This document shows, piece by piece, positions 1 through 64,000 of a stretch of 64,000 nucleotides of DNA. The DNA lies in assembly GCA_902574425.1 (NCBI GenBank), contig CACGNA010000001.1, forward strand, positions 62,001 to 126,000. Direction: 5' to 3'. Origin of the DNA: an uncultured Prochlorococcus sp. (lineage in GTDB: Bacteria > Cyanobacteriota > Cyanobacteriia > PCC-6307 > Cyanobiaceae). The translations under genes were made by a program, and so were the position numbers. The notes under the pieces were generated by a model. The model was not told the origin of the DNA. It was given only the letters and a program-made list of their open reading frames with translations, and did not search any database. How positions within the stretch are numbered: position 1 is the first letter of the stretch; every line of letters begins with the position of its first letter.

Positions 1-637
1 GTGTAAATGCCTTTAATACAGGCTTATAAATTGAAGGAGTAGTTCCATGCATGTAGTAGTTTTCAATCTTTGGACCAAACCAAACAGTATTGTTTTCACC
101 TACTGGAGTTGAATACCAAATCTTATCAACTTTAAGAGCATCTCCATTTCCGTTAGCAGCACTTAAATAAGTGTTATATTCAGATTTAGTATCTGACCAA
201 CCGTCATGGTTACCAGTTTTAATTCTTACATAAAGATTATCATCACCAGTGAAACTTGAATTCAAGTTCATTGTGTATGTGTAATTCGCCACAACTTCAC
301 CAGTGTATCCTCCAACGACACCGTCTTTAGCGCCTTCTGTGTCTACACTACCGATAGTGAATACTGCTTTACCATCTAAAGTTGTTGTATCTGAGAAGCT
401 ACCAGCTTCAAAATTACTTTGTCTAGCCTCAAGGCCATCAATACGACCTTTAAGGTTTGCAATGTCTTCACTAACTTCGTTAATGAATGTTGTGCTATCT
501 AATCTTTTAGCTTTTGATCCACTACGTTCGTAGCTATTCATGCCTTCAAGATTTAAAGCTTCGGAAGCTTGCGCAGCCATCGGTGTCAAAAGACCAAAGG
601 CAGTACCTGCAACCAAAAGTTTTTGGAAGAGTTTCAT
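1..637 (-). CDS. Outer-membrane porin, C-terminus cut by window edge
   Basis: Reading the minus strand from the ATG at 637-635 gives an uninterrupted frame to base 1, so about 212 residues of the N-terminal part are present; the ORF track missed it because it has no stop inside the window. It starts with a clear signal peptide (MKLFQKLLVAGTAFGLL, cleavage likely after MAAQA). A mature region with a short coiled coil (DIANLKGRIDGLEARQ, about residues 60-75) leads into beta-strand-like alternating sequence. That layout (signal peptide, helical linker, barrel) matches cyanobacterial porins of the iron-uptake/OprB-like family, which form outer-membrane channels for solutes and ions. A Shine-Dalgarno-like GAGG lies just upstream of the ATG. 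The ORFs at 303..533 and 514..846 on the plus strand are shadows of it. The family is fairly sure; the substrate is unknown. Confidence 0.85.
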   Translation of the reverse strand, partial: MKLFQKLLVAGTAFGLLTPMAAQASEALNLEGMNSYERSGSKAKRLDSTTFINEVSEDIANLKGRIDGLEARQSNFEAGSFSDTTTLDGKAVFTIGSVDTEGAKDGVVGGYTGEVVANYTYTMNLNSSFTGDDNLYVRIKTGNHDGWSDTKSEYNTYLSAANGNGDALKVDKIWYSTPVGENNTVWFGPKIENYYMHGTTPSIYKPVLKAFT

Positions 638-655
638 TTTACCTCACACTAAAAT

Positions 656-673
656 TACCCATAAGAATGGGTA
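656..673 (-). promoter_or_regulatory. Hairpin in the porin leader / glyQ 3' flank
   Basis: TACCCAT (656-662) and ATGGGTA (667-673) form a perfect 7-bp stem with a 4-base loop, 19 nt upstream of the porin ATG and between the glyQ stop and the porin start. It could be a 5'-end mRNA hairpin of the porin or a weak terminator for glyQ (ATTTT follows it on the minus strand). The T-run is too short for a confident terminator call. Confidence 0.4.
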
Positions 674-766
674 TATATAATGTATCAAGTGAGACAAAAA
701 ACAAAAGAATAATAAGTTGCCTATTGAAGTATCATTTATTACATATCTTATATCAATGGTTATTAA

Positions 767-1636
767 TTATTTTTTATTTAATGGATACATCAATAGTTCT
801 CTTTCTTCAATCCAAGATGATGCAACTTCTCTGGCTAATTTTCTAATCTTTTCAATATATTGAGCACGATCTGTAACTGAAATCACTCCTCTTGCATCAA
901 GCAAATTAAATGTATGACTACATTTTAGAACAAAATCAAGGGCAGGGTAAGTTAATTTCTTTACGATTAAAGTATTTGCCTCATCCTGATAAATTTCAAA
1001 TAATTTCCTAAGATTATCAGGATTAGATTCATTAAAATTATATGAGCATTGACTTTTTTCAAATTGAAGCCAAATATCACTATATTTTAAATTTTTGTTC
1101 CAATTTAAGTCCCAGATACTTTCCTTATCCTGCAAAAACGTTGCAATCCTCTCTAATCCATAAGTAATTTCAATTGGGATTGGATTACAATCTAATCCCC
1201 CGCATTGTTGGAAATAAGTAAATTGAGTAACTTCCATACCGTCCAACCAAACTTCCCAACCTACTCCCCAAGCCCCAAGAGTTGGTGACTCCCAATTATC
1301 TTCCACAAATCTTATGTCGTGATTTCTAGGATTAATTCCTAGAGATTCTAAAGAAGTTAAATATTTTTCTTGAATTCCCTCTGGGGAAGGTTTAATTATT
1401 ACTTGATATTGAAAGTAGTGCTGTGCCCTATTTGGATTATCTCCAAAACGTCCATCTGTGGGTCTTCTACATGGCTCTGAATATGCGACACTCCAAGGCT
1501 CTGGTCCAATAGCCCTTAAAAAAGTATGCGGATTCATTGTTCCAGCACCCTTTTCAGTATCATAAGGTTGCATTATTAAACATCCTTCTTCGGACCAAAA
1601 TTTATTTAAGTTTTGAATTATGTCCTGAAAAAACAT
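767..1636 (-). CDS. glyQ: Glycyl-tRNA synthetase alpha subunit
   Basis: 289 residues, normal length for the alpha chain of the bacterial alpha2-beta2 glycyl-tRNA synthetase, which charges tRNA-Gly with glycine in the cytoplasm. The sequence is highly characteristic throughout, for example the N-terminal block [24 protein letters not shown], then [25 protein letters not shown], and [22 protein letters not shown], which carry the class II motifs. The ATG at 1636 gives the expected N-terminus ([14 protein letters not shown]). glyS, the beta subunit, is not in this window, so the two subunits are encoded apart. The gene stands alone, with 252 nt of AT-rich sequence upstream holding no recognisable gene. 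Confidence 0.97.
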
Positions 1637-1888
1637 CTAATTAAAAAATTAAGAAACTCAAAGCAATTCCATAAGCAATAATAACAAAGCTTCACACTAA
1701 AGAAGAATAAAATAATTTATTAAAATATTAATTGCTCTCAGAAAAGACATATTTTCAACTGTCATAAATAAGAAAATTTCAAACTAATAATGACAAAAGT
1801 AATTAACAACTCTAATTTCTAAATGGTTCTATAGTTATTTAATTCTTTGAATAAAATATTTTTGATTTAAAAATAAATTAAATATTAA

Positions 1889-2275
1889 TTATTTAAAAAA
1901 ATCTAGTGGCAATGGCCCAAAAGTACTAGCTTCTTGAGATTCATGGTCATACTGACAAGTTAACAAAATCCCTTCTCCAAGACCATTTTCAGATCTAATA
2001 AAAACATTCCCAGTTTTTTGATTGCCTTTTAAAAAAACACTTCCATTAGCATTAAGGGATTCTAGATCCTTGAATTTAACGGAGGAATATTTTGTAGAAA
2101 TTGATTTTAATGCCCCAATAGCATCAACATCAGAAGGTGCCATTATTCCTATTGTTATCCAATCAGCATCTATAATTTTTGCTTCAAGCTCTTCTAGTAA
2201 TTGTTTGATTTGTACTTTACTTAAATGAGGAGCTGATCTGAGGCTGTTTAAATCAAATAAGTTATTTATTTCCAT
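1889..2275 (-). CDS. DUF1824-like cyanobacterial conserved protein
   Basis: 128 residues, no signal peptide or membrane segment. The C-terminal half carries the block LKGNQKTGNVFIRSENGLGEGILLTCQYD, which I associate with the cyanobacterial DUF1824 family; the N-terminal half is helical (LSKVQIKQLLEELEAKI). The function of the family is not known. It is followed on the plus strand side by the MIF homologue, on the same strand and 28 nt away, so the two may be co-transcribed (MIF first). Family assignment is from memory of the motif, not a search. Confidence 0.7.
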   Translation of the reverse strand: MEINNLFDLNSLRSAPHLSKVQIKQLLEELEAKIIDADWITIGIMAPSDVDAIGALKSISTKYSSVKFKDLESLNANGSVFLKGNQKTGNVFIRSENGLGEGILLTCQYDHESQEASTFGPLPLDFFK

Positions 2276-2303
2276 TTAGTGAATTCCTGAACAAAATAAA
2301 TTG

Positions 2304-2636
2304 TTATCCAAATGTTCTACCATTCCATGCCCACATTGAAGCGGAGACATCCTCGAAAGAAATATAAATCTTATCTATTGGAATTCCCATTTTCTCATAT
2401 AGAAAATCGGAAATTGGCTTTGCCATATCAGAAGGACTCAAAGAACCTATTGATTTAATTTCTAGAAAGCAACAAGGTTCTTGATCATCAAAATACATTT
2501 CGCAATCATCATCTAATTTTGCCATTACAAATCGTTTTGATTTGTTAGTTAAAGATGACACTAATTTCGAAATTTCTTCAAGTAATTTTTTCTTATCACA
2601 TACTTTTGATGAAGTTGAAATATTAATATAAGGCAT
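2304..2636 (-). CDS. MIF-like tautomerase
   Basis: 110 residues, the exact size of the macrophage migration inhibitory factor/D-dopachrome tautomerase fold. The initiator Met is followed by Pro2, which becomes the catalytic N-terminal proline. Typical MIF blocks are visible: EPCCFLEIKSIGSLS near residues 53-67, and the C-terminal DKIYISFEDVSASMWAWNGRTFG, which aligns with the mammalian [21 protein letters not shown] block. A MIF homologue from Prochlorococcus marinus has been characterised in the literature as a phenylpyruvate-type tautomerase. The physiological role in the cyanobacterium is not established. A 56-codon ORF ends 2 nt before this start on the same strand. Confidence 0.93.
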   Translation of the reverse strand: MPYINISTSSKVCDKKKLLEEISKLVSSLTNKSKRFVMAKLDDDCEMYFDDQEPCCFLEIKSIGSLSPSDMAKPISDFLYEKMGIPIDKIYISFEDVSASMWAWNGRTFG

Positions 2637-2638
2637 TT

Positions 2639-2809
2639 TTATGCAGCCATATAATCTTTTTGGGAATCACTTTGTGAATAAAATGTTTTATTCTTTACCA
2701 ATTTTTTTGATGATAGATATGCCATATCGTATGAACTTATTCCGTTTTTATAGGGATTGAAAAGAGCATTTCTAGATCTACTTTTTTTGCTCCTTTTAAA
2801 TTCAATCAT
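2639..2809 (-). CDS. Small basic hypothetical protein, 56 aa
   Basis: This reading frame is too short for the supplied ORF track. On the minus strand ATG at 2809 runs to TAA at 2639, giving a 56-residue protein starting MIEFKRSKKSRSRNALFNPYKNG and ending QKDYMAA. It is lysine/arginine/serine-rich at the N-terminus with no membrane segment. Its stop is only 2 nt from the MIF start, and it is in the same direction, so it looks like the first gene of a small mRNA with MIF and the DUF1824 gene. I do not recognise a family. Codon use resembles the neighbours and the length is longer than expected by chance in DNA this rich in stop codons, which supports it being real. Confidence 0.55.
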   Translation of the reverse strand: MIEFKRSKKSRSRNALFNPYKNGISSYDMAYLSSKKLVKNKTFYSQSDSQKDYMAA

Positions 2810-2961
2810 CTTTAATTAAATTATTAATTTATAATTTAACTTTTTCTAAATAGATGTCTAGTTTTTTTTAATATTTTTAATTAATTTACCTAGAAAATAG
2901 ATTTCTAAAAACACAATATGGATTCTTATTTATTAAATTCAATATACATTGAATTATTGTT

Positions 2962-3603
2962 TTGGAAGTTTTAAACAATTACCAGAGAAAAAAGCTTGAT
3001 GAGAGTAATGATGCAGAGTTTTATTCTGATCCAAAATTTGTCTACCATCTAGATTCAAACTTTAGACAATATCTATCGGGAGTTTATGAAAATGAAATCA
3101 TGGATAATTCAACAGTACTTGATTTAATGTCCAGTTGGGACAGTTATTTGCCTAAAGGGAAAAAATATAAAAAAGTTATTGGGCATGGATTAAACAAACA
3201 AGAACTTGAAAAAAACAAGATTTTTGATTCTTATTGGATACAAAATTTCAATTTAAATCAAGAAATTCCTCTTAATAACGAAAGTGTCGATTATTGCTTG
3301 ATGGTAGCAGCATGGCAATATTTACAATATCCAGAAAATTTAACCAAAGAAATCATTAGAATATTGAGTGGTCAGGGCAAAATCATAATTGCTTTTTCGA
3401 ATAGAGCATTTTGGCATAAGGCTCCTTACATATGGACTTCATCTACTGAAGAAGAGAGAATCAAATATGTTAGAAAAGTATTAATCTCAAATGGATTTAA
3501 TGAGCCCAAAATTATTAAAAAGTTTAATGAACCAGCTCTTAACATCTTTAATTTTTTAAATAAAGACCCATTTTATTGTTTAATTGCGACTAAAAATAAA
3601 TAA
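2962..3603 (+). CDS. Class I SAM-dependent methyltransferase
   Basis: 213 residues starting at a TTG codon; no ATG lies in the N-terminal region, and the sequence from EVLNNYQRKKLDES onward looks coding. It has the class I methyltransferase layout: motif I region DNSTVLDLMSSWDSYLP (about 47-63), then NESVDYCLMVAAWQYLQYPENLTKEIIRILSGQGKIIIAFSNR (about 104-146), which is the acidic post-II and motif III block. Motif I lacks the usual GxGxG run, as in a known cyanobacterial subgroup of these proteins. Substrate unknown. It is divergent from the MIF group and stands alone with about 100 nt to the next gene. Confidence 0.75.
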   Translation: MEVLNNYQRKKLDESNDAEFYSDPKFVYHLDSNFRQYLSGVYENEIMDNSTVLDLMSSWDSYLPKGKKYKKVIGHGLNKQELEKNKIFDSYWIQNFNLNQEIPLNNESVDYCLMVAAWQYLQYPENLTKEIIRILSGQGKIIIAFSNRAFWHKAPYIWTSSTEEERIKYVRKVLISNGFNEPKIIKKFNEPALNIFNFLNKDPFYCLIATKNK

Positions 3604-3704
3604 TTCTCTATTACATTGAGTGACAAACCATAAAAGCTAATAAATATAATCCATAGCCATACTTTTAAATTTTTACTACTATTGGATAGTTAAAATTTAT
3701 AATA

Positions 3705-3950
3705 ATGGGTTCTAAAAGAGAAAAATATCCTGAAAAATGTCCTTGGGATCTTGGACCTAATCAACATTTAGCCAAAGAAGAGAACTGGACTTTAAGATTA
3801 GGCGAAGCAAATGTATGCTTTAGCAAAAACAGGCTTGATAATAATTATTTTCATGTAATTAGTAATGAAAATGAAGAACAAATTTTAGCTTTCAGAGCAA
3901 GAATCCTATATCAAAAACTACTTGATAAAGGATTCAGATTGGTTGAATAA
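3705..3950 (+). CDS. Conserved hypothetical protein, 81 aa
   Basis: An 81-residue soluble protein starting MGSKREKYPEKCPWDLGPNQH. It has a mixed charged/aromatic composition, two cysteines (Cys12 and Cys38) and a C-terminal helix (EEQILAFRARILYQKLLDKGFRLVE). I recognise the style of a small picocyanobacterial conserved protein but no functional family. It converges with the following minus-strand gene, leaving only 4 nt between the two stops. Confidence 0.7.
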   Translation: MGSKREKYPEKCPWDLGPNQHLAKEENWTLRLGEANVCFSKNRLDNNYFHVISNENEEQILAFRARILYQKLLDKGFRLVE

Positions 3951-3954
3951 AAAA

Positions 3955-4611
3955 TTAGTTCAATAAACATATATCTTCAAAAACAAATTTTTGTATTTCT
4001 TCTTCTTTATTTTGATTTAGGTATTTTATTGTTCTTGAATTTAAAATCCAATAATCCTCTTTACCGATATTTATAAATTCATCTTTGTATTCCAATTTTT
4101 CTGAATTTAATTTAAGAGTATCTGGATCAATTTGTTTACTACTATATTTTTTACTAAGGGAACCTATTCCAGTATCTAAGAATTCTTCAACAAAAATTTC
4201 AATTATAGTTCCATGAATTTTTCTATAGACCATATTAATACAGTTATTTTTAACTCTATATTTATCACCTTCGTTCTTTCCAGTTACACTCATTTCAATA
4301 CCGCTTTCAGAACTTTTTACTAAATTAAAATTATTCTCTGAATGCACAGATTGAAATTGTCTCTTTACCCTGTGTATGCATACTTCAAATAATTGAGAGG
4401 CAATGCTTTTAACAATTTTGTCATCCTCTATCTTTTGGATATGTGGCTTAAAGTCTTTACCTAATACAAACTCACCCTCATGAATACTATTATTAATTAA
4501 AAAAATACATTTACCTTGGTAACCACTAAAGGCATTCTTCCAGGTATACCTATTTTCATAAGCCTTTCTGAAAATCTCCTTACAATTAATTTCTTTTAGA
4601 TTCTCCATCAA
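3955..4611 (-). CDS. DUF3386-like cyanobacterial protein
   Basis: 218 residues. The N-terminal AYENRYTWKNAFSGYQGKCIFLIN (about 17-40) is the signature I associate with DUF3386, a family of cyanobacteria and plastid-bearing lineages with unknown function. No transmembrane segment or signal peptide is seen; the family is often thought of as a beta-rich lipid or pigment-associated fold, but that is not shown here. It lies just downstream of pcb on the same strand but is separated from it by a strong intrinsic terminator, so it probably has its own promoter or is expressed by read-through. Confidence 0.7.
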   Translation of the reverse strand: MMENLKEINCKEIFRKAYENRYTWKNAFSGYQGKCIFLINNSIHEGEFVLGKDFKPHIQKIEDDKIVKSIASQLFEVCIHRVKRQFQSVHSENNFNLVKSSESGIEMSVTGKNEGDKYRVKNNCINMVYRKIHGTIIEIFVEEFLDTGIGSLSKKYSSKQIDPDTLKLNSEKLEYKDEFINIGKEDYWILNSRTIKYLNQNKEEEIQKFVFEDICLLN

Positions 4612-4638
4612 ATTTTTAACTCATGAAATTAATTCTAC

Positions 4639-4671
4639 AAAAAAACCTCTCTATTAAAGGAGAGGTTTTTT
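4639..4671 (-). terminator. Intrinsic terminator of pcb
   Basis: CCTCTC (4646-4651) and GAGAGG (4660-4665) form a GC-rich stem with an 8-base loop, extended by five A:T pairs on each side. On the minus strand the stem is followed by a run of T. It sits 12 nt after the pcb stop and is the best hairpin terminator seen in this AT-rich window; its A/T flanks would also allow it to work for plus-strand transcripts. Confidence 0.85.
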
Positions 4672-4682
4672 TATAAATTAAA

Positions 4683-5741
4683 CTATCTTTGAGTAATTTT
4701 TGCGTTTTCCATATTGTCAAATGCTTGACCAATTTTCTTAAAGTCAAATCCCATTGCTCTTAGAGCATGCCATAAATGACCTTGCAAGAAAAAGAATCCC
4801 AAATAGAAATGAGCATTTGCAAGCCAGGCTCTTGAGCTATTTAGACTAGAACCTAAATCAACTGTGTCAATAAAATAAGGAGCGAACTCAAATTGAAGCT
4901 TTAAAGGTTCCCCATAAAGATCAACTGGATATATGGTTGTATTTGAAGCACACCAGAATGCCGCTACAAAAGCCATATAAGAAACGCCTACTACTGAGTA
5001 AGACAAAATAGCCTCAGCACCTAGTAAACCTTTACCTTTAAATTCAGTATATTCTCCAACTTGCTTAGTAAAAATGTGAAAAATTCCACCAATAATTTCT
5101 AAAAAGGCTAGAAATGCATGACCTCCCAAAACATCTTCTAGACTATCTATTTTTAGAAAATCAAATTGATGATTCCATATATGTGACAAATTCAAATCAT
5201 ATTCAACTTGTCTTACTGCTCCAAGAGCTGGATCATAAATACCATGCCATTTAGCCCATTCTACGAACCAAATAGCTCCTATACCTAAAAAGATTAAATG
5301 ATGGCCAAGAATAAAAGTTAATTTATCTGGATCATCCCATTCAAAATCGAATTTTCTTGGCTTACTGGTTTCAGGATAATCTGCAAGATCCCCAGCAAAT
5401 TTAGTGGAATGTAATAATCCTCCAGCACCCAAAACAGCAGAAAAGATTAGATGCAATGTGCAAATTACAACAATTCCATATGTTTCAGTAATAACTCCAT
5501 TTTCAATACCACCAATTCCAAGACCTGCGAGGTGAGGTAGACAAATTAAGTTTTGTGCCCCCATTGGAATACTGGCGTCGTAACGAGCCAACTCAAATAA
5601 TCCAAAAGCACCTGCCCAGAACATCATAAGTCCTGCATGAGCAGCGTGAGAAGCTATGAATTTACCTGAACGGCCAACAACACCAGAATTGCCTGCGTAC
5701 CAGTCATAGGTGACATCAGATTTTCCGTAAGTTTGTAACAC
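4683..5741 (-). CDS. pcbA: Divinyl chlorophyll a/b-binding antenna protein Pcb
   Basis: 352 residues with a GTG start (MLQTYGKSDVTYDWYAGNSGV), the normal N-terminus and size of Prochlorococcus Pcb proteins. Pcb belongs to the CP43/IsiA superfamily: six transmembrane helices in the thylakoid membrane binding divinyl chlorophylls a and b, forming the main light-harvesting antenna around the photosystems. Hydrophobic segments with chlorophyll-ligating histidines are visible, for example SHAAHAGLMMFW, LHLIFSAVLGAGGLLHS, LGHHLIFLGIGAIW, HAFLAFLEIIGGIFHIF and HFYLGFFFLQGHLWHALRAMG. It follows isiB on the same strand after 143 nt, a space large enough for its own promoter, and ends at a strong terminator. 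The pcbA label is by general use in strains with one pcb; copies elsewhere cannot be excluded. Confidence 0.96.
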   Translation of the reverse strand: MLQTYGKSDVTYDWYAGNSGVVGRSGKFIASHAAHAGLMMFWAGAFGLFELARYDASIPMGAQNLICLPHLAGLGIGGIENGVITETYGIVVICTLHLIFSAVLGAGGLLHSTKFAGDLADYPETSKPRKFDFEWDDPDKLTFILGHHLIFLGIGAIWFVEWAKWHGIYDPALGAVRQVEYDLNLSHIWNHQFDFLKIDSLEDVLGGHAFLAFLEIIGGIFHIFTKQVGEYTEFKGKGLLGAEAILSYSVVGVSYMAFVAAFWCASNTTIYPVDLYGEPLKLQFEFAPYFIDTVDLGSSLNSSRAWLANAHFYLGFFFLQGHLWHALRAMGFDFKKIGQAFDNMENAKITQR

Positions 5742-5884
5742 TTGATTTAAGTAAACAGCAAATTGAGCATATTGCTTAATCAGTATTGTTTTTACAAGTT
5801 CTTTACAGAATTAATTACTTATGTAAAAAAAACATATTGTGAAAGAACAAATGTTACAAATTGGGGAATAATATCTGAGAAAGC

Positions 5885-6409
5885 TTACGCCAATGAAGGG
5901 ATTTCACCCTTAAGCTGAGAAGCCCATGTTTCAAGACGCGAATCGGTCAAATCAGATTCACTATCCTCATCAAGAGGTAATCCACAAAAACTTTCTCCTA
6001 TAACACTTTTAGATTCATCAAATGTATAAGAAGATTTATCTACGTAACCGACCATTTCGGCACCTGCTTTAGTGAAGTAACTATGAAGTTCTTCCATTGC
6101 ATCACAATAATTTTCAGTGTAGGTAGAAGAATCTCCTAAACCAAAGATTGCAACCTTTTTTCCTGATAAACTTAGTTCACCAATATCCTCTAAGATTGAA
6201 TCCCATGCAGTTCCTGATCTTTCTTCATCAGCTCCTGTGTTCCAAGTAGGTATCCCGCAGATAATTCCATCAAGACCTTCAAATTCTGAAAGATCATCCA
6301 CATCAGATACATCTTTAGGTGCTTCTGCTGAAGGAATAAAGCTGTGAAGACGATCCGCTACGTCTTCAGTTTTTCCAGTTGTAGTTGCGTAATAAATTCC
6401 TACGGTCAT
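5885..6409 (-). CDS. isiB: Long-chain flavodoxin
   Basis: 174 residues, the size of cyanobacterial long-chain flavodoxins, which replace ferredoxin as the photosystem I electron acceptor when iron is short. The FMN phosphate loop is YATTTGKTE (residues 7-15), the first isoalloxazine-stacking loop is PTWNTGA with Trp56, and the second flavin loop is GLGDSSTYTENYCDAMEEL (about 90-108) with Tyr97. The long-chain insertion is at LDEDSESDLTDSR. It is highly acidic, as expected for an electron carrier. It lies upstream of pcb on the same strand, reminiscent of iron-stress isiAB loci but in the opposite gene order. No convincing Fur box was found upstream. Confidence 0.96.
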   Translation of the reverse strand: MTVGIYYATTTGKTEDVADRLHSFIPSAEAPKDVSDVDDLSEFEGLDGIICGIPTWNTGADEERSGTAWDSILEDIGELSLSGKKVAIFGLGDSSTYTENYCDAMEELHSYFTKAGAEMVGYVDKSSYTFDESKSVIGESFCGLPLDEDSESDLTDSRLETWASQLKGEIPSLA

Positions 6410-6552
6410 AACTTCAAAATGTTTACCTTAAAATAATAAAATCTAAAAACGTTAAATTAATTTCTTTAAAAACTTTTTCATGTAAAATTTTATACTAATT
6501 AAAGTAAGAAAAATTTTTTTGAGAATAATTCAGAAAAAACATTTCAAGCATC

Positions 6553-7283
6553 ATGACTGATAAATTTCAAAATGATATAAATAATCTTGTTGAAGAATTT
6601 AACTTCAAAGGTGGGGGGGGGGGTTTAAATTAATTGTTTTATTTGGTTTATTGGGAGATTTTGATAGCTTTGAATATGCAATAAATTTGAAAAATTTTAT
6701 CGATAATCATCAAGATAAAAATTTAGATGTTTTTGCTATAGCTATTGGTAATCAAAATGGCAAAGAAAAATTCTGTAACTTCACTGGATTTAGTAAAGAA
6801 AATTTAATAGTTGTTTCTGATAACCAAATTCATAATAATCTAAAAGTCTCAAGAGGTTTAGATATAGGTTTAGGAGGTTGGATAAATATGCTGTTGATGC
6901 TATCTGGAATAAATTCTCTTAAAACAATAAAAGAAGTTATTAGAGGTTATACAGGAGACCGTAAAGCTAAACAAATCTATTCAGAACTTGACAATCTTCA
7001 CGTTTTAAAATTTCTAAAATTTTCAGGTAATTCTTTTAAACAGGTTTTTGGGGATGGTTATTTAAGACCTTTTGAATTAGCAACATTTAGACTAAATAAT
7101 ATGAATGAAATAATCCAAAATTGGGGTGATTATATACTTCATGAAAAATACCTTCCTCAAAGAGGGGCTTCTTTTTTATTAAATGAAAAAAATCAAATTA
7201 TTTATAATTTTTTTTCGAGTGATGTGCTTGGATATTCATCAAACATGAGCGATCCTTTAGGATTTTTATCTGATTTAATTTAA
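6553..7283 (+). pseudogene. Peroxiredoxin-like thioredoxin-fold gene, frameshifted at a poly-G tract
   Basis: The ORF track lists only 6651..7283 from a TTG, but coding similarity begins earlier. An ATG at 6553 opens MTDKFQNDINNLVEEFNFK and then runs into 11 consecutive G (6613-6623) and stops at TAA. In another frame the sequence directly after the G run continues FKLIVLFGLLGDFDSFEYAINL into the long ORF. Twelve or nine G would join the halves into one protein of about 242-243 residues. The fold looks like the AhpC/TSA-related PRX-like2 group (the EVIRGYTGDRKAKQIY block is typical), with the usual peroxidatic Cys position replaced (GLLGDFDS). It may be a phase-variable gene, a true pseudogene, or a sequencing error in the homopolymer. 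Confidence 0.75.
6613..6623 (+). repeat. Homopolymer of 11 G inside a coding region
   Basis: Eleven consecutive G are seen between GGT and TTT in DNA that is otherwise about 70% A+T. Such tracts slip during replication, and this one sits exactly where the reading frame of the surrounding gene breaks. Confidence 0.95.
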
Positions 7284-7307
7284 AGAATAGTTTTTTAAAA
7301 CCTTTTT

Positions 7308-7565
7308 ATGAATGTAGACATATTTGGTTATTTTGCAGCGATTTTAACAACAGCTGCATTCCTACCTCAATTAATAAAGACTTTAAAAACAAAAAAGGCA
7401 GATGATGTTTCTTTGACAACTTTACTAATGTTTATTATCGGGGTATTGTCTTGGATTATTTACGGTTATAAAATTTCCTCTACACCAATACTGATAGCTA
7501 ATTTAATTACATTAATCTTAAATCTATTGATATTAATCTCAAAAATATATTTTTCAAAAAACTAA
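7308..7565 (+). CDS. SemiSWEET/MtN3-like PQ-loop membrane protein
   Basis: 85 residues, the size of bacterial SemiSWEET sugar transporters, which have one three-helix bundle and work as dimers in the cytoplasmic membrane. Three hydrophobic segments are visible (about 5-22, 38-55 and 60-80). The PQ motif is present at the end of helix 1 (AAFLPQLIKTLKTKKADDVSL), followed by the family's conserved basic loop and TLLMFIIGVLSWIIYG. It starts 24 nt after the peroxiredoxin-like gene on the same strand, so both may be on one mRNA. Substrate is not predictable from sequence; sugars are usual in the family. Confidence 0.87.
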   Translation: MNVDIFGYFAAILTTAAFLPQLIKTLKTKKADDVSLTTLLMFIIGVLSWIIYGYKISSTPILIANLITLILNLLILISKIYFSKN

Positions 7566-7649
7566 AGACAGCAATAATAGCTCTAATAGTATTAAAGTAT
7601 TTCTATTTTACTTAAAACATAATTATTATAGAATTAAAATTTACTAATC

Positions 7650-7874
7650 TTGAAAACTTCAAAATGCTGGGTTTGGTTTAAAGGTAGCCTTAACAAGGGT
7701 GGTTTTTGGAAAGAAGGGTTTACATGTACTTTTGACGAGAACCCCGGGGTTTTAATAGAAAGTCCTGCTTACGTAACTTGTAGAGTTCCAACTTGGAGAG
7801 TTTTGACTAGAGAACCAGAAAATTTATATAAATCTCCCATAATCCCCGATAAAGCATTATGGAAAATAATTTAA
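7650..7874 (+). CDS. Conserved hypothetical protein, 74 aa
   Basis: A 74-residue soluble protein from a TTG start (MKTSKCWVWFKGSLNKGGFWKEGFTC), rich in Trp, Pro and Gly, with ESPAYVTCRVPTWRV in the middle. The composition is far from random AT-rich ORFs and the frame is intact, which supports a real gene. No family is recognised with confidence. It lies 84 nt after the SemiSWEET gene and before the permease gene, same strand. Confidence 0.65.
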   Translation: MKTSKCWVWFKGSLNKGGFWKEGFTCTFDENPGVLIESPAYVTCRVPTWRVLTREPENLYKSPIIPDKALWKII

Positions 7875-7944
7875 ATTATCCATAGATAATAAAAAATTTT
7901 TTGACTGCACTCCGGCAAGTTAATATAACTTTAATGAATATTTA

Positions 7945-8865
7945 ATTAATACCATCTACTCTCTTTTTATAAATATTATCCCTTTCTTAATTTTTGGTTT
8001 TTTTCTTGGTAAAAAGAACCCAAAGATTTCTGAATATATTGCAAGACCTTTAATAAGATTTGGCATTCCATTAAGTGTTATGGGTCTTTTATTAAAAGAG
8101 GGTATAGATATAAACCTAATAAAAAGTGCATTATTAGCATTTTTTCTAATTGGATTTTTAATAATTTTAATAAATATATTCCCAATATTTAAAAACAGAC
8201 TTCCAAATTACAGCTTGCAGCTTGCAGGCCTAATTGGTAATACATCATTTCTTGGGATACCAATTGCAATAGCTCTTCTCCCTTCAAAAACCATCAACTT
8301 TACTATCGGATTCGATTTAGGGACAACACTATTCGCTTGGATATTTGGACCTTTTTTTCTGCAAAAAAAATCCCAAAACAATAATATCCAATACATCAAA
8401 GGATTATTAAATGCATTGATAAATAGTCCTGCATCAAGAGGGATAATTGGTGTACTTTTAGTATACATTTTCCAAATAGATGAGGCTTTAGGTAATTATC
8501 TTTGGATACCTGCAAGAATAGTTATTGCTTTGGCAATAATTACTGTAGGAACAAGACTTGGGTTAATAACAAATCAAAAGGATAAGATTTTTGATCTTAA
8601 TGAAGAAATTAAATTTTCCATTTTATTAAAGTTATTTATTCTTCCTTTTATTATTTTTTTAGTAAGCAAATTTCTAAAGTTTGACTTCTATCAATCAGCA
8701 GCAGTAATTCTTCAGGCAGGAACCCCAACGGCAATATCCACAATTTTAATGGCAGAGGCTTATGGGGTTAGACAAAAGATCGCCTCAAAAATTCTTTTTA
8801 CTACAACTTTAATTTCAATAGTTACAATTCCTCTTTTAACAATTTGCATAAATGCAGTCAATTAA
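7945..8865 (+). CDS. AEC-family permease (auxin efflux carrier/malate permease-like), unusual start
   Basis: The listed ORF begins at ATG 8080 (261 aa), but the same frame is open back to 7924 and encodes convincing N-terminal sequence (IYSLFINIIPFLIFGFFLGKKNPKISEYIARPLIRFGIPLSV) that forms the first membrane helix and the G-I-P block expected in AEC transporters, which are about 300 residues with ten helices. No ATG, GTG or TTG exists between the upstream stop (7921) and 8080, so the start is likely a rare ATT (7945 is used here as a guess) or a small indel breaks the gene. Later blocks fit the family, for example LAGLIGNTSFLGIPIAIALL and LQAGTPTAISTILMAEAYG. It exports organic anions or amphipathic molecules in this family; substrate unknown. 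Confidence 0.75.
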   Translation: MNTIYSLFINIIPFLIFGFFLGKKNPKISEYIARPLIRFGIPLSVMGLLLKEGIDINLIKSALLAFFLIGFLIILINIFPIFKNRLPNYSLQLAGLIGNTSFLGIPIAIALLPSKTINFTIGFDLGTTLFAWIFGPFFLQKKSQNNNIQYIKGLLNALINSPASRGIIGVLLVYIFQIDEALGNYLWIPARIVIALAIITVGTRLGLITNQKDKIFDLNEEIKFSILLKLFILPFIIFLVSKFLKFDFYQSAAVILQAGTPTAISTILMAEAYGVRQKIASKILFTTTLISIVTIPLLTICINAVN

Positions 8866-8950
8866 AAGACTTATAAAGTTTAAACGCATGGTTAATGAAT
8901 ATTGTAAAGATAATATCCGGATAACTACATAATGTCTTAAGATTTAGGGT

Positions 8951-9202
8951 ATGAAGTCAGCCAGCCCTGAAAATGAATATATTCCTTTAAATCTCAGGAT
9001 TTCGGTGAGGAAGGATACTCTAAGGCTCATCTCAGAGATGGCTCAAGATATGGGAATAAGCATTAATGAAGTTTTTAGTTTTTTAGCAGAAGATTCTGTA
9101 ATTGATCTCGAATTACTCGAAGATATGCATCAAATTGAAATTCCAAATAAGTGCAGCCTTGATGACCTGAAAAACGCTATTCTTAAAAAAAGGCTTTGTT
9201 AG
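8951..9202 (+). CDS. Small protein with possible ribbon-helix-helix fold
   Basis: 83 residues. The segment PLNLRISVRKDTLRLISEMAQDMGISINEVFSFLAEDSV (about 12-50) has the pattern strand, helix, turn, helix of CopG/Arc-like ribbon-helix-helix DNA-binding proteins (short strand LNLRISV, then two amphipathic helices separated by GIS). The acidic C-terminal half is not typical of a repressor. It could be a small regulator or an antitoxin-like protein, but no toxin gene is adjacent. Its stop overlaps the stop of the convergent GT39 gene by 4 nt. Confidence 0.6.
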   Translation: MKSASPENEYIPLNLRISVRKDTLRLISEMAQDMGISINEVFSFLAEDSVIDLELLEDMHQIEIPNKCSLDDLKNAILKKRLC

Positions 9203-11004
9203 AATTTCTCAACTTTTCTATTTTTCCAGTCAGATTTATAACCACTTTTAACTAAAAAATCAGAAACCTTATTTAAATCACTTTTCTGAATACGCCATAA
9301 ATTATAAATCCCATATTCGCCCAATTTTTGATGATTAATTTTTGACCAATGAGGTTCTTGGGAAGAATAATCGTCTATAACAACCAATAAAAATTTGTAT
9401 TCATAATCAGGTTGATCCTTATAATTTTTTCGCCTGTCAGTATTTAGTCTTTCTGACAGGTTAATTAATCCTTCTTTAGTATTTGGCTCATAAAAAACTA
9501 TTTGTCTCGAATAATAATGTAAAGACGGTTTTCTTATCCCAATCATTGCTAGAGTTTCCCTCCCCTCACGAATACCTAAAATTAATTTTGAGATATTCCT
9601 TAAAGGTAATTGCCTTGAAGTATCTGCTAATTTTCTTATTGGCGACATCAAAAAAGATTGTCCAATTAGTAGCAAAATTTGAAGATAAAGAAAGATATCT
9701 TTGGATTTTAAAGAAAATAAAATTATTGCAAGAACTGTAAATAAAGAGAAAAATAATTTGGCTTTAAAAATTATCCCATAACTTATTAGATCAGATGCAA
9801 GATTAGGCATTTCAGGATCATTTATTGAAACTAACCAAATATTTGAGAAAAAGAATGCTATTGAGAGTCCAAACAAAATTAAAATATTAATAATCCATAA
9901 ATATACATAAGTTTTATTTCGATCTTTTAAGTTTATAAAGCTATTACTGATTAGAATTGCAGCTGCTGGAATTGCTGGTAACCAATAGCTTGGTAGTTTC
10001 GTAGCAGAAATACTAAAGAAGATTAAAACTGATGTTAACCAGCATAAAGAATACGTATAAAGGGTTTCAGAAACCTTCCAACTTTCTTTTAAACTTTTCG
10101 ATAAATCCCTAAAAGCTTCAAATACACCGTGATATAAAAAAGGGGTGAATGGTAATGAAGCCAATATCATTATGTAGAGAAAAAACCAGAACGGCTCTGC
10201 ATGATTATTGACAACTGATGTATATCTTTGAAAATTATGATAACCAAAAAAATTGTCCCAAAAAGGCTTTCCTTCTTTTATGAGTTCTAAGATATACCAT
10301 GGAATACTTATTAGAATTGTTATTAATAAACCTTTCTTAGGGTTTATCTTGCAAAGCAACCTTCTCCAATCTTTCTGAATAAATAAAAATAATGTAATAG
10401 TAAATGTTGCTAAAACAAATGCAACAGGTCCTTTAGTTAAAATTGCAAACCCCAAAAATACCCATGCTGAGATGCATTTATCATTATTCTCACTTGCCAT
10501 TCTTCTCCAAAATAAAAGCAGGCTAATTCCTAAAGTTCCAGTTAATAGAGAATCACTCACAGCAGTTCTACTCCAGATGATTATTAATGGAGACAGAGCA
10601 AAACCTAATGATGCAACTATTGGAGTGAGGAAAGACTTATCACCTTTCTGTGGCCAACAACACAAGGTATCTCCAATCATCAGCATTAAAAATAATGATC
10701 CTAAAGCTGAAGGAAGTCTGGCTGAGAGTGTCCCGAAACTATCCCAAATCTCATTTTTTGGTAATGAGTAAAAAAAACCCATTAGCCAATATATTAGTGG
10801 AGGCTTATCAAAACGGAAAATTCCATTGACTTTTGGAGTTAACCAATCCCCAGATTCACTCATTGCCCGCGCAGCAGCGGCAAATAAAGGTGGAGTTTCA
10901 TCCACCAGTCCTGTTTTCCCTAAATTTAAAATAAATAAAATGATCCCAGAAACTAAAACTATCAATAAGGTTATAATCCTTTTTTTTGAATGAAGAAGAA
11001 TCAT
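9199..11004 (-). CDS. GT39/ArnT-like membrane glycosyltransferase
   Basis: 601 residues with about a dozen hydrophobic segments in the first 430 residues and a soluble C-terminal part, the architecture of dolichyl-phosphate-mannose mannosyltransferase/ArnT proteins, which transfer a sugar from a polyprenyl-phosphate carrier outside the cytoplasmic membrane. The first periplasmic loop carries the catalytic acidic pair in GLVDETPPLFAAAARAMSESGDWLTPKVNG, followed by FDKPPLIYWLMG, both hallmark blocks. The acceptor could be lipid A-like, protein or glycan. The gene is followed upstream by a GT4 gene 14 nt away on the same strand, suggesting an operon that modifies surface glycans outside the large island. 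Confidence 0.88.
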   Translation of the reverse strand: MILLHSKKRIITLLIVLVSGIILFILNLGKTGLVDETPPLFAAAARAMSESGDWLTPKVNGIFRFDKPPLIYWLMGFFYSLPKNEIWDSFGTLSARLPSALGSLFLMLMIGDTLCCWPQKGDKSFLTPIVASLGFALSPLIIIWSRTAVSDSLLTGTLGISLLLFWRRMASENNDKCISAWVFLGFAILTKGPVAFVLATFTITLFLFIQKDWRRLLCKINPKKGLLITILISIPWYILELIKEGKPFWDNFFGYHNFQRYTSVVNNHAEPFWFFLYIMILASLPFTPFLYHGVFEAFRDLSKSLKESWKVSETLYTYSLCWLTSVLIFFSISATKLPSYWLPAIPAAAILISNSFINLKDRNKTYVYLWIINILILFGLSIAFFFSNIWLVSINDPEMPNLASDLISYGIIFKAKLFFSLFTVLAIILFSLKSKDIFLYLQILLLIGQSFLMSPIRKLADTSRQLPLRNISKLILGIREGRETLAMIGIRKPSLHYYSRQIVFYEPNTKEGLINLSERLNTDRRKNYKDQPDYEYKFLLVVIDDYSSQEPHWSKINHQKLGEYGIYNLWRIQKSDLNKVSDFLVKSGYKSDWKNRKVEKF

Positions 11005-11018
11005 TTACTATATTAATT

Positions 11019-12095
11019 TTACTTATATTCGTTGATTACCTTATTAAGCCAGTTCATAACCTTGTTAGCAAATATATCTGTGGAAGCATTTTTTTCTACC
11101 CATTCTCTACAATTTTTACGCTTTATTTTTTCAATAATCTCTACATAGGAAAGAAGACTTTCTTTATCATCAGGATTGGCAAGATACCCTGTTTGCCCGT
11201 GCTGAATAATTTCACTAGGTCCTCCCCTTTTATAGGCTATAACTGGCACTCCACAAGCTAAAGCTTCAACAACAACGTTTCCATATGCCTCATTCCATTT
11301 CGGAGTATTTAGCAAAACTCTGCATTTGCCAAGTTCTTTTTGTAATTCATCAGTTGTTAAGAAACCCATCCAATCTATAGTTCCTTTAGGAAATGATTGT
11401 TCTATCTTTGAGGCGTAGGTCTCGTCTTCTATAACTCCCCAAACGTTTAGTTTTTCGCCAAGTTCATTTGCTGCAAAAACTGCATCCTCTAAACCTTTCT
11501 CCGGTGCAACTCTTCCAACCCAAGCCAAGGGTCCCTTCAATGAATCTTGGAAAATATAATTATCTAATTTAAAACCGTTCCCAATAATTGTTGGTTTTTT
11601 TATAAATGGATAATCACTAGCTTGTATTTTTGAATGAAAAGCAAAATTGTATGGATGTTTAGCATGTACCTTGGAGATTAAATTACTAATGACTAAACTT
11701 TCAGAACCCATACTAATAATATGTGCAATGGGTATCTCTACATTTAGAGTCATCCAAATAGGTAGCCAATCATAAGACATGTTCAACAATACATCTGCTT
11801 GTTTTGCGATATCTAATCCCTTTTCTAGCATTCCTGCTAGAAGTGAATTATCTGGGATACTTACAGGAGAATTGTAATTTTGATGCTGCCAACTAATTTG
11901 GTCTTGCCCTTCTACAACATGTAATTTTGCTTTTTCATTACTATCATTTAATTTAGATTTTTTGGGAGCTATCACATCTACCGAGTGACCTAAAGAAAGC
12001 AAACCTGACACTAAGGAATTCAAAGTTAATTCAACCCCTCCACCTTTGCCGCTTCCCAGAAAACCTATTGGAGTACTAATCAAAACTATACGCAT
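11019..12095 (-). CDS. GT4-family glycosyltransferase
   Basis: 358 residues with the two-domain GT-B layout. The N-terminal donor-independent domain starts MRIVLISTPIGFLGSGKGGGVELTLNSLVSGL, with the glycine-rich loop typical of GT4. The C-terminal nucleotide-sugar domain has WVGRVAPEKGLEDAVFAANEL, WMGFLTTDELQKELGKCRVLLNTPKWNEAYGNVVVEALACGVPVIAYKRGGPSEIIQHGQTGYL, containing the conserved E-x7-E motif. Cytoplasmic, using an NDP-sugar; donor and acceptor unknown. It lies 32 nt after the DMT transporter gene and 14 nt before the GT39 gene, all on the minus strand. Confidence 0.92.
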   Translation of the reverse strand: MRIVLISTPIGFLGSGKGGGVELTLNSLVSGLLSLGHSVDVIAPKKSKLNDSNEKAKLHVVEGQDQISWQHQNYNSPVSIPDNSLLAGMLEKGLDIAKQADVLLNMSYDWLPIWMTLNVEIPIAHIISMGSESLVISNLISKVHAKHPYNFAFHSKIQASDYPFIKKPTIIGNGFKLDNYIFQDSLKGPLAWVGRVAPEKGLEDAVFAANELGEKLNVWGVIEDETYASKIEQSFPKGTIDWMGFLTTDELQKELGKCRVLLNTPKWNEAYGNVVVEALACGVPVIAYKRGGPSEIIQHGQTGYLANPDDKESLLSYVEIIEKIKRKNCREWVEKNASTDIFANKVMNWLNKVINEYK

Positions 12096-12127
12096 TATTT
12101 AGACTGTTTTAAAAATCAAGAATCCAA

Positions 12128-13069
12128 TTAAATAGTAGTGTCTTTGAATTTTTTTTCCCATAAAGACCTTCTCTGGCTAACAAAAAATACTGATATAAGA
12201 ACAAAAACGACTCCTATCCATTGCACAAAAGTAAGTCTTTCATCTAACCAAACACCTCCACTGAGGAGAGCAAATACAGGTGTTAAGAATGCAAGGGTAC
12301 TAAATCCAGTTATTTCTTTACTATTAGCGAAGTAGAAAAACAATCCATAAGCTACAGCTCCTCCAAAGACACTTGCGAATGACATGAGCCCCCAATCAAA
12401 TATTGACCAATTTGGGATTATTTGAAAATTTGATTGTAAGCAATGCTTAATGATTAAGGGCACACTCCCTAGAACCATATGCCATCCCGTAACTGCAACA
12501 GGATCACTTTTAGTACAGGTGAACCTAATTAAAATTGTTCCTAGTGCCATAGCTAAAGAAGCTGCAAGCATCCAAAGTTCACCAAAGTTAAAAGCTATAT
12601 CATTCATAGACTTATCAGACAATAACCACCAATTTTCTAAAAATTCTTGTGGTACGCCTAAAAATACTATTCCTCCCAAGCCAAAAAGTAAGCCTAACCA
12701 TCCAATTGGATTAATTAAATTTCCAAATATGGCCCTTGCTAAAATCGCTACCAAAAGTGGCTGAGAATCAATCAATACAGAGCCAAGACCTGCTCCAGTT
12801 TTTCCTATGCCATAAGTTAAAAACAACTGAAAGAAAGTGGCATCGACAATTGTAAACACAAAAAACCACTTCAAATCGCACTTATAAATTTTCAAATCTC
12901 TTTTAAACAAATATGTTGTTATAAGAACAAGAATCCCTGCAGGAAGTAACCTTAAAGAAGCAACAAACTCTGGCCCAGCACTAGATACTAAGGGAGTCAT
13001 GGCCGCCATCGAAGTACCCCAAAGAGCAAAAGGGAGTATCATTAAAAACCAATTTAGGATTGAATTCAT
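12128..13069 (-). CDS. EamA/DMT-family transporter
   Basis: 313 residues with ten predicted membrane helices in two repeats of five, the drug/metabolite transporter (EamA, RhaT) pattern. The repeated EamA features are visible: LPFALWGTSMAAMTPLVSSAGPEFVASLRLLPAGILVL in the first half and GWHMVLGSVPLIIKH ... LMSFASVFGGAVAYGLFFYFANSKEITGFSTLAFLTPVFALLSGGVWLDERLTFVQWIGVVFVLISVFFVS in the second. Such proteins export metabolites or take up sugars and nucleotides across the cytoplasmic membrane; substrate unknown. It is the first gene of the minus-strand group with the two glycosyltransferases and is divergent from sppA with 33 nt between the ORF starts. Confidence 0.9.
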   Translation of the reverse strand: MNSILNWFLMILPFALWGTSMAAMTPLVSSAGPEFVASLRLLPAGILVLITTYLFKRDLKIYKCDLKWFFVFTIVDATFFQLFLTYGIGKTGAGLGSVLIDSQPLLVAILARAIFGNLINPIGWLGLLFGLGGIVFLGVPQEFLENWWLLSDKSMNDIAFNFGELWMLAASLAMALGTILIRFTCTKSDPVAVTGWHMVLGSVPLIIKHCLQSNFQIIPNWSIFDWGLMSFASVFGGAVAYGLFFYFANSKEITGFSTLAFLTPVFALLSGGVWLDERLTFVQWIGVVFVLISVFFVSQRRSLWEKKFKDTTI

Positions 13070-13120
13070 TAGGTCTGCTGATAGTCTTTTTAAAGTAGTT
13101 TTATGTTTTACCTTAAAATA

Positions 13121-13930
13121 ATGATTTGGCCTTTTAGACGAAAGTCAAAAAAAAGAATGGCTCGTATAGTAATTGATGAGCCTATTACTAGTTCAACAAG
13201 GGTTTCTGTCCTTAAAGCTCTTAAACAAATTGAGGATAGAGAGTTTCCTGCATTAATCGTGAGAATTGATTCGCCAGGAGGCACTGTTGGTGATAGCCAA
13301 GAAATATACTCTGCTATTAAAAGACTAAAAGATACAGGATGTAAAGTCATTGCTAGTTTTGGGAACATATCGGCATCTGGAGGTGTTTACATTGGTGTTG
13401 CATCTGACAAAATAGTTGCGAATCCTGGTACAATTACAGGATCTATTGGTGTGATTATAAGAGGAAATAATTTATCTGAATTATTAGATAAAATTGGTAT
13501 AAAATTCGAAACTGTTAAAAGCGGTGTCTTTAAGGATATACTTTCTCCAGATAAAGCTTTAAGTGAGGAGGGTAGAAGACTACTTCAAGGCCTGATAGAT
13601 GAAAGCTACAAACAATTTACTGAGGCTGTTGCTGAGGGAAGAAATTTATCTGTTGAAGAAGTTAGAAAATTTGCCGATGGAAGAATTTTTACGGGATCGC
13701 AGGCAAAAACATTAGGTCTTGTTGATGAAGTTGGAGATGAATTCGTGGCAAGAGAACTTGCTGCAAAGATGGTTAATATTGATCCAAAAATTCAGCCCTT
13801 AACATTTGGGAAGAAAAAAAAGAAAATCCTTGGACTAATTCCTGGAAGTAAAATTATTGAAAAAGTTATTAATACTATCTTTTTTGAGATTGATTCATCG
13901 AATAAAATGCTTTGGTTATATAAGCCTTAA
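13121..13930 (+). CDS. sppA: Signal peptide peptidase SppA (S49 protease)
   Basis: The ORF is open from 13103, but the ATG at 13121 gives MIWPFRRKSKKRMARIVIDEPITSS, which is the better N-terminus; length is then 269 residues, typical of the short single-domain S49 form. It cuts leftover signal peptides in the membrane. With numbering from 13103, the nucleophile is Ser92 in NISASGGVYIG and the general base is Lys144 in GVFKDILSPDKALSEEGR, spaced 52 residues as in Bacillus SppA. IRIDSPGG-like RIDSPGGTVGDSQEIY is also present. There is no strong transmembrane segment at the N-terminus. aroH follows after 6 nt. Confidence 0.93.
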   Translation: MIWPFRRKSKKRMARIVIDEPITSSTRVSVLKALKQIEDREFPALIVRIDSPGGTVGDSQEIYSAIKRLKDTGCKVIASFGNISASGGVYIGVASDKIVANPGTITGSIGVIIRGNNLSELLDKIGIKFETVKSGVFKDILSPDKALSEEGRRLLQGLIDESYKQFTEAVAEGRNLSVEEVRKFADGRIFTGSQAKTLGLVDEVGDEFVARELAAKMVNIDPKIQPLTFGKKKKKILGLIPGSKIIEKVINTIFFEIDSSNKMLWLYKP

Positions 13931-13936
13931 ATCAAT

Positions 13937-14320
13937 ATGCCTGAAAAAATGAAAGATAATTATAAAATCACATTTATTAGAGGAGCTACAACAGCATCCG
14001 GCAATTCTGTAAAAGGAATAGAAGATGCTGTTATAGAACTCATAGATGAATTAATTAAACGCAACAAGCTTATTAAGAAGAACTTATTATCAATTACATT
14101 CACCTCTACCAAAGATTTGGATGCATGTTTCCCTGCTTCAATCGCAAGGAAATGTAATGAACTTGATTCAGTAGCATTTTTAGACGTTCAACAAATGTAT
14201 GTCTCAAATGATGTTGATTTTTGTATAAGAATTTTGGCACAAGTCTTATTACCATCAAATTACCCCGTAAATCATCCTTATTTAAGGGGCGCTTCAAAAT
14301 TAAGACCTGATAGATGTTAA
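13937..14320 (+). CDS. aroH: Chorismate mutase, AroH type
   Basis: 127 residues, matching the monofunctional Bacillus-type chorismate mutase, which turns chorismate into prephenate for Phe and Tyr synthesis. The active-site blocks are present: FIRGATTASGNSV (N-terminal Arg), DLDACFPASIAR, and FCIRILAQVL followed by HPYLRGASKLRPD. It starts 6 nt after sppA on the same strand and is probably co-transcribed. ATG at 13937 (MPEKMKDN); the in-frame ATG four codons later is also possible. Confidence 0.93.
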   Translation: MPEKMKDNYKITFIRGATTASGNSVKGIEDAVIELIDELIKRNKLIKKNLLSITFTSTKDLDACFPASIARKCNELDSVAFLDVQQMYVSNDVDFCIRILAQVLLPSNYPVNHPYLRGASKLRPDRC

Positions 14321-14389
14321 TCTTAGTTAAACAATTTTCCATATAAATCTGGATAGACCTAATTAATCCTTTAAAAATTTATTTAATCA

Positions 14390-14965
14390 ATGTTAAAAAC
14401 AAAGAAACTTGCTTTAAATTTTAAAATTTTTAGATTTTTTCTTATTCCTACAATTTTATTTTCAACTCAGTTCTTTAGTAACAGTCAAGATGCCAAAGCA
14501 GGTTTGGAATTTCAATGGGATCAAGACTCTGGACATAGAAGATTAAAGTGGTTTCAAAAAGAAAATAAAAAACGATTTAGGAATAAAATTTATTTTTTCT
14601 TGAGGCCATCTGATAGAAAAACTGATCTTTTAAAAATAAATTTAACCAACCCTAAACCCTTTAAAGCAAAACTGAATAAAGAAAAAATTAGTCTTTGCAA
14701 GGTAAGAATAGGCGGTTTTGAAGATCGCACTAAATGCCTAGAAGATATTCCAGCCGATATTGAAATTAATACCGATAAATCATACATATATTCAATCAAT
14801 ATTTACCCCTACAGTCCTCTTCCTTCAAGTAAAGATAATTATGCAATTGTTTTAAAAATCATGAATCCAAAAAAATCAGGACTTTATCAATTTCATTCCT
14901 ATGGACAGCCTAAAGGCAAATCAGTTTCAAGTTATTTAGGAAGCTGGACCATAGTGATCGATTAA
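14390..14965 (+). CDS. DUF2808-type cyanobacterial secreted protein
   Basis: 191 residues with an N-terminal signal/anchor segment (FKIFRFFLIPTILFSTQFFSNSQDAKA) and a mature beta-rich domain. The block GLEFQWDQDSGHRRLKWFQKENKKRFRNKIYFFLRPSDRKTDLLKINL and the ending GKSVSSYLGSWTIVID are the pattern I know from DUF2808 proteins, a cyanobacterial exported family of unknown function. It precedes rpmH by 30 nt and shares its strand, so it may be the first gene of the rpmH-rnpA transcript or simply adjacent. Confidence 0.8.
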   Translation: MLKTKKLALNFKIFRFFLIPTILFSTQFFSNSQDAKAGLEFQWDQDSGHRRLKWFQKENKKRFRNKIYFFLRPSDRKTDLLKINLTNPKPFKAKLNKEKISLCKVRIGGFEDRTKCLEDIPADIEINTDKSYIYSINIYPYSPLPSSKDNYAIVLKIMNPKKSGLYQFHSYGQPKGKSVSSYLGSWTIVID

Positions 14966-14995
14966 ATGATAAATTAATTAAGGATAATAAAACAA

Positions 14996-15133
14996 ATGAC
15001 TAAAAGAACTTTTGGCGGAACTTCAAGAAAAAGAAAACGTGTATCAGGGTTTAGAGTAAGAATGCGTTCTCATACTGGTAGAAGAGTTATAAAAAGCAGA
15101 AGACAAAAAGGTAGAGAAAGAATAGCTGTCTAA
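14996..15133 (+). CDS. rpmH: Ribosomal protein L34
   Basis: A 45-residue ORF below the cut-off of the track. It starts [23 protein letters not shown] and ends GRERIAV, an unmistakable bL34 of the large ribosomal subunit with the usual R/K-rich composition. An AAGGATAA stretch upstream provides a Shine-Dalgarno-like site. rnpA follows after 12 nt, the near-universal bacterial pairing. Confidence 0.98.
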
Positions 15134-15145
15134 CTCAACATCAAA

Positions 15146-15532
15146 ATGTCCTTACCTAAAGATATGCGTTTAAAAGGTCATAGGACTTTTAATTATATTC
15201 ATAAAAATTCCAAAAAATATCATGGGAAATTAATGACATTTAAAGTAGCAAGATCAAATCCTGAAATCCTCTCATCCCATAAAATCACAAATATCTCAAA
15301 CAAATTTAGGGTTGCAATTGCTATTAGCAAAAAAGTTTCAAAAAAAGCTGTCGATAGAAACAAAATAAGAAGAATCCTGCAAGAGTGGTTAATAACAAAT
15401 TTTCAAAAAATTAATAACCACAAACCTTATTGGTTACTTGTTAACCTTAAATTCGGAGATTTCTGCAATGATAAAAATAGACTTTTGGAGGAATTTCAAA
15501 ACTTAATGTTCCAATCCCGTCTAATCAAATGA
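15146..15532 (+). CDS. rnpA: Ribonuclease P protein component
   Basis: 128 residues, the small protein partner of the RNase P RNA that matures tRNA 5' ends. Conserved features are the N-terminal MRLKGHRTFNYIHKNSKKYHG region and the RNR motif KKVSKKAVDRNKIRRILQEW, which binds RNase P RNA. It sits between rpmH and a PH-domain gene, whose ATG overlaps the rnpA stop by 4 nt (ATGA), indicating translational coupling. Confidence 0.95.
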   Translation: MSLPKDMRLKGHRTFNYIHKNSKKYHGKLMTFKVARSNPEILSSHKITNISNKFRVAIAISKKVSKKAVDRNKIRRILQEWLITNFQKINNHKPYWLLVNLKFGDFCNDKNRLLEEFQNLMFQSRLIK

Positions 15533-15942
15533 TTAACATCAACGAAGAAACCTTTTACGAAGGTGGTCCTGCAAAAAGTGATTTAATAATAAATCTACTA
15601 GCGGGTATAACTATTCTTGGTTTGCCATTTACCTTTGCAGCAATAGTTAGAGCATTATGGTTGAGATATAAAATTACAAACAAAAGAATTACAATAGATG
15701 GCGGATGGTTTGGTAAAAACAAAACACAAGTTTCATTAAGTAACATTGAAGAAATCAGATCTATCCCAAGGGGATTCGGATCATATGGTGATATGGTTCT
15801 TATTCTTAATGACGGATCAAAGGTTGAAATGAAATCATTACCTCTATTCAGAGAAAAGCAAAAATTTATTGAAGAAAATATAAATAAAAGATCGCAAATC
15901 CCAAATCTCAACGAGGTAGAAGGATTTGCTACTAAATCCTAA
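15529..15942 (+). CDS. Bacterial PH-domain (bPH2) membrane protein
   Basis: 137 residues. A membrane hairpin at about residues 17-42 (DLIINLLAGITILGLPFTFAAIVRALWLRYKITNKRITI) leads into a bacterial pleckstrin-homology-like domain (WFGKNKTQVSLSNIEEIRSIPRGFGSYGDMVLILNDGSKVEMKSLP). The family has no assigned function, although this position between rnpA and yidC is conserved in picocyanobacteria as I recall it. Start overlaps the rnpA stop (ATGA). Confidence 0.85.
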   Translation: MININEETFYEGGPAKSDLIINLLAGITILGLPFTFAAIVRALWLRYKITNKRITIDGGWFGKNKTQVSLSNIEEIRSIPRGFGSYGDMVLILNDGSKVEMKSLPLFREKQKFIEENINKRSQIPNLNEVEGFATKS

Positions 15943-16014
15943 ATAAATTAATTACAAAAACCTTTTTATCCTGTAAAATAAAATGTCTAGTAAAATTACA
16001 CTCTCTTTAATATC

Positions 16015-17157
16015 GTGATAGGGTTCATTTCTGAAAAACTACTTATCCCTATACTAGATTTTTTCTACGGTTTAGTACCTAGTTATGGTTTAGCGATTGT
16101 TGCATTAACAGTTGTAATTAGGATCGCACTTTTCCCTTTAAGCGCTGGTTCCATTAGAAGTGCAAGAAGGATGAAGATTGCCCAACCAGTAATGCAAAAA
16201 AAGCAAGCAGAAATAAAATCTAAGTTTTCAGGTGATCCAAAGAAACAGCAAGAAGAATTAGGAAAACTAATGAATGAGTTTGGCAGTCCTCTCGCAGGTT
16301 GCCTTCCATTGATTGTGCAAATGCCTGTTCTATTTGCATTGTTTGCAACCTTAAGAGGCTCACCATTCGCTGATGTGCCTTACAACATAAATCTTAAGGT
16401 CGTTCCACAGGATCAAATTGCAGCGATAGATCCAAAACCTTATAAATCACCAAGACACTCTATATTCATTACAGAAAAATCACATTTTCCTGTAATAGCT
16501 ACAATTCCTAATGGAACAAAATTAGGAACAGAAGAATCAATCAAAATAAATTTGCAAACAACGAATGGCAATAGCTATTCTGAAGTTTTATCTAAATACG
16601 ATAATGGATCAAAATTTCTGCCTACTTGGAAGGTATCAAAAGGATCCGAAAATCTAAAAGTTTCTCAGGACGGTATAGTAACTGCTATAAAACCTGGTGA
16701 TGCAACAATTGAAGCAAAAATTCCTGGTCTAGCTGCAAAAAGTGGATTTCTATTTATTAAAGCTCTCGGACAAGTTGGTTTTTATGTAGACGGGGCTATT
16801 AATTGGGATATTGCTACACTTGTTGGTGCCTTTGGATTAACCCTACTTCTCTCTCAAGTTTTATCTAGTCAGGGGATGCCAGCAAATCCACAGCAATCAA
16901 CAGCTAACAAAATTACACCAGTCATGATTACTGGTATGTTTCTGTTTTTCCCACTACCAGCAGGAGTATTACTATATATGGTTGTAGCCAATATATTTCA
17001 AGCATTTCAGACTTTTCTTCTTAATAAAGAAGCTCTTCCTGAGAATCTACAGAAAATTTTGGATCAACAATTATTGGCCAAAGATGCTGTAATAACAACT
17101 TCTGCTTCAACCATCTCAGATAAAAGATTACCTTTTGAACCTAATAGTAAAAAATAG
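16015..17157 (+). CDS. yidC: Membrane protein insertase YidC
   Basis: 380 residues from a GTG start ([20 protein letters not shown]). The YidC/Oxa1/Alb3 core is clear: [34 protein letters not shown] (first core helix with the hydrophilic-groove Arg), [46 protein letters not shown] and [37 protein letters not shown]. Between the second and third core helices there is a large soluble insertion (about residues 120-255) with a Big-2-like stretch ([24 protein letters not shown]). It inserts membrane proteins, including thylakoid photosystem subunits in cyanobacteria. Part of the rpmH-rnpA-yidC group. Confidence 0.96.
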
Positions 17158-17172
17158 TCTTAATTTTAGATA

Positions 17173-18639
17173 ATGAATTCTTGGTGTAGAAATTTAGAAT
17201 TACTTATAAAATCAAGAACTTCATTAATTTGGATAAGGACTAAAGAAGAGGAAAGATTAGAAAAATTAGTATATTTCTCTTGTGAAAGATTAAATATAAA
17301 AAGATTCGTTTGCTGGGATTGTGTTAGTGGCATTAAAGGATTAATAAATGAAGCTGGTAAATTTTCTAACAATCCGCTAGGAGTGCTTAATTGGCTTAAG
17401 GAACAAAGTTCTGAAGTTTCAACAGTTTTATTAGTAAAAGATTTTCATAAATTTTATGATGACCCATCTATTAATAGGACTATTAAGGAACTATCTTCAG
17501 CGCTTAAGGAAACCAGCCATAATTTAATTATTAGTTCTCATCTATTTCCCTCATCAGAAGATCTTGATGAATTAATGACAATTGTAAACTTACCTTTACC
17601 TGATCAAAAAGAGTTGAAAAATATAATAAAGAAAATTGCTATAAATACTAATTCAAATCTTGAAGAACAAGATTTAAACGAACTTTCTATAGCTTCAAGT
17701 GGATTAACTGAAATAAAAGTAAAGCAAGTCACGGCAAAGGCCCTTGCTCAAAGAGGCAAAATTAGTAAAGAAGATATTAAAGATATTCTTGAAGAGAAAA
17801 AACAAGTTATCGCCAGAAGTGAAATTTTAGAATTTTTTGAAGCCAAATCAAGTCAAGATGATATTGGTGGTTTAAATGTTTTAAAAGTTTGGCTTAATCA
17901 AAGATATAGGGCCTTTTCTAAAGAAGCTAGAGATTATGGACTACCTATTCCAAAAGGAGTCTTACTTGTAGGGGCGCAAGGAACAGGTAAATCACTTACT
18001 GCAAAATCAATTTCCAAGAGTTGGTCGATGCCTCTTCTTAGATTAGATGTTGGAAGACTATTTTCTAGCCTTGTTGGTTCAAGCGAGGCAAGAACAAGAG
18101 AAACAATATCGAGAGCTGAGGCCATGTCACCTTGTATTCTTTGGATCGATGAAATCGATAAGGGCTTTGGTGGCGATGCTAGAAGTGATGGAGGAACAAG
18201 TCAAAGGGTTTTGGCAAGTTTATTAACTTGGATGGCTGAAAAAGAATCCGCCGTATTTGTAATTGCCACCGCTAATGCTATAGATAAGCTTCCTGCTGAA
18301 TTATTAAGAAAAGGTAGATTTGATGAGATATTTTTCCTTGATTTACCAAATTCTGAAGAAAGATTAAGCATTCTGGATTTGCACTTAAAAAAAAGAAGAC
18401 CAACTTACAGTTTCCCTCTTTCTACTATTATTGATAGAACAGATGGATTCTCAGGTGCAGAACTTGAACAAGCAGTAATAGAGGGTATGCATATTTCATT
18501 CTCTGAAAATAGAGAGCTTATGGAGAAAGATTTAATAAAGGCAGTTTCTGAATTAGTCCCTCTATCCAGAACAGCTAAAGAGCAAATTGATTTACTAAAA
18601 GAATGGTCATCTACTGGACGTGCTCGTTCTGCGTCGTAA
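17173..18639 (+). CDS. AAA+ ATPase, Ycf46-like
   Basis: 488 residues. A helical N-terminal region (1-220) precedes one AAA+ module: Walker A GAQGTGKSLTAKSIS, Walker B CILWIDEIDKGFGG, sensor 1 FVIATANAID, arginine finger region LLRKGRFDEIFFLDLPN, and sensor 2 in DGFSGAELEQAVIEG. The DDIGGLNVLKVWLNQR entry and overall length fit Ycf46, a cyanobacterial/plastid AAA ATPase linked to CO2/HCO3- response in Synechocystis, but a precise role is not known. No protease motif or membrane segment, so it is not FtsH. It starts 15 nt after yidC. Confidence 0.9.
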   Translation: MNSWCRNLELLIKSRTSLIWIRTKEEERLEKLVYFSCERLNIKRFVCWDCVSGIKGLINEAGKFSNNPLGVLNWLKEQSSEVSTVLLVKDFHKFYDDPSINRTIKELSSALKETSHNLIISSHLFPSSEDLDELMTIVNLPLPDQKELKNIIKKIAINTNSNLEEQDLNELSIASSGLTEIKVKQVTAKALAQRGKISKEDIKDILEEKKQVIARSEILEFFEAKSSQDDIGGLNVLKVWLNQRYRAFSKEARDYGLPIPKGVLLVGAQGTGKSLTAKSISKSWSMPLLRLDVGRLFSSLVGSSEARTRETISRAEAMSPCILWIDEIDKGFGGDARSDGGTSQRVLASLLTWMAEKESAVFVIATANAIDKLPAELLRKGRFDEIFFLDLPNSEERLSILDLHLKKRRPTYSFPLSTIIDRTDGFSGAELEQAVIEGMHISFSENRELMEKDLIKAVSELVPLSRTAKEQIDLLKEWSSTGRARSAS

Positions 18640-18764
18640 TTAAAGTTCTATTCATTAAAAATGTTTTATAAGTTAGGAATCATTAATTTAGTTAATTTTT
18701 CATCAAAAATCCCAAAAAATCAATTGAGATTAACTATCTTAATTAAGGTATAAAAAAAAAAAGA

Positions 18765-20042
18765 GTGTTAGATCAAAAATTAATAAGAGAAAATCCAACA
18801 TCTGTTGAAGAGAATTTATCCTTAAGAGGAAAAGTTTATAAGATATCCCACATACACGAATTAACTGTAAAAAAAAAAGAAATTGATATAGAAATATCCA
18901 GTCTCCAATCTGAAAGTAAAAAATTAAGCAAATCAATCGGTCAAGTAATTGGGGAATCGCAAAATAATAATTCACAAGAATTAAATAAATTAAAGAAAAA
19001 GGGCAACGAATACAGACTGAAAATTTCTGAACTTGAAGAGAAAAAAAGATTATTAGATAAACAAGTAGATAATGAGATTTATAATTTGCCAAATTTCCCT
19101 AGCAAAGATGCACCTATTGGAAAAGATGAAAGTGAAAATGTACAAATAAAAACTTGGGGAGATCCTTTAAAAAAAGAGAATCTTAAATCTCATTGGGAGA
19201 TAGGCGAAAGTCTTAATCTTTTTGAGTCTGTCAAATCAACTAAAATATCAAAAAGTCGTTTTATTACACTTATTGGTAATGGGGCCAGATTAGAGAGAGC
19301 ATTAATAAATTTTATGCTCGACATGCATACTAGCAATGGTTATTTAGAGTTAATGCCTCCAGCTTTAGTGAATTCAGAAAGTCTTACCGGATCTGGTCAA
19401 TTACCTAAATTTTCAAATGAAAGTTTTAAGTGCTCTAATGACGACATGTGGCTTTCTCCCACTGCTGAAGTTCCACTAACTGCTTTCCATAGAAATGAGA
19501 TTATTGATGCTCAGAAGTTACCTATTAAGTATGTTGCATATAGTCCATGTTTTAGGAGAGAAGCTGGAAGTTATGGAAGGGATACTAAAGGTTTAATAAG
19601 ACTTCATCAATTTAATAAGGTTGAGCTCTATTGGTTTTGTGATCCAAGTAAATCTTTAGAAGCTCATAAAAAGATTACTTCTGATGCAGAAAGCATTTTA
19701 AAAAAGCTCAACTTACCTTACAGATTAGTAGATATTTGTACTGGAGATTTAGGTTTTTCCTCTAGTAGAACATTTGATCTTGAAGTCTGGCTCCCAAGTA
19801 GTAAATGTTATAGAGAAATTTCAAGTTGCAGTAACTGCCTTGACTTTCAAGCGCGTAGATCATCAATAAGATCAAAAGTTGATAAAAAAAATACATATTT
19901 ACATACCTTAAATGGCAGTGGGCTTGCTGTTGGAAGAACAATGGCCGCTATTCTTGAGAATGGTCAACAAACAGATGGCAGCGTTAAGATTCCAGATGTT
20001 CTAGTTCCATATTTTGGATCAAATTTTTTAAAAACTGCTTAA
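18765..20042 (+). CDS. serS: Seryl-tRNA synthetase
   Basis: 425 residues from GTG at 18765 ([11 protein letters not shown]). The long N-terminal coiled-coil arm (about 30-105), which grips tRNA-Ser, is visible as a Lys/Glu/Leu-rich stretch. The class II catalytic core follows: motif 2 [22 protein letters not shown] and motif 3 [39 protein letters not shown], which binds the amino acid, is present. Length is normal. 125 nt of AT-rich sequence separate it from the AAA gene, and a run of 11 A lies just before the start. Confidence 0.97.
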
Positions 20043-20051
20043 TATAAAAGA

Positions 20052-21131
20052 ATGAATGTCTTAACCTCAATAACAGTACTTGGATTCCTCATATTTTTTC
20101 ATGAGATGGGGCATTTTCTTGCGGCAATTTTACAAGGTATTTATGTTGATGGATTCTCGATTGGCTTTGGACCCTCAATTATTCAAAAAAAATTTAGAGA
20201 TATAACTTATTCATTCAGAGCCTTTCCTCTTGGAGGCTTTGTATCCTTTCCTGATGAAGAACTAAATAATATTGACCCTAAAGATCCAAATCTTTTAAAA
20301 AATAGGCCAATAATCCAAAGAGTTATTGTAATCTCCGCTGGAGTATTCGCTAACTTAATACTTGCTTACACAATCTTAATTATAAATGTAACTACTCTTG
20401 GTATTCCATTTGATCCAGAACCGGGCATTTTAGTTTTGGCGACTCAACCTGAGAAAGCTGCCTCTCTTGCTGGCTTAGAACCAGGAGATAAAATATTAGA
20501 AATTGAAACTGGTACTTTAGGAATTGGGGATCAAGCTGTTTCCACTTTAGTAAAAGAGATTCAAAATTCATCAGATGAACCAATTTCAATAAGAATTGAA
20601 AGAGATGGGATTTTCAAAGATTTAACTTTGATACCAAAAAATATTGATGGGAAAGGAACAATAGGTGCTCAATTGCAACCGAATATAAGGAAAGAAACTA
20701 GAAAGACAAAAAATATTTTCGAACTTTTTAAATACACTAATAATGAATTTTCATCACTTTTGGTAAAAACAATTCAAGGTTATAAAGGTTTAATAACAAA
20801 TTTCTCCTCAACAGCTCAACAATTAAGTGGGCCGGTAAAAATCGTTGAAATCGGTGCACAATTATCTCAACAAGGTGGAACAGGCATATTATTATTTGCG
20901 GCTTTAATTTCTATTAATTTAGCAGTACTTAATTCATTACCTTTACCGTTGTTAGATGGAGGACAACTTGTTTTCACTTTAATTGAAGGTTTTAGGGGAA
21001 AACCTGTTCCAGTCAAGGTACAAATGGTTGTTACTCAGTCCAGTTTTTTTCTTTTAGTTGGACTAAGCGTTCTACTTATTATCAGAGATACTAGTCAACT
21101 ATTAATAGTACAAAGATTATTAAACCAATAA
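20052..21131 (+). CDS. rseP: Site-2 protease RseP family (M50)
   Basis: 359 residues. The zinc-binding HEMGH motif is in the first membrane helix (LGFLIFFHEMGHFLAAI), the family's FGPSI block follows, one PDZ domain lies at about 125-205 (KAASLAGLEPGDKILEIETG), and the second metal-ligand motif is SLPLPLLDGGQLV with the LDG signature. It cleaves transmembrane segments of anti-sigma factors or membrane-bound substrates. It starts 9 nt after serS. Confidence 0.94.
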   Translation: MNVLTSITVLGFLIFFHEMGHFLAAILQGIYVDGFSIGFGPSIIQKKFRDITYSFRAFPLGGFVSFPDEELNNIDPKDPNLLKNRPIIQRVIVISAGVFANLILAYTILIINVTTLGIPFDPEPGILVLATQPEKAASLAGLEPGDKILEIETGTLGIGDQAVSTLVKEIQNSSDEPISIRIERDGIFKDLTLIPKNIDGKGTIGAQLQPNIRKETRKTKNIFELFKYTNNEFSSLLVKTIQGYKGLITNFSSTAQQLSGPVKIVEIGAQLSQQGGTGILLFAALISINLAVLNSLPLPLLDGGQLVFTLIEGFRGKPVPVKVQMVVTQSSFFLLVGLSVLLIIRDTSQLLIVQRLLNQ

Positions 21132-21193
21132 ATAAATTTTAAAAACTGTTCTCTAAGCTGTTAATATATTATTTAGTTTAAAGATTATATTCA

Positions 21194-21496
21194 ATGGCCA
21201 AAAAGTCCATGATTGCGAGAGAAGTTAAACGCAAAAAACTTGTGAAGAAATATGCTGCAAAAAGGAAATCATTATTAGATGAATTTAATGCCGCAAAAGA
21301 TCCAATGGAAAGGTTAGAAATTCATAGAAAGATTCAAGGTCTACCAAGAAACTCTGCACCAAATAGAGTAAGAAATAGGTGTTGGGCAACTGGTAAACCT
21401 AGAGGAGTATATAGAGATTTTGGTCTTTGCAGGAATCAGTTAAGACAAAGAGCTCATAACGGTGAACTTCCTGGAGTAGTTAAATCAAGTTGGTAG
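21194..21496 (+). CDS. rpsN: Ribosomal protein S14
   Basis: 100 residues with the typical ending [41 protein letters not shown] and basic N-terminus [20 protein letters not shown]. This is the long, zinc-free type of uS14 of the small subunit. It stands between rseP and pnp with 62 and 172 nt gaps, so it may have its own promoter. Confidence 0.98.
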
Positions 21497-21668
21497 TATG
21501 AGTTTTTAACTTAAGTACTATATTTTCTCAAGAAAAAATAATACTTTTAGAAATGAAAATTCATTTTTAGGACATTTTTAAAAATTTTTATAGCTTATCT
21601 AAATAATTTACTCAATATGTCCCTATTAAATGTAAGAATAAATTATGTATAGATTTATAATTTAAAAA

Positions 21669-23834
21669 GTGGAAGGACAAAATAAGTCGATCACGTTTGA
21701 CGGACGAGAGATACGACTAACTACAGGACTATATGCTCCTCAAGCAAGTGGATCAGTAATGATTGAGTGTGGTGATACCTCACTATTAGTTACAGCAACA
21801 AAAACTGCCAAAAAAGAACCATCAGACTTTCTACCTCTGATATGCGACTATGAAGAAAAACTTTATGCTGCAGGGAGAATTCCAGGTGGTTTTATGCGGA
21901 GAGAGGGTCGCCCACCAGAAAGAGCGACTTTAATTGCAAGATTAATTGATAGGCCAATGAGGCCACTTTTCCCCACATGGATGAGGGATGAGATTCAAAT
22001 AGTCGCATCATGCCTTTCTCTAGATGAAAGAGTTCCAGCAGATGTTTTAGCTGTTACGGGGGCTTCAATAGCAACATTAATAGGAGAAATACCATTTTAT
22101 GGGCCAATGGCTGCGGTAAGAGTTGGGCTTATAGGGGATGATTTCATCTTAAATCCAAGTTATAGAGAAATAGAAAGAGGAGATTTAGACATTGTTGTTG
22201 CAGGTTCGCCAGACGGTATCGTCATGATTGAAGCAGGTGCAAATCAATTATCAGAACAAGATACAATCGAAGCTATAGATTTTGGATATGAGGCTGTTAC
22301 TGAACTTATTAAATCTCAAGAAGATTTACTAAAAGATTTAGGAATAAAACAAATCAAACCATCGGATCCTGAAGAGGATAAAACATTACCTTCTTATTTG
22401 GAAAAAAATTGCAGTAAAGCTATTGATTTGGTTCTTAAGAAATTTGATCAATCAAAAGATGAGAGGGATCTTGAACTCGAAAAAATAAAAGTTGAGACGC
22501 AAGGTAAAATCGAATCTTTGAAAGAGGACAACCAAATAAAAGTTCTTTTATCAGAAAATGACAAGTTATTAAGTGTTGACTTTAAAAAACTCACCAAGAA
22601 ATTAATGAGGTCGCAAATCATTAATGATGGGAAAAGAGTTGATGGAAGGGATCTCGACGAAGTTAGAAAAATATCTGCTTCTGCAGGAATTCTTCCAAAA
22701 AGAGTTCATGGCTCTGCATTATTCCAAAGAGGTTTAACCCAAGTTTTATCTACAACCACATTAGGTACTCCTAGTGATGCTCAAGAAATGGATGACCTAA
22801 ATCCAAGTACTGAAAAAACATATTTGCATCACTACAACTTCCCTCCTTATTCGGTTGGTGAAACTAGGCCTATGAGAACCCCTGGAAGGAGAGAAATTGG
22901 TCATGGAGCACTTGCAGAAAGGGCAATAATTCCTGTTCTACCTGGCAAAGAGACATTCCCATACGTTTTAAGAGTTGTGAGTGAAGTTTTAAGCTCTAAT
23001 GGTTCCACTTCAATGGGTTCTGTATGCGGAAGCACGCTTTCATTATTGGATGCAGGGGTTCCTTTAAAAGCTCTTGTAAGTGGTACTGCCATGGGCTTAA
23101 TCAAAGAAGGTAAAGAAGTAAGAATTCTTACAGATATTCAAGGCATTGAAGACTTTCTTGGAGACATGGACTTTAAAGTTGCAGGAACTGATAAGGGTAT
23201 AACTGCTTTACAAATGGATATGAAGATTACAGGTTTACCAGTCTCTATTATTTCTGACGCGATCAAAAAAGCTCGTCCTGCAAGATTACATATTTTAGAA
23301 AAAATGCAAGCAGCAATAGACAAGCCTCAAGAATCCCTTTCTCCTCATGCCCCACGACTATTAAGCTTTAGAATTGACCCTGAGCTTATAGGGACAGTTA
23401 TCGGACCCGGCGGAAGAACTATCAAAGGAATCACTGAAAGAACTAATACAAAAATAGATATAGAAGACGGTGGGATTGTCACAATTGCTTCTCATGACGG
23501 AGCTGCTGCAGAAGAAGCTCAAAAGATAATAGAAGGATTAACGCGCAAGGTTCATGAAGGAGAGATATTCTCTGGAGTTGTAACAAGAATAATACCTATA
23601 GGTGCTTTCGTAGAAATATTACCAGGCAAAGAAGGAATGGTTCACATTTCTCAATTATCTGAAGCAAGGGTTGAGAGAGTCGAGGATGTAGTAAGACAAG
23701 GAGATGAAGTAACCGTTAGAGTAAGAGAGATAGATAGCAGAGGCAGAATTAATCTTACTTTGAGAGGTGTAGGACAAAATAGTGGGATGTCATATCCCGA
23801 GCCAACCCCTACGCCCGTTGCTCCCCTTAATTAA
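21669..23834 (+). CDS. pnp: Polynucleotide phosphorylase
   Basis: 721 residues from a GTG start ([20 protein letters not shown]). Domains in order: first RNase PH domain (about 10-215) with [12 protein letters not shown] and [30 protein letters not shown]; helical linker; second RNase PH domain (about 310-550) with [49 protein letters not shown] and the metal-binding [33 protein letters not shown] domain ([28 protein letters not shown]); S1 domain ([33 protein letters not shown]). It degrades RNA 3' to 5' with phosphate and can add 3' tails. Its stop lies only 3 nt from the stop of the convergent cysQ gene, leaving no room for a dedicated terminator. Confidence 0.98.
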
Positions 23835-23837
23835 AAG

Positions 23838-24740
23838 TTAAAGAGGATAAATTCCATTATTCTCAATAATCTTCTTTATTTCGAGACAAATACTTCCATG
23901 AGTATCCCTGTTACTAGTGGCGACTATAATACCTCCTTGCTCGAAACTATTTTCACCATAGGATAGTTCTTGATTATCCAAATTTGTAATTGCACCACCA
24001 GCAGCTTTCAGAATAGTCTCTGGGGCTGCAAAATCCCAATCTTTTGGCGAACTTTTACCAGGCATACTAAGGCAGATATAAATATCACTATCTCCGCGAA
24101 CTATAGAAGCTATTTTGCAGCCAATACTGCCCATTACTTCTACTTTACTAAAATTAATTTTATGGATTAAATTTTTCAAAATTTCATTTCCATGATTTTT
24201 ACTTGTTACTAAAGTCATTTCTTGAAGATTTCTATTTTTCAAAAGAATTGGTTGATTTTGTGATCCATCTCTTGTTTCACACCATGTTTTTTCTCCATCT
24301 GCAATCCATAATTGATTCTTCTCTGGTATCAAAACAAAACCAATATAAGGTTTTTGTCTAAAGTTTAAAGCCAAATGCATAGCATAGTTACCTGTACCTT
24401 GAATGAAGTCCTTAGTTCCATCAAGAGGATCAAGAACCCAGATCCAATCAGTCTTAATATCAAAAGTTTCTGAAGAAATTTTTACATTTTCTTCACTCAA
24501 AATATCCCAATTAATATTTTTATATTTTTCATTTATTCTTTTTATAATCAATTCATTAACTTTTAAATCAGCCAAAGTTACAGGATCATCTTCATTAGAA
24601 TTTCTGATTATATTTCTTTTATCATCTGCATCTTCTAACAATTTAGAGTAATAAAGCAAAATATCTGCTGCTTGCCAGCTGAAAATCCTTACATCATCGA
24701 TAAGATTATTAATATCAACTCCAGAGGGTAATTTAATCAT
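23838..24740 (-). CDS. cysQ: 3'(2'),5'-bisphosphate nucleotidase, CysQ-like
   Basis: 300 residues of the inositol monophosphatase superfamily. The metal-binding motifs are present: DPVTLADLKVNELI, WDILSEEN, WVLDPLDGTKDFIQGTGNYAMHLAL and KDWDFAAPETILKAAGGAITN. CysQ removes the 3' phosphate from PAP/PAPS made in sulfate assimilation. The long GTKDFIQGTGNYA block favours CysQ over inositol phosphatase, but substrate assignment is by family. It is head to head with rsmI, 3 bp between start codons. Confidence 0.88.
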   Translation of the reverse strand: MIKLPSGVDINNLIDDVRIFSWQAADILLYYSKLLEDADDKRNIIRNSNEDDPVTLADLKVNELIIKRINEKYKNINWDILSEENVKISSETFDIKTDWIWVLDPLDGTKDFIQGTGNYAMHLALNFRQKPYIGFVLIPEKNQLWIADGEKTWCETRDGSQNQPILLKNRNLQEMTLVTSKNHGNEILKNLIHKINFSKVEVMGSIGCKIASIVRGDSDIYICLSMPGKSSPKDWDFAAPETILKAAGGAITNLDNQELSYGENSFEQGGIIVATSNRDTHGSICLEIKKIIENNGIYPL

Positions 24741-24743
24741 TAA

Positions 24744-25604
24744 ATGAATAATAATTTCTTATTATCCCATAGAAAAGAGGAACCGGAAAACGGTACTTTA
24801 TATATGGTTGGCACGCCAATTGGCAATTTAAATGATATATCCAAAAGAGCATTAAATATTCTCAAACATGTTTCTTTAGTTGCTTGTGAAGATACAAGAC
24901 AAACAAAAAAACTAATGAATAAATTTAACATTTCAAATAAACTTATCAGTTTTAATAAAAATAATTCTTCAACAAAAATCCCAAGAATAATTAAAGATCT
25001 CAAAGAAGGGAACTCTATAGCAATTGTAAGTGATGCTGGCATGCCTGGAATTTGCGATCCAGGTGAAGATATGGCTAGGAGCTTAAAATCTCAAGGTATA
25101 GATGTTATTTGCATTCCAGGGGCATGTGCTGCGATAACAGCCCTTGTTTCAAGTGGCCTGCCCTCCTCTAGTTTTATATTTGAAGGTTTTCTTCCTAAAA
25201 AGCAAATAGATAGAGAAAAAATTCTTTTAGAAATCAGTAAGAATGAAAAAACGACTATTATATACGAATCTCCTAAAAGACTCAAAAAATTACTAATGCA
25301 ATTATTTGAATTCTGTGGAGGTGATAGAGAGATAATCGTAGCCAGAGAATTAACAAAGAAATTTGAAGAACATGTTGGGAATAATATTAATGATGTAATA
25401 GAGTTCTTCAGAGATAAGGATATTATTGGTGAGATAACAATAGTTCTAAAAGGTACTATAAAAAAAGATTTAAAAATAGATAAATTAACTATAAAAAAAG
25501 ATCTCAATGATTTAATCAATGCAGGCTTAAGTTTATCGGCAGCATCTAAATACTTAGCAAAGAAAAATGGTTTAAAAAAAAGCGAAATTTATAACATGAT
25601 TTAA
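24744..25604 (+). CDS. rsmI: 16S rRNA 2'-O-methyltransferase RsmI
   Basis: 286 residues of the tetrapyrrole methylase-like fold. LYMVGTPIGNLNDISKRALNILKHVSLVACEDTRQTKKLM at the N-terminus is the RsmI signature, followed by ISFNKNN, AIVSDAGMPGICDPGEDMAR, and PGACAAITALVSSGLPSSSFIFEGFLPKK. It methylates the ribose of C1402 of 16S rRNA in the decoding centre. It starts 3 bp from the divergent cysQ start; its promoter must lie inside cysQ. Confidence 0.95.
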   Translation: MNNNFLLSHRKEEPENGTLYMVGTPIGNLNDISKRALNILKHVSLVACEDTRQTKKLMNKFNISNKLISFNKNNSSTKIPRIIKDLKEGNSIAIVSDAGMPGICDPGEDMARSLKSQGIDVICIPGACAAITALVSSGLPSSSFIFEGFLPKKQIDREKILLEISKNEKTTIIYESPKRLKKLLMQLFEFCGGDREIIVARELTKKFEEHVGNNINDVIEFFRDKDIIGEITIVLKGTIKKDLKIDKLTIKKDLNDLINAGLSLSAASKYLAKKNGLKKSEIYNMI

Positions 25605-25629
25605 AATTTATAATATACATTTTATTTAT

Positions 25630-25848
25630 ATGAGCTTTTTAATTAAAAAAATATTTTTTACAGCAATTTTTAATTCATGTTTATTTTTGATCTTATTTAT
25701 TGGGATTCAAAATAGTTCAAAAAAAAGTAAAGTTAACTTTTTAATAGATGAAACTATCGAACTACCAATAAGTTTTGTAGTGGGATCTAGTTTCATACTA
25801 GGCTCAATATTTGGAAGCTTTATAGTTTTCAAAATAAATGATGAATAA
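25630..25848 (+). CDS. LapA/DUF1049-like small membrane protein
   Basis: 72 residues with two hydrophobic segments (about 8-25 and 46-66) separated by a short polar loop containing IQNSSKKSKVNFLIDETIELPISFVVGSSFILGSIFGSF. The IxN...V.F....ELPL....G...G...G layout is that of LapA-domain (DUF1049) membrane proteins. Function in cyanobacteria unknown. It starts 25 nt after rsmI on the same strand and converges on the HTH gene 8 nt away. Confidence 0.72.
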   Translation: MSFLIKKIFFTAIFNSCLFLILFIGIQNSSKKSKVNFLIDETIELPISFVVGSSFILGSIFGSFIVFKINDE

Positions 25849-25856
25849 AAAATTTT

Positions 25857-26540
25857 TCAAAGAGCTATTAGATTTTCAGGGCAGACAATTCTTGAAATTC
25901 CTTTCGCAATAAGAATGGGTGCTGCGATTCTAAAGACATCAGTATTTGGAACTTTAAGTACCTTTTGCTCCTTATTACAAGATCTTTTAGCCAGATTTAA
26001 ATCAAAAAATATTTGTATAGTCTTTCTATTCAAATCATCATTAGGTAAGAATTCCCATTCTGGAAAATCTTTTAATAATTTTATCTCTAGCTCAATTTTA
26101 TTATGGACAATCATATAAACCACTTTAGGAAAATCAATCTCTGATATAGGTACTGAAGATAACTCTTTTCGAGAAGTATTATCCATCTCATAATCTAAAG
26201 GAGGAATTTCAAAAAAAGAATAATTAGTAGCAAAATTTGAAGCAGTTATTTTTTCTTCTACAACTTTGGGAATATTAATATCTTTCTTTGAATCTTTATT
26301 ATCAAAATTTGTTTTTTGAAAATCAATAGTTTGATTTTCATTAGTTTTAGGTTTTCCTTTTAGGGATTTACTTTTATTAAATAACTCCTTAAATTTCAAT
26401 TCTCCAAGATTCTTTTTGAGATTTCTAATGATTGTAGAGTTCGTGCAAGTATATTTCTGTGACAAGACATTAATAGCTGTGCCTAATTTAAAACTTTTCA
26501 GTATTTCTTCTTTTTGTTCTTCAGTAAGTCTTTTAGGCAA
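25857..26540 (-). CDS. Helix-turn-helix protein of unknown function, 227 aa
   Basis: The N-terminal 45 residues (LTEEQKEEILKSFKLGTAINVLSQKYTCTNSTIIRNLKKNLGE) form a homeodomain-like/transposase-type helix-turn-helix expected to bind DNA. A charged low-complexity linker (about 55-105) is followed by a conserved-looking C-terminal domain (about 115-227) with SSVPISEIDFPKVVYMIVHNKIELEIKLLKDFPEWEFLPND and FRIAAPILIAKGISRIVCPENLIAL. No catalytic DDE residues or recombinase motifs are seen, so it is not a transposase. It may be a picocyanobacterial transcription factor. It is the last protein gene before the tRNA and island. Confidence 0.7.
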   Translation of the reverse strand: MPKRLTEEQKEEILKSFKLGTAINVLSQKYTCTNSTIIRNLKKNLGELKFKELFNKSKSLKGKPKTNENQTIDFQKTNFDNKDSKKDINIPKVVEEKITASNFATNYSFFEIPPLDYEMDNTSRKELSSVPISEIDFPKVVYMIVHNKIELEIKLLKDFPEWEFLPNDDLNRKTIQIFFDLNLAKRSCNKEQKVLKVPNTDVFRIAAPILIAKGISRIVCPENLIAL

Positions 26541-26641
26541 GATTAAAAGTAAGGCACTCTATAATTTTATGTGATTTCTTATAGAAAGAGAATAAAAGAT
26601 AAAGTTTTTACAAATTATATTTTAAAAAGGATTTACTTAGT

Positions 26642-26669
26642 TTGTTTAGGTCCATGGGTTAGATATAAT
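26642..26669 (+). promoter_or_regulatory. Putative promoter of tRNA-Arg
   Basis: TTGTTT (26642-26647) and TATAAT (26664-26669) are 16 nt apart and the -10 box ends 8 nt before the mature tRNA. This fits a sigma-70-type promoter starting at or just before the tRNA. Confidence 0.5.
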
Positions 26670-26677
26670 AAAAAAAT

Positions 26678-26751
<74 letters not shown>

Positions 26752-26867
26752 CTTATTTTTTCATCTTTACTTATATGCATAATGAAATAAAATAAACATA
26801 ATAATGATATTTAGTTTATAAACTCTATCTTGAAAAATATTGGAAATCGAGAAATAAATTATTAATT

Positions 26868-28145
26868 ATGAATATTCAAGGTATACATTATAAGTTGCCA
26901 GAAAAAATCTTTTTATTAGGAATTTTTTTATTGGCTTCAACAATGTCAATTGGAATAATTTTAATTTTAATTGCTTCAATTATTTCAATATACGAGAACA
27001 AAAAAAATATTTTAAAGGATAAATGGTCAATATTTCTAATATTTAGTGCAATATTAATGACCATATCATGTCTTTATCAAACTTATGACTATGCAAATAA
27101 AGATTTATTAGGATGGGAAATTTCACTAACATGGATAGGATTACTTAACTGGATACCTTTTTTCTTTCTTTTTATAAGTACAGAATTTTTTCTCATTACC
27201 CCAAATCAAAGAGTCAAAGTTGCCATATTTTTACTATCAGGAACTATTCCAGTGCTGATAACAGGTTTTGGTCAATATTTTTTCAATTGGGAAGGTCCCC
27301 TATCTTTTCTTAATGGATTAGTAGTTTGGTACCTTAAACCTATTGAGCCACACTTGGGTTTATCAGGAATTTTCAGTAATCAAAACTATGCTGGTACATG
27401 GCTATCAATAATATGGCCTTTTTCTTTAGGATTTTTATTTATAAATAAGAATACGTCTTTTAAAAAATATACTTCAATATTACTTTTGTTTCTTTTTACA
27501 TTAGCAATAATACTCACAACATCAAGAAATGCTTTATTTGGAATATTGATATCAATACCATTTGTACTTGGAATAAAAAGTTTTCTTATTATTTTGACAA
27601 TAATTTTTATTATCATTTTTTTATTAATATTGAAATCAACTTTTCCTTTTGGAGAAGAATCCTTAGGATTTTTATTTAATATTTTCCCACAACAATTCAT
27701 AGATAAATTCAACAAGATTGATCTAACTAATTTACTTGAATATAGAAGAATTAATCTATGGAATGATACTTTAATGCTAATTTCTAAAAAACCACTATTC
27801 GGATTAGGGGCAGCATTTTTCCCTATTTTATATGAATTTTACTACGAGCCTAAATCTTACACAGAGCAGCATACCCATAATTTATTCCTTGAATTAACTG
27901 CGAGCTATGGGATATTAGTTTCTTTAGCAATATTTCTTTTTATCATTTTGCTAATTTATAAATCTTTTGAAAAAATCAACAAAAACAATCCTAAAGGAAG
28001 AGATCTTTTAATAGACAGAAGTTGGTTAGCTTCAACATTTGTTTTATTGATTTCACAAATGAATGATATTACTTACTACGACGGAAGAATAAGTGTAATT
28101 TTCTGGATCCTGTTATCTGGTTTAAGAAACATAACTAAAATATGA
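26868..28145 (+). CDS. O-antigen ligase/polymerase-like membrane protein (Wzy_C type)
   Basis: 425 residues with 10-12 hydrophobic helices and one large extracytoplasmic loop near residues 270-340, the layout of O-antigen ligases (WaaL) and polymerases. The Wzy_C-type block RRINLWNDTLMLISKKPLFGLGAAFFPILYEFYY...YTEQHTHNLFLELTASYGILVSLAIFLFIILL contains the conserved loop Arg and the HTHN histidines. It would join or transfer lipid-linked glycan at the periplasmic face. WaaL and Wzy cannot be told apart from sequence alone. First gene of the island after the tRNA. Confidence 0.85.
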   Translation: MNIQGIHYKLPEKIFLLGIFLLASTMSIGIILILIASIISIYENKKNILKDKWSIFLIFSAILMTISCLYQTYDYANKDLLGWEISLTWIGLLNWIPFFFLFISTEFFLITPNQRVKVAIFLLSGTIPVLITGFGQYFFNWEGPLSFLNGLVVWYLKPIEPHLGLSGIFSNQNYAGTWLSIIWPFSLGFLFINKNTSFKKYTSILLLFLFTLAIILTTSRNALFGILISIPFVLGIKSFLIILTIIFIIIFLLILKSTFPFGEESLGFLFNIFPQQFIDKFNKIDLTNLLEYRRINLWNDTLMLISKKPLFGLGAAFFPILYEFYYEPKSYTEQHTHNLFLELTASYGILVSLAIFLFIILLIYKSFEKINKNNPKGRDLLIDRSWLASTFVLLISQMNDITYYDGRISVIFWILLSGLRNITKI

Positions 28146-28166
28146 AATACCTAGAAAGTTAAATTA

Positions 28167-28958
28167 TTAATCTTTTAAGTGGAAAACCAAATCTTTTGAA
28201 TAGTTGCTATTTAAATTTATAACTCCAGAATCAACTAAATTTTCTTCGCAAATTATTTGATAATTTGAGCCAATAAAAATATCTTTTATTTTTTTTTCAC
28301 TCAAAGTTTGAGCTGGATACCAAATTAATGGGTTTCCATACTCCTTTATATGTTCTCCAAATCCGTTATCGGATAGATTAGAAACCTGAATGAATGATTT
28401 TGGATTTCTTGAAAAATTATTTCTAGTAAGACAAATAAATGGAATTTTTTTATCTACTATCTTCCTTAAAATTTCATATGGCTCTTCCACATAATTTAAG
28501 GCACAAGAAGTAAAGAAAAATTCAATATCATTTTCAAGTACTTTTTCTAAATCGCTCTGAAATTGAATATTTCTTACAAATTCCCATTTTTTAGCCTCTA
28601 TTACTTGAGCATTAGTTTCTACAACCCAAGAACTTTTATGAAAACTTTTACTAAATAGTGAATCCAAAAATAGGATATTTTCACCACATGCACCTCCATA
28701 ATCAAGTATTTTTGGAAATTTACCATTATTTAAATGTAAACAATAAGATAAGCTAATTAAAAGTGTATTAATCGAACTGCCTTGAATAAGTTTTCCACCA
28801 TTCTTTAAAAAAATATCTAGCTTCCTGAATCTGTAATCACACAATAATTTTGATTGGTAACCAAATGGCATTTTTGAATTGCAATATTTCTCAGCCTCAT
28901 TAAAGCTATCAACTTCTGGAATTAATTTTTTTTGTAATAGTCTAAAAATTTTATTCAT
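28167..28958 (-). CDS. Putative methyltransferase, TIGR04325/LIC12133-like
   Basis: 263 residues. The SAM-binding region is FPKILDYGGACGENILFLDSLFSK (about 80-103), in which DYGGACGENY-like sequence is the signature of the LIC12133 family found in surface-polysaccharide loci. Later blocks are WVVETNAQVIEAKKWEF, EFFFTSCALNYVEEPYEILRKIV and FICLTRNNFS, and the family-typical QVSNL... GNPLIWYPAQTL. It probably methylates a sugar of the surface glycan. It converges with the ligase-like gene, 21 nt apart. Confidence 0.8.
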   Translation of the reverse strand: MNKIFRLLQKKLIPEVDSFNEAEKYCNSKMPFGYQSKLLCDYRFRKLDIFLKNGGKLIQGSSINTLLISLSYCLHLNNGKFPKILDYGGACGENILFLDSLFSKSFHKSSWVVETNAQVIEAKKWEFVRNIQFQSDLEKVLENDIEFFFTSCALNYVEEPYEILRKIVDKKIPFICLTRNNFSRNPKSFIQVSNLSDNGFGEHIKEYGNPLIWYPAQTLSEKKIKDIFIGSNYQIICEENLVDSGVINLNSNYSKDLVFHLKD

Positions 28959-29054
28959 ATATAAATCAATTAAGAATTTTATTTATTTTAATAGTTAACT
29001 AAATATATACTTAAAAATATTCAAATCTCTCAAAAACTTATTAATACATTTCTT

Positions 29055-29720
29055 ATGGTAGATTTCAAAAATGGGGAAATTAAAGTTCTTATACCTTTAA
29101 GGGGTGGTTCAAAGGGTATAAAAAGAAAAAATTTAAAATTATTAAAGAACAAACCTCTTTTCTATTGGGTAACCCAAGCAGCAATAAACGCGCAACTAGA
29201 GGTATATATATCTACTGAGGATAATGAAATTAAAAATGCGGCAAAGAAACTTTTTCCCAATGTAATCGTGCAAGATAGACCAAAGGAACTCTCAACCGAC
29301 AATGCAAGCACCGATGAAGTAATTTCGCATTTTATAAGTGAAAATAAATGTAAACACATAATGCTTCTGCAAGCGACATCACCATTAACATCTTCAGAAG
29401 ATATTATTTCATCAATAAATTTATATAAAGAAGGCAATTATAGGCCTCTAGTAAGCGTTTGTAAAAAACATGATTTCATTTGGGATAAGAAAGGATATCC
29501 AATAAATTACAATCCCTCATCAAGACCTCGGAGACAAGATTGGTCAGGAAATCTTGTTGAAAATGGAGCAATTTATTTATTTCAAGCAACTGAATTTAAA
29601 AAGAATGGATCTCGCTGTTCACCCCCTTGTACTTTATATGAAATGAATTATGAAAAATCGTATGAGACAGATACAAATCTTGACTGGTTAATAATGGAAG
29701 AAATCATAAAAAATATATGA
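29055..29720 (+). CDS. CMP-nonulosonate (acylneuraminate) cytidylyltransferase-like
   Basis: 221 residues. The nucleotide-binding N-terminus VLIPLRGGSKGIKRKNLKLLKNKPLFYWV, the LSTDNASTDEVISHFI block and MLLQATSPLTSSEDIISSINLY are those of CMP-sialate/CMP-legionaminate/CMP-pseudaminate synthetases (NeuA, LegF, PseF). The enzyme activates a 9-carbon sugar acid with CTP. The final SSRPRRQDWSGNLVENGAIYLFQ also fits. The NeuB-like synthase that would supply its substrate is encoded 1 kb away on the other strand. Confidence 0.88.
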   Translation: MVDFKNGEIKVLIPLRGGSKGIKRKNLKLLKNKPLFYWVTQAAINAQLEVYISTEDNEIKNAAKKLFPNVIVQDRPKELSTDNASTDEVISHFISENKCKHIMLLQATSPLTSSEDIISSINLYKEGNYRPLVSVCKKHDFIWDKKGYPINYNPSSRPRRQDWSGNLVENGAIYLFQATEFKKNGSRCSPPCTLYEMNYEKSYETDTNLDWLIMEEIIKNI

Positions 29721-29763
29721 AAAAATTTAAAACTTTTCAAATCGCTAATACATATAACAAAAA

Positions 29764-30666
29764 CTAAAGCATAAGTTTTTTTGCAAATTCTCTAGTTGTA
29801 TAAGAAGGGAGATTTATTCCTTGTGAATGAAAGATCTCCTTCGCTAAGGATACCTTGTCTGGGTCATGAGGCCTATTTCTTCGATCCTCAATTTCAAGAA
29901 TATAATCCTTTTTAAAAAATTTAGATATTTCTTCTAAAATATCTTCAATGCTCGATTCAAAATTCGAACCTATAAAATAATCTTTCTTTAAATCAATTCT
30001 TTTTTTTAAAATAATATTTATTACTATATTCATATAATCTTCTGAAATACCCCAATTTCTAATCTTTTTTATAGATGCCAACTTTAACTTACCATTCTTA
30101 CTATTTTGAAAGTAATCAATAATTTTTGGTATTACAAATCTTTGATCTGAATATTTTGATAAGTGATTAAAAAAGTGCATTGATATAAAATAATTTTCGC
30201 CTTCAAAGAGACTGCTAAGTTCTTCATAAGCTGAAGCTTTACTTTTTGCATATGGACTAATAGCTTTTATTGGACTGTTATAAGAAATAGGCTGAGAGCA
30301 ATCAAAAATATAGGCAGAGGAAGCATTTAAAAAATAAATATTTTTTAACTTTAAAATACTTCTACCTATCCAATTAGCAATTTCGAAATTAGCTTTATAT
30401 GTTTCCTCCACAAATTCAAAAGACTTTCCAACTGAACTTTGACCAATTAAGTTGACAACATGACTAGGTCTAGAATCTCTAATAGTTTCAAAGATGGAGG
30501 CTTCATTTAAAAAGTTACAATAAACAAGTTTTTTACTAAAGTTTATTAATCTTTTGGGAATATCTTTTGATCTAATAACTCCCAAAAAATCAATTTTTTT
30601 TCTGGATAATAATTCAGCTAAAATTATTCCATCTTGACCACTTATTCCAAATATTAAAACTAGCAT
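29764..30666 (-). CDS. SDR-family sugar-nucleotide epimerase/dehydratase (GMD-like)
   Basis: 300 residues. The Rossmann start LVLIFGISGQDGIILAELLSRKKIDFLGVIRSKD resembles GDP-mannose 4,6-dehydratase. The catalytic triad is seen as LNASSAYIFD and ISPYAKSKASAYEEL (YxxxK). It is shorter than Gmd (300 against about 345) and diverged in the middle, so another NDP-sugar (perhaps UDP-sugar) is possible. It lies 7 nt after the NeuB-like fusion gene on the same strand, so it probably serves the nonulosonic acid route. Confidence 0.8.
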   Translation of the reverse strand: MLVLIFGISGQDGIILAELLSRKKIDFLGVIRSKDIPKRLINFSKKLVYCNFLNEASIFETIRDSRPSHVVNLIGQSSVGKSFEFVEETYKANFEIANWIGRSILKLKNIYFLNASSAYIFDCSQPISYNSPIKAISPYAKSKASAYEELSSLFEGENYFISMHFFNHLSKYSDQRFVIPKIIDYFQNSKNGKLKLASIKKIRNWGISEDYMNIVINIILKKRIDLKKDYFIGSNFESSIEDILEEISKFFKKDYILEIEDRRNRPHDPDKVSLAKEIFHSQGINLPSYTTREFAKKLML

Positions 30667-30673
30667 AGTGTAC

Positions 30674-32563
30674 TTAAGATAACTTTTCTAAATAATCAAG
30701 ATCATTAAGAAATCCATCTCCAATATTTAAATGTCCTTGCCAAGTTTCTACAATAAAAGATCTTTTTTCATTACTATTTCGCAAAAGAAATTTAAGAAAT
30801 TCGATCATTTTAGGGCTTTCTTTCAACCCCAAGCCCTCATCATCAATTCCATTGGCCCCAGCTAAATGCAAGTGCTTTGCATATGGAAGAATTTTAAATG
30901 ACCATTTATGAAAATCTTCTTTATAGAAATTACATGCCATAAATAAATGCGATATATCTAAACAAATAGGCCTATTATATTGCTTGCAGAAATTAAAAAT
31001 TTCTTTTGGATGTGCGAAAGTATTAACAAATCTTTGTCCACCCAAATACCAGGCTAAAGCTGGCAATGTTTGAGGCAAGATATTTATAAAATTATATCTT
31101 TTTTCAAATTTATTAATGAAATCATTGATAAGCTTATATTCATTTTTTCTAGAGTCATCATGATGATTCTCTGAGTATGAAGAGAAACTAGTAACACAAT
31201 TTACTTTATAAGAAAGCTTCATTTCTTGATAAAAAACTTGAATATGATCTAAAAGTTTTTGAAATTCTTTATTTGAATTCAAAGCATTTTCCTTATTTTT
31301 ACTTGTAGGATCAAAAACTAAATTTCCTTGATATATATCAGGAGCATGAAAACCAATTTTTTTTGTTTTTACAATATTCTTTAGTTCAGTAAATTTATTA
31401 TTATTAATATCCTTCATAGACATATGAATTTCTAAATAATTAGTTTTTATTCGATTAACTAATAAATTTATATCTCGATATCTGACTGGTATTCCAAAAA
31501 GATGTGCTTCTAGTTTCTTAAAAACTTTCACATTTTCTTCTTTAATAAAAAAATCTTTAGAAAGAATATTTCCTGATTTTATATTTTTTATTAGTTTTTT
31601 ATTATCAAAATCCTTAAATTGCACAGGTGTTAGTCCTTCACCAGATGGATAAAAATCAATATTTGAATAACTTACTTTATCTCCCTTTTCTAAATCCTTT
31701 TTTACTATTAAAGTCTTTGATAATGAAATTCTATTTGCTTTTTCTCCTGGTCCAATAACTCTTTGATCATTTTTCCCTCCTAAAATAACAAATGTATCCC
31801 TTAATTTCCTAACGAAACCTTTAAACTCTCCAGGTTCCAAACTTACTGCATGGTCATTACCATAAGATTCCCTAGATAATGTAATGTGTTTCTCTATGAT
31901 TTTTGAACCTATTGCTACTGCAGAAATACAAGCCAAGTCTCCAAAATCATGACTTGAATAACCAACATCAATAATGTTTTTATTTTTTAGATTATTAATA
32001 TAATTTAAATTTAAATGATGATTTGGTGCTGGATAAGCTGAGTGACAATGTAATAAAGCATAAATAATATTTTTACCTGAAAGATAATTAATTAGATTAT
32101 TTATTTCATTTTCATTTGCCATACCTGTAGAAAAAATAATTGGTTTTTTTGTCTCAATTATTTTTTCTATTAATATAGGATTATTCATATCTGCAGATGC
32201 CACTTTATATAAAATAGGATTTAATACTTCTGCGAACTCCAGTGCTTCTAAATCCCAGACAGAAAAAAAACAAGTTATTTTAATACTCTCACAGTAATTC
32301 CAGATTAATTTATAACCATCAAAATCAATAAAAGTTTTTCTTATATAATCATCTACTATTTCAGATCCAATATCTCTAGAACCATCAATATCTAGAAAAA
32401 GTTTTTTTGATCTTAATTGAAACTTAACTGCATTAAATCCTGCTTCTTTTGCTAAATAACATAATTTCTTAGCATCTGAAATTGATCCATTATGATTAAG
32501 ACCAATTTCGGCAATAATATATGGATTGCCTTCATCCCAAGGAATTCTATTCAAAACAACCAA
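30674..32563 (-). CDS. NeuB-like nonulosonic acid synthase fused to SAF and a second TIM barrel
   Basis: 629 residues, about 280 longer than a normal NeuB. Residues 1-255 are the NeuB condensing barrel: PYIIAEIGLNHNGSISDAKKL, AVKFQLRSKK, VASADMNNPILIEKI, IFSTGMANENEI, LLHCHSAYPAP, DVGYSSHDFGD, and IIEKHITLSRESYGNDHAVSLEP with the metal-ligand histidines. Residues about 285-345 are a SAF antifreeze-like domain (RISLSKTLIVKKDLEKGDKVSYSNIDFYPSGEGL). Residues 350-629 are a xylose isomerase-like TIM barrel (IHMSMKDI, KIGFHAPDIYQGNLVFDP, PICLDISHLFMACNFY, HLHLAGANGIDDEGLGL, SFIVETWQGHLN) of the sugar-phosphate isomerase/AP-endonuclease-2 family. The C-terminal part may isomerise or epimerise the substrate or product; this is inference. 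Confidence 0.88.
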   Translation of the reverse strand: MVVLNRIPWDEGNPYIIAEIGLNHNGSISDAKKLCYLAKEAGFNAVKFQLRSKKLFLDIDGSRDIGSEIVDDYIRKTFIDFDGYKLIWNYCESIKITCFFSVWDLEALEFAEVLNPILYKVASADMNNPILIEKIIETKKPIIFSTGMANENEINNLINYLSGKNIIYALLHCHSAYPAPNHHLNLNYINNLKNKNIIDVGYSSHDFGDLACISAVAIGSKIIEKHITLSRESYGNDHAVSLEPGEFKGFVRKLRDTFVILGGKNDQRVIGPGEKANRISLSKTLIVKKDLEKGDKVSYSNIDFYPSGEGLTPVQFKDFDNKKLIKNIKSGNILSKDFFIKEENVKVFKKLEAHLFGIPVRYRDINLLVNRIKTNYLEIHMSMKDINNNKFTELKNIVKTKKIGFHAPDIYQGNLVFDPTSKNKENALNSNKEFQKLLDHIQVFYQEMKLSYKVNCVTSFSSYSENHHDDSRKNEYKLINDFINKFEKRYNFINILPQTLPALAWYLGGQRFVNTFAHPKEIFNFCKQYNRPICLDISHLFMACNFYKEDFHKWSFKILPYAKHLHLAGANGIDDEGLGLKESPKMIEFLKFLLRNSNEKRSFIVETWQGHLNIGDGFLNDLDYLEKLS

Positions 32564-32643
32564 GAAAGGTAATTTAGTAATTATATCCTCATAGGTGATT
32601 ATTTATGAATTTTTAGATTCTGAAAAAAAAAATCAAAAATTTG

Positions 32644-33756
32644 CTAATAATTTCGACAAATTGAATTCACTTTATCAACTATATGTTCTACAAAATCTAA
32701 AGGCATATAATCAAAGACTGGAAGAGAAATATTATGATCACAATGATATTCCGTAAGAGGTAAATCTCCATATTTGTAACCTAGATCTTTATATGCAGGC
32801 ATTAAATGAACCGGTGTCTTATAACTTACATTGGTAATAATCCCATTTTTTTCTAAATCTTTTTGAAATATATCTCTATCCTTTTTAAAATAAAATGGGA
32901 TTAAATAATATGAGCAATTCGAATTTTTTGGATGTGGAATAGGATTTAATAATTCTGAATTAATATTTTGATAATACAAATTAGCTATTTTTTTTCTATG
33001 TGCAATATTTTGATCTAATTTAGTTAATTTATAATTTAGGATTGCGGCTTGAATTTCGTCCATTCTGGAGTTATAGCCATCAACCTTAGCGATATAATCC
33101 TTTTCTATACCATAAAATCTTAATTCCTTTAGGAGATTATATTTCGATAAATTATTTGTGCAAATAATACCTGCATCACCAAAAGCTCCCAAAGATTTTG
33201 TTGGATAGAATGAAAAAGCAGAGAAATCACCAATTGAGCCAACCTTTCTACTATTTATTTTAGCTCCATGTGCTTGACTACAATCTTCAATTATTGTCAA
33301 CCCATGAGTTTTCTTATATTTTATTAATGCATCAAAATTTACTGGATAACCATAAAGATGCACAATAATAATAGCTTTAGTCCTTGCGGATATTAAGCCT
33401 GGTAATTTATCAATATCTATTAACCCATTTTTATTTACATCCACAAATATAGGTCTGGCATTAGCTTGCTTAATTGCAGAAACTGTAGGGATTGCAGTAT
33501 TAGCTACTGTTATAACCTCATCGCCCTGATCAATTCCAATAGCTTTAAGAATAAGAAATATAGCATTTGTTGCATTATCACAACCTACTGAGTATTTTGT
33601 TCCAATATATTCAGAAAAATTTTTTTCAAATTCTATTAATTGATTACCCAAAAGTAATCTGCCAGAATCAAAAACATTATTTATCAACTTTAAGTAAGTA
33701 TCTCTATTTCGCTTTAAATCATATTCGCAAGTCCATGAGGGTATTATATTTCTCAT
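32644..33756 (-). CDS. DegT/DnrJ/EryC1 sugar aminotransferase (FdtB/QdtB-like)
   Basis: 370 residues of the PLP-dependent sugar aminotransferase family. The PLP lysine is in FSFYPTKSLGAFGDAGII; IIEDCSQAHGAKINSRKVGSIGDFSAF and VHLYGYPVNFDAL are also typical, as is the GYNSRMDEIQAAIL block. The N-terminal DSGRLLLGNQLIEFEKNFSEYIGTKYSVGCDNATNAIFLILKAIG and YNSRMDE sequence resembles FdtB/QdtB enzymes that aminate C3 of dTDP-3-oxo-6-deoxyhexoses. A ketoisomerase of the matching type is encoded at 45.7 kb and rfbA/rfbB at 36-38 kb, so this function fits. A role in nonulosonic acid synthesis (LegC/PseC-type) is the alternative, given its position before the NeuB fusion. Confidence 0.88.
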   Translation of the reverse strand: MRNIIPSWTCEYDLKRNRDTYLKLINNVFDSGRLLLGNQLIEFEKNFSEYIGTKYSVGCDNATNAIFLILKAIGIDQGDEVITVANTAIPTVSAIKQANARPIFVDVNKNGLIDIDKLPGLISARTKAIIIVHLYGYPVNFDALIKYKKTHGLTIIEDCSQAHGAKINSRKVGSIGDFSAFSFYPTKSLGAFGDAGIICTNNLSKYNLLKELRFYGIEKDYIAKVDGYNSRMDEIQAAILNYKLTKLDQNIAHRKKIANLYYQNINSELLNPIPHPKNSNCSYYLIPFYFKKDRDIFQKDLEKNGIITNVSYKTPVHLMPAYKDLGYKYGDLPLTEYHCDHNISLPVFDYMPLDFVEHIVDKVNSICRNY

Positions 33757-33989
33757 AGTTAAAATTTTTATCTTAGTATATATGCAAACAGCTTATAAAC
33801 TTAACCAAATGAGCAATATATGATTAATTTCTAAGTCAAAATTATCTAAATAAAATCGTTTGTTGATAAAATCAATAAGTTAAACATCAAGTCTATTTAA
33901 AAATCTAAATATTTGAATATTTGTAAACCAACTTTTATCTATATTCAAATAAAGCTTCAAATTAATTATCTTCAAAATTCTAAATTTAA

Positions 33990-35069
33990 ATGAAAACTGC
34001 CTTAATAACAGGAATAACTGGACAAGATGGTTCATATCTAGCAGAATTTTTAATTAAAAGAGGATATGAAGTTCATGGGATAAAAAGACGATCCTCTTTA
34101 TTTAATACTGAGAGAATAGACCATTTATATCAAGACCCGCATACGGAAGAAAGAAACTTCATCCTTCACCACGGTGACATGACAGATTCAAGCTCTCTAA
34201 TAAGAATCATTCAAGATGTTCAGCCTGATGAAATTTATAATCTCGCAGCTCAAAGCCATGTAGCAGTATCTTTTGAAGAGCCAGAATATACTGCCAATTC
34301 AGATGCGTTAGGAGCACTAAGGATCTTAGAAGCAATTAGAATTCTAAAACTAGAAAAGAAAACAAAGTTTTACCAAGCAAGTACTTCTGAACTTTATGGA
34401 ATGGTTCAAGAAGTTCCTCAAAAAGAGACTACTCCTTTTTACCCTAGAAGTCCTTATGCAGTTGCAAAATTATATGCGTATTGGATAACTATTAACTACC
34501 GTGAAGCTTATGGTATATATGCTTGTAATGGCATTCTATTTAATCATGAATCTCCAGTGAGAGGAGAAACTTTTGTAACTAGAAAAATAACACGAGGATT
34601 ATCTAGAATCAAGCTTGGCTTACAGTCATGCTTATATTTAGGAAATTTAGACTCAAAAAGAGATTGGGGCCACGCTAAAGATTATGTTGAAATGCAATGG
34701 TTGATGATGCAACAAGAAATCGCAGAAGACTATGTAATAGCAACTGGCCAGCAATTTACTGTTAGAGAATTTGTACAGGTAGCATCTAAATGTCTAGATT
34801 TAAATATAACTTGGGAAGGGGAAGGAATAAACGAATTAGGTATTTGTAATGGGGAAGTCATAATAAAAGTAGATAAAAGATACTTTAGACCAACAGAGGT
34901 AGACTCGTTACTTGGAGATCCACAAAAAGCAAAAAAGAAACTAGGCTGGGAGCCCAAAATATCATTCCAAGAACTTGTTAGCGAAATGGTCAATGAAGAT
35001 CTTAAAATTGCCAAAAGAAATGAACTAATCAAAAAACATGGCTACTCAATTCTGGATTTTCATGAATGA
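33990..35069 (+). CDS. gmd: GDP-mannose 4,6-dehydratase
   Basis: 359 residues. It has the NADP-binding [40 protein letters not shown], the catalytic [16 protein letters not shown] and [15 protein letters not shown] (YxxxK), the domain [23 protein letters not shown] and the C-terminal [14 protein letters not shown] and [28 protein letters not shown], all diagnostic of Gmd. It makes GDP-4-keto-6-deoxymannose from GDP-mannose. The stop overlaps the fcl ATG by 4 nt, so the pair is translationally coupled. ManC, which makes GDP-mannose, is at 55-56.6 kb. Confidence 0.98.
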
Positions 35070-36043
35070 CAAAGGTAAATAATTCAAAAAAAGTTTTTGT
35101 TGCTGGTCATAAAGGAATGGTTGGTTCTGCTATTTCAGATCAACTGGGAAAAGATCCAGAAATTAAAATCTTAAAAAAATCTAGAGAAGAGCTTGATTTA
35201 ACAAATCAAGCAGATGTTAGAGATTTCTTTCAAAATGAAAAACCAAATGAGGTATATCTTGCAGCTGCAAAAGTGGGGGGAATTTTAGCAAATAGCAATT
35301 ATCCTGCAGATTTTATAGCCCAAAACTTATCAATTCAACTAAATGTAATTCAATCAGCATTTGAGAGTGGAGTCAAAAAACTTTTATTTTTAGGTTCGAG
35401 TTGTATATATCCTAAATTTGCCAACCAACCTATTACAGAAACTGAACTATTAGAAGGATCTTTAGAACCTACAAATGAACCATATGCCATTGCAAAAATT
35501 GCAGGCATAAAACTTTGTGAGAGTTATAACAGACAATATGGTGAGTCGCAAAAAATTGATTATCGTTGTGTTATGCCTACAAATTTATATGGTCCAGGAG
35601 ATAATTATGAAGAATATAATAGCCATGTAATACCCGCTTTAATAAAAAGGATCCACGAAGCGAAAGTAAATAATTTTAATTCAATAAATATTTGGGGCAC
35701 AGGAAACGTAAAAAGAGAATTTTTACATGTAAAAGATATGGCATCAGCCGCTATCCACATTATGAATTTACCAAGATCAGTTTTTGAGAAGATTACTAAT
35801 CCAATGTGCAGTCATGTTAATGTTGGTACTGGTCATGACTTAACAATTAGGGAGTTAGGGAAAACTATTGCACAGGTTATTAACTATAAAGGAGAATTAA
35901 AATTTGATATATCAAAACCGGATGGTACTCCTAGAAAATTACTTGATATTTCAAAAATTAGAGATTTAGGCTGGTCTGCAAAAATTGACTTGATTGAAGG
36001 ATTAAAAAATACCTATGAAGATTTTATAAAATTAAAAAGTTGA
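35066..36043 (+). CDS. fcl: GDP-L-fucose synthase
   Basis: 325 residues, the epimerase/reductase that turns GDP-4-keto-6-deoxymannose into GDP-L-fucose. Key blocks are [84 protein letters not shown] and [13 protein letters not shown]. It starts inside the gmd stop codon region (ATGA overlap). It supplies donor for the GT11-like fucosyltransferase at 54.3 kb. Confidence 0.97.
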
Positions 36044-36161
36044 TTTTACAATCTTTCTCTCAATTATTTGAAGTTTAAGGATTTTAATATTTTTATCACT
36101 TTTTATAATGTTTAAAGACTTTATGCATTAAATTATTATTCAAGTAAATTAATTTATATTA

Positions 36162-37178
36162 TTGAAGTTTTTAATAACAGGCGGTTTAGGATTTATCGGT
36201 ACAAATTTAATAAAATTTCTTTTGTCTAAAAATGAGCATGAAATCTTGAATTTAGACAAAATTACATATTCTGCTAACTCCTCAGTAAATAAATATTTTA
36301 AATTAAATGACTTATATAGATTCGTTAAGGGAGATATATGTGATGAAACTCTGCTAACAAGTTTATTAAATGATTTTAAGCCAGATTTTGTTATGAATTT
36401 AGCCGCTGAATCTCATGTAGATAAATCAATCTCTGGGCCAAATGACTTTATAAGAACAAATATTTTTGGAACCACAAATTTACTGAATACTACTAAAGAT
36501 TATTGGTCTAAATTATCAGGAGAAAAAAAATATCAATTTAGATTTCATCACATATCCACTGATGAGGTTTTTGGTAGTGTTTTTGATGATGGACTTTTCC
36601 ATGAAGAATCTAGGTATGATCCTAGCTCCCCATATGCCGCCTCAAAAGCAAGTTCAGATCATTTAGTAAGGGCTTGGCATAAAACGTATGGATTACCAAT
36701 TTTAATTTCTAATTGCTCTAACAATTATGGCCCTTATCAATATCCTGAGAAGCTTATTCCATTGATAATTTTAAATGCTTTAAATTTCAAGACTTTACCT
36801 ATTTATGGTAATGGTCTCCAAGTAAGAGATTGGCTGCATGTTGAAGACCATGTGAAAGCTTTATATACAATAATTACAAAGGGGAAAGTTGGAGAAACTT
36901 ATAATATTGGGGCAAATAATCAGATTAGCAATATAAAACTTGTAAAAAATATCTGTAATTTTTTAGATTCAGAGATTGAAGACAAACAAAAAGAGATAAA
37001 ATCTTACAAGGATTTAATAATATACGTAAAAGACAGACCTGGTCATGACGTTTGTTATGGAATTGATGCAAGAAAAATAAAAAAGGACTTAGATTGGAAG
37101 CCAGAGATAGATTTTCAATTAGGTATTCAAAAAACAATTAAATGGTACATTAAAAATAAATTTTTATATATTACCTAA
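36162..37178 (+). CDS. rfbB: dTDP-glucose 4,6-dehydratase
   Basis: 338 residues from a TTG start that gives the correct N-terminus (KFLITGGLGFIGTNLIKFLL). The RmlB features are NLAAESHVDKSISGPNDFIRTNIFGTTNLL, HHISTDEVFGSVFDDGLFHEES, YAASKASSDHLVRAW, SNCSNNYGPYQYPEKLIPLIILNAL and VRDWLHVEDHVKAL. It makes dTDP-4-keto-6-deoxyglucose. rfbA follows after 39 nt. The rhamnose-completing genes rfbC and rfbD are absent from the window, which suggests that a different dTDP-6-deoxysugar is made. Confidence 0.96.
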   Translation: MKFLITGGLGFIGTNLIKFLLSKNEHEILNLDKITYSANSSVNKYFKLNDLYRFVKGDICDETLLTSLLNDFKPDFVMNLAAESHVDKSISGPNDFIRTNIFGTTNLLNTTKDYWSKLSGEKKYQFRFHHISTDEVFGSVFDDGLFHEESRYDPSSPYAASKASSDHLVRAWHKTYGLPILISNCSNNYGPYQYPEKLIPLIILNALNFKTLPIYGNGLQVRDWLHVEDHVKALYTIITKGKVGETYNIGANNQISNIKLVKNICNFLDSEIEDKQKEIKSYKDLIIYVKDRPGHDVCYGIDARKIKKDLDWKPEIDFQLGIQKTIKWYIKNKFLYIT

Positions 37179-37217
37179 ATAATGAGATAATTAGAATATA
37201 AAAATCAAAGTATAAAA

Positions 37218-38081
37218 GTGAAAGGAATACTGTTAGCAGGAGGTTCAGGTACTAGATTAATGCCTGCTACATTTGCTATTTCAAAGCAACTTATTCCAAT
37301 TTATGATAAACCGATGGTTTATTATCCTTTGGCCACATTAATGTTAGCTGAAATCAAGGATATCCTTCTAATTACAACCAGATTGGATCTTGAAAGATTT
37401 AAATTGCTCTTGGGCGATGGTTCTCAATGGGGTCTTAATATTTCATATTTAATCCAAGAGAATCCAGGAGGTATTGCAGAGGCTTTTATAATTGGCGAAG
37501 ATTTTATAGGAGATAGTAAGGTAGCACTAATATTAGGCGATAATATTTTTTATGGTAATGAATTATCCAAAGACCTTTTGAAAGCAAAATCATTTGAAGG
37601 GGCAACTATTTTTGTCTCTCAAGTAATTGATCCAGAAAGATATGGCATTGTAGAATTTAATATACATAATGAACCAATTAGTATAGAAGAAAAGCCAAAA
37701 ATCCCTAAATCAAATTTTGCTATAACTGGATTATATTTTTACGATAATAAAGTAATTGACATCGCAAGAAATCTAAAACCCTCTTCAAGAGGTGAATTAG
37801 AAATAACTGATATAAACAAAATTTATCTTAAAAATAATTCATTAAACATACAAAGATTTGGACGAGGTCATGCTTGGCTTGACACAGGAACTCATGATTC
37901 GCTTTTGGAAGCTAGTCAATTTGTTGCAACCATAGAAAATAGGCAAGGTTTAAAAATTTGTTGTCCAGAAGAAATTGCTTATCGAAAAAAATATATTAAT
38001 AAAAAACAGCTTGAAAACCTATCATCAAATTTAAGTAAAACAAATTATGGTAAATATTTAAAATTAATTTTGAATGAATAA
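37218..38081 (+). CDS. rfbA: Glucose-1-phosphate thymidylyltransferase
   Basis: 287 residues from a GTG start. The nucleotide-binding motif is [42 protein letters not shown], with [40 protein letters not shown] and [24 protein letters not shown], all diagnostic of RmlA/RfbA. It makes dTDP-glucose for RfbB just upstream. Normal length. Confidence 0.96.
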
Positions 38082-38176
38082 TTTTCTATGATTCAATATA
38101 CTGATAATATAAAACTTATTAAATGAGTATAATTAAATTTTCTTACCAATATATATTTTTTAAAAGTTTTTAAAAG

Positions 38177-39964
38177 ATGATTAAAGATATAAAAAAAATC
38201 CTATTTTTGTTAGATAAAGAGGATAAAAAAAGATCTTATTTACTACTTTTAGCTTCTATTATTATGGCAATATTTGAGGTTTTTAGTGTGGCCTCGATAA
38301 TGCCATTTATTGCAATTATATCTAATGAGAATCTAATCCTTACTCAACCAATTCTATTCAAAATATATAACTACTTTGAAATATCTAGTCCAAAAGTATT
38401 CATAATACTTTTTGGTGTTTTTTCATTTTTACTTTTTGTTTTATCTTTAACTTGTAAAGCAATAACAACTTATTTGCAGATTATTTTTATGCAACATAGT
38501 GAATATAGAATAAGTCAAAGAATTTTTGGCAGATACATAAATCAACCATATGAATGGTTTCTAAAAAGAAACAGCTCTATTCTTGGAAAAACTATTCTTT
38601 CAGAGGTAAATACAATAATTAACTATGGACTATTGCCTTTAATAACCATCACATCACAATCAATTGTTTTCATTTCAATTTTTACACTAGTCATAATCGT
38701 TAATCCAATAATGGCATTAGGAATAATAGGGATATTAGGTTCTCTATATTTTTTAATTTTTAAAATTTTTAGTAGATTTATTAAAAGAATAGGTGCGGAA
38801 AGAAGTGAAACAAATTCTGTAAGATTCAAGCTTTTAAATGAAGCTTTTAATGCATCAAAGGTTGTTAAACTTCTTGGCTTGGAGGATTCTTACATTAGGA
38901 GATATAACCCTGTAGCAAAAAGATATGCAATGAAAGAATCCTATCTTCAGGGTATTACACAGCTTCCTAGATTTATAGTTGAAATAGTTGCATTTGGAGG
39001 AATACAATTACTGATTATTTTAATAATCTTAAGTGGTAAAGATATTAATAATGCATTACCACTTATTAGTTTGTATGTATTCTCTGGATATAGATTAATG
39101 CCTGCTATTCAACAAATCTATAATAGTTTTACACAATTTAGATATGTAAGTATTCCTCTTGATAATTTTTATAGAGATTCTTTAACTTTATCAATTAATC
39201 ACCAAAATCAATCAAATATCAAACCATTAAGATTTAAAGATTCTATAAAATTAGAAAATATTAGTTTTAAATATGCAGGATCAAAAAAAGAAATAATTAA
39301 TGAATTAAGTATAGAAATTTTGAAAAAATCAAAAGTTGGTTTAGTAGGGTCAACAGGTAGCGGGAAAACAACAACCATCGATATAATATTAGGACTTCTT
39401 TCACCTACAAGTGGCAAACTTAAAGTTGACAATCGTTTAATAAATAAGAAAAATGTTCGTTCTTGGCAAAACATCTTGGGTTACGTACCCCAAGATATTT
39501 ATCTTTCTGATGAAAATATTGCTGCGAATATAGCTTTTGGAGTTAAGGCAAAAGATATCAACTATGAAGCGATCGAAAAAGCTTCAAAAATAGCAAACCT
39601 TCATAAATTTATTATTAATGAACTTCCTAATGGATATGAAACAAAAGTAGGAGAGAGAGGTATAAGATTATCTGGAGGACAAAGGCAAAGAATTGGAATA
39701 GCAAGAGCTCTTTATCACAATCCAAAAATACTTATTCTTGATGAGGCCACCAGCTCACTAGATAATCTTACTGAAAAAGCTGTAATGGAAGCTGTAAATA
39801 ATCTAAGCAAAGAAATTACCGTAATATTAATTGCTCATAGATTAAGCACGGTAAAAAATTGCGACATAATTTACTTCTTAGAAAAGGGAAGACTATTGGC
39901 TAAAGGGAAATACGAAGAGCTAAGGGAAAAAGTTCCCGCCTTTGAAAGGATGAGTAGATTTTAA
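38177..39964 (+). CDS. ABC transporter with fused permease, PglK/MsbA-like flippase
   Basis: 595 residues: six membrane helices in the first 330 residues and a nucleotide-binding domain at about 355-595. NBD motifs are Walker A VGLVGSTGSGKTTTIDIILGL, Q-loop LGYVPQDIYLSDENIAAN, signature LSGGQRQRIGIARALYHNPK, Walker B ILILDEATSSLD and H-loop VILIAHRLSTVKNCD. The half-size fused design and the setting in a glycan locus fit a PglK/Wzk-type flippase of lipid-linked oligosaccharide. Lipid A transport (MsbA) is the alternative. Its stop overlaps the end of a decayed epimerase on the other strand. Confidence 0.9.
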   Translation: MIKDIKKILFLLDKEDKKRSYLLLLASIIMAIFEVFSVASIMPFIAIISNENLILTQPILFKIYNYFEISSPKVFIILFGVFSFLLFVLSLTCKAITTYLQIIFMQHSEYRISQRIFGRYINQPYEWFLKRNSSILGKTILSEVNTIINYGLLPLITITSQSIVFISIFTLVIIVNPIMALGIIGILGSLYFLIFKIFSRFIKRIGAERSETNSVRFKLLNEAFNASKVVKLLGLEDSYIRRYNPVAKRYAMKESYLQGITQLPRFIVEIVAFGGIQLLIILIILSGKDINNALPLISLYVFSGYRLMPAIQQIYNSFTQFRYVSIPLDNFYRDSLTLSINHQNQSNIKPLRFKDSIKLENISFKYAGSKKEIINELSIEILKKSKVGLVGSTGSGKTTTIDIILGLLSPTSGKLKVDNRLINKKNVRSWQNILGYVPQDIYLSDENIAANIAFGVKAKDINYEAIEKASKIANLHKFIINELPNGYETKVGERGIRLSGGQRQRIGIARALYHNPKILILDEATSSLDNLTEKAVMEAVNNLSKEITVILIAHRLSTVKNCDIIYFLEKGRLLAKGKYEELREKVPAFERMSRF

Positions 39965-40165
39965 TAATTATTATTAAAAACTGCTTTAATATATTTTTTC
40001 AATCCATCTAGAATATTATATTTAGGCTCCCATTTCAATAGCCTTTTAGCATAACTAATATAAGCTTTTACATTAAAACCAACCTTTAATAATTATCTAC
40101 CAAATGAGCTTCAATAAATCATTAGGAACCAGTTATGAAAATATTTTTTTTGATCCAACTTTCAT
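39961..40165 (-). pseudogene. Decayed NAD-dependent epimerase with internal deletion
   Basis: On the minus strand an ATG at 40165 is followed by pieces that read, across frameshifts and stops, as the N-terminus of a sugar epimerase: KKIF, ITGS, FIEAHLVDN, LLKVGFNVKA. It then jumps straight to an epimerase C-terminus, YISYAKRLLKWEPKYNILDGLKKYIKAVF, ending at TAA 39961. The ending closely resembles that of the intact epimerase at 60.4 kb (ISHARNILKWNPKYTFYEGLHKYIDEV). Some 250 central codons are missing. This region is not in the ORF track. It sits between the convergent flippase and GT genes and marks past gene loss in the island. Confidence 0.82.
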
Positions 40166-40179
40166 AAAAATTTAGATAT

Positions 40180-41427
40180 CTAGATTAAACATAACTTCTT
40201 TAATATTATTATTAATTTTGATTTTAAACTACTTAAGAAAGGATATATAATCTTACCTTTAATAAATTCTTTGATTTCAAAGAAATCAATTAGTGAATTA
40301 TCAATTGAATTTATATTCTGGAAGATAAAATCCTCATTAAATTCTTTATTAGTATCACTTACTATTGAAATCCATTCAAAAAAAAGTTTTTCATTTTTAA
40401 AAAATTGCATTTTATGTTTTCTACCATGACAAGCTAATCTAAAAATCAGATCATCTAAGTACCATAAATCATTTTCAGGATTATCTTTATTTTCAATAAA
40501 ACCCAATAAAAATTTTTTTAATTTTGGCTTATTATATTTATCAAAAAACTCTCGCTGAATCTTAAGATAATCAACATTAAATTTTTGATAGTTTTCAAGA
40601 CCAAAAAAGATTTGATTTGCTGCCATTTGTATTGAATCTTTTATAAAAAGGGTATTTTCTTCATTAAATAAGTAATTTAAACCACACTTTAAATTTTCAG
40701 ACAAAATGCATGGTACCCCTTTTGAAAAAGATTCAATTAAAACCCTTGGCACTCCCTCTTTATGAGAGTTCAAAAATACAAAGCGACTTTTAGAAATTAT
40801 CTCATGCATTAAATCATCAGATATTGGGAAATTACCAAAAGATTCCTGTGAAGAACTAATAAAAGATATATTTTTAAGCTGTTCTGTTGAAAAAAGAAGT
40901 TTTGGCAATTCAAAATAATTTCTATCAATTTGCTGTTCTAAATATACTTTATCACCAAGATTTAATTTTCTTGGATCTGGTACCACAAAAATGACTTTTA
41001 AATCTTCTTTCAAAGAAAATAATTTTTTTATAATTAATAAAGTTTCTTTTATTCTTTTTATCTCGGATGGTCTAGATATTACACAAATATCCCAAATCTT
41101 ATTTGGAGTTGATTTGATTTCTTTAAAAGGTAAGAAATTAACACAAGTTAAAGGGGTTATTATTTCTTTTTGTAAGTTGGAAAGAAAATTTGCCGAAGGG
41201 TTTGACCACATATAAAATGATTCCCAGTTATTTTTAGGCCAAAAATTAAAGTTTGAACAATCGCCTTGAATATGAACACCAAAAATCCATTTATTATGCT
41301 TTTTAGAATTCATTAGGAATTGTTTGACTTTCTTAGATTTCTTAGGTAATCCTCTCAAGACTTCATTATGAGTGAAGGTTATAATTCCTGGTGTTGTTAA
41401 TGAAGGTTTTTTTAATAGACAAGGCAT
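40180..41427 (-). CDS. Glycosyltransferase, GT-B/GT4-like, 415 aa
   Basis: 415 residues. The C-terminal half shows the GT4 donor-binding pattern: IWDICVISRPSEIKRIKETLLIIKKLF, then LMHEIISKSRFVFLNSHKEGVPRVLIESFSKGVPCILSENLKCGLNYLF, which has the E-x7-E motif (EGVPRVLIE). The N-terminal domain is diverged. An extra C-terminal helical region (about 330-415) is unusual. Cytoplasmic or membrane-associated; sugar unknown. It is the last gene of a minus-strand trio with the PIG-L deacetylase and methyltransferase-like genes. Confidence 0.8.
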   Translation of the reverse strand: MPCLLKKPSLTTPGIITFTHNEVLRGLPKKSKKVKQFLMNSKKHNKWIFGVHIQGDCSNFNFWPKNNWESFYMWSNPSANFLSNLQKEIITPLTCVNFLPFKEIKSTPNKIWDICVISRPSEIKRIKETLLIIKKLFSLKEDLKVIFVVPDPRKLNLGDKVYLEQQIDRNYFELPKLLFSTEQLKNISFISSSQESFGNFPISDDLMHEIISKSRFVFLNSHKEGVPRVLIESFSKGVPCILSENLKCGLNYLFNEENTLFIKDSIQMAANQIFFGLENYQKFNVDYLKIQREFFDKYNKPKLKKFLLGFIENKDNPENDLWYLDDLIFRLACHGRKHKMQFFKNEKLFFEWISIVSDTNKEFNEDFIFQNINSIDNSLIDFFEIKEFIKGKIIYPFLSSLKSKLIIILKKLCLI

Positions 41428-41441
41428 AATTCTTATGATTT

Positions 41442-42266
41442 TTATGTAAATTTACTAATCTTAGATTTTATTATTTCGGTTAAATTCCAATTCAAGAAAT
41501 AATCTTTACTACCAGGAACACTAAATGTATTTTTAACAAGATTTAATATCTTAAAACCTTTTTTATCAAAAAGGTAAATTGATTCAACAGGACTATTAAA
41601 AGTAGAATAATTTTTTTTATGTGCTTCTATATCTATTGATTTATAACAATTTAACATTTTTTGTTTTAATTTTTTATCAATAAACCATTGTGTATAAAAT
41701 TTTGGATATCTCCAACTTCTAAACCTTAATAATCTTAAAATTTTATTAGAAATACTATATTTGCATTTAGAAAAATTTAAAATTCCATAATTTCCTTGAT
41801 TTAAATTATTTCTCAAAATTGGTTTTAGTAAAGAGTTATTTAAAGGCAGACAACTGAAAAATCCAAATGAAATTTTATGTTTATATGTCCATTCAAATAA
41901 TTCTTTTGAGGCCTGCATATGATGCGGATTCATATGTTCATCGCCAAAAGGTGAGTGAGTTATCAACAAATCAATATCATTTATTTTTAACCCCAATATA
42001 GATAATGCCTCGAGAACTGTTTTATAAATTGGAGGCAAAGGATTATTTGCTTTCCTCAAAGATTTCCCTAAAATAAGCCCCTTTTTACAATTAGAATATT
42101 TTATTGCTTTATTAAACTCTTTTACTCTGGAAGAACTACTATCATTACCAGATAAACAAATAACAAAAACATTTAAAAAAGAAGTTTTGCTTAATAAATT
42201 CAATAATCCACCAATCCATAAAGATTCATCATCAGGATGACAAACTATAAAAAAAATATTTTTCAT
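41442..42266 (-). CDS. PIG-L/LmbE-family N-deacetylase
   Basis: 274 residues. The zinc site appears as FFIVCHPDDESLWIGGLLNLL (HPDDE motif, near the N-terminus) and THSPFGDEHMNPHHMQASKELFEW, where HxxH completes the metal ligands. The family removes N-acetyl groups from GlcNAc-containing glycans or glycolipids (GlcNAc-PI, mycothiol, teicoplanin-type substrates). In this locus it could de-N-acetylate a lipid-linked or nucleotide-linked amino sugar. The start follows directly on the stop of the methyltransferase-like gene, so the two are coupled. Confidence 0.88.
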   Translation of the reverse strand: MKNIFFIVCHPDDESLWIGGLLNLLSKTSFLNVFVICLSGNDSSSSRVKEFNKAIKYSNCKKGLILGKSLRKANNPLPPIYKTVLEALSILGLKINDIDLLITHSPFGDEHMNPHHMQASKELFEWTYKHKISFGFFSCLPLNNSLLKPILRNNLNQGNYGILNFSKCKYSISNKILRLLRFRSWRYPKFYTQWFIDKKLKQKMLNCYKSIDIEAHKKNYSTFNSPVESIYLFDKKGFKILNLVKNTFSVPGSKDYFLNWNLTEIIKSKISKFT

Positions 42267-43055
42267 TTATTTCTCTAATTGTATAGGCTCATATGGTATT
42301 TTATTATTTGTTTTTCTACAGCCAAAAGTAAGAATTGAATTGTTAGGTATATATTCTGGTTCTGGTTGTTTAAGTTGATTACCAAAATATATTTTTTGAA
42401 ATTTATTTTCTTTTAAAAATATGTTTCCAGGATTTAGAGAATAAAAAGTATTTATTTTAAAAAAATCTAACACCTTAAGAATCTCTAAAATCCTATAAAA
42501 AATATATACAAATTTTGATATTCTAAATTTTGTTCTATAAGCTTCATGTAAGAAAATACAATTATTAGTTATTAAATAAAAATCTTGCAATAACTTGGGA
42601 TGAATATTATAGTATCCTCTCCCAAAATATCCTGACAAAGCTGTTATGTGAAAAATTAATGCATCCTTTTTTGCCATTTTATAAATATTTTTTAAAACTT
42701 CTCCTGGGTTGAAGCACCAAAAAAGAACCCCCGCATCAATTATAAAATCATATTTACTTATCAATTGCTTTGCTAATTTTCTTTGTAGATCAATCTTTAA
42801 AGTTGCTTTACCATTTAAATCTAGTGTTTCAACTTTTTTGAATCCTAAAAACTTTCCAAAAGTAAATGCATTCAATTCTTCTGGTAATTTTGAAAATTTA
42901 TAATTTAGCTTTTTGCATATTTTAATTAAGCCTTTTTCATCAAAATAAATTTTTGCATCGCCAAGTATAAGCAGACAATTTTTTGAGATATTTCTTTCTT
43001 TCTTTATTAAAGAAATTATGGAATAAGCATCTTGTATTTCTATGCCCACTTTCAA
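42267..43055 (-). CDS. Methyltransferase-like protein in the PIG-L operon
   Basis: 262 residues. KYDFIIDAGVLFWCFNPGEVLKNIYKMAKKDALIFHITALSGYFGRGYYNIHPKLLQDFY (about 100-160) resembles the second half of a class I SAM methyltransferase, where an acidic strand is followed by a helix and a strand after D-A-L-I. A clear motif I is not obvious (KNCLLILGDAKIY is a candidate), so activity is uncertain. It precedes the deacetylase gene with no gap and is divergent from the PhyH gene across 223 nt of very AT-rich DNA. Confidence 0.55.
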   Translation of the reverse strand: MKVGIEIQDAYSIISLIKKERNISKNCLLILGDAKIYFDEKGLIKICKKLNYKFSKLPEELNAFTFGKFLGFKKVETLDLNGKATLKIDLQRKLAKQLISKYDFIIDAGVLFWCFNPGEVLKNIYKMAKKDALIFHITALSGYFGRGYYNIHPKLLQDFYLITNNCIFLHEAYRTKFRISKFVYIFYRILEILKVLDFFKINTFYSLNPGNIFLKENKFQKIYFGNQLKQPEPEYIPNNSILTFGCRKTNNKIPYEPIQLEK

Positions 43056-43278
43056 AAATATTTAATATAAATATATCATAAAATTGTATTTATATATAAT
43101 AAAAAAAGTTATAAATATTTTTCATATAAATTATTTAACTAAGTTATTAATAATGTAAATAAAAATAATTATTTTTTTCTAAATTATTTTTACAAAGATA
43201 GTTTTAAATTCATAAAAGTTAAAATATACTTGCTAACTTTAAAATAGTTAAATCAAATTAATAAATTTTAAAGAATAG

Positions 43279-44175
43279 ATGAATTTTAATACTTTAAAAA
43301 AAAGAATAAAAAAATTATTTTTAAAAATCATTAAAAAAATTCTTAAGTTATTGCATAGTATTATTTCAAAAAATTTGATTAATGAATATTTAACCAAAAT
43401 TGAATATATTGAATTCTTTATGGAAAGGAAGGACTATAAAACATCTTTTATTTCTTTTCATAGTGATACTGAATGGATTCTGGAGAAGCTTAATAAAGAT
43501 GGATATTGCAAAATAAAAAACTTTTGGTCTGAAGATGAATGTATAAATGGAATGAAATCTATTGATGATTTAATAAGAGATTTTCCTGAATATGTAAGAT
43601 CTGAGAATAAATCTGATCAAAGAGTTTATGGTGCAGAAAAAATTTCTCGAAATATTAATGATTTTAGTAAAAATAAATTATTAATTTCAGTGGCTAAAAA
43701 CTACAACAGAAAAGAAACAAAACTAGGTTTTACATTAGCAGCTAAAATGCCTGCAAAAAAACACAATAAAGGTTCTGGTGAGGGGTGGCATAGAGATGCA
43801 TTTTTTAGACAATTTAAAACTTTACTTTATTTAAGCGATGTAAGCAAAGATAATGGTCCCTTTGAATTAATACTAAATTCACAAAATTATCAGAACTTAA
43901 TTGAAGACATGAGGGAGGCAAATCTAGGTCATAAGCAATTCAGATTAACAGAATCGCAAATAAATAAAATACTAATTAATGAGCCTCAAAGAAAAAAAAC
44001 AATCTTAGGTAAAATGGGGACTTTAATACTTGTAGATACAAGTACTTTACATAGAGGATCTCCTATAAAAAATGGAATAAGATATGCACTTACAAATTAT
44101 TACTATACTCTAAACCAGATTGACGACGCACTTTATAAGAAATTTAATGTAATTCCCTTTGTTAAGATTAAATAA
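43279..44175 (+). CDS. PhyH-family Fe(II)/2-oxoglutarate dioxygenase
   Basis: 298 residues. The non-haem iron facial triad is seen in SGEGWHRDAFFRQFKTLLYLSDVSKDNGPFELI (HxD) and, after about 90 residues, STLHRGSPIKNGIRYALTNYYY (distal His and the 2-oxoglutarate-binding Arg). The N-terminal 40 residues are a basic helix. Members hydroxylate small molecules or glycan/lipid precursors. First gene of the nine-gene plus-strand polysaccharide run, 9 nt before the next gene, so a tailoring role in the glycan is a reasonable guess. Confidence 0.87.
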   Translation: MNFNTLKKRIKKLFLKIIKKILKLLHSIISKNLINEYLTKIEYIEFFMERKDYKTSFISFHSDTEWILEKLNKDGYCKIKNFWSEDECINGMKSIDDLIRDFPEYVRSENKSDQRVYGAEKISRNINDFSKNKLLISVAKNYNRKETKLGFTLAAKMPAKKHNKGSGEGWHRDAFFRQFKTLLYLSDVSKDNGPFELILNSQNYQNLIEDMREANLGHKQFRLTESQINKILINEPQRKKTILGKMGTLILVDTSTLHRGSPIKNGIRYALTNYYYTLNQIDDALYKKFNVIPFVKIK

Positions 44176-44184
44176 AATAAGTTA

Positions 44185-45645
44185 ATGAAAAAAAACGAAG
44201 GTGATTTTGGCTATCAATATACGCTAGATATATGTGAAGCGATTAGTTTATATACATCAACTATATTCAAAATTGATAATCAAGCATTCATATATAGGGC
44301 ATCCGATTTAAGATATGCTATAGAAAGGTGTCTCTATATTCAATGTATTAATTCAAAAAAACTTTATAGTAAATATTTATTTAAGAAACAAAAACTAATA
44401 AAATCAAATTTTATATGTTTAAAGAATTATGAGAAAGATATTTATAATTTAATTTTTCATAAAAACGATTATAGAATCAATACTTTTTTTAAATGGTTTT
44501 ACAGTTTAATTAAAAAAACTATACATTTCTATCGATTTATAAAATTATTTAAAGAAAGAGCAAGAGTATCTTCTGCTGGAAATTATAAAGTAGTTTTTAA
44601 TTTCTCAAATAAAAAATTTCTAAATTATGTAAGACCAATTCTAAATTATTTAGAAGAATCATCTTTTGTCTTTCAGGTAGGAAGTGATGAACAATTATCA
44701 AAGGTTATACAAAATGAAGGTTTTAAAGTCTTAGAAATAAATAATAAATATAAATACTTAAATCACTTTTTCGTATCCAAATTTTTGGCTGACTTCTTAG
44801 AATTACTTAAAGACTATGATAATAATATTAGTGCTTTAGAAAATAAAAATATTAAATCAATAGTTACTTTTGAAGGTAATTCTCCTCAAGACATAATAAT
44901 TTTAGAAGTAGCTAAAAAACTCAAAATACCTTGTTATTGCATTCAGCAAGGTTGGTCTCCATATATACATAATGGATTTAGAAATATGAGTTTTACTGAT
45001 TATTTTATATGGGGCAATGAATTTAAAAATCAACTCGTTAAATATAATCCAAACCAAAATTTTACAATATCTGGCAGTCCCTATTTAAAAAAAAGTTTAT
45101 CCCAAACTGAAGTCTTGAAAATAAAAACATTAAGTTTTTTTTTACAGCCTGTTTGCCCTCTAATGAGTCAAAGTGCTTTTGATAAATTCATCAAATTAAT
45201 TTTTATTTGCTCTAAAACTTTTCCAGATTTAAATATAATAGTAAAAGAGCATCCATCTTCAAATTTAAAAAAAGAACTAAAGAAAAGATTTAGTAAAAAT
45301 AAAAATATAACCTTATATGAAAGCAATTCTCAAAAATTAAATCAAATATTAGAATTATCAGATCTTACTTTGAGCGTATTTTCTAGTGTTATTCTTGAGT
45401 CTATTCATAAAAATAAACTACCTATAATTTGTAACTTTGGTTCTATACCAAAGTATCTCCCATATATTGTTGAAAAAGATTGTGCAATTGAAATTTTTAG
45501 TATTAATGATGCAATAAAAATAATTAAAAACTTAATAAATACTCCAGAAACTTTAAAAAAATATCAAAAAAATATCTTAAAAATAAAAAGGAATCTTTTT
45601 TCACAGAAAAATGCAAGTAAGTTAATAAGCAGTAAAATTAAATAA
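44185..45645 (+). CDS. GT-B type surface-polysaccharide glycosyltransferase, 486 aa
   Basis: 486 residues, weakly conserved N-terminal half and a clearer C-terminal half: IKSIVTFEGNSPQDIIILEVAKKLKIPCYCIQQGWSPYIHNGFRNMSFTDYFIWGNEFKNQLVKYNPNQNFTISGSPYL, then IIVKEHPSSNL...ITLYESNSQKLNQILELSDLTLSVFSSVILESIHKNKLPIICNFGSIPKYLPYI. This order (HQG/QQGW, W-G, KxHP, S.SS.ILE) fits polysaccharide-pyruvyl/capsule-type GT-B enzymes related to CDP-glycerol glycerophosphotransferases and capsule KpsC/KpsS-like families. The donor is unknown. Confidence 0.7.
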   Translation: MKKNEGDFGYQYTLDICEAISLYTSTIFKIDNQAFIYRASDLRYAIERCLYIQCINSKKLYSKYLFKKQKLIKSNFICLKNYEKDIYNLIFHKNDYRINTFFKWFYSLIKKTIHFYRFIKLFKERARVSSAGNYKVVFNFSNKKFLNYVRPILNYLEESSFVFQVGSDEQLSKVIQNEGFKVLEINNKYKYLNHFFVSKFLADFLELLKDYDNNISALENKNIKSIVTFEGNSPQDIIILEVAKKLKIPCYCIQQGWSPYIHNGFRNMSFTDYFIWGNEFKNQLVKYNPNQNFTISGSPYLKKSLSQTEVLKIKTLSFFLQPVCPLMSQSAFDKFIKLIFICSKTFPDLNIIVKEHPSSNLKKELKKRFSKNKNITLYESNSQKLNQILELSDLTLSVFSSVILESIHKNKLPIICNFGSIPKYLPYIVEKDCAIEIFSINDAIKIIKNLINTPETLKKYQKNILKIKRNLFSQKNASKLISSKIK

Positions 45646-45670
45646 GAAAATTTTGTTGAATTCAATTATT

Positions 45671-46084
45671 ATGGATGGGATTAATGCTATTGAATTAATA
45701 GATTTAAATATAAATAAAGATGAAAGGGGAGCTCTAATAGCAATTCAATTTCAAAAACATTTAAATTTAAGTATCGAAAGATCTTTCTTAGTATTTGGCA
45801 AAAAACATTTTACTAGAGGGAATCACGCCCATATTGAATGTAATCAGTTCTTATGTTGTATTAGTGGTAGTTGCGAAGTTAAATGTGATGATGGTGAAGA
45901 TTCTTTTTCTCAAATCCTTAGCGACCCTTCAAAAATACTTAAAATTCCAAATATGATATGGTCTACACAAAAATATTTATCAGAAAATACGATTTTGATA
46001 GTATTTTGCGACTTAGACTATAGCGAAAAAGATTATATCAGAGACTATGATTACTTTATAAAGGCAAGAAAAAATAGTTCTTAA
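45671..46084 (+). CDS. WxcM/FdtA-type sugar 3,4-ketoisomerase (cupin)
   Basis: 137 residues from ATG 45671; the frame opens at a TTG at 45653, giving up to 143. The cupin carries SIERSFLVFGKKHFTRGNHAHIECNQFLCCISGSCEVKCDDGEDS, with the RGxHAH active-site block of FdtA/QdtA enzymes, and ends DLDYSEKDYIRDYDYFIKARK (YxExDYIRDYxxF), typical of the family. These enzymes turn dTDP-4-keto-6-deoxyglucose into the 3-keto sugar. With rfbA, rfbB and the DegT aminotransferase it makes a complete inferred route to dTDP-3-amino-3,6-dideoxyhexose. No acetyltransferase gene for the last step was seen. Confidence 0.88.
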   Translation: MDGINAIELIDLNINKDERGALIAIQFQKHLNLSIERSFLVFGKKHFTRGNHAHIECNQFLCCISGSCEVKCDDGEDSFSQILSDPSKILKIPNMIWSTQKYLSENTILIVFCDLDYSEKDYIRDYDYFIKARKNSS

Positions 46085-46201
46085 AAATTTTTAACCATTT
46101 AATTTTATTTTGATAATTAATTAATTAAATTGATCAAATTTAAAAAAAGATATAAGAATAAAAAGTTTTATAATAAGATTAAATAATATGGAAAGACAAA
46201 A

Positions 46202-47197
46202 TTGAACCTAGTAAGGATTAAATGCCCTATTTGTGATAATTGTGATTTCAATGTTTTCAAAGAAGTTTTTGATGATAGATATGGGGAGCCAAATAAATAT
46301 AACCTGGCGAGATGTACTAATTGTAGTCATATATCAACATATCCAAGATTGCAGCAACAGGATTTAGGGCCGCTTTATACTAAATATTATCCTAGAGAGA
46401 ATATAAACTATAAAGATGTTTTATCAAAGGTTAAATTCAAAAAAAATTTCTTTACAAAATTCTTAAATTGGTTTCAAGGAATGAATAATCTAGGCCAACT
46501 CTACGCAAAAAAAAATGAGCACGTTTTAGATATAGGTTGTGGAGACTGCTCTTCTTTGATCTATTTAAAAAAATTAGGAGCTATTCCATATGGAATTGAA
46601 GCAGACATAAATGTAAAATCAATTGCTGAATCTTTAGATTTGCCTGTGCATTTTGGAAGTATTGATGACAAACCATTCCCAAAAATATTTTTCGATTTAA
46701 TAGTTATGAACCAAGTACTTGAGCATATGCCTGCGCCTGAAAAGACTTTAAATTTAATTAAAAAGAGATTAAAACAAAAAGGACGAATGATTATAGTTAT
46801 TCCAAACAAAGAATCATTTTGGCAGAAAGTAACAGGATATAAATGGATAAATTGGCATATTCCATATCATTTGCATCATTTTAACAGGACAAATATTGAG
46901 AAAATGCTTTGTAAATATCATTTCAAAATCATTAAATCAAAAACAATAACACCAAATGTATGGACAATTTTACAAATAAGACACTTTTTTCATAATTGTA
47001 AAATAGGTGAGATTAATAATCTATGGAAGAAAAAAGAAAGTAAAAATTTAAAAAAAGAATTTGTTCCAAATAAAAGTAAAATATTTAAATTATTTATCAA
47101 AATAATTTTATTTAGTTTAATTGGAATTTTTAATAGAATAATTGATGCTTTTAGAATGGGTGATAGCTTAATGATAGAGGTTCAGATAAGAAATTAA
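46202..47197 (+). CDS. SAM methyltransferase with N-terminal zinc-ribbon
   Basis: 331 residues from TTG 46202; an in-frame alternative upstream is blocked by a stop. Cysteine pairs IKCPICDNCDF and ARCTNCSHISTYPR in the first 45 residues make a zinc ribbon common to sugar C-methyltransferase relatives. Motif I is HVLDIGCGDCSSLIYLKKLGA, motif II region FFDLIVMNQVLEHMPAPEKTLNLIKKRLKQKGRMIIVIPN. A long C-terminal membrane-prone stretch (about 285-320) is odd. It likely methylates a sugar or a lipid-linked glycan. Confidence 0.85.
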   Translation: MNLVRIKCPICDNCDFNVFKEVFDDRYGEPNKYNLARCTNCSHISTYPRLQQQDLGPLYTKYYPRENINYKDVLSKVKFKKNFFTKFLNWFQGMNNLGQLYAKKNEHVLDIGCGDCSSLIYLKKLGAIPYGIEADINVKSIAESLDLPVHFGSIDDKPFPKIFFDLIVMNQVLEHMPAPEKTLNLIKKRLKQKGRMIIVIPNKESFWQKVTGYKWINWHIPYHLHHFNRTNIEKMLCKYHFKIIKSKTITPNVWTILQIRHFFHNCKIGEINNLWKKKESKNLKKEFVPNKSKIFKLFIKIILFSLIGIFNRIIDAFRMGDSLMIEVQIRN

Positions 47198-47199
47198 TA

Positions 47200-48045
47200 A
47201 TGGATATATATGTAGTAATTCCTGTTTTTAATAGATTGGATCACACAAAAAAAATAATAGAATGTTTAAGAAGACAAACAATCAAAAACAATCTTAAGTT
47301 TTTTGTAGTGGATGATGGATCTACAGATGGAACAGATATTTGGCTTAAAAAACAGTTAGATATAATTACTATTCAAGGGAATGGCTATCTTTTGTGGGGA
47401 GGTGCAGTTGATTTAGCAATAAAAAATATATTTAAACTTTGCAATATTGTAGATTGGGTTTTATTTATTAATAACGATGTAGAGATAAAAGAAAACTATG
47501 TTGAATCTTTATTAGAGATTGCTAAAAAGTACTATCCAGCATCAGTCGGCAGCATAATTAAAAACAATAAAGATAAAATTGTATCTGTTGGCCCAAGAGT
47601 TCTTACTAAAACCCTTGAAATAAATGATTTATTAATGGATGATTCAATCTTTATTAATTCAGAATTAATAAAAAATGTTGATGCTTTATCTGGTAGGGGA
47701 GTTCTTTATTCAGTAAAAAGTCTTAGGGAAGTGAACGGTTTACGTTCGAAAATTTTTCCTCATTATTTTTCTGATTATGAATTATCCATAAGGGTAAAAA
47801 GAAGAGGTTATAGATTAATATTATCTAAACAGGTAGTTGTTTATACTGACGAAAACTTTGAACTAATTAAAAAAGAAAAAAAGAAAAAAAGTATATTTTT
47901 TAAACTTTTTTCCAGAAAATCCTATTCACTTATTTATTCAAAGTTTTTCTTTTGGTGGGAAGCAAGTAACAATATAGAAAGAATTAGCTTGCCATTGAGA
48001 ATAATAATATTTATTATGTTACCTATGCTGAGAAAAGCTTTGTGA
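47200..48045 (+). CDS. GT2-family glycosyltransferase
   Basis: 281 residues starting 2 nt after the methyltransferase stop. The GT-A fold start is IYVVIPVFNRLDHTKKIIECLRRQ, the first Asp block is FFVVDDGSTDGTDIWL, the DxD-like block is WVLFINNDVEIKENYVESLL, and GRGVLYSVKSLREVNGLRSKIFPHYFSDYELSIRVKRRGYRL is the acceptor-side ED motif region. This looks like a rhamnosyltransferase-type GT2, though the sugar is not predictable. The stop overlaps the next GTG start by 4 nt. Confidence 0.9.
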   Translation: MDIYVVIPVFNRLDHTKKIIECLRRQTIKNNLKFFVVDDGSTDGTDIWLKKQLDIITIQGNGYLLWGGAVDLAIKNIFKLCNIVDWVLFINNDVEIKENYVESLLEIAKKYYPASVGSIIKNNKDKIVSVGPRVLTKTLEINDLLMDDSIFINSELIKNVDALSGRGVLYSVKSLREVNGLRSKIFPHYFSDYELSIRVKRRGYRLILSKQVVVYTDENFELIKKEKKKKSIFFKLFSRKSYSLIYSKFFFWWEASNNIERISLPLRIIIFIMLPMLRKAL

Positions 48046-49169
48046 AAATTTTATTAGTTGATACTTATTATGAAGAATTTCTCAAAACTTTTTATAAAAA
48101 AAATAAATATATAAAAAATAGTAATTATGAAAGACAGATAACAAGTTTATTGCAAGAAAATTTTGGGACTTCAGATTCTTATAGCTTTTATCTCAGAAAA
48201 AATAATATTGAAGCAGAAGACATTATAGTAAATTGTCGAAGTTTACAAAAAATTTGGGCTGTAAATAACAATTTAAAATATTCGAATATAGATTTTAGAT
48301 TCCCTCATAAATTCTCAAAGATTCCATTCTTAGGAAAAAGATTAGGCAATCTAAAAGTTCTTTATAAAATTGCTAAAGAACAAATAAAAGCTTTCAAACC
48401 TGATGTTCTATACTGCCAAGATATATCTTTTTTCCCACCAGATATTATTAATGAAATTAAAAAACAAGCAAATATTAAATTAATAGTAGGACAAATTGCT
48501 TGTCCACTTCCTTCAAAATCATATATCAAAAATTACGATTTAATTTTAACTTCTTTCCCTCATTTTTTAGACAAACTTAATTCACAAGGTATGAAAAGTG
48601 AATATTTCAAAATTGGATTTGATGAACGAATATTATCAAGAGTTGGTCCTCTGAAAAGGGATATTAATTTTAGTTTTATAGGAGGGATCAGTAGGCATCA
48701 TAGCCTAGCATATAAAAATCTTGAATATTTAGTTTCAAAAAGTGATTTAGAAATATTCGGATACGGTGCTAAAACATTACCAATTAACTCTATAGTTCGA
48801 AAAAAACATAATGGAGAAAGATGGGGCTTAAACATGTATAAAATTCTTGGGAGATCAAGAATATCTTTTAATAGACATATCAATGTTTCAGAAAACTACG
48901 CAAATAATATGAGACTTTATGAAGCAACTGGAATGGGTTCATTATTACTAACTGATAAAAAAGATAACTTAAATAAACTTTTTGAAATTGATAGAGAAAT
49001 TGTAACTTACTCTTGCAAAGAAGAAGCGGCAGAAAAAGGTAAATTTCTACTTTCAAACCCAGATAAAGCTTCACAAATTGCCGCGGCAGGCCAAGCAAGG
49101 ACTCTTAAAGATCATACTTATAATATAAGAATGCTGGAATTGATTGAAATCCTAAGAAAATATTTGTGA
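48042..49169 (+). CDS. Glycosyltransferase, CgeB/GT1-like
   Basis: 375 residues from GTG 48042 (MKILLVDTYYEEFLKTFYKKN). The second half shows NFSFIGGISRHHSLAYKNLEYLVSKSDLEIFGYG, then YKILGRSRISFNRHINVSENYANNMRLYEATGMGSLLLTDKKDNLNKLFE and a VTYSCKEEAAEKGKFLLSNPDKASQIAAAGQARTLKDHTYNIRM ending. These are the C-terminal features of the CgeB-like glycosyltransferase group. Overlaps the previous gene by 4 nt. Confidence 0.83.
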   Translation: MKILLVDTYYEEFLKTFYKKNKYIKNSNYERQITSLLQENFGTSDSYSFYLRKNNIEAEDIIVNCRSLQKIWAVNNNLKYSNIDFRFPHKFSKIPFLGKRLGNLKVLYKIAKEQIKAFKPDVLYCQDISFFPPDIINEIKKQANIKLIVGQIACPLPSKSYIKNYDLILTSFPHFLDKLNSQGMKSEYFKIGFDERILSRVGPLKRDINFSFIGGISRHHSLAYKNLEYLVSKSDLEIFGYGAKTLPINSIVRKKHNGERWGLNMYKILGRSRISFNRHINVSENYANNMRLYEATGMGSLLLTDKKDNLNKLFEIDREIVTYSCKEEAAEKGKFLLSNPDKASQIAAAGQARTLKDHTYNIRMLELIEILRKYL

Positions 49170-49177
49170 ATTAAATT

Positions 49178-50137
49178 ATGAAAAGATATTTTTGTACGTT
49201 ATTTGATAGAAATTATCTAATAAAAGGGCTTACAATGATTAAAAGTCTTATTAGATATTCTAAAAATTCTGAAATCTATGTTCTTTGTCTAGATGATGTC
49301 ACATTAGACATTCTTAATAAAATTAATATTCAACAAATAAGATGTATTCCATTAAAAGAAGTTGAAAATAAAGAATTATTATTTGCGAAAAAAAACCGAA
49401 CAAATACAGAATATTGTTGGACATTAGCTTCATCCTTCACTTGGCATGTTCTTGATAAAAATTTAGAAGTTGATTTAATAACTTATTTAGATGCAGATTT
49501 ATTATTTTTTTCTGATGTCGAGCCAATATTCAAAGAAATTGGAAATTCATCAATAGCAATAATAGAGCACAGATTTTCTCCCCCATTTAAAAGTCTTGAA
49601 ATTAATGGAAGGTTCTGTGTTGAATGGAACAGTTTTCGCAGAAATCCTGAAGGTATGCAATGTCTAGATATTTGGAGAAGACAATGCTTAGAGTGGTGTT
49701 TCTATAGAAACGAAGAAGGGAAAATGGGAGATCAAAAATATTTAGATGATTGGCCAAAAAGATATAATTCATGTCATATAATTAAGAATGTTGGTGCAGG
49801 AATAGCTCCCTGGAATTACTCTCAATATAAAATAATTCAACTAGATAAATTAATCACAATTAATAATGTTAAATTAATCTTTTATCATTTTCACCAATTC
49901 CAAATACTAGAAAATAATAAGTTTTATAGAGTTGGTAAAATATATACTTCTCATCAGCCAGAACCTAAAGCTATTTACGAACAATATGAGAATGAATTAT
50001 TGAATACACTAGAGAAAATCAAGAAGATTGATATTAACTTTAAAGAAGGCATAATAAAAAATAATAATTACATCAAAGAAAAAATTACTTATTTATTACC
50101 AAGAAAATTAAAAAATTTTTTAAGGAGATTTTTATAA
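49178..50137 (+). CDS. GT8-like nucleotide-sugar transferase
   Basis: 319 residues. CTLFDRNYLIKGLTMIKSLIRYS at the N-terminus and VDLITYLDADLLFFSDVEPIFKEIG (DxD metal site) are typical of GT8-like GT-A enzymes. FRRNPEGMQCLDIWRRQCLEWC and KMGDQKYLDDWPKRY, then NVGAGIAPWNYSQY, are conserved in a marine/cyanobacterial subgroup. Donor and acceptor unknown. Spaced 2 nt before the WbaP-like gene, same operon. Confidence 0.82.
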   Translation: MKRYFCTLFDRNYLIKGLTMIKSLIRYSKNSEIYVLCLDDVTLDILNKINIQQIRCIPLKEVENKELLFAKKNRTNTEYCWTLASSFTWHVLDKNLEVDLITYLDADLLFFSDVEPIFKEIGNSSIAIIEHRFSPPFKSLEINGRFCVEWNSFRRNPEGMQCLDIWRRQCLEWCFYRNEEGKMGDQKYLDDWPKRYNSCHIIKNVGAGIAPWNYSQYKIIQLDKLITINNVKLIFYHFHQFQILENNKFYRVGKIYTSHQPEPKAIYEQYENELLNTLEKIKKIDINFKEGIIKNNNYIKEKITYLLPRKLKNFLRRFL

Positions 50138-50139
50138 TT

Positions 50140-51477
50140 ATGATGGGGGAAATGCCTTGGTTAGTAAGTAGGAGAAGGCTATTGATATTAAGCATTGTTG
50201 ATTATTCAATAATCATAATATTATTTCTAATTTTACAATTAACTAAATTTATAAATACAAATTTCTTATCCGTAAACTTATTAGCTTTTTGCTGGATATT
50301 TGTAAGTTATACACTTGATAAATATTCAATCTCAGAAGATGAATATAATGTTTACATATTTAAAAAACTATTACGTGTAATAAATACCTCTGTACTATCA
50401 GGAGTTTTATTTAAATTTATCATTATATTTATTTCAATTTTAAATTCTAATGTTGGGGATGGTAAATGGATTATTTTTATAGTTTGCATTTCCATTTTTA
50501 GTTATTTATATGAAATAATTCATGCCTTTATAATCAAAAGATATTTATCTAAGGAAATTGAATGGATATCAATATTTTCAAATATCGAAAGGGGATCTTT
50601 ATTATCAGAACCTGTAAGCATCAAAAATAATTTCTATTCAAAATCGATTCATAAAAGTAAAATCAGTCAATTAACTAAATTAAACATTAATAAATTTGGT
50701 TTTATAATCGAAGATATAAATTCTTTTAATAATGAAGAAAAAACCATTTTAATAAACCTTAAAAATAGAGGTTATAAAATCTTATCATTATTAAATTGGT
50801 ACGAAAGATATTTGCATAGATATCCAAAAGAAATAACTGATTCTAATGATATTACGGGTGAACTTTTAATTTATAAAAAAGTTAATTCTTCTCAAAGGAT
50901 AAAAAGATTCAGTGAATTTTTTTTATCACTTTTATTACTAATTCTTTTAAGCCCTATAGTATTATTATTTGCGATTTTTATAAAGATTGAGGATAAAGGT
51001 CCTATATTATATTCTCAAATAAGAAGTGGATTTGCAGGTAAAAAATTTAGGATATATAAACTTAGGAGTATGAAAATAAATGCCGAAAAAGATGGTATTA
51101 AATGGTCCTCACATGACGATAAAAGAATAACAAAAATTGGCAGAATTTTAAGAAAAACAAGAATAGATGAAATTCCACAACTTTTATCAGTCTTAAAAGG
51201 TGATATGAGCTTGATTGGGCCTAGGCCAGAACGTCCTGAGATTGAAGAGTTACTTACAAAAAAAATCCCAAATTATCAATTAAGATATTTAGTGAGGCCA
51301 GGTTTAAGTGGTTGGGCGCAGGTTAATTACCCTTATGGAGCATCAATAGAAGATACCAAAATGAAATTTAGTTATGATATCTACTATATTAAAAACTTTT
51401 CAAATTTATTTGATTTACTAATTCTTTTAGAAACAATAAGATTAGTTTTTAATCTTAGAGGATCTTTACCTAAATAA
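50140..51477 (+). CDS. Polyprenyl-phosphate sugar-1-phosphate transferase (WbaP-like)
   Basis: 445 residues. Four N-terminal membrane helices (about 20-130), a soluble middle, a membrane anchor (FSEFFLSLLLLILLSPIVLLFAIFIKIED) and the C-terminal catalytic domain: GPILYSQIRSGFAGKKFRIYKLRSMKINAEKDG, RITKIGRILRKTRIDEIPQLLSVLKGDMSLIGPRPERPE and RPGLSGWAQVNYPYG. It transfers a sugar-1-phosphate to undecaprenyl phosphate and so starts repeat-unit assembly. Which sugar (Glc, Gal or another) is not clear. This is the entry point of the surface-glycan pathway here. Confidence 0.94.
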   Translation: MMGEMPWLVSRRRLLILSIVDYSIIIILFLILQLTKFINTNFLSVNLLAFCWIFVSYTLDKYSISEDEYNVYIFKKLLRVINTSVLSGVLFKFIIIFISILNSNVGDGKWIIFIVCISIFSYLYEIIHAFIIKRYLSKEIEWISIFSNIERGSLLSEPVSIKNNFYSKSIHKSKISQLTKLNINKFGFIIEDINSFNNEEKTILINLKNRGYKILSLLNWYERYLHRYPKEITDSNDITGELLIYKKVNSSQRIKRFSEFFLSLLLLILLSPIVLLFAIFIKIEDKGPILYSQIRSGFAGKKFRIYKLRSMKINAEKDGIKWSSHDDKRITKIGRILRKTRIDEIPQLLSVLKGDMSLIGPRPERPEIEELLTKKIPNYQLRYLVRPGLSGWAQVNYPYGASIEDTKMKFSYDIYYIKNFSNLFDLLILLETIRLVFNLRGSLPK

Positions 51478-51479
51478 AA

Positions 51480-52277
51480 ATGAAATTTGAGATTAAATTT
51501 TCAATTATAACTGTAACTTTTAATGCCAAATCAGAATTAAAAAAAACAATTAAATCTATTCAAAGTCAGAATTATAAAAATTTCATTCATATTATTAAAG
51601 ATGGGCTTTCAAAAGATAAAACTAATTCTATAGATTTTTCAAAATATAGAAACACTAAATTCCATGAAAGTAAAGATAGAGGTGTATATGATGCTATGAA
51701 TCAAGGATTCAAATTTTCTGAGAACGAATACATAATATATTTAAATGCGGGTGATATTTTCCTTTCTAAAAATACTCTAGAAGATTTAGCTGAAAAGATC
51801 AGAAAAAACCCTAACTTCAATTCATATTCAGGAGGTACAATACAAATAAATTCTAATAAAAAGAAAATTATAAGGTTAATAGGTATAGGCAATCTTTATA
51901 GATATTTGCCATTATCTCAGTTACCACATCCTTCATTTGTAATTAAAAAGTCAATCTTATCAAAATTAGCTGATCCCTTTGATTATAAGTTGTCTATATC
52001 TGCAGATTACAAATTACAATTATCGTTAAGAAAGAAAAATTTATGGAATAATTGCTATCTAAATCAAATTATCTCAATAATGCCTACTGGTGGAAAAAGC
52101 ACCATAAATAAAAAATCTATTATTTATGGATACATAGAAACATTTATTTTTTCTTATAAACTTTATAAGTTAATTTTCATTTATATAATCTTAATAAAGA
52201 TAATCCTGAATTTCTACTCAAGGTTAGAAACTTTAAAATTAAAAAAACATATTATTTTTGATTTTATTTTCAAATAA
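51480..52277 (+). CDS. GT2-family glycosyltransferase (WcaA-like)
   Basis: 265 residues, starting 2 nt after the WbaP-like stop. GT-A features are FSIITVTFNAKSELKKTIKSIQSQNYKNFIHIIKDGLSKDKT, KDRGVYDAMNQGFKFSENEYIIYLNAGD (typical DRGxYDAMNxG of colanic-type enzymes) and QLPHPSFVIKKSILSKLADPFDYKLSISADYKLQL. It probably adds the second sugar after WbaP. Ends with a membrane-like helix (LIFIYIILIKIILNFYS). Last gene of the run. Confidence 0.92.
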   Translation: MKFEIKFSIITVTFNAKSELKKTIKSIQSQNYKNFIHIIKDGLSKDKTNSIDFSKYRNTKFHESKDRGVYDAMNQGFKFSENEYIIYLNAGDIFLSKNTLEDLAEKIRKNPNFNSYSGGTIQINSNKKKIIRLIGIGNLYRYLPLSQLPHPSFVIKKSILSKLADPFDYKLSISADYKLQLSLRKKNLWNNCYLNQIISIMPTGGKSTINKKSIIYGYIETFIFSYKLYKLIFIYIILIKIILNFYSRLETLKLKKHIIFDFIFK

Positions 52278-52454
52278 TTTCATTGCCAATAAATCTCCTA
52301 AATTAGAAATTTTATTCCTAAACATATATATATTTACTTCTTAATTTTATATAAAGTGATTTAAATAAATAATCTCAATTTTTAATTTATTTTAATTAGT
52401 ATTTTTTTCAAGTCAAATTAAGGTATAAAGTTAATTAGAAATAAAAAAAAATTA

Positions 52455-54200
52455 ATGGATAATAATCTCGTTGATATAAATAATATACTTGTTATTGGTT
52501 GTGGAGGAGCTGGATTAAGAGCTGCCATTGAGGCGAAATTGAACGGACTCCAAGTAACAGTTTTAGGGAAAAGAAATAAAAATGATGCGCATACAGTGCT
52601 TGCTGCAGGTGGAATTAATGCTGCATTTGGAAATGTTGATCCAGAAGATAATTGGGAATATCATTTTATTGATACATTTTTAGAAGGTTATGGTTTAGGT
52701 GATCCAGAACAAATTGAAATAATGGCAAAAGAATCACCATTTTACGTTAAGGAAATAGATCAATGGGGGGCAAATTTTAAAAAATTAGAAAATAATAAGT
52801 TTGATCAGAGGTATTTTGGAGCTCATAAATTTAGAAGAACCTGCTATTCAGGAGACTTTACTGGACAATCTATTTTAAATGCCTTATTACGAAAAATAAA
52901 AATTCTAAATATACCTATATATGATTCCGAATATGTCTCAGACCTATTTGTAAAAGATAATATATGTTTCGGAGCGATGTCATTAAATATTTTAACAGGA
53001 GAAAGGACAGCTCACCTAGCAGATGCAGTAATTATCTGCACAGGAGGTCACACCCGTATTTGGAAGAATAGCTCTTCAAGAAAAAATGAAAATACTGGAG
53101 ATGGTTATCATCTAGGACTGAAAGCAGGTTGTGAATTGTCAGATATGGAAATGGTACAATTTCATCCAACTGGAATGGTACTACCAAAAGAATTAAGTGG
53201 GACTCTAGTTACTGAAGCTGTCAGAGGAGAGGGAGGCATATTATTAAATTCTCAAGGACAAAGATTTATGTCCAGATACGATTCAAAGAGGTTAGAACTT
53301 TCTACTAGAGATAGAGTAGCAATGGCAAACTATAATGAAATAATTGAAGGTAGAGGCACAGAGAATGGTGGCGTTTTTCTTGATATAAGCCATAAAAGTA
53401 AGGACTTCATCATAGAAAAGATACCAAAAATTTATAGACAATTTATAGAATACTCGTTAATTGATATTTCAAAAAATCCAATGGAAGTCTGTCCAACAGC
53501 TCATTATTCAATGGGAGGTATTAGAGTAAATCCCTCAGATCATTCTACTAAAATAAAGGGTTTATTTGCTGCTGGAGAAGTAGCAAGCGGTTTGCATGGA
53601 GCTAATAGACTTGGGGGTAATTCACTCGCAGAAATTTTAATATTTGGATCACATGCTGGAAGATCAGCATCCAAATTTTCAAAATCTTTATCATCCCAAA
53701 TGAGATCTAATAAAATCCTTTCTTTAGCTCATGAATATTTAAATTCTTCAATTTCAAAGGGAGATGAAAATGTCTATTTACTTAAATCGGAATTAAGAGA
53801 CATAATGTGGAAAAATTGTGGTGTAATTAGAGATGAAGTAAATTTAAATAAAGGTTTAGAAAAGTTAAATCACCTAGAAAAGCTTTTGCCGGAAATAGAT
53901 ATAAGATTAGAAAATAATAATCAAAATGATTTAATAAATAAATTAGACTTACATTCATCTCTAATAACTGCAAAAGTAACTATTTTATCTGCTCTTGAGA
54001 GAAAAGAAAGTAGAGGATCACATCAAAGAAGTGATTTCAAAGAAACTGAAGATGACTATAAATTAAATATTAATGCAAAGATAGAAGATAATAAATTTCT
54101 TATCAAAAAAAGTATTCCTAAACAAATGAAAAATGAATTAATTTCTTTGTTGGAAAGATATGAAAGAGCTGAAGAAGTTTCCCATAAATTAATCGAATAA
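52455..54200 (+). CDS. Succinate dehydrogenase/fumarate reductase flavoprotein-like (SdhA-type)
   Basis: 581 residues. FAD-binding NILVIGCGGAGLRAAIEAKLNGLQVTVLGK (about 11-40); NDAHTVLAAGGINAAFGN places His46 where SdhA/FrdA link FAD covalently, a residue missing from L-aspartate oxidase (NadB). Substrate-site blocks are VQFHPTGMVLP, LVTEAVRGEGGILLNSQGQRFMSRYD, ELSTRDRVAMA, CPTAHYSMGGI and AAGEVASGLHGANRLGGNSLAEILIFG. The C-terminal helical domain is present. No sdhB iron-sulfur gene or membrane anchor gene is in the window. Its role in a polysaccharide island is puzzling; it may couple to an unlinked SdhB or act on another substrate. Confidence 0.88.
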   Translation: MDNNLVDINNILVIGCGGAGLRAAIEAKLNGLQVTVLGKRNKNDAHTVLAAGGINAAFGNVDPEDNWEYHFIDTFLEGYGLGDPEQIEIMAKESPFYVKEIDQWGANFKKLENNKFDQRYFGAHKFRRTCYSGDFTGQSILNALLRKIKILNIPIYDSEYVSDLFVKDNICFGAMSLNILTGERTAHLADAVIICTGGHTRIWKNSSSRKNENTGDGYHLGLKAGCELSDMEMVQFHPTGMVLPKELSGTLVTEAVRGEGGILLNSQGQRFMSRYDSKRLELSTRDRVAMANYNEIIEGRGTENGGVFLDISHKSKDFIIEKIPKIYRQFIEYSLIDISKNPMEVCPTAHYSMGGIRVNPSDHSTKIKGLFAAGEVASGLHGANRLGGNSLAEILIFGSHAGRSASKFSKSLSSQMRSNKILSLAHEYLNSSISKGDENVYLLKSELRDIMWKNCGVIRDEVNLNKGLEKLNHLEKLLPEIDIRLENNNQNDLINKLDLHSSLITAKVTILSALERKESRGSHQRSDFKETEDDYKLNINAKIEDNKFLIKKSIPKQMKNELISLLERYERAEEVSHKLIE

Positions 54201-54313
54201 ATATAATAATTTCTTTTTAAATTAATAAATATGCCTAGTTTATAAATATTTGAAAATTGATAGTAATTTTAAAAAATAGGTATATTTGGATATGAAAATA
54301 TTTGATGTCAATC

Positions 54314-55087
54314 CTAACCTATGCAAATATTGCCATTTAAATTTATTTCTTTTGTAGAATTTAATTTAATAAGAGGAGTTTTTGAGATGTAAGAAGCCCA
54401 CATAGTAAAAGTACTTGGTGGTCCTATAATTAAATCACAAGATTGTAAAATTATTTGATCTTCTCTCCAAGAACCTTTATAAAAAAAATCAGCACCAATT
54501 TCAGAGCTCAAATTTTCATTACTAACAACTAAAAAATAGGGATTTTTTTTATCTTCAATTAATTTATTTTTTAATTTAAATATTACATCTCTATAAACAT
54601 CATCATCAAAAAAAAATCTCCCTTCGTTCCAGTTTTTATAATCTCCTCTTCTTACATGTAAACCAACTAAAAATTTACCTTCTCTTTTTTGAAAATTTAA
54701 AAATCTTATGAAAGATAAAATTTTTTCAGTTAAAAATTTTTTTTCAAAACTATAAATTTTTTTTAAAGATTCATGATGTTTTGTCGTTAAACTATATTCT
54801 CTATAATCCCAACCAGAAACAAATCTAATGTAATTATTTTTACTAAAATAAAAACAAAAATCATCTTTTCCAAATAAATATTTAATAAATTTAGAAATAC
54901 ACTTGAGAAAAAAGTTATTAAAATTATCTAAAAAATAAAAAAAATTATTGTCAAATTTTAATATGCCTAACATAGAAGGATTATAGAATTGGATTCCCTT
55001 TTCAATAGAAAATGCATGATAATGTATAGATTGAAAAAGTCTATTACAAAAGCCTCCATATTTTTCTAAGATAATGATAATTTTCAT
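54314..55087 (-). CDS. GT11-like (alpha-fucosyltransferase type) glycosyltransferase
   Basis: 257 residues. The N-terminal GGFCNRLFQSIHYHAFSIEKGIQFYNPSM is the GxxNxLFQ type start of GT11/GT23-like fucosyltransferases; VGLHVRRGDYKNWNEGRFFFDDDVYRDVI holds the HxRRGDY motif of alpha-1,2- and alpha-1,6-fucosyltransferases; and CDLIIGPPSTFTMWASYIS fits the family's SxSTFxxWA block. It would use GDP-L-fucose, made by ManC, Gmd and Fcl encoded in this same island. The linkage is not predictable. Confidence 0.85.
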   Translation of the reverse strand: MKIIIILEKYGGFCNRLFQSIHYHAFSIEKGIQFYNPSMLGILKFDNNFFYFLDNFNNFFLKCISKFIKYLFGKDDFCFYFSKNNYIRFVSGWDYREYSLTTKHHESLKKIYSFEKKFLTEKILSFIRFLNFQKREGKFLVGLHVRRGDYKNWNEGRFFFDDDVYRDVIFKLKNKLIEDKKNPYFLVVSNENLSSEIGADFFYKGSWREDQIILQSCDLIIGPPSTFTMWASYISKTPLIKLNSTKEINLNGNICIG

Positions 55088-55124
55088 TTAATTAAAAATG
55101 TAATTATTTATAAATTTATAAAAT

Positions 55125-56573
55125 TCAATTTTTTCTGCCATAATCATCTTCGAATCTAATAATGTCATCTTCACCTAAATAAGTTCCACTTTGCACTTCA
55201 ATTATTGTAAGAGGTTCATCTTTTAAATTAGAAAGTCTATGTTTATATCCCATAGGTATATAAATACTCTGATTGACCGAAAGAATTTTTTTATTTTTCT
55301 CAATTTCGACTAAAGCTTCTCCTGATACTACCACCCAATGTTCTGTTCTGAAATTATGTTTTTGAAGAGATAAAGAAGCCCTTGGTTTTACAGTTATTGT
55401 TTTAACCTGCCAGCCATTGCCATCAGCAATTGATATATAACTCCCCCATGGCCTAAAAACTTTTTTATGTTGAGTTGCCTCCATAAAATTATTATTTTTC
55501 ATTTTTTCAACAATATTTTTTACTTTTTGACTTGAATCTTTTTTTACTATTAAAACAGCATCGGAAGTTTCTACGACAATAATATTCTCAATATCTATGC
55601 CAACTATTAATTTATTCTCGCTTCTCAAGTAACAGTTTTTTATTGAATCACTTAGTACATTTCCCACAATGGAATTGCCTGAATTATCTTTTTTAGAAAT
55701 ATTCCAAATCGAATCCCAACTCCCAACATCGCTCCACTCAATATCTAAAGGTATAACAATTCCTAAATCTGTTTTCTCCATTATTGCAATATCAAAAGAA
55801 ACTTCAGGACAATTATGAAAATTATTTTTATCAATCCTGAGAAATTCCAAATCTTTAGAACTTTTTTGAATACATGAATTACAAATTGATAATACTTCTG
55901 GAACAAATAATGCAAATTGCTCAATTACAATTTTTGCTTTCATTAAAAAGATTCCACTATTCCATAAATATCTTCTATTATTTATAAATTTCTCTGCTTT
56001 ATCTTTATTTGGTTTCTCAATAAAACTATTTATTTTTATACCCTTAGGATCTTCATAGTCAAGATTTAATTCTGCTTCTATATATCCAAATCCAGTCTCA
56101 GGAGATTTGGGAGTAATTCCATAAGTTACTATTTTGCCTTCTTCTGCATATTTAATACCACTTTCTATAGTTTTCGTAAATTTATCAATATTTTCAATTG
56201 AATGGTCAGCTGGTAAAACTAAAATCATAGGATCTTCTTCAAAAGTATTCGCTTGAATTGATCCAAGAGCTATTGCTGGAGCAGTGTTTCTTGCATAAGG
56301 CTCAAGGATAATTGATTTTGGGTTAACATCAATTTCCCGCATCTGTTCAGCAGTTATAAATCTATGATCATCATTACAAATTAAAATTGGCTCCTGAATA
56401 TTTCTAATTTTTTTTAATCTTAAGTATGTATCTTGTAGAAATGAAAAAGGACTTGAAGGGTTACATTTTAAAAATTGTTTAGGTAGACTTTTTCTTGACA
56501 ATGGCCATAATCTCGAACCAGAACCGCCGCACATTAAAATTGGGATTATTTTCTTTTCCGTAAATAAATCCAT
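55125..56573 (-). CDS. manC: Mannose-1-phosphate guanylyltransferase / mannose-6-phosphate isomerase (type II)
   Basis: 482 residues, bifunctional length. Nucleotidyltransferase part: PILMCGGSGSRLWPLSRKSLPKQF, VLPADHSI, GFGYIE, NSGIFLMKA and VEWSDVGSWDSIWN-like IEWSDVGSWDSI. Cupin PMI part at about 370-470: HKKVFRPWGSYISIADGNGWQVKTITVKPRASLSLQKHNFRTEHWVVVSGEALVEI. It converts mannose-6-P to mannose-1-P precursor and to GDP-mannose for gmd/fcl. It stands alone, divergent from ugd with 56 nt between the starts. Confidence 0.95.
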   Translation of the reverse strand: MDLFTEKKIIPILMCGGSGSRLWPLSRKSLPKQFLKCNPSSPFSFLQDTYLRLKKIRNIQEPILICNDDHRFITAEQMREIDVNPKSIILEPYARNTAPAIALGSIQANTFEEDPMILVLPADHSIENIDKFTKTIESGIKYAEEGKIVTYGITPKSPETGFGYIEAELNLDYEDPKGIKINSFIEKPNKDKAEKFINNRRYLWNSGIFLMKAKIVIEQFALFVPEVLSICNSCIQKSSKDLEFLRIDKNNFHNCPEVSFDIAIMEKTDLGIVIPLDIEWSDVGSWDSIWNISKKDNSGNSIVGNVLSDSIKNCYLRSENKLIVGIDIENIIVVETSDAVLIVKKDSSQKVKNIVEKMKNNNFMEATQHKKVFRPWGSYISIADGNGWQVKTITVKPRASLSLQKHNFRTEHWVVVSGEALVEIEKNKKILSVNQSIYIPMGYKHRLSNLKDEPLTIIEVQSGTYLGEDDIIRFEDDYGRKN

Positions 56574-56629
56574 AAACTAAAACTTATAATAATTTATAAT
56601 GGTGCAACAGTTAAACAGGCGAAAAATTA

Positions 56630-58066
56630 ATGAAAATTAAAAATATATGCTGCATTGGTGCTGGTTATGTAGGAGGTCCAACTATGACTGTTATTGCGGA
56701 CAAATGTCCTGATTTGCAAATAGATGTTGTGGATTTGAATGAAAAAAGAATTGAAGATTGGAACAATAATGATTTTACAAAACTCCCAATTTATGAACCA
56801 GGGCTGGCAGATATTGTTAAGAGGCGTAGAGGTAAAAATTTACATTTTTCTAATTTAATAAAAGAAAAAATCGAAAATGCTGACCTGGTTTTTATTTCAG
56901 TTAATACACCTACAAAGAAAAAAGGAGTTGGAGCTGGAAAGGCAAGTGATTTAAAATGGGTTGAAGCATGTGCGAGACAAGTAGCTGAATTTTCTAAAGG
57001 ACATACTATCGTAGTTGAAAAAAGCACCTTACCTGTTAGGACAGCAGAAGTAATAAAATCTATTCTTTTTGCTTCTTACAATTTAAACGAAGATAAAGAA
57101 ACTGAAAAAACCTTTGACGTTTTATCTAATCCTGAATTTCTATCTGAAGGGACAGCCATTAAAGATCTTGAGAATCCTGACAGAGTTCTGATTGGCGGTG
57201 AAAAAGAAGAAGCGATAGAAGCTTTATGCTCAGTTTATAGATGTTGGGTGCCAGAAGAAAAAATTTTAAAAACAAATATTTGGAGCAGTGAATTAGCAAA
57301 GTTGACTGCTAATGCTTTTTTAGCACAAAGGATAAGTTCAATAAACTCTATAAGTGCATTATGTGAGGCTACTGGAGCTGATATAAGAGAAGTCTCAAGA
57401 GCAATTGGTTCTGATACCAGGATAGGTTCAAAATTTCTAGTTTCAGGACCAGGTTTTGGGGGGAGTTGTTTTAAAAAAGATATCTTAAACCTTGTCTATT
57501 TATCAAATCATTTTGGATTACCAGAGGTTGCAAATTTTTGGGAATCAGTTGTAGAGCTTAATAAATGGAATCAAAAAAGAATTTCCGAACTAATAGTAAA
57601 AAAACTTTACGGATCGGTTTCTGGTAAAAAAATATCGATATTAGGATTTGCATTTAAAGCAAATACAAATGATACTAGAGAATCAGCAGCCATAAATATT
57701 TGCAAAGATTTACTAGAGGAAGGCGCAATTCTTTATATACATGACCCTAAAGTTGAATCAAATCAAATTGCTAAAGATTTAAATCTAGAACCATTAAAAG
57801 AATCTTTTACTGAGCACGAATCTTTAAGAAATTCAGAAATTGGAAATTGGTATTTCGCTAATTCAATAAGAGAGTCTTTAACCGGAGCAGACGCAGTAAT
57901 TTTGCTAACCGAATGGGATGAATATACTTGCATAGATTGGAGAGAGGCAAGCAACTTAATGAGGAAACCCTCGTGGATATTTGATTCAAGATCAATTTTA
58001 AATCCTGAAAAAATCAAAGCATCTTGTTTAAACTTTTGGAGAATAGGTGATGGTTCAATCAATTAA
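56630..58066 (+). CDS. ugd: UDP-glucose 6-dehydrogenase, animal/plant-type
   Basis: 478 residues. The NAD site is ICCIGAGYVGGPTMTVIADKCPDLQIDVVDLNEKRIEDWN, then LPIYEPGLADIVKRRRGKNLHFS, NADLVFISVNTPTKKKGVGAGKASDLKWVEACARQVAEF, EKSTLPVRTAEVI, and the catalytic cysteine in GPGFGGSCFKKDILNLVYL. The wording CCIGAGYVGGPT, TKKKGVGAGKA and the length are those of animal and plant UGDHs rather than the shorter (about 390-450 aa) standard bacterial Ugd. It makes UDP-glucuronate for the epimerase at 59.2 kb. A bacterial lineage of this type does exist, so direct transfer from a eukaryote is not implied. Confidence 0.94.
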   Translation: MKIKNICCIGAGYVGGPTMTVIADKCPDLQIDVVDLNEKRIEDWNNNDFTKLPIYEPGLADIVKRRRGKNLHFSNLIKEKIENADLVFISVNTPTKKKGVGAGKASDLKWVEACARQVAEFSKGHTIVVEKSTLPVRTAEVIKSILFASYNLNEDKETEKTFDVLSNPEFLSEGTAIKDLENPDRVLIGGEKEEAIEALCSVYRCWVPEEKILKTNIWSSELAKLTANAFLAQRISSINSISALCEATGADIREVSRAIGSDTRIGSKFLVSGPGFGGSCFKKDILNLVYLSNHFGLPEVANFWESVVELNKWNQKRISELIVKKLYGSVSGKKISILGFAFKANTNDTRESAAINICKDLLEEGAILYIHDPKVESNQIAKDLNLEPLKESFTEHESLRNSEIGNWYFANSIRESLTGADAVILLTEWDEYTCIDWREASNLMRKPSWIFDSRSILNPEKIKASCLNFWRIGDGSIN

Positions 58067-58093
58067 AAAAGTTCTTATTTTATTGGAAAAACC

Positions 58094-59155
58094 TTAATAT
58101 CCTTCTGGATTTTTAAATTGCCATTTCCAGCCATCCTTACACATTTGCCTTAAAGATCTATTAGGTTCCCAATTTAATAATTTTTTTGCAAGGGAATTAT
58201 TTGCGACTAGACTAGCAACATCTCCACTTCTTCGAGAATTAAAAACATATGGTATTTTTAAATTATTAACATTTTCAAAAGTATTGATTAGTTCTAAAAC
58301 ACTAAAACCTTTACCTGTGCCCAAATTCATATTTATTATATTTGGCTTGTTATCAAATAAATACTCTAGAGTTTTTATGTGTCCTTCTGCTAAATCCATA
58401 ACGTGGATATAATCTCTTACGCCAGTTCCATCGATAGTAGGCCAGTCATCACCAAAAATTCTAACTTCTTTTAAAGCCCCAAAAGCAACTTTTGTAATAT
58501 AAGGAAAAATATTATTTGGTATTCCAATAGGACTCTCACCTATTAAACCTGAGTAATGAGCTCCAATTGGATTAAAGTACCTTAAGCTAGCAATCCTCCA
58601 AGTTAAATTAAAACTTCTTTGAAGGTCTTCTAATAACCTTTCGATGACCATTTTTGTTGTGCCATAAGGATTAATCGGATTAATTTGAGAATACTCATCA
58701 ATTTTTCCTGTTTGATTTTTTCCATAAATTGAAGCACTACTACTGAAAACTAAAGTATGACAATTGTTCTTATGCATAACATCAAACAAATTTATCGATC
58801 CAAAAATATTAGATTCCCAATATAGAAAAGGATTATTAACTGATTCTTCTACTGCTTTTAGTCCCGCAAAATGAATAACACCTTCAATTCCATTTCCATT
58901 GCCATCAGATCTTGATTTATTAAAAATCTCTTCTAATAATTCTTTATTTCTTATATCTCCTTCAAATATTTTTAACTTTTTTGAAAAAGATGATTTTTTT
59001 TCTTCATCTACAATTTTCAATACATTTTTTAAAGATTTCCTAGAGCTATTGATAAAAGAATCGATAACAAATATTTCATAACCTTTTTGGAGTAAAACCA
59101 AACAAGTATGACTGCCAATAAAGCCTGCGCCACCAGTGACTAAAATTTTTTTCAT
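58094..59155 (-). CDS. galE: UDP-glucose 4-epimerase
   Basis: 353 residues. KILVTGGAGFIGSHTCLVLLQKGYEIFVIDSFINSS, VIHFAGLKAVEESVNNPFLYWESNIFGSINL, VFSSSASIYGKN, INPYGTTKMVIERLLEDL, GLIGESPIGIPNNIFPYITKVAFG, and GTGVRDYIHVMDLAEGHI are GalE hallmarks. It interconverts UDP-glucose and UDP-galactose. A slight length excess over E. coli GalE (338) comes from small insertions. It is placed between ugd and the UDP-GlcA epimerase on the opposite strand. Confidence 0.95.
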   Translation of the reverse strand: MKKILVTGGAGFIGSHTCLVLLQKGYEIFVIDSFINSSRKSLKNVLKIVDEEKKSSFSKKLKIFEGDIRNKELLEEIFNKSRSDGNGNGIEGVIHFAGLKAVEESVNNPFLYWESNIFGSINLFDVMHKNNCHTLVFSSSASIYGKNQTGKIDEYSQINPINPYGTTKMVIERLLEDLQRSFNLTWRIASLRYFNPIGAHYSGLIGESPIGIPNNIFPYITKVAFGALKEVRIFGDDWPTIDGTGVRDYIHVMDLAEGHIKTLEYLFDNKPNIINMNLGTGKGFSVLELINTFENVNNLKIPYVFNSRRSGDVASLVANNSLAKKLLNWEPNRSLRQMCKDGWKWQFKNPEGY

Positions 59156-59195
59156 ACTTTAAATTGTATTATAAAAAGACAATGTAAAAAATCAA

Positions 59196-60218
59196 ATGAA
59201 GATTCTCATTACAGGTGTAGCAGGATTTATTGGTTTTCATTTATGCAAAAAGTTATTAAACGATGGATATCAAATTATTGGACTAGATAATATTAATTCT
59301 TATTATGATATTAATCTTAAGCTGAGTCGTTTAAATGAACTTAAGAAAGCTGAGATTAAATCCAACTCAAATTTTATTTTTAAGAAAGTAGATCTTGTTA
59401 AAAAAGAGGAAATTTTCCAAATTTTTGATGAAGAAAAGCCTGATGTCATTTTTCATTTTGCGGCCCAAGCTGGTGTTAGATATTCTATTGAGAATCCCTT
59501 CAGCTACATAGATTCAAACGTTACTGGATTTATGAATATTATTGAATGTTGTAGGAAAAACAAAGTTAAATCTTTTATTTTTGCCAGTAGTAGTTCTGTT
59601 TATGGTGGCAATACAAAAATCCCATATTCCGAAAAGGATCCTGTAGATCATCCAATTAGTCTTTATGCAGCAACAAAAAGATCAAATGAACTTTTTGCCC
59701 ATGTTTATAGCCATCTTTATGGTATTCCTTCTATAGGAATACGCCTATTCACAGTTTATGGGCCTTGGGGAAGACCTGATATGGCTCCCTTTATTTTTAC
59801 CAAATCAATATTTTCAGGAGAAGCAATAAAAATATTTAATAATGGAGATATGAATCGCGACTTTACATACATAGATGATGTAATAGATGCTCTAGCAAAA
59901 CTAATAGCTAAACCACCAGTTAGGAATAATAAATATGATTCTAGTAAACCTAATCCTTCAAAAAGCTGGTCAAATTTTAAAATTTTCAATATAGGTAATA
60001 GTAACCCTATTAAGTTAATGAAATTTATAGAAATTTTAGAAAATGAAATAGGTATCAAAGCTGTAAAAGAATATCTTCCTATGCAACCTGGTGATGTTAA
60101 AACTACATTTGCAGACACAAAAAATATTGAAAATTATATAGAAATTACTAATAATACTTCGTTAGAAAAAGGAATTAAAAATTTTATAAATTGGTATAAA
60201 GAATATTACTCTAAATAA
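59196..60218 (+). CDS. UDP-glucuronate 4-epimerase
   Basis: 340 residues. KILITGVAGFIGFHLCKKLLNDGYQIIGLDNINSYYDINLKLSRL is the long N-terminal signature of the bacterial UDP-GlcA 4-epimerase (LpsL/Cap1J/GAE) group, followed by HFAAQAGVRYSIENPFSYIDSNVTGFMNI, ASSSSVYGGN, YAATKRSNELFAH, RLFTVYGPWGRPDMAPF and NRDFTYIDDVI. It makes UDP-galacturonate from the Ugd product. The UDP-GlcA route would put an acidic sugar in the glycan. Confidence 0.93.
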   Translation: MKILITGVAGFIGFHLCKKLLNDGYQIIGLDNINSYYDINLKLSRLNELKKAEIKSNSNFIFKKVDLVKKEEIFQIFDEEKPDVIFHFAAQAGVRYSIENPFSYIDSNVTGFMNIIECCRKNKVKSFIFASSSSVYGGNTKIPYSEKDPVDHPISLYAATKRSNELFAHVYSHLYGIPSIGIRLFTVYGPWGRPDMAPFIFTKSIFSGEAIKIFNNGDMNRDFTYIDDVIDALAKLIAKPPVRNNKYDSSKPNPSKSWSNFKIFNIGNSNPIKLMKFIEILENEIGIKAVKEYLPMQPGDVKTTFADTKNIENYIEITNNTSLEKGIKNFINWYKEYYSK

Positions 60219-60432
60219 TTAATTTACTCTAAGTTTAATTAAATTTTTCTAAAGCTACTTTTTATATTCATTTAAATTTTTTCTATAAATTCCTTAATCT
60301 TCAATTCTTTTTTACTTTTTTAAAAGATACTTTTTTTATTTGTTATGTTTTCTTTATAACAAATCATAAAATTCCTTTTCATAAATATTTTTCCCAATTT
60401 TCAACTAATGAATCAAAGCAGAAAAATAATTA

Positions 60433-61293
60433 TCAAGGCTTTTGTAAAACAACTTCATCAATATATTTATGTAACCCTTCATAAAAAGTATATTTTGGAT
60501 TCCATTTTAATATATTTCTCGCATGACTTATATCTGCAATAACATCTTTTATCTCATTTCTTCGAGTTTTCTCATGCGAAATAACTTTTAATTTTGATCC
60601 AAATATTTCTTGAATCATTTTTATTATTTCCTCAACAGAGAATGATTTCCCACTACCAATATTAAATCTTTGAAATCCATCATTAATACGCATAGAAAGA
60701 ATAAAAGCATCCACAACATCATCAATATAAACAAAATCTCTTTTAGGTTTTAGATCAAGAATTTCGATATCTTTATTATTCTTTATATAACTAATAATTT
60801 TCGGAATTAAAAATTTTTCACTTTGCCCATTTCCATATATATTAAATATTCTTAAGATAACTGCATTTAAATTATCCTGTTTTGATTCAAATTCTATTAT
60901 TTGCTCTGAAATCCACTTTGATAGTGAATATGGATTATTTGGTTTTACGGGATGATTTTCGTTTATCGGTAGTTTTTCAGGATAGCCATATACATATGAA
61001 CTAGCCATTATTAATTTAGCATTAACCCTTTTACAATAATTAATTACATTTCTAGTGCCAATAATATTTGTTTTAAATAACTCATCATTTTGATCCCAAC
61101 TTTTAGGAATAAAACTTTTACCAGCCAAATGAAAAACAAACTTTACTTTTGAGATTGACTTAAAAGTCTCTTTATTATTTATATCTCCATCTTTGGAACT
61201 TAAAGAAATATATGAATAATTCAATTCTTTTAATTTAGAAATTACCTTTTTCCCTAAAAATCCGCCGCCGCCAGTAATTAATACATCAGTCAT
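60433..61293 (-). CDS. SDR-family sugar-nucleotide epimerase/reductase
   Basis: 286 residues with VLITGGGGFLGKKVISKLKELN, FVFHLAGKSFIPKSWDQNDELFKTNIIGTRNVI, MASSYVYGYPE, NPYSLSKWISEQI (YxxxK) and RDFVYIDDVVDAFI. It resembles GDP-6-deoxy-4-keto-mannose reductases and other short SDR reductases; the precise substrate is unclear. Its start overlaps the upstream nucleotidyltransferase by 8 nt, so the enzyme may act on the sugar nucleotide which that gene makes. Its C-terminus is the best match for the decayed copy at 39.96-40.17 kb. Confidence 0.86.
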   Translation of the reverse strand: MTDVLITGGGGFLGKKVISKLKELNYSYISLSSKDGDINNKETFKSISKVKFVFHLAGKSFIPKSWDQNDELFKTNIIGTRNVINYCKRVNAKLIMASSYVYGYPEKLPINENHPVKPNNPYSLSKWISEQIIEFESKQDNLNAVILRIFNIYGNGQSEKFLIPKIISYIKNNKDIEILDLKPKRDFVYIDDVVDAFILSMRINDGFQRFNIGSGKSFSVEEIIKMIQEIFGSKLKVISHEKTRRNEIKDVIADISHARNILKWNPKYTFYEGLHKYIDEVVLQKP

Positions 61294-61999
61294 TTAAAAA
61301 TTTTAATTTCATTTTTTCAAATTCATCAGTGGCTTTTAAATAATCATCTGGCCTTCCAATATCAAGCCAATATCCATCATGTGGTAAAACTTTTACTTTT
61401 TTATTTTCTTTTAAAAGGTATATCATTAAATTATCAAAGCCGAAATAAGTATCATCTGGGATAAAGCTTAGAATTTCTTTATTAATCATATAGACTCCCA
61501 TACTAACTTGGTAGTCAACTTTTGGTTTTTCTTTAAATTTCTTGAGAAAAGATTCATTATCAACTTCTAATACACCATAATCAATATTTTCTTCTCTTAA
61601 TTTAGAAGCAATCGAAAAAATAGTTTTATTTTCTATATGTTGAGAATAAAATTTCTCAAAATCTAAATCAGTAAGTACGTCACCATTTAATAACAGAAAA
61701 TTATCAGGTAGATCTCTGATCAGTTTGAGTGGTCCAATAGTACCTAATCTATTTTTTTCTAAGGAATAGTCGATTTTAATACCAAATCTAGATCCATCCT
61801 GAAATAAAGCTTTGATTATATCTGCTTGATGATTAACAGCTAAAGTAATGTGGTTAAATTTATACTGAATTAATTGCCTTATAATTACCTCTAAAATTGA
61901 ATAACTTCCTATAGGCATTAATGGTTTAGGTAATACAACAGTGTAAGGCTTAAGTCTTGTTCCAAGTCCCCCTGCTAAGATGATTGCTCTTTTAGACAT
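61286..61999 (-). CDS. NTP-sugar nucleotidyltransferase
   Basis: The ORF is open from 62041, but the ATG at 61999 gives MSKRAIILAGGLGTRLKPYTVVLPKPLMPIGSYSILEVII, the true start of a nucleotidyltransferase fold, and 237 residues. Other blocks are LLLNGDVLTDLDFEKFYSQH, YGVLEVDNES and HDGYWLDIGRPDDYLKATDEF. The class includes mannose- and glucose-1-phosphate nucleotidyltransferases of surface-sugar loci; no CBS domain is present, so it is not a full PtmE. The nucleotide is not predicted. With this start it overlaps the LegB-like gene by 8 nt; the epimerase gene after it overlaps by 8 nt too. Confidence 0.9.
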   Translation of the reverse strand: MSKRAIILAGGLGTRLKPYTVVLPKPLMPIGSYSILEVIIRQLIQYKFNHITLAVNHQADIIKALFQDGSRFGIKIDYSLEKNRLGTIGPLKLIRDLPDNFLLLNGDVLTDLDFEKFYSQHIENKTIFSIASKLREENIDYGVLEVDNESFLKKFKEKPKVDYQVSMGVYMINKEILSFIPDDTYFGFDNLMIYLLKENKKVKVLPHDGYWLDIGRPDDYLKATDEFEKMKLKFLND

Positions 62000-62996
62000 T
62001 GTAGATATTAGTTTTATAGAGTGACAAATTATTAGGTTCACTCATCCACTTAATAGTATTTGATAAACCTTCCTTAAGGCTATAAGAATGCTTAAAACCC
62101 ACTAAATTTTTAATTTTTTCATTATTGCAAATCAACCTATCTACTTCACTGCCTTTTGGGCGAATCCTTTTTTCATCACATAGTATATTAGGTTTCATGT
62201 TAATAATTTCACCTATAATTTCTACAACTTGTTCAATATTTACACCAATCCCAGAACCAATATTAAAAGTTTCTCCAAAAATATTTTTACCACAATTTAT
62301 TAAAGATATAATTCCATTACATGTATCAATTACATAGTTAAAATCTCTTATAGGATCTAAGCTGCCTAATTGTATATTTTCTTTACCATCAAGTAATTGA
62401 GAAACTATAGTTGGAATTACAGCTCTAGAAGATTGTCGTGGACCATAAGTGTTAAATGGTCTTCCTATAATCAGAGGTAATTCAAAGCTCTTAAAAAAAC
62501 TAAAGGCAATTGCATCTGCTCCAATTTTTGATGCAGAATATGGTGATTGTGCTTGCAATGGATGTTCTTCATCGATAGGGACATACTTTGCACTTCCATA
62601 AACTTCACTAGTTGAAATGTGGATAACCTTTTCGATTTCATTTTCTAGAGCAGCTTGCATTATATTTAAAGTACCATTTATATTAGTATCAACATAACTA
62701 GACGGCGCTTTATAAGAGTAAGGAATTGCAATTAAAGAAGCCAGATGAGCAACAATTTCGCAACCTTTCATTGAATTTCTCATATTTGGGAGGTCCCTTA
62801 TATCACCCAATTCAACTTCTATATCTTTAAGAACTTTTGAGGAGTCCAACCAACCAAAACTAGAAAAGGAATTATATTGAACTAAAGCTTTGACTGAAAA
62901 ACCATTCTCAACAAGCTTTTCTACTAAATGAGATCCTATAAAACCCTCAGCCCCGGTAACAAATATTTTTTTAGATTTATCTTTCATAACCAACAA
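61992..62996 (-). CDS. NAD-dependent 4,6-dehydratase, LegB-like
   Basis: 334 residues. KIFVTGAEGFIGSHLVEKLVENGFSVKALVQYNSFSSFGWLDSS, VELGDIRDLPNMRNSMKGCEIVAHLASLIAIPYSYKAPSSYVDTNINGTLNIMQAA, ISTSEVYGSAKYVPIDEEHPLQAQSPYSASKIGADAIAFSFFKSF and RPFNTYGPRQSSRAVIPTIVSQLL are nearly diagnostic for the LegB type, the first committed enzyme of legionaminic acid synthesis, acting on an NDP-GlcNAc. It starts a three-gene minus-strand operon. The NeuB-like and CMP-transferase genes lie 30 kb away in the same island. Confidence 0.88.
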   Translation of the reverse strand: MLVMKDKSKKIFVTGAEGFIGSHLVEKLVENGFSVKALVQYNSFSSFGWLDSSKVLKDIEVELGDIRDLPNMRNSMKGCEIVAHLASLIAIPYSYKAPSSYVDTNINGTLNIMQAALENEIEKVIHISTSEVYGSAKYVPIDEEHPLQAQSPYSASKIGADAIAFSFFKSFELPLIIGRPFNTYGPRQSSRAVIPTIVSQLLDGKENIQLGSLDPIRDFNYVIDTCNGIISLINCGKNIFGETFNIGSGIGVNIEQVVEIIGEIINMKPNILCDEKRIRPKGSEVDRLICNNEKIKNLVGFKHSYSLKEGLSNTIKWMSEPNNLSLYKTNIYNV

Positions 62997-63397
62997 TTAA
63001 ATTAAGAATTAAAGAAATATATTCAATAATCTAGAATATAGCAAAAACAAACAACCAGAATATTTTTTAAAAACTTTAAACAAATTAAAGCCATTATAAA
63101 AAAGCTTTAGAAGCTTATTTAAATCTTAGAAATTAATTTGAAGACGTTAAATAATTTAGATAATAAACATTAATAAATTAACCTCAAAAGTTTATTTTCA
63201 ATTAATAAAAATAACTCATAAATTAGGATTTAGTTTGGCTAGATTAATTTATAAAGTTAAAATCTTATTTAAAATTCTCATAATGAGTCATAAATTCATC
63301 TCAAAATACTTTGAACTTTTTAAAGAAACTTTTTAAAAGCATTTTAATAGATATTATTATGTCTCTCATTAATCAAAGTAAATTAAATTATTATTTA
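62997..63397. other. 401 nt intergenic stretch without a recognised gene
   Basis: Very AT-rich DNA. A start-less plus-strand frame of about 66 codons ending KYFELFKETF* at 63337 was read but resembles no known protein, and both flanking genes are on the minus strand. The promoter of the LegB operon probably lies in its left part. Confidence 0.6.
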
Positions 63398-64000
63398 TTA
63401 ACTCATAAAGATTTCTAAATATTGATTTAATTTCCACTTTGAGTTACTTTCTTCATATATACTTTTAGAAATTTTATAGTATTTAGAATTATTGTTTTTA
63501 TAACTATCTTTATCCAAAATCAATTTTGCTTTCTTGAATTTCTCTACTAAATCTTGGAAAATATTATTTTCAAAGAAAAATCCATAACCTGAAGCTGCAT
63601 TAATAGTATCTCCAACATTTGAAGCTATTGGAATTAAGGCGTTTTGAGAAGCCTCAATAATAGTTATAGGTAAACCCTCCTGGGTGGATGTCAGAAGAAT
63701 ATAGTCATAATCTACAAATTTTGACAATAAATCAGATACCTCTCCTTTTAGTCGTAAATTATCACCGTTTGAATTAACAAGAGTTTTGTTTATTAAAGTT
63801 TTCAGCTCTAAATTTCCATAATTCATTCCATTACCATATAAATCTAAAATAAATTCACCATTAAAATAATCAAATAATTTCAATGCTAATTTATGATTTT
63901 TAACAGGATCAAATCTTGCAGCCATAATTATCTTAAGAATTTTAGATTCTTTCCTTCTTTCTCTTTTAATTTTCATTATTTCTTCAAAGTTTTTTTTAAT
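63398..64000 (-). CDS. GT4-family glycosyltransferase, N-terminus cut by window edge
   Basis: The frame stays open from 63398 to the last base; the ATG of the ORF track at 63976 is internal, since IKKNFEEI precedes it in frame. Only the C-terminal donor domain is present (about 200 residues): KIIMAARFDPVKNHKLALKLFDYFNGEFILDLYGNG, LRLKGEVSDLLSKFVDYDYILLTSTQEGLPITIIEASQNALIPIASNVGDTINAASGYGFFF, with the E-x7-E motif (EGLPITIIE). A surface-glycan transferase; the true start is outside. Confidence 0.9.
   Translation of the reverse strand: MKKNFEEIMKIKRERRKESKILKIIMAARFDPVKNHKLALKLFDYFNGEFILDLYGNGMNYGNLELKTLINKTLVNSNGDNLRLKGEVSDLLSKFVDYDYILLTSTQEGLPITIIEASQNALIPIASNVGDTINAASGYGFFFENNIFQDLVEKFKKAKLILDKDSYKNNNSKYYKISKSIYEESNSKWKLNQYLEIFMS

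Follow-up and report, generated by a model that had tools for sequence, protein, structure and literature searches.

A predicted nonulosonic acid synthase fused to a xylose isomerase-like barrel in Prochlorococcus and in relatives from at least 12 phyla: a missing arginine hints at an unusual surface sugarThe window (the whole stretch of DNA that was analysed, 64,000 nucleotides from an uncultured Prochlorococcus sp.) contains an ORF in which a NeuB synthase domain, a SAF domain and a xylose isomerase-like barrel follow one another in a single frame. The ORF, its domains and its neighbours are as follows.

30674 to 32563, minus strand: fusion ORF NeuB–SAF–barrel, 629 aa, without a CBS pair (ORF call, Pfam, AlphaFold2)
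31772 to 32521, minus strand: NeuB synthase domain, residues about 15–264 (Pfam NeuB, PDB alignments, residue table)
31553 to 31711, minus strand: SAF/antifreeze-like domain, residues 285–337 (Pfam, PDB alignment, residue alignments)
30677 to 31501, minus strand: xylose isomerase-like TIM barrel, residues about 355–629 (Pfam, profile, AlphaFold2, Foldseek, residue table)
29764 to 30666, minus strand: GMD-like SDR, 300 aa, 7 bp after the fusion (Pfam, motif alignment)
29055 to 29720, plus strand: NeuA/PseF-type cytidylyltransferase, 221 aa (Pfam, NCBIfam, comparison with locus L131)
32644 to 33756, minus strand: DegT/PseC-like sugar aminotransferase, 370 aa (Pfam, NCBIfam)

The fusion is genuine: NeuB–SAF and the barrel are encoded by one ORF. 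An earlier, sequence-only reading of this DNA had described this architecture, which Pfam and AlphaFold2 confirm, and had placed an aminotransferase and a GMD-like SDR on either side, as is the case; the NeuA-type gene was not named there. The ORF begins with TTG, and no ATG occurs in the frame, which stays open as far back as 32602, so the exact start and the first residues are uncertain. Despite this, the NeuB domain is complete. Pfam NeuB (PF03102) matches residues 37–264 with an E value of 2.4e-58 (197.9 bits against a curated cut-off of 22.1), and this score, together with the catalytic Glu and Lys and the metal-binding His, places the protein in the NeuB family. The Pfam match to SAF (residues 285–337) is weak (E 0.026). 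Residues 385–626 match the AP_endonuc_2/xylose isomerase-like family (PF01261; E 1.3e-6) with a score that, for this protein alone, is 2.4 bits short of the curated cut-off; the same family is matched by 52/52 aligned homologues (best E 2.3e-26) and the Foldseek results agree on the fold. AlphaFold2 predicts two confident domains (barrel alone, pLDDT 88 and pTM 0.89; full length, pLDDT 86). Judged by profile and predicted fold, the barrel is a bona fide xylose isomerase-like domain, and we regard the assignment of family and architecture as close to certain.

A barrel profile was scanned against one genome per species of 84,980, and the best 80 of the 161 relatives were examined. The barrel is in frame with NeuB in all 80 loci; one is interrupted inside NeuB by the start of its contig, and four are overlain by longer antisense ORFs and are still fused. 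The fusion is also present in 8 genomes among 200 drawn from the genus of the window. Because the fusion is in frame in 80 independent loci and in these 8 further genomes, it is not an assembly join, and a chimera or read-through artefact is ruled out. Nearly all of the best 80 of 161 relatives are about 750 aa long and carry an N-terminal CBS pair (CBS–NeuB–SAF–barrel). According to record titles and taxonomy, these carriers span at least 12 phyla (Cyanobacteriota, Pseudomonadota, Thermodesulfobacteriota, Campylobacterota, Bacillota, Actinomycetota, Bacteroidota, Chloroflexota, Lentisphaerota, Peregrinibacteriota, SAR324 and KSB1). In searches of 194 and 251 cyanobacterial genomes all good barrel matches lay in frames of 613–893 aa, and no stand-alone barrel was found in these searches or among the 80 loci. 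The sole short match (L015, E 4e-4) was spurious. Since the barrel is always in frame with NeuB and no separate copy was found, this suggests that the barrel serves the synthase.

The rarity implied by the sequence-only reading is therefore wrong; the fusion is widespread and had already been noted in Leptospira (PMC3438082). In Leptospira interrogans (NP_711794 / YP_002104) an N-terminal NulO (nonulosonic acid) synthase is followed by a C-terminal domain described as homologous to phosphodiester-cleaving endonucleases, and the fused synthase is listed in a cluster with an aminotransferase and CMP-NulO synthetases; in that 2012 study the tail was presumed to be a phosphatase, a role inferred from sequence (PMC3438082). 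Taking the homology of the tail from this description only, the Leptospira fusion appears to be of the same type as the window family, whereas in the window form there is no CBS pair and a GMD-like SDR is present. Neither an enzyme assay nor a known product of such a fusion was found in the literature searched, nor anything relevant on cyanobacterial NulO or Kdn. That a NulO synthase can carry an endonuclease-like tail is thus already known, in a family that is uncharacterised. The new findings are how widely and how constantly the two parts are fused, how the Arg314 position separates fused from stand-alone synthases, the Gln that never varies, and a clade that has no CBS pair but has an SDR.

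The catalytic and metal-binding residues of meningococcal NeuB (NmNeuB) are retained in the window protein (E19, K47, K120, Y177, H205, E224 and H226). By sequence, then, the site of the NeuB half is intact, and condensation of PEP with an aldose is to be expected. In NmNeuB, Arg314 of the SAF domain hydrogen-bonds to the N-acetyl group of ManNAc and so positions it, and the R314A enzyme is inactive (PMC6795526, citing Joseph 2013). This position was fixed by PDB alignments, including two chains that differ from the wild type only there (Ala or Lys), and it is Pro306 in the window protein. In a joint alignment, the stand-alone synthases have Arg (23) or Lys (1) at this position (n=24) whereas the fusions have Ser (16), Pro (2) or Tyr (1) (n=19). 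A larger set of 43 fusions has Ser in 39, Gly in 2, Pro in 1 and Cys in 1. Stand-alone NeuB/PseI (1xuu, 8h2c) share the NeuB and SAF domains and the catalytic Glu, Lys, Tyr and His with the fusions, but have no second barrel and have Arg where the fusions have Ser, Pro, Tyr, Gly or Cys. In these alignments, synthases that have the barrel are those that have lost the residue anchoring the acetamido group.

As there is no equivalent of Arg314, we infer that binding of the acceptor does not depend on an N-acetyl group at C2. An acceptor bound differently from ManNAc seems probable on this evidence, and it may lack the C2 acetamido group, which would give a Kdn-type acid. The absence of Arg314 shows different binding only; it does not give the identity of the substrate and is no proof of Kdn. 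Animal synthases are likewise not known to have an Arg at this position, and they use 6-phosphates. The scores against the NCBIfam models are consistent with an unusual synthase: NeuB_NnaB (TIGR03569) gives 236 of 400 bits, with Pro306 in place of Arg, and PseI (TIGR03586) gives 214 of 340 bits. The variant nonulosonic acid put forward in the sequence-only reading is thus supported, but on other grounds than those first given, namely that the fusions have no equivalent of Arg314.

By profile, the only significant solved relative of the barrel is MJ1311 (3wqo), which is D-tagatose-3-epimerase-like (E 1.5e-9), and the Foldseek neighbours are MbnB (best), MJ1311, UlaE, and rhamnose and xylose isomerases. 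Membership of the MNIO/MbnB group (DUF692) was considered and rejected: although MbnB is the top Foldseek hit, no member matches any MNIO Pfam at E≤1. The barrel shares the fold of the PF01261 isomerases and epimerases (MJ1311, 3wqo; UlaE, 3cqj) and, on strands 5, 6 and 8, still has the Asp, His and Glu that belong to the superfamily metal site; in the window protein, Asp536, His539, His566 and Glu606 align with the remaining metal ligands. The metal ligands are therefore not all absent, a loss that would have refuted the sequence-only reading. The barrel differs from these enzymes in being fused to NeuB and in having Gln in place of the strand-4 Glu. The LENMPNF motif of MJ1311 aligns with PQTMPPF in the barrel family, and this Gln (Gln498 of the window protein, placed by the predicted model where strand 4 ends) is invariant in all 52–55 aligned sequences. 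The two glutamates of ketose 3-epimerases and sugar isomerases are thus not both present, though the strand-8 Glu (Glu265 in barrel numbering) is retained. There are 26 invariant positions in a 52-member alignment, including Asp195, His198, Glu235 and Glu265. His380 and His406 (His39 and His65 in barrel numbering), where strands 2 and 3 end, likewise do not vary. A GEG loop that is present in nearly all other members is lost in the window and L131 barrels. Taken together, these residues look like an active site under strong constraint, yet not like that of a standard two-glutamate epimerase. An isomerising or epimerising action of the barrel on the substrate, as proposed in the sequence-only reading, is possible but has become less likely, because Gln takes the place of the first superfamily glutamate of the two in every aligned sequence.

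The same residues can be read as those of a phosphatase. The synthase would then use a 6-phosphosugar, as animals do, and the barrel would strip the 9-phosphate from the product. This is the role proposed for the Leptospira fusion (PMC3438082), and phosphodiesterases such as endonuclease IV and CbiR share the barrel superfamily (PMC7733943). CbiR, a cobamide phosphodiesterase, is a weak NCBIfam match to the fusion (E 0.02), the conserved His39 and His65 alongside the Asp, His and Glu recall the trinuclear site of endonuclease IV, and a phosphorylated, differently held acceptor would suit the absence of Arg314. Escherichia coli Nfo and UlaE align with the barrel at DxxH, at HxxDA/HVKD and at the last Glu, in single-sequence comparisons of low HHalign probability that rest on these motifs. 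However, sugar isomerases or epimerases, not phosphatases, make up most of the fold matches and include the nearest solved sequence, and with Gln on strand 4 the bridging Glu of endonuclease IV, whose other ligands are only partly comparable, would be lost as well. Additionally, there is no DNA or cobamide context, and a sugar kinase is no regular neighbour of the fusion (there is one CBS-GHMP kinase, beside L130). We therefore consider a phosphatase rather unlikely.

A non-catalytic barrel, acting as a sugar-binding, allosteric or oligomerising domain of the synthase in the way of the CBS pair in most members, would account for the Glu-to-Gln change at a catalytic position in all barrel sequences, for the missing GEG loop of the window clade and for the fact that the barrel is never found apart from NeuB. 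The 26 invariant positions, kept across at least 12 phyla, are instead the pattern of an active site under selection, and we think such a passive role distinctly unlikely.

The regular partner of the fusion is a NeuA-type cytidylyltransferase, which is present in 52/80 loci, usually adjoining, and lies no more than three genes away in 41/73 CBS-type loci. Other neighbours are tailoring and export genes, for example a TylF methyltransferase, DHDPS-like and PhyH genes. The loci of filamentous cyanobacteria have Wzm/Wzt-type ABC transporters, and those of marine Synechococcus have sulfotransferases and DUF6716 glycosyltransferases. The latter genes flank the CBS-type fusion in L041, L046, L050, L055 and similar Synechococcus/Cyanobium loci, which suggests a sulfated NulO-containing glycan.

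The window SDR retains GxxGQDG and YxxxK, but the catalytic Glu of GMD is missing (SSAY for STSE). The SDR at L131 also has SSAY, with Tyr and Lys retained. Since SSAY replaces STSE, 4,6-dehydratase activity is unlikely, and the GDP-mannose 4,6-dehydratase model gives only 74.8 of 415 bits. Among 95 neighbour representatives of 340–430 aa, DegT occurs in 3, and the 25 commonest families do not include PF02350 (NeuC/LegG type). In agreement with the sequence-only reading, which saw no LegG-type gene, a search of the 65%-complete window genome gave no PF02350. It is also absent from G360, a 99%-complete congener with a CBS-less fusion, and is present in the 23 other carrier genomes of the 24 tallied, mostly as one copy at about 350–370 bits. 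This single copy is probably a housekeeping WecB-type epimerase, so the tally is mostly uninformative and G360 alone is telling. PF07221 (AGE) was found in 1/6 carriers.

These neighbours bear on whether the window protein is simply an ordinary Neu5Ac, Leg or Pse synthase with a tail of little import, for which the aminotransferase and SDR make a standard amino-sugar precursor. Every other NeuB catalytic residue is present, and a DegT aminotransferase and an SDR do adjoin the fusion. Against this, fused and stand-alone synthases split cleanly at the Arg314 position, the NeuB_NnaB and PseI scores are far below their cut-offs, the SDR lacks the dehydratase Glu, and no LegG/NeuC-type gene was found in the window genome or G360. 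This makes an ordinary synthase very improbable.

In a quick tree, in which long branches were flagged, L131 (from G297, a different genus of the family; 54% identity) and L169 (from G577, the genus of the window) fall together with the window protein. Four further CBS-less picocyanobacterial fusions (L134, L170, L171 and L172) lie, like the window group, outside the CBS-type family. The CBS-less fusions of L056 (Bacteroidia), L130 and the viral contigs L126 and L127 nest inside it, so absence of CBS arose more than once. An SDR with the GQDG motif adjoins the fusion in all seven picocyanobacterial CBS-less members (the motif is degenerate in L169) and in L056; an SDR of this type is found in 1/73 CBS-type loci (L030). 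The order fusion–SDR–NeuA is common to L131 and the window (54, 39 and 50% identity, respectively), and L131 has an aminotransferase related to that of the window about 5 kb from the fusion.

At L130, a CBS-GHMP sugar kinase (L130:2941-4305, G329) lies directly upstream of the CBS-less fusion, so that the kinase seems to be where the CBS module has gone; genes resembling GmhA, GmhB and a sugar nucleotidyltransferase are close by. The viral contigs with CBS-less NeuB–barrel fusions are L126 (G432) and L127–L129 (G433–G435). Viral ORFs resembling ribonucleotide reductase, replicative helicase and PHP-type polymerase genes were seen (L176–L178). A search of the viral contigs for a T4-type capsid gave no match, and its positive controls gave none either. 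L126 also carries a NeuA-like gene and PIG-L deacetylase, PhyH and aminotransferase genes that resemble genes of the window.

Our best explanation of these data is that the fusion is a bifunctional NulO synthase in which the barrel handles the acceptor sugar or the product, possibly with a Kdn-type acid as the result. We hold this as a whole to be quite possible, if short of probable. The barrel would bind a metal and a sugar and act on the acceptor before condensation (an aldose/ketose or C2 interconversion), a step that we put forward tentatively. The intact NeuB site would then condense PEP with an acceptor not bound like ManNAc, perhaps without a C2 acetamido group, and NeuA would activate the product for a surface glycan. 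The GMD-like SDR of the window clade, perhaps together with the aminotransferase, would tailor the sugar, and these two genes probably add clade-specific steps. We prefer a barrel that prepares the acceptor to a phosphatase or a non-catalytic domain, and such a barrel would account for the lack of an accompanying hydrolysing 2-epimerase. Several points count against it: the aminotransferase and SDR of the window clade fit an amino sugar better than Kdn, the strand-4 Gln replaces a Glu that in two-glutamate epimerases is both a metal ligand and a catalytic residue, the window barrel has lost the GEG loop, and PF02350 is present elsewhere in most carrier genomes. A wider conjecture, which is unlikely to hold in full, is that a widely distributed two-gene module of fused synthase–isomerase and NeuA makes a NulO without a 5-acetamido group straight from sugars of central metabolism, the barrel generating the acceptor within one polypeptide, with a CBS-less form in picocyanobacteria whose dedicated SDR yields yet another variant and with large phages carrying the module to modify glycans.

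The type of NulO is usually predicted from NeuB-family genes. If a branch that spans at least 12 phyla, including marine picocyanobacteria, and also phages uses another acceptor, many annotated 'sialic acid synthases' are misnamed. An acidic sugar that has gone unrecognised would then be common on the surfaces of marine bacteria and may affect interactions with phages and grazers. The prediction of a different acceptor rests on one residue and one domain, and the missing Arg hints at an unusual surface sugar.

Finally, two other regions of the window genome contain related genes. A PIG-L deacetylase, a putative methyltransferase and a PhyH-like gene lie 9 kb from the fusion (window 41442–44175) and are possibly part of the same sugar pathway; their relatives follow the fusion in the phage locus L126 (33, 34 and 26% identity). 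A second, stand-alone NeuB is encoded beside a DegT aminotransferase in the same genome (G000:C28:8516-9226, L001). It has Arg at the 314 position and probably belongs to a separate, conventional NulO pathway.
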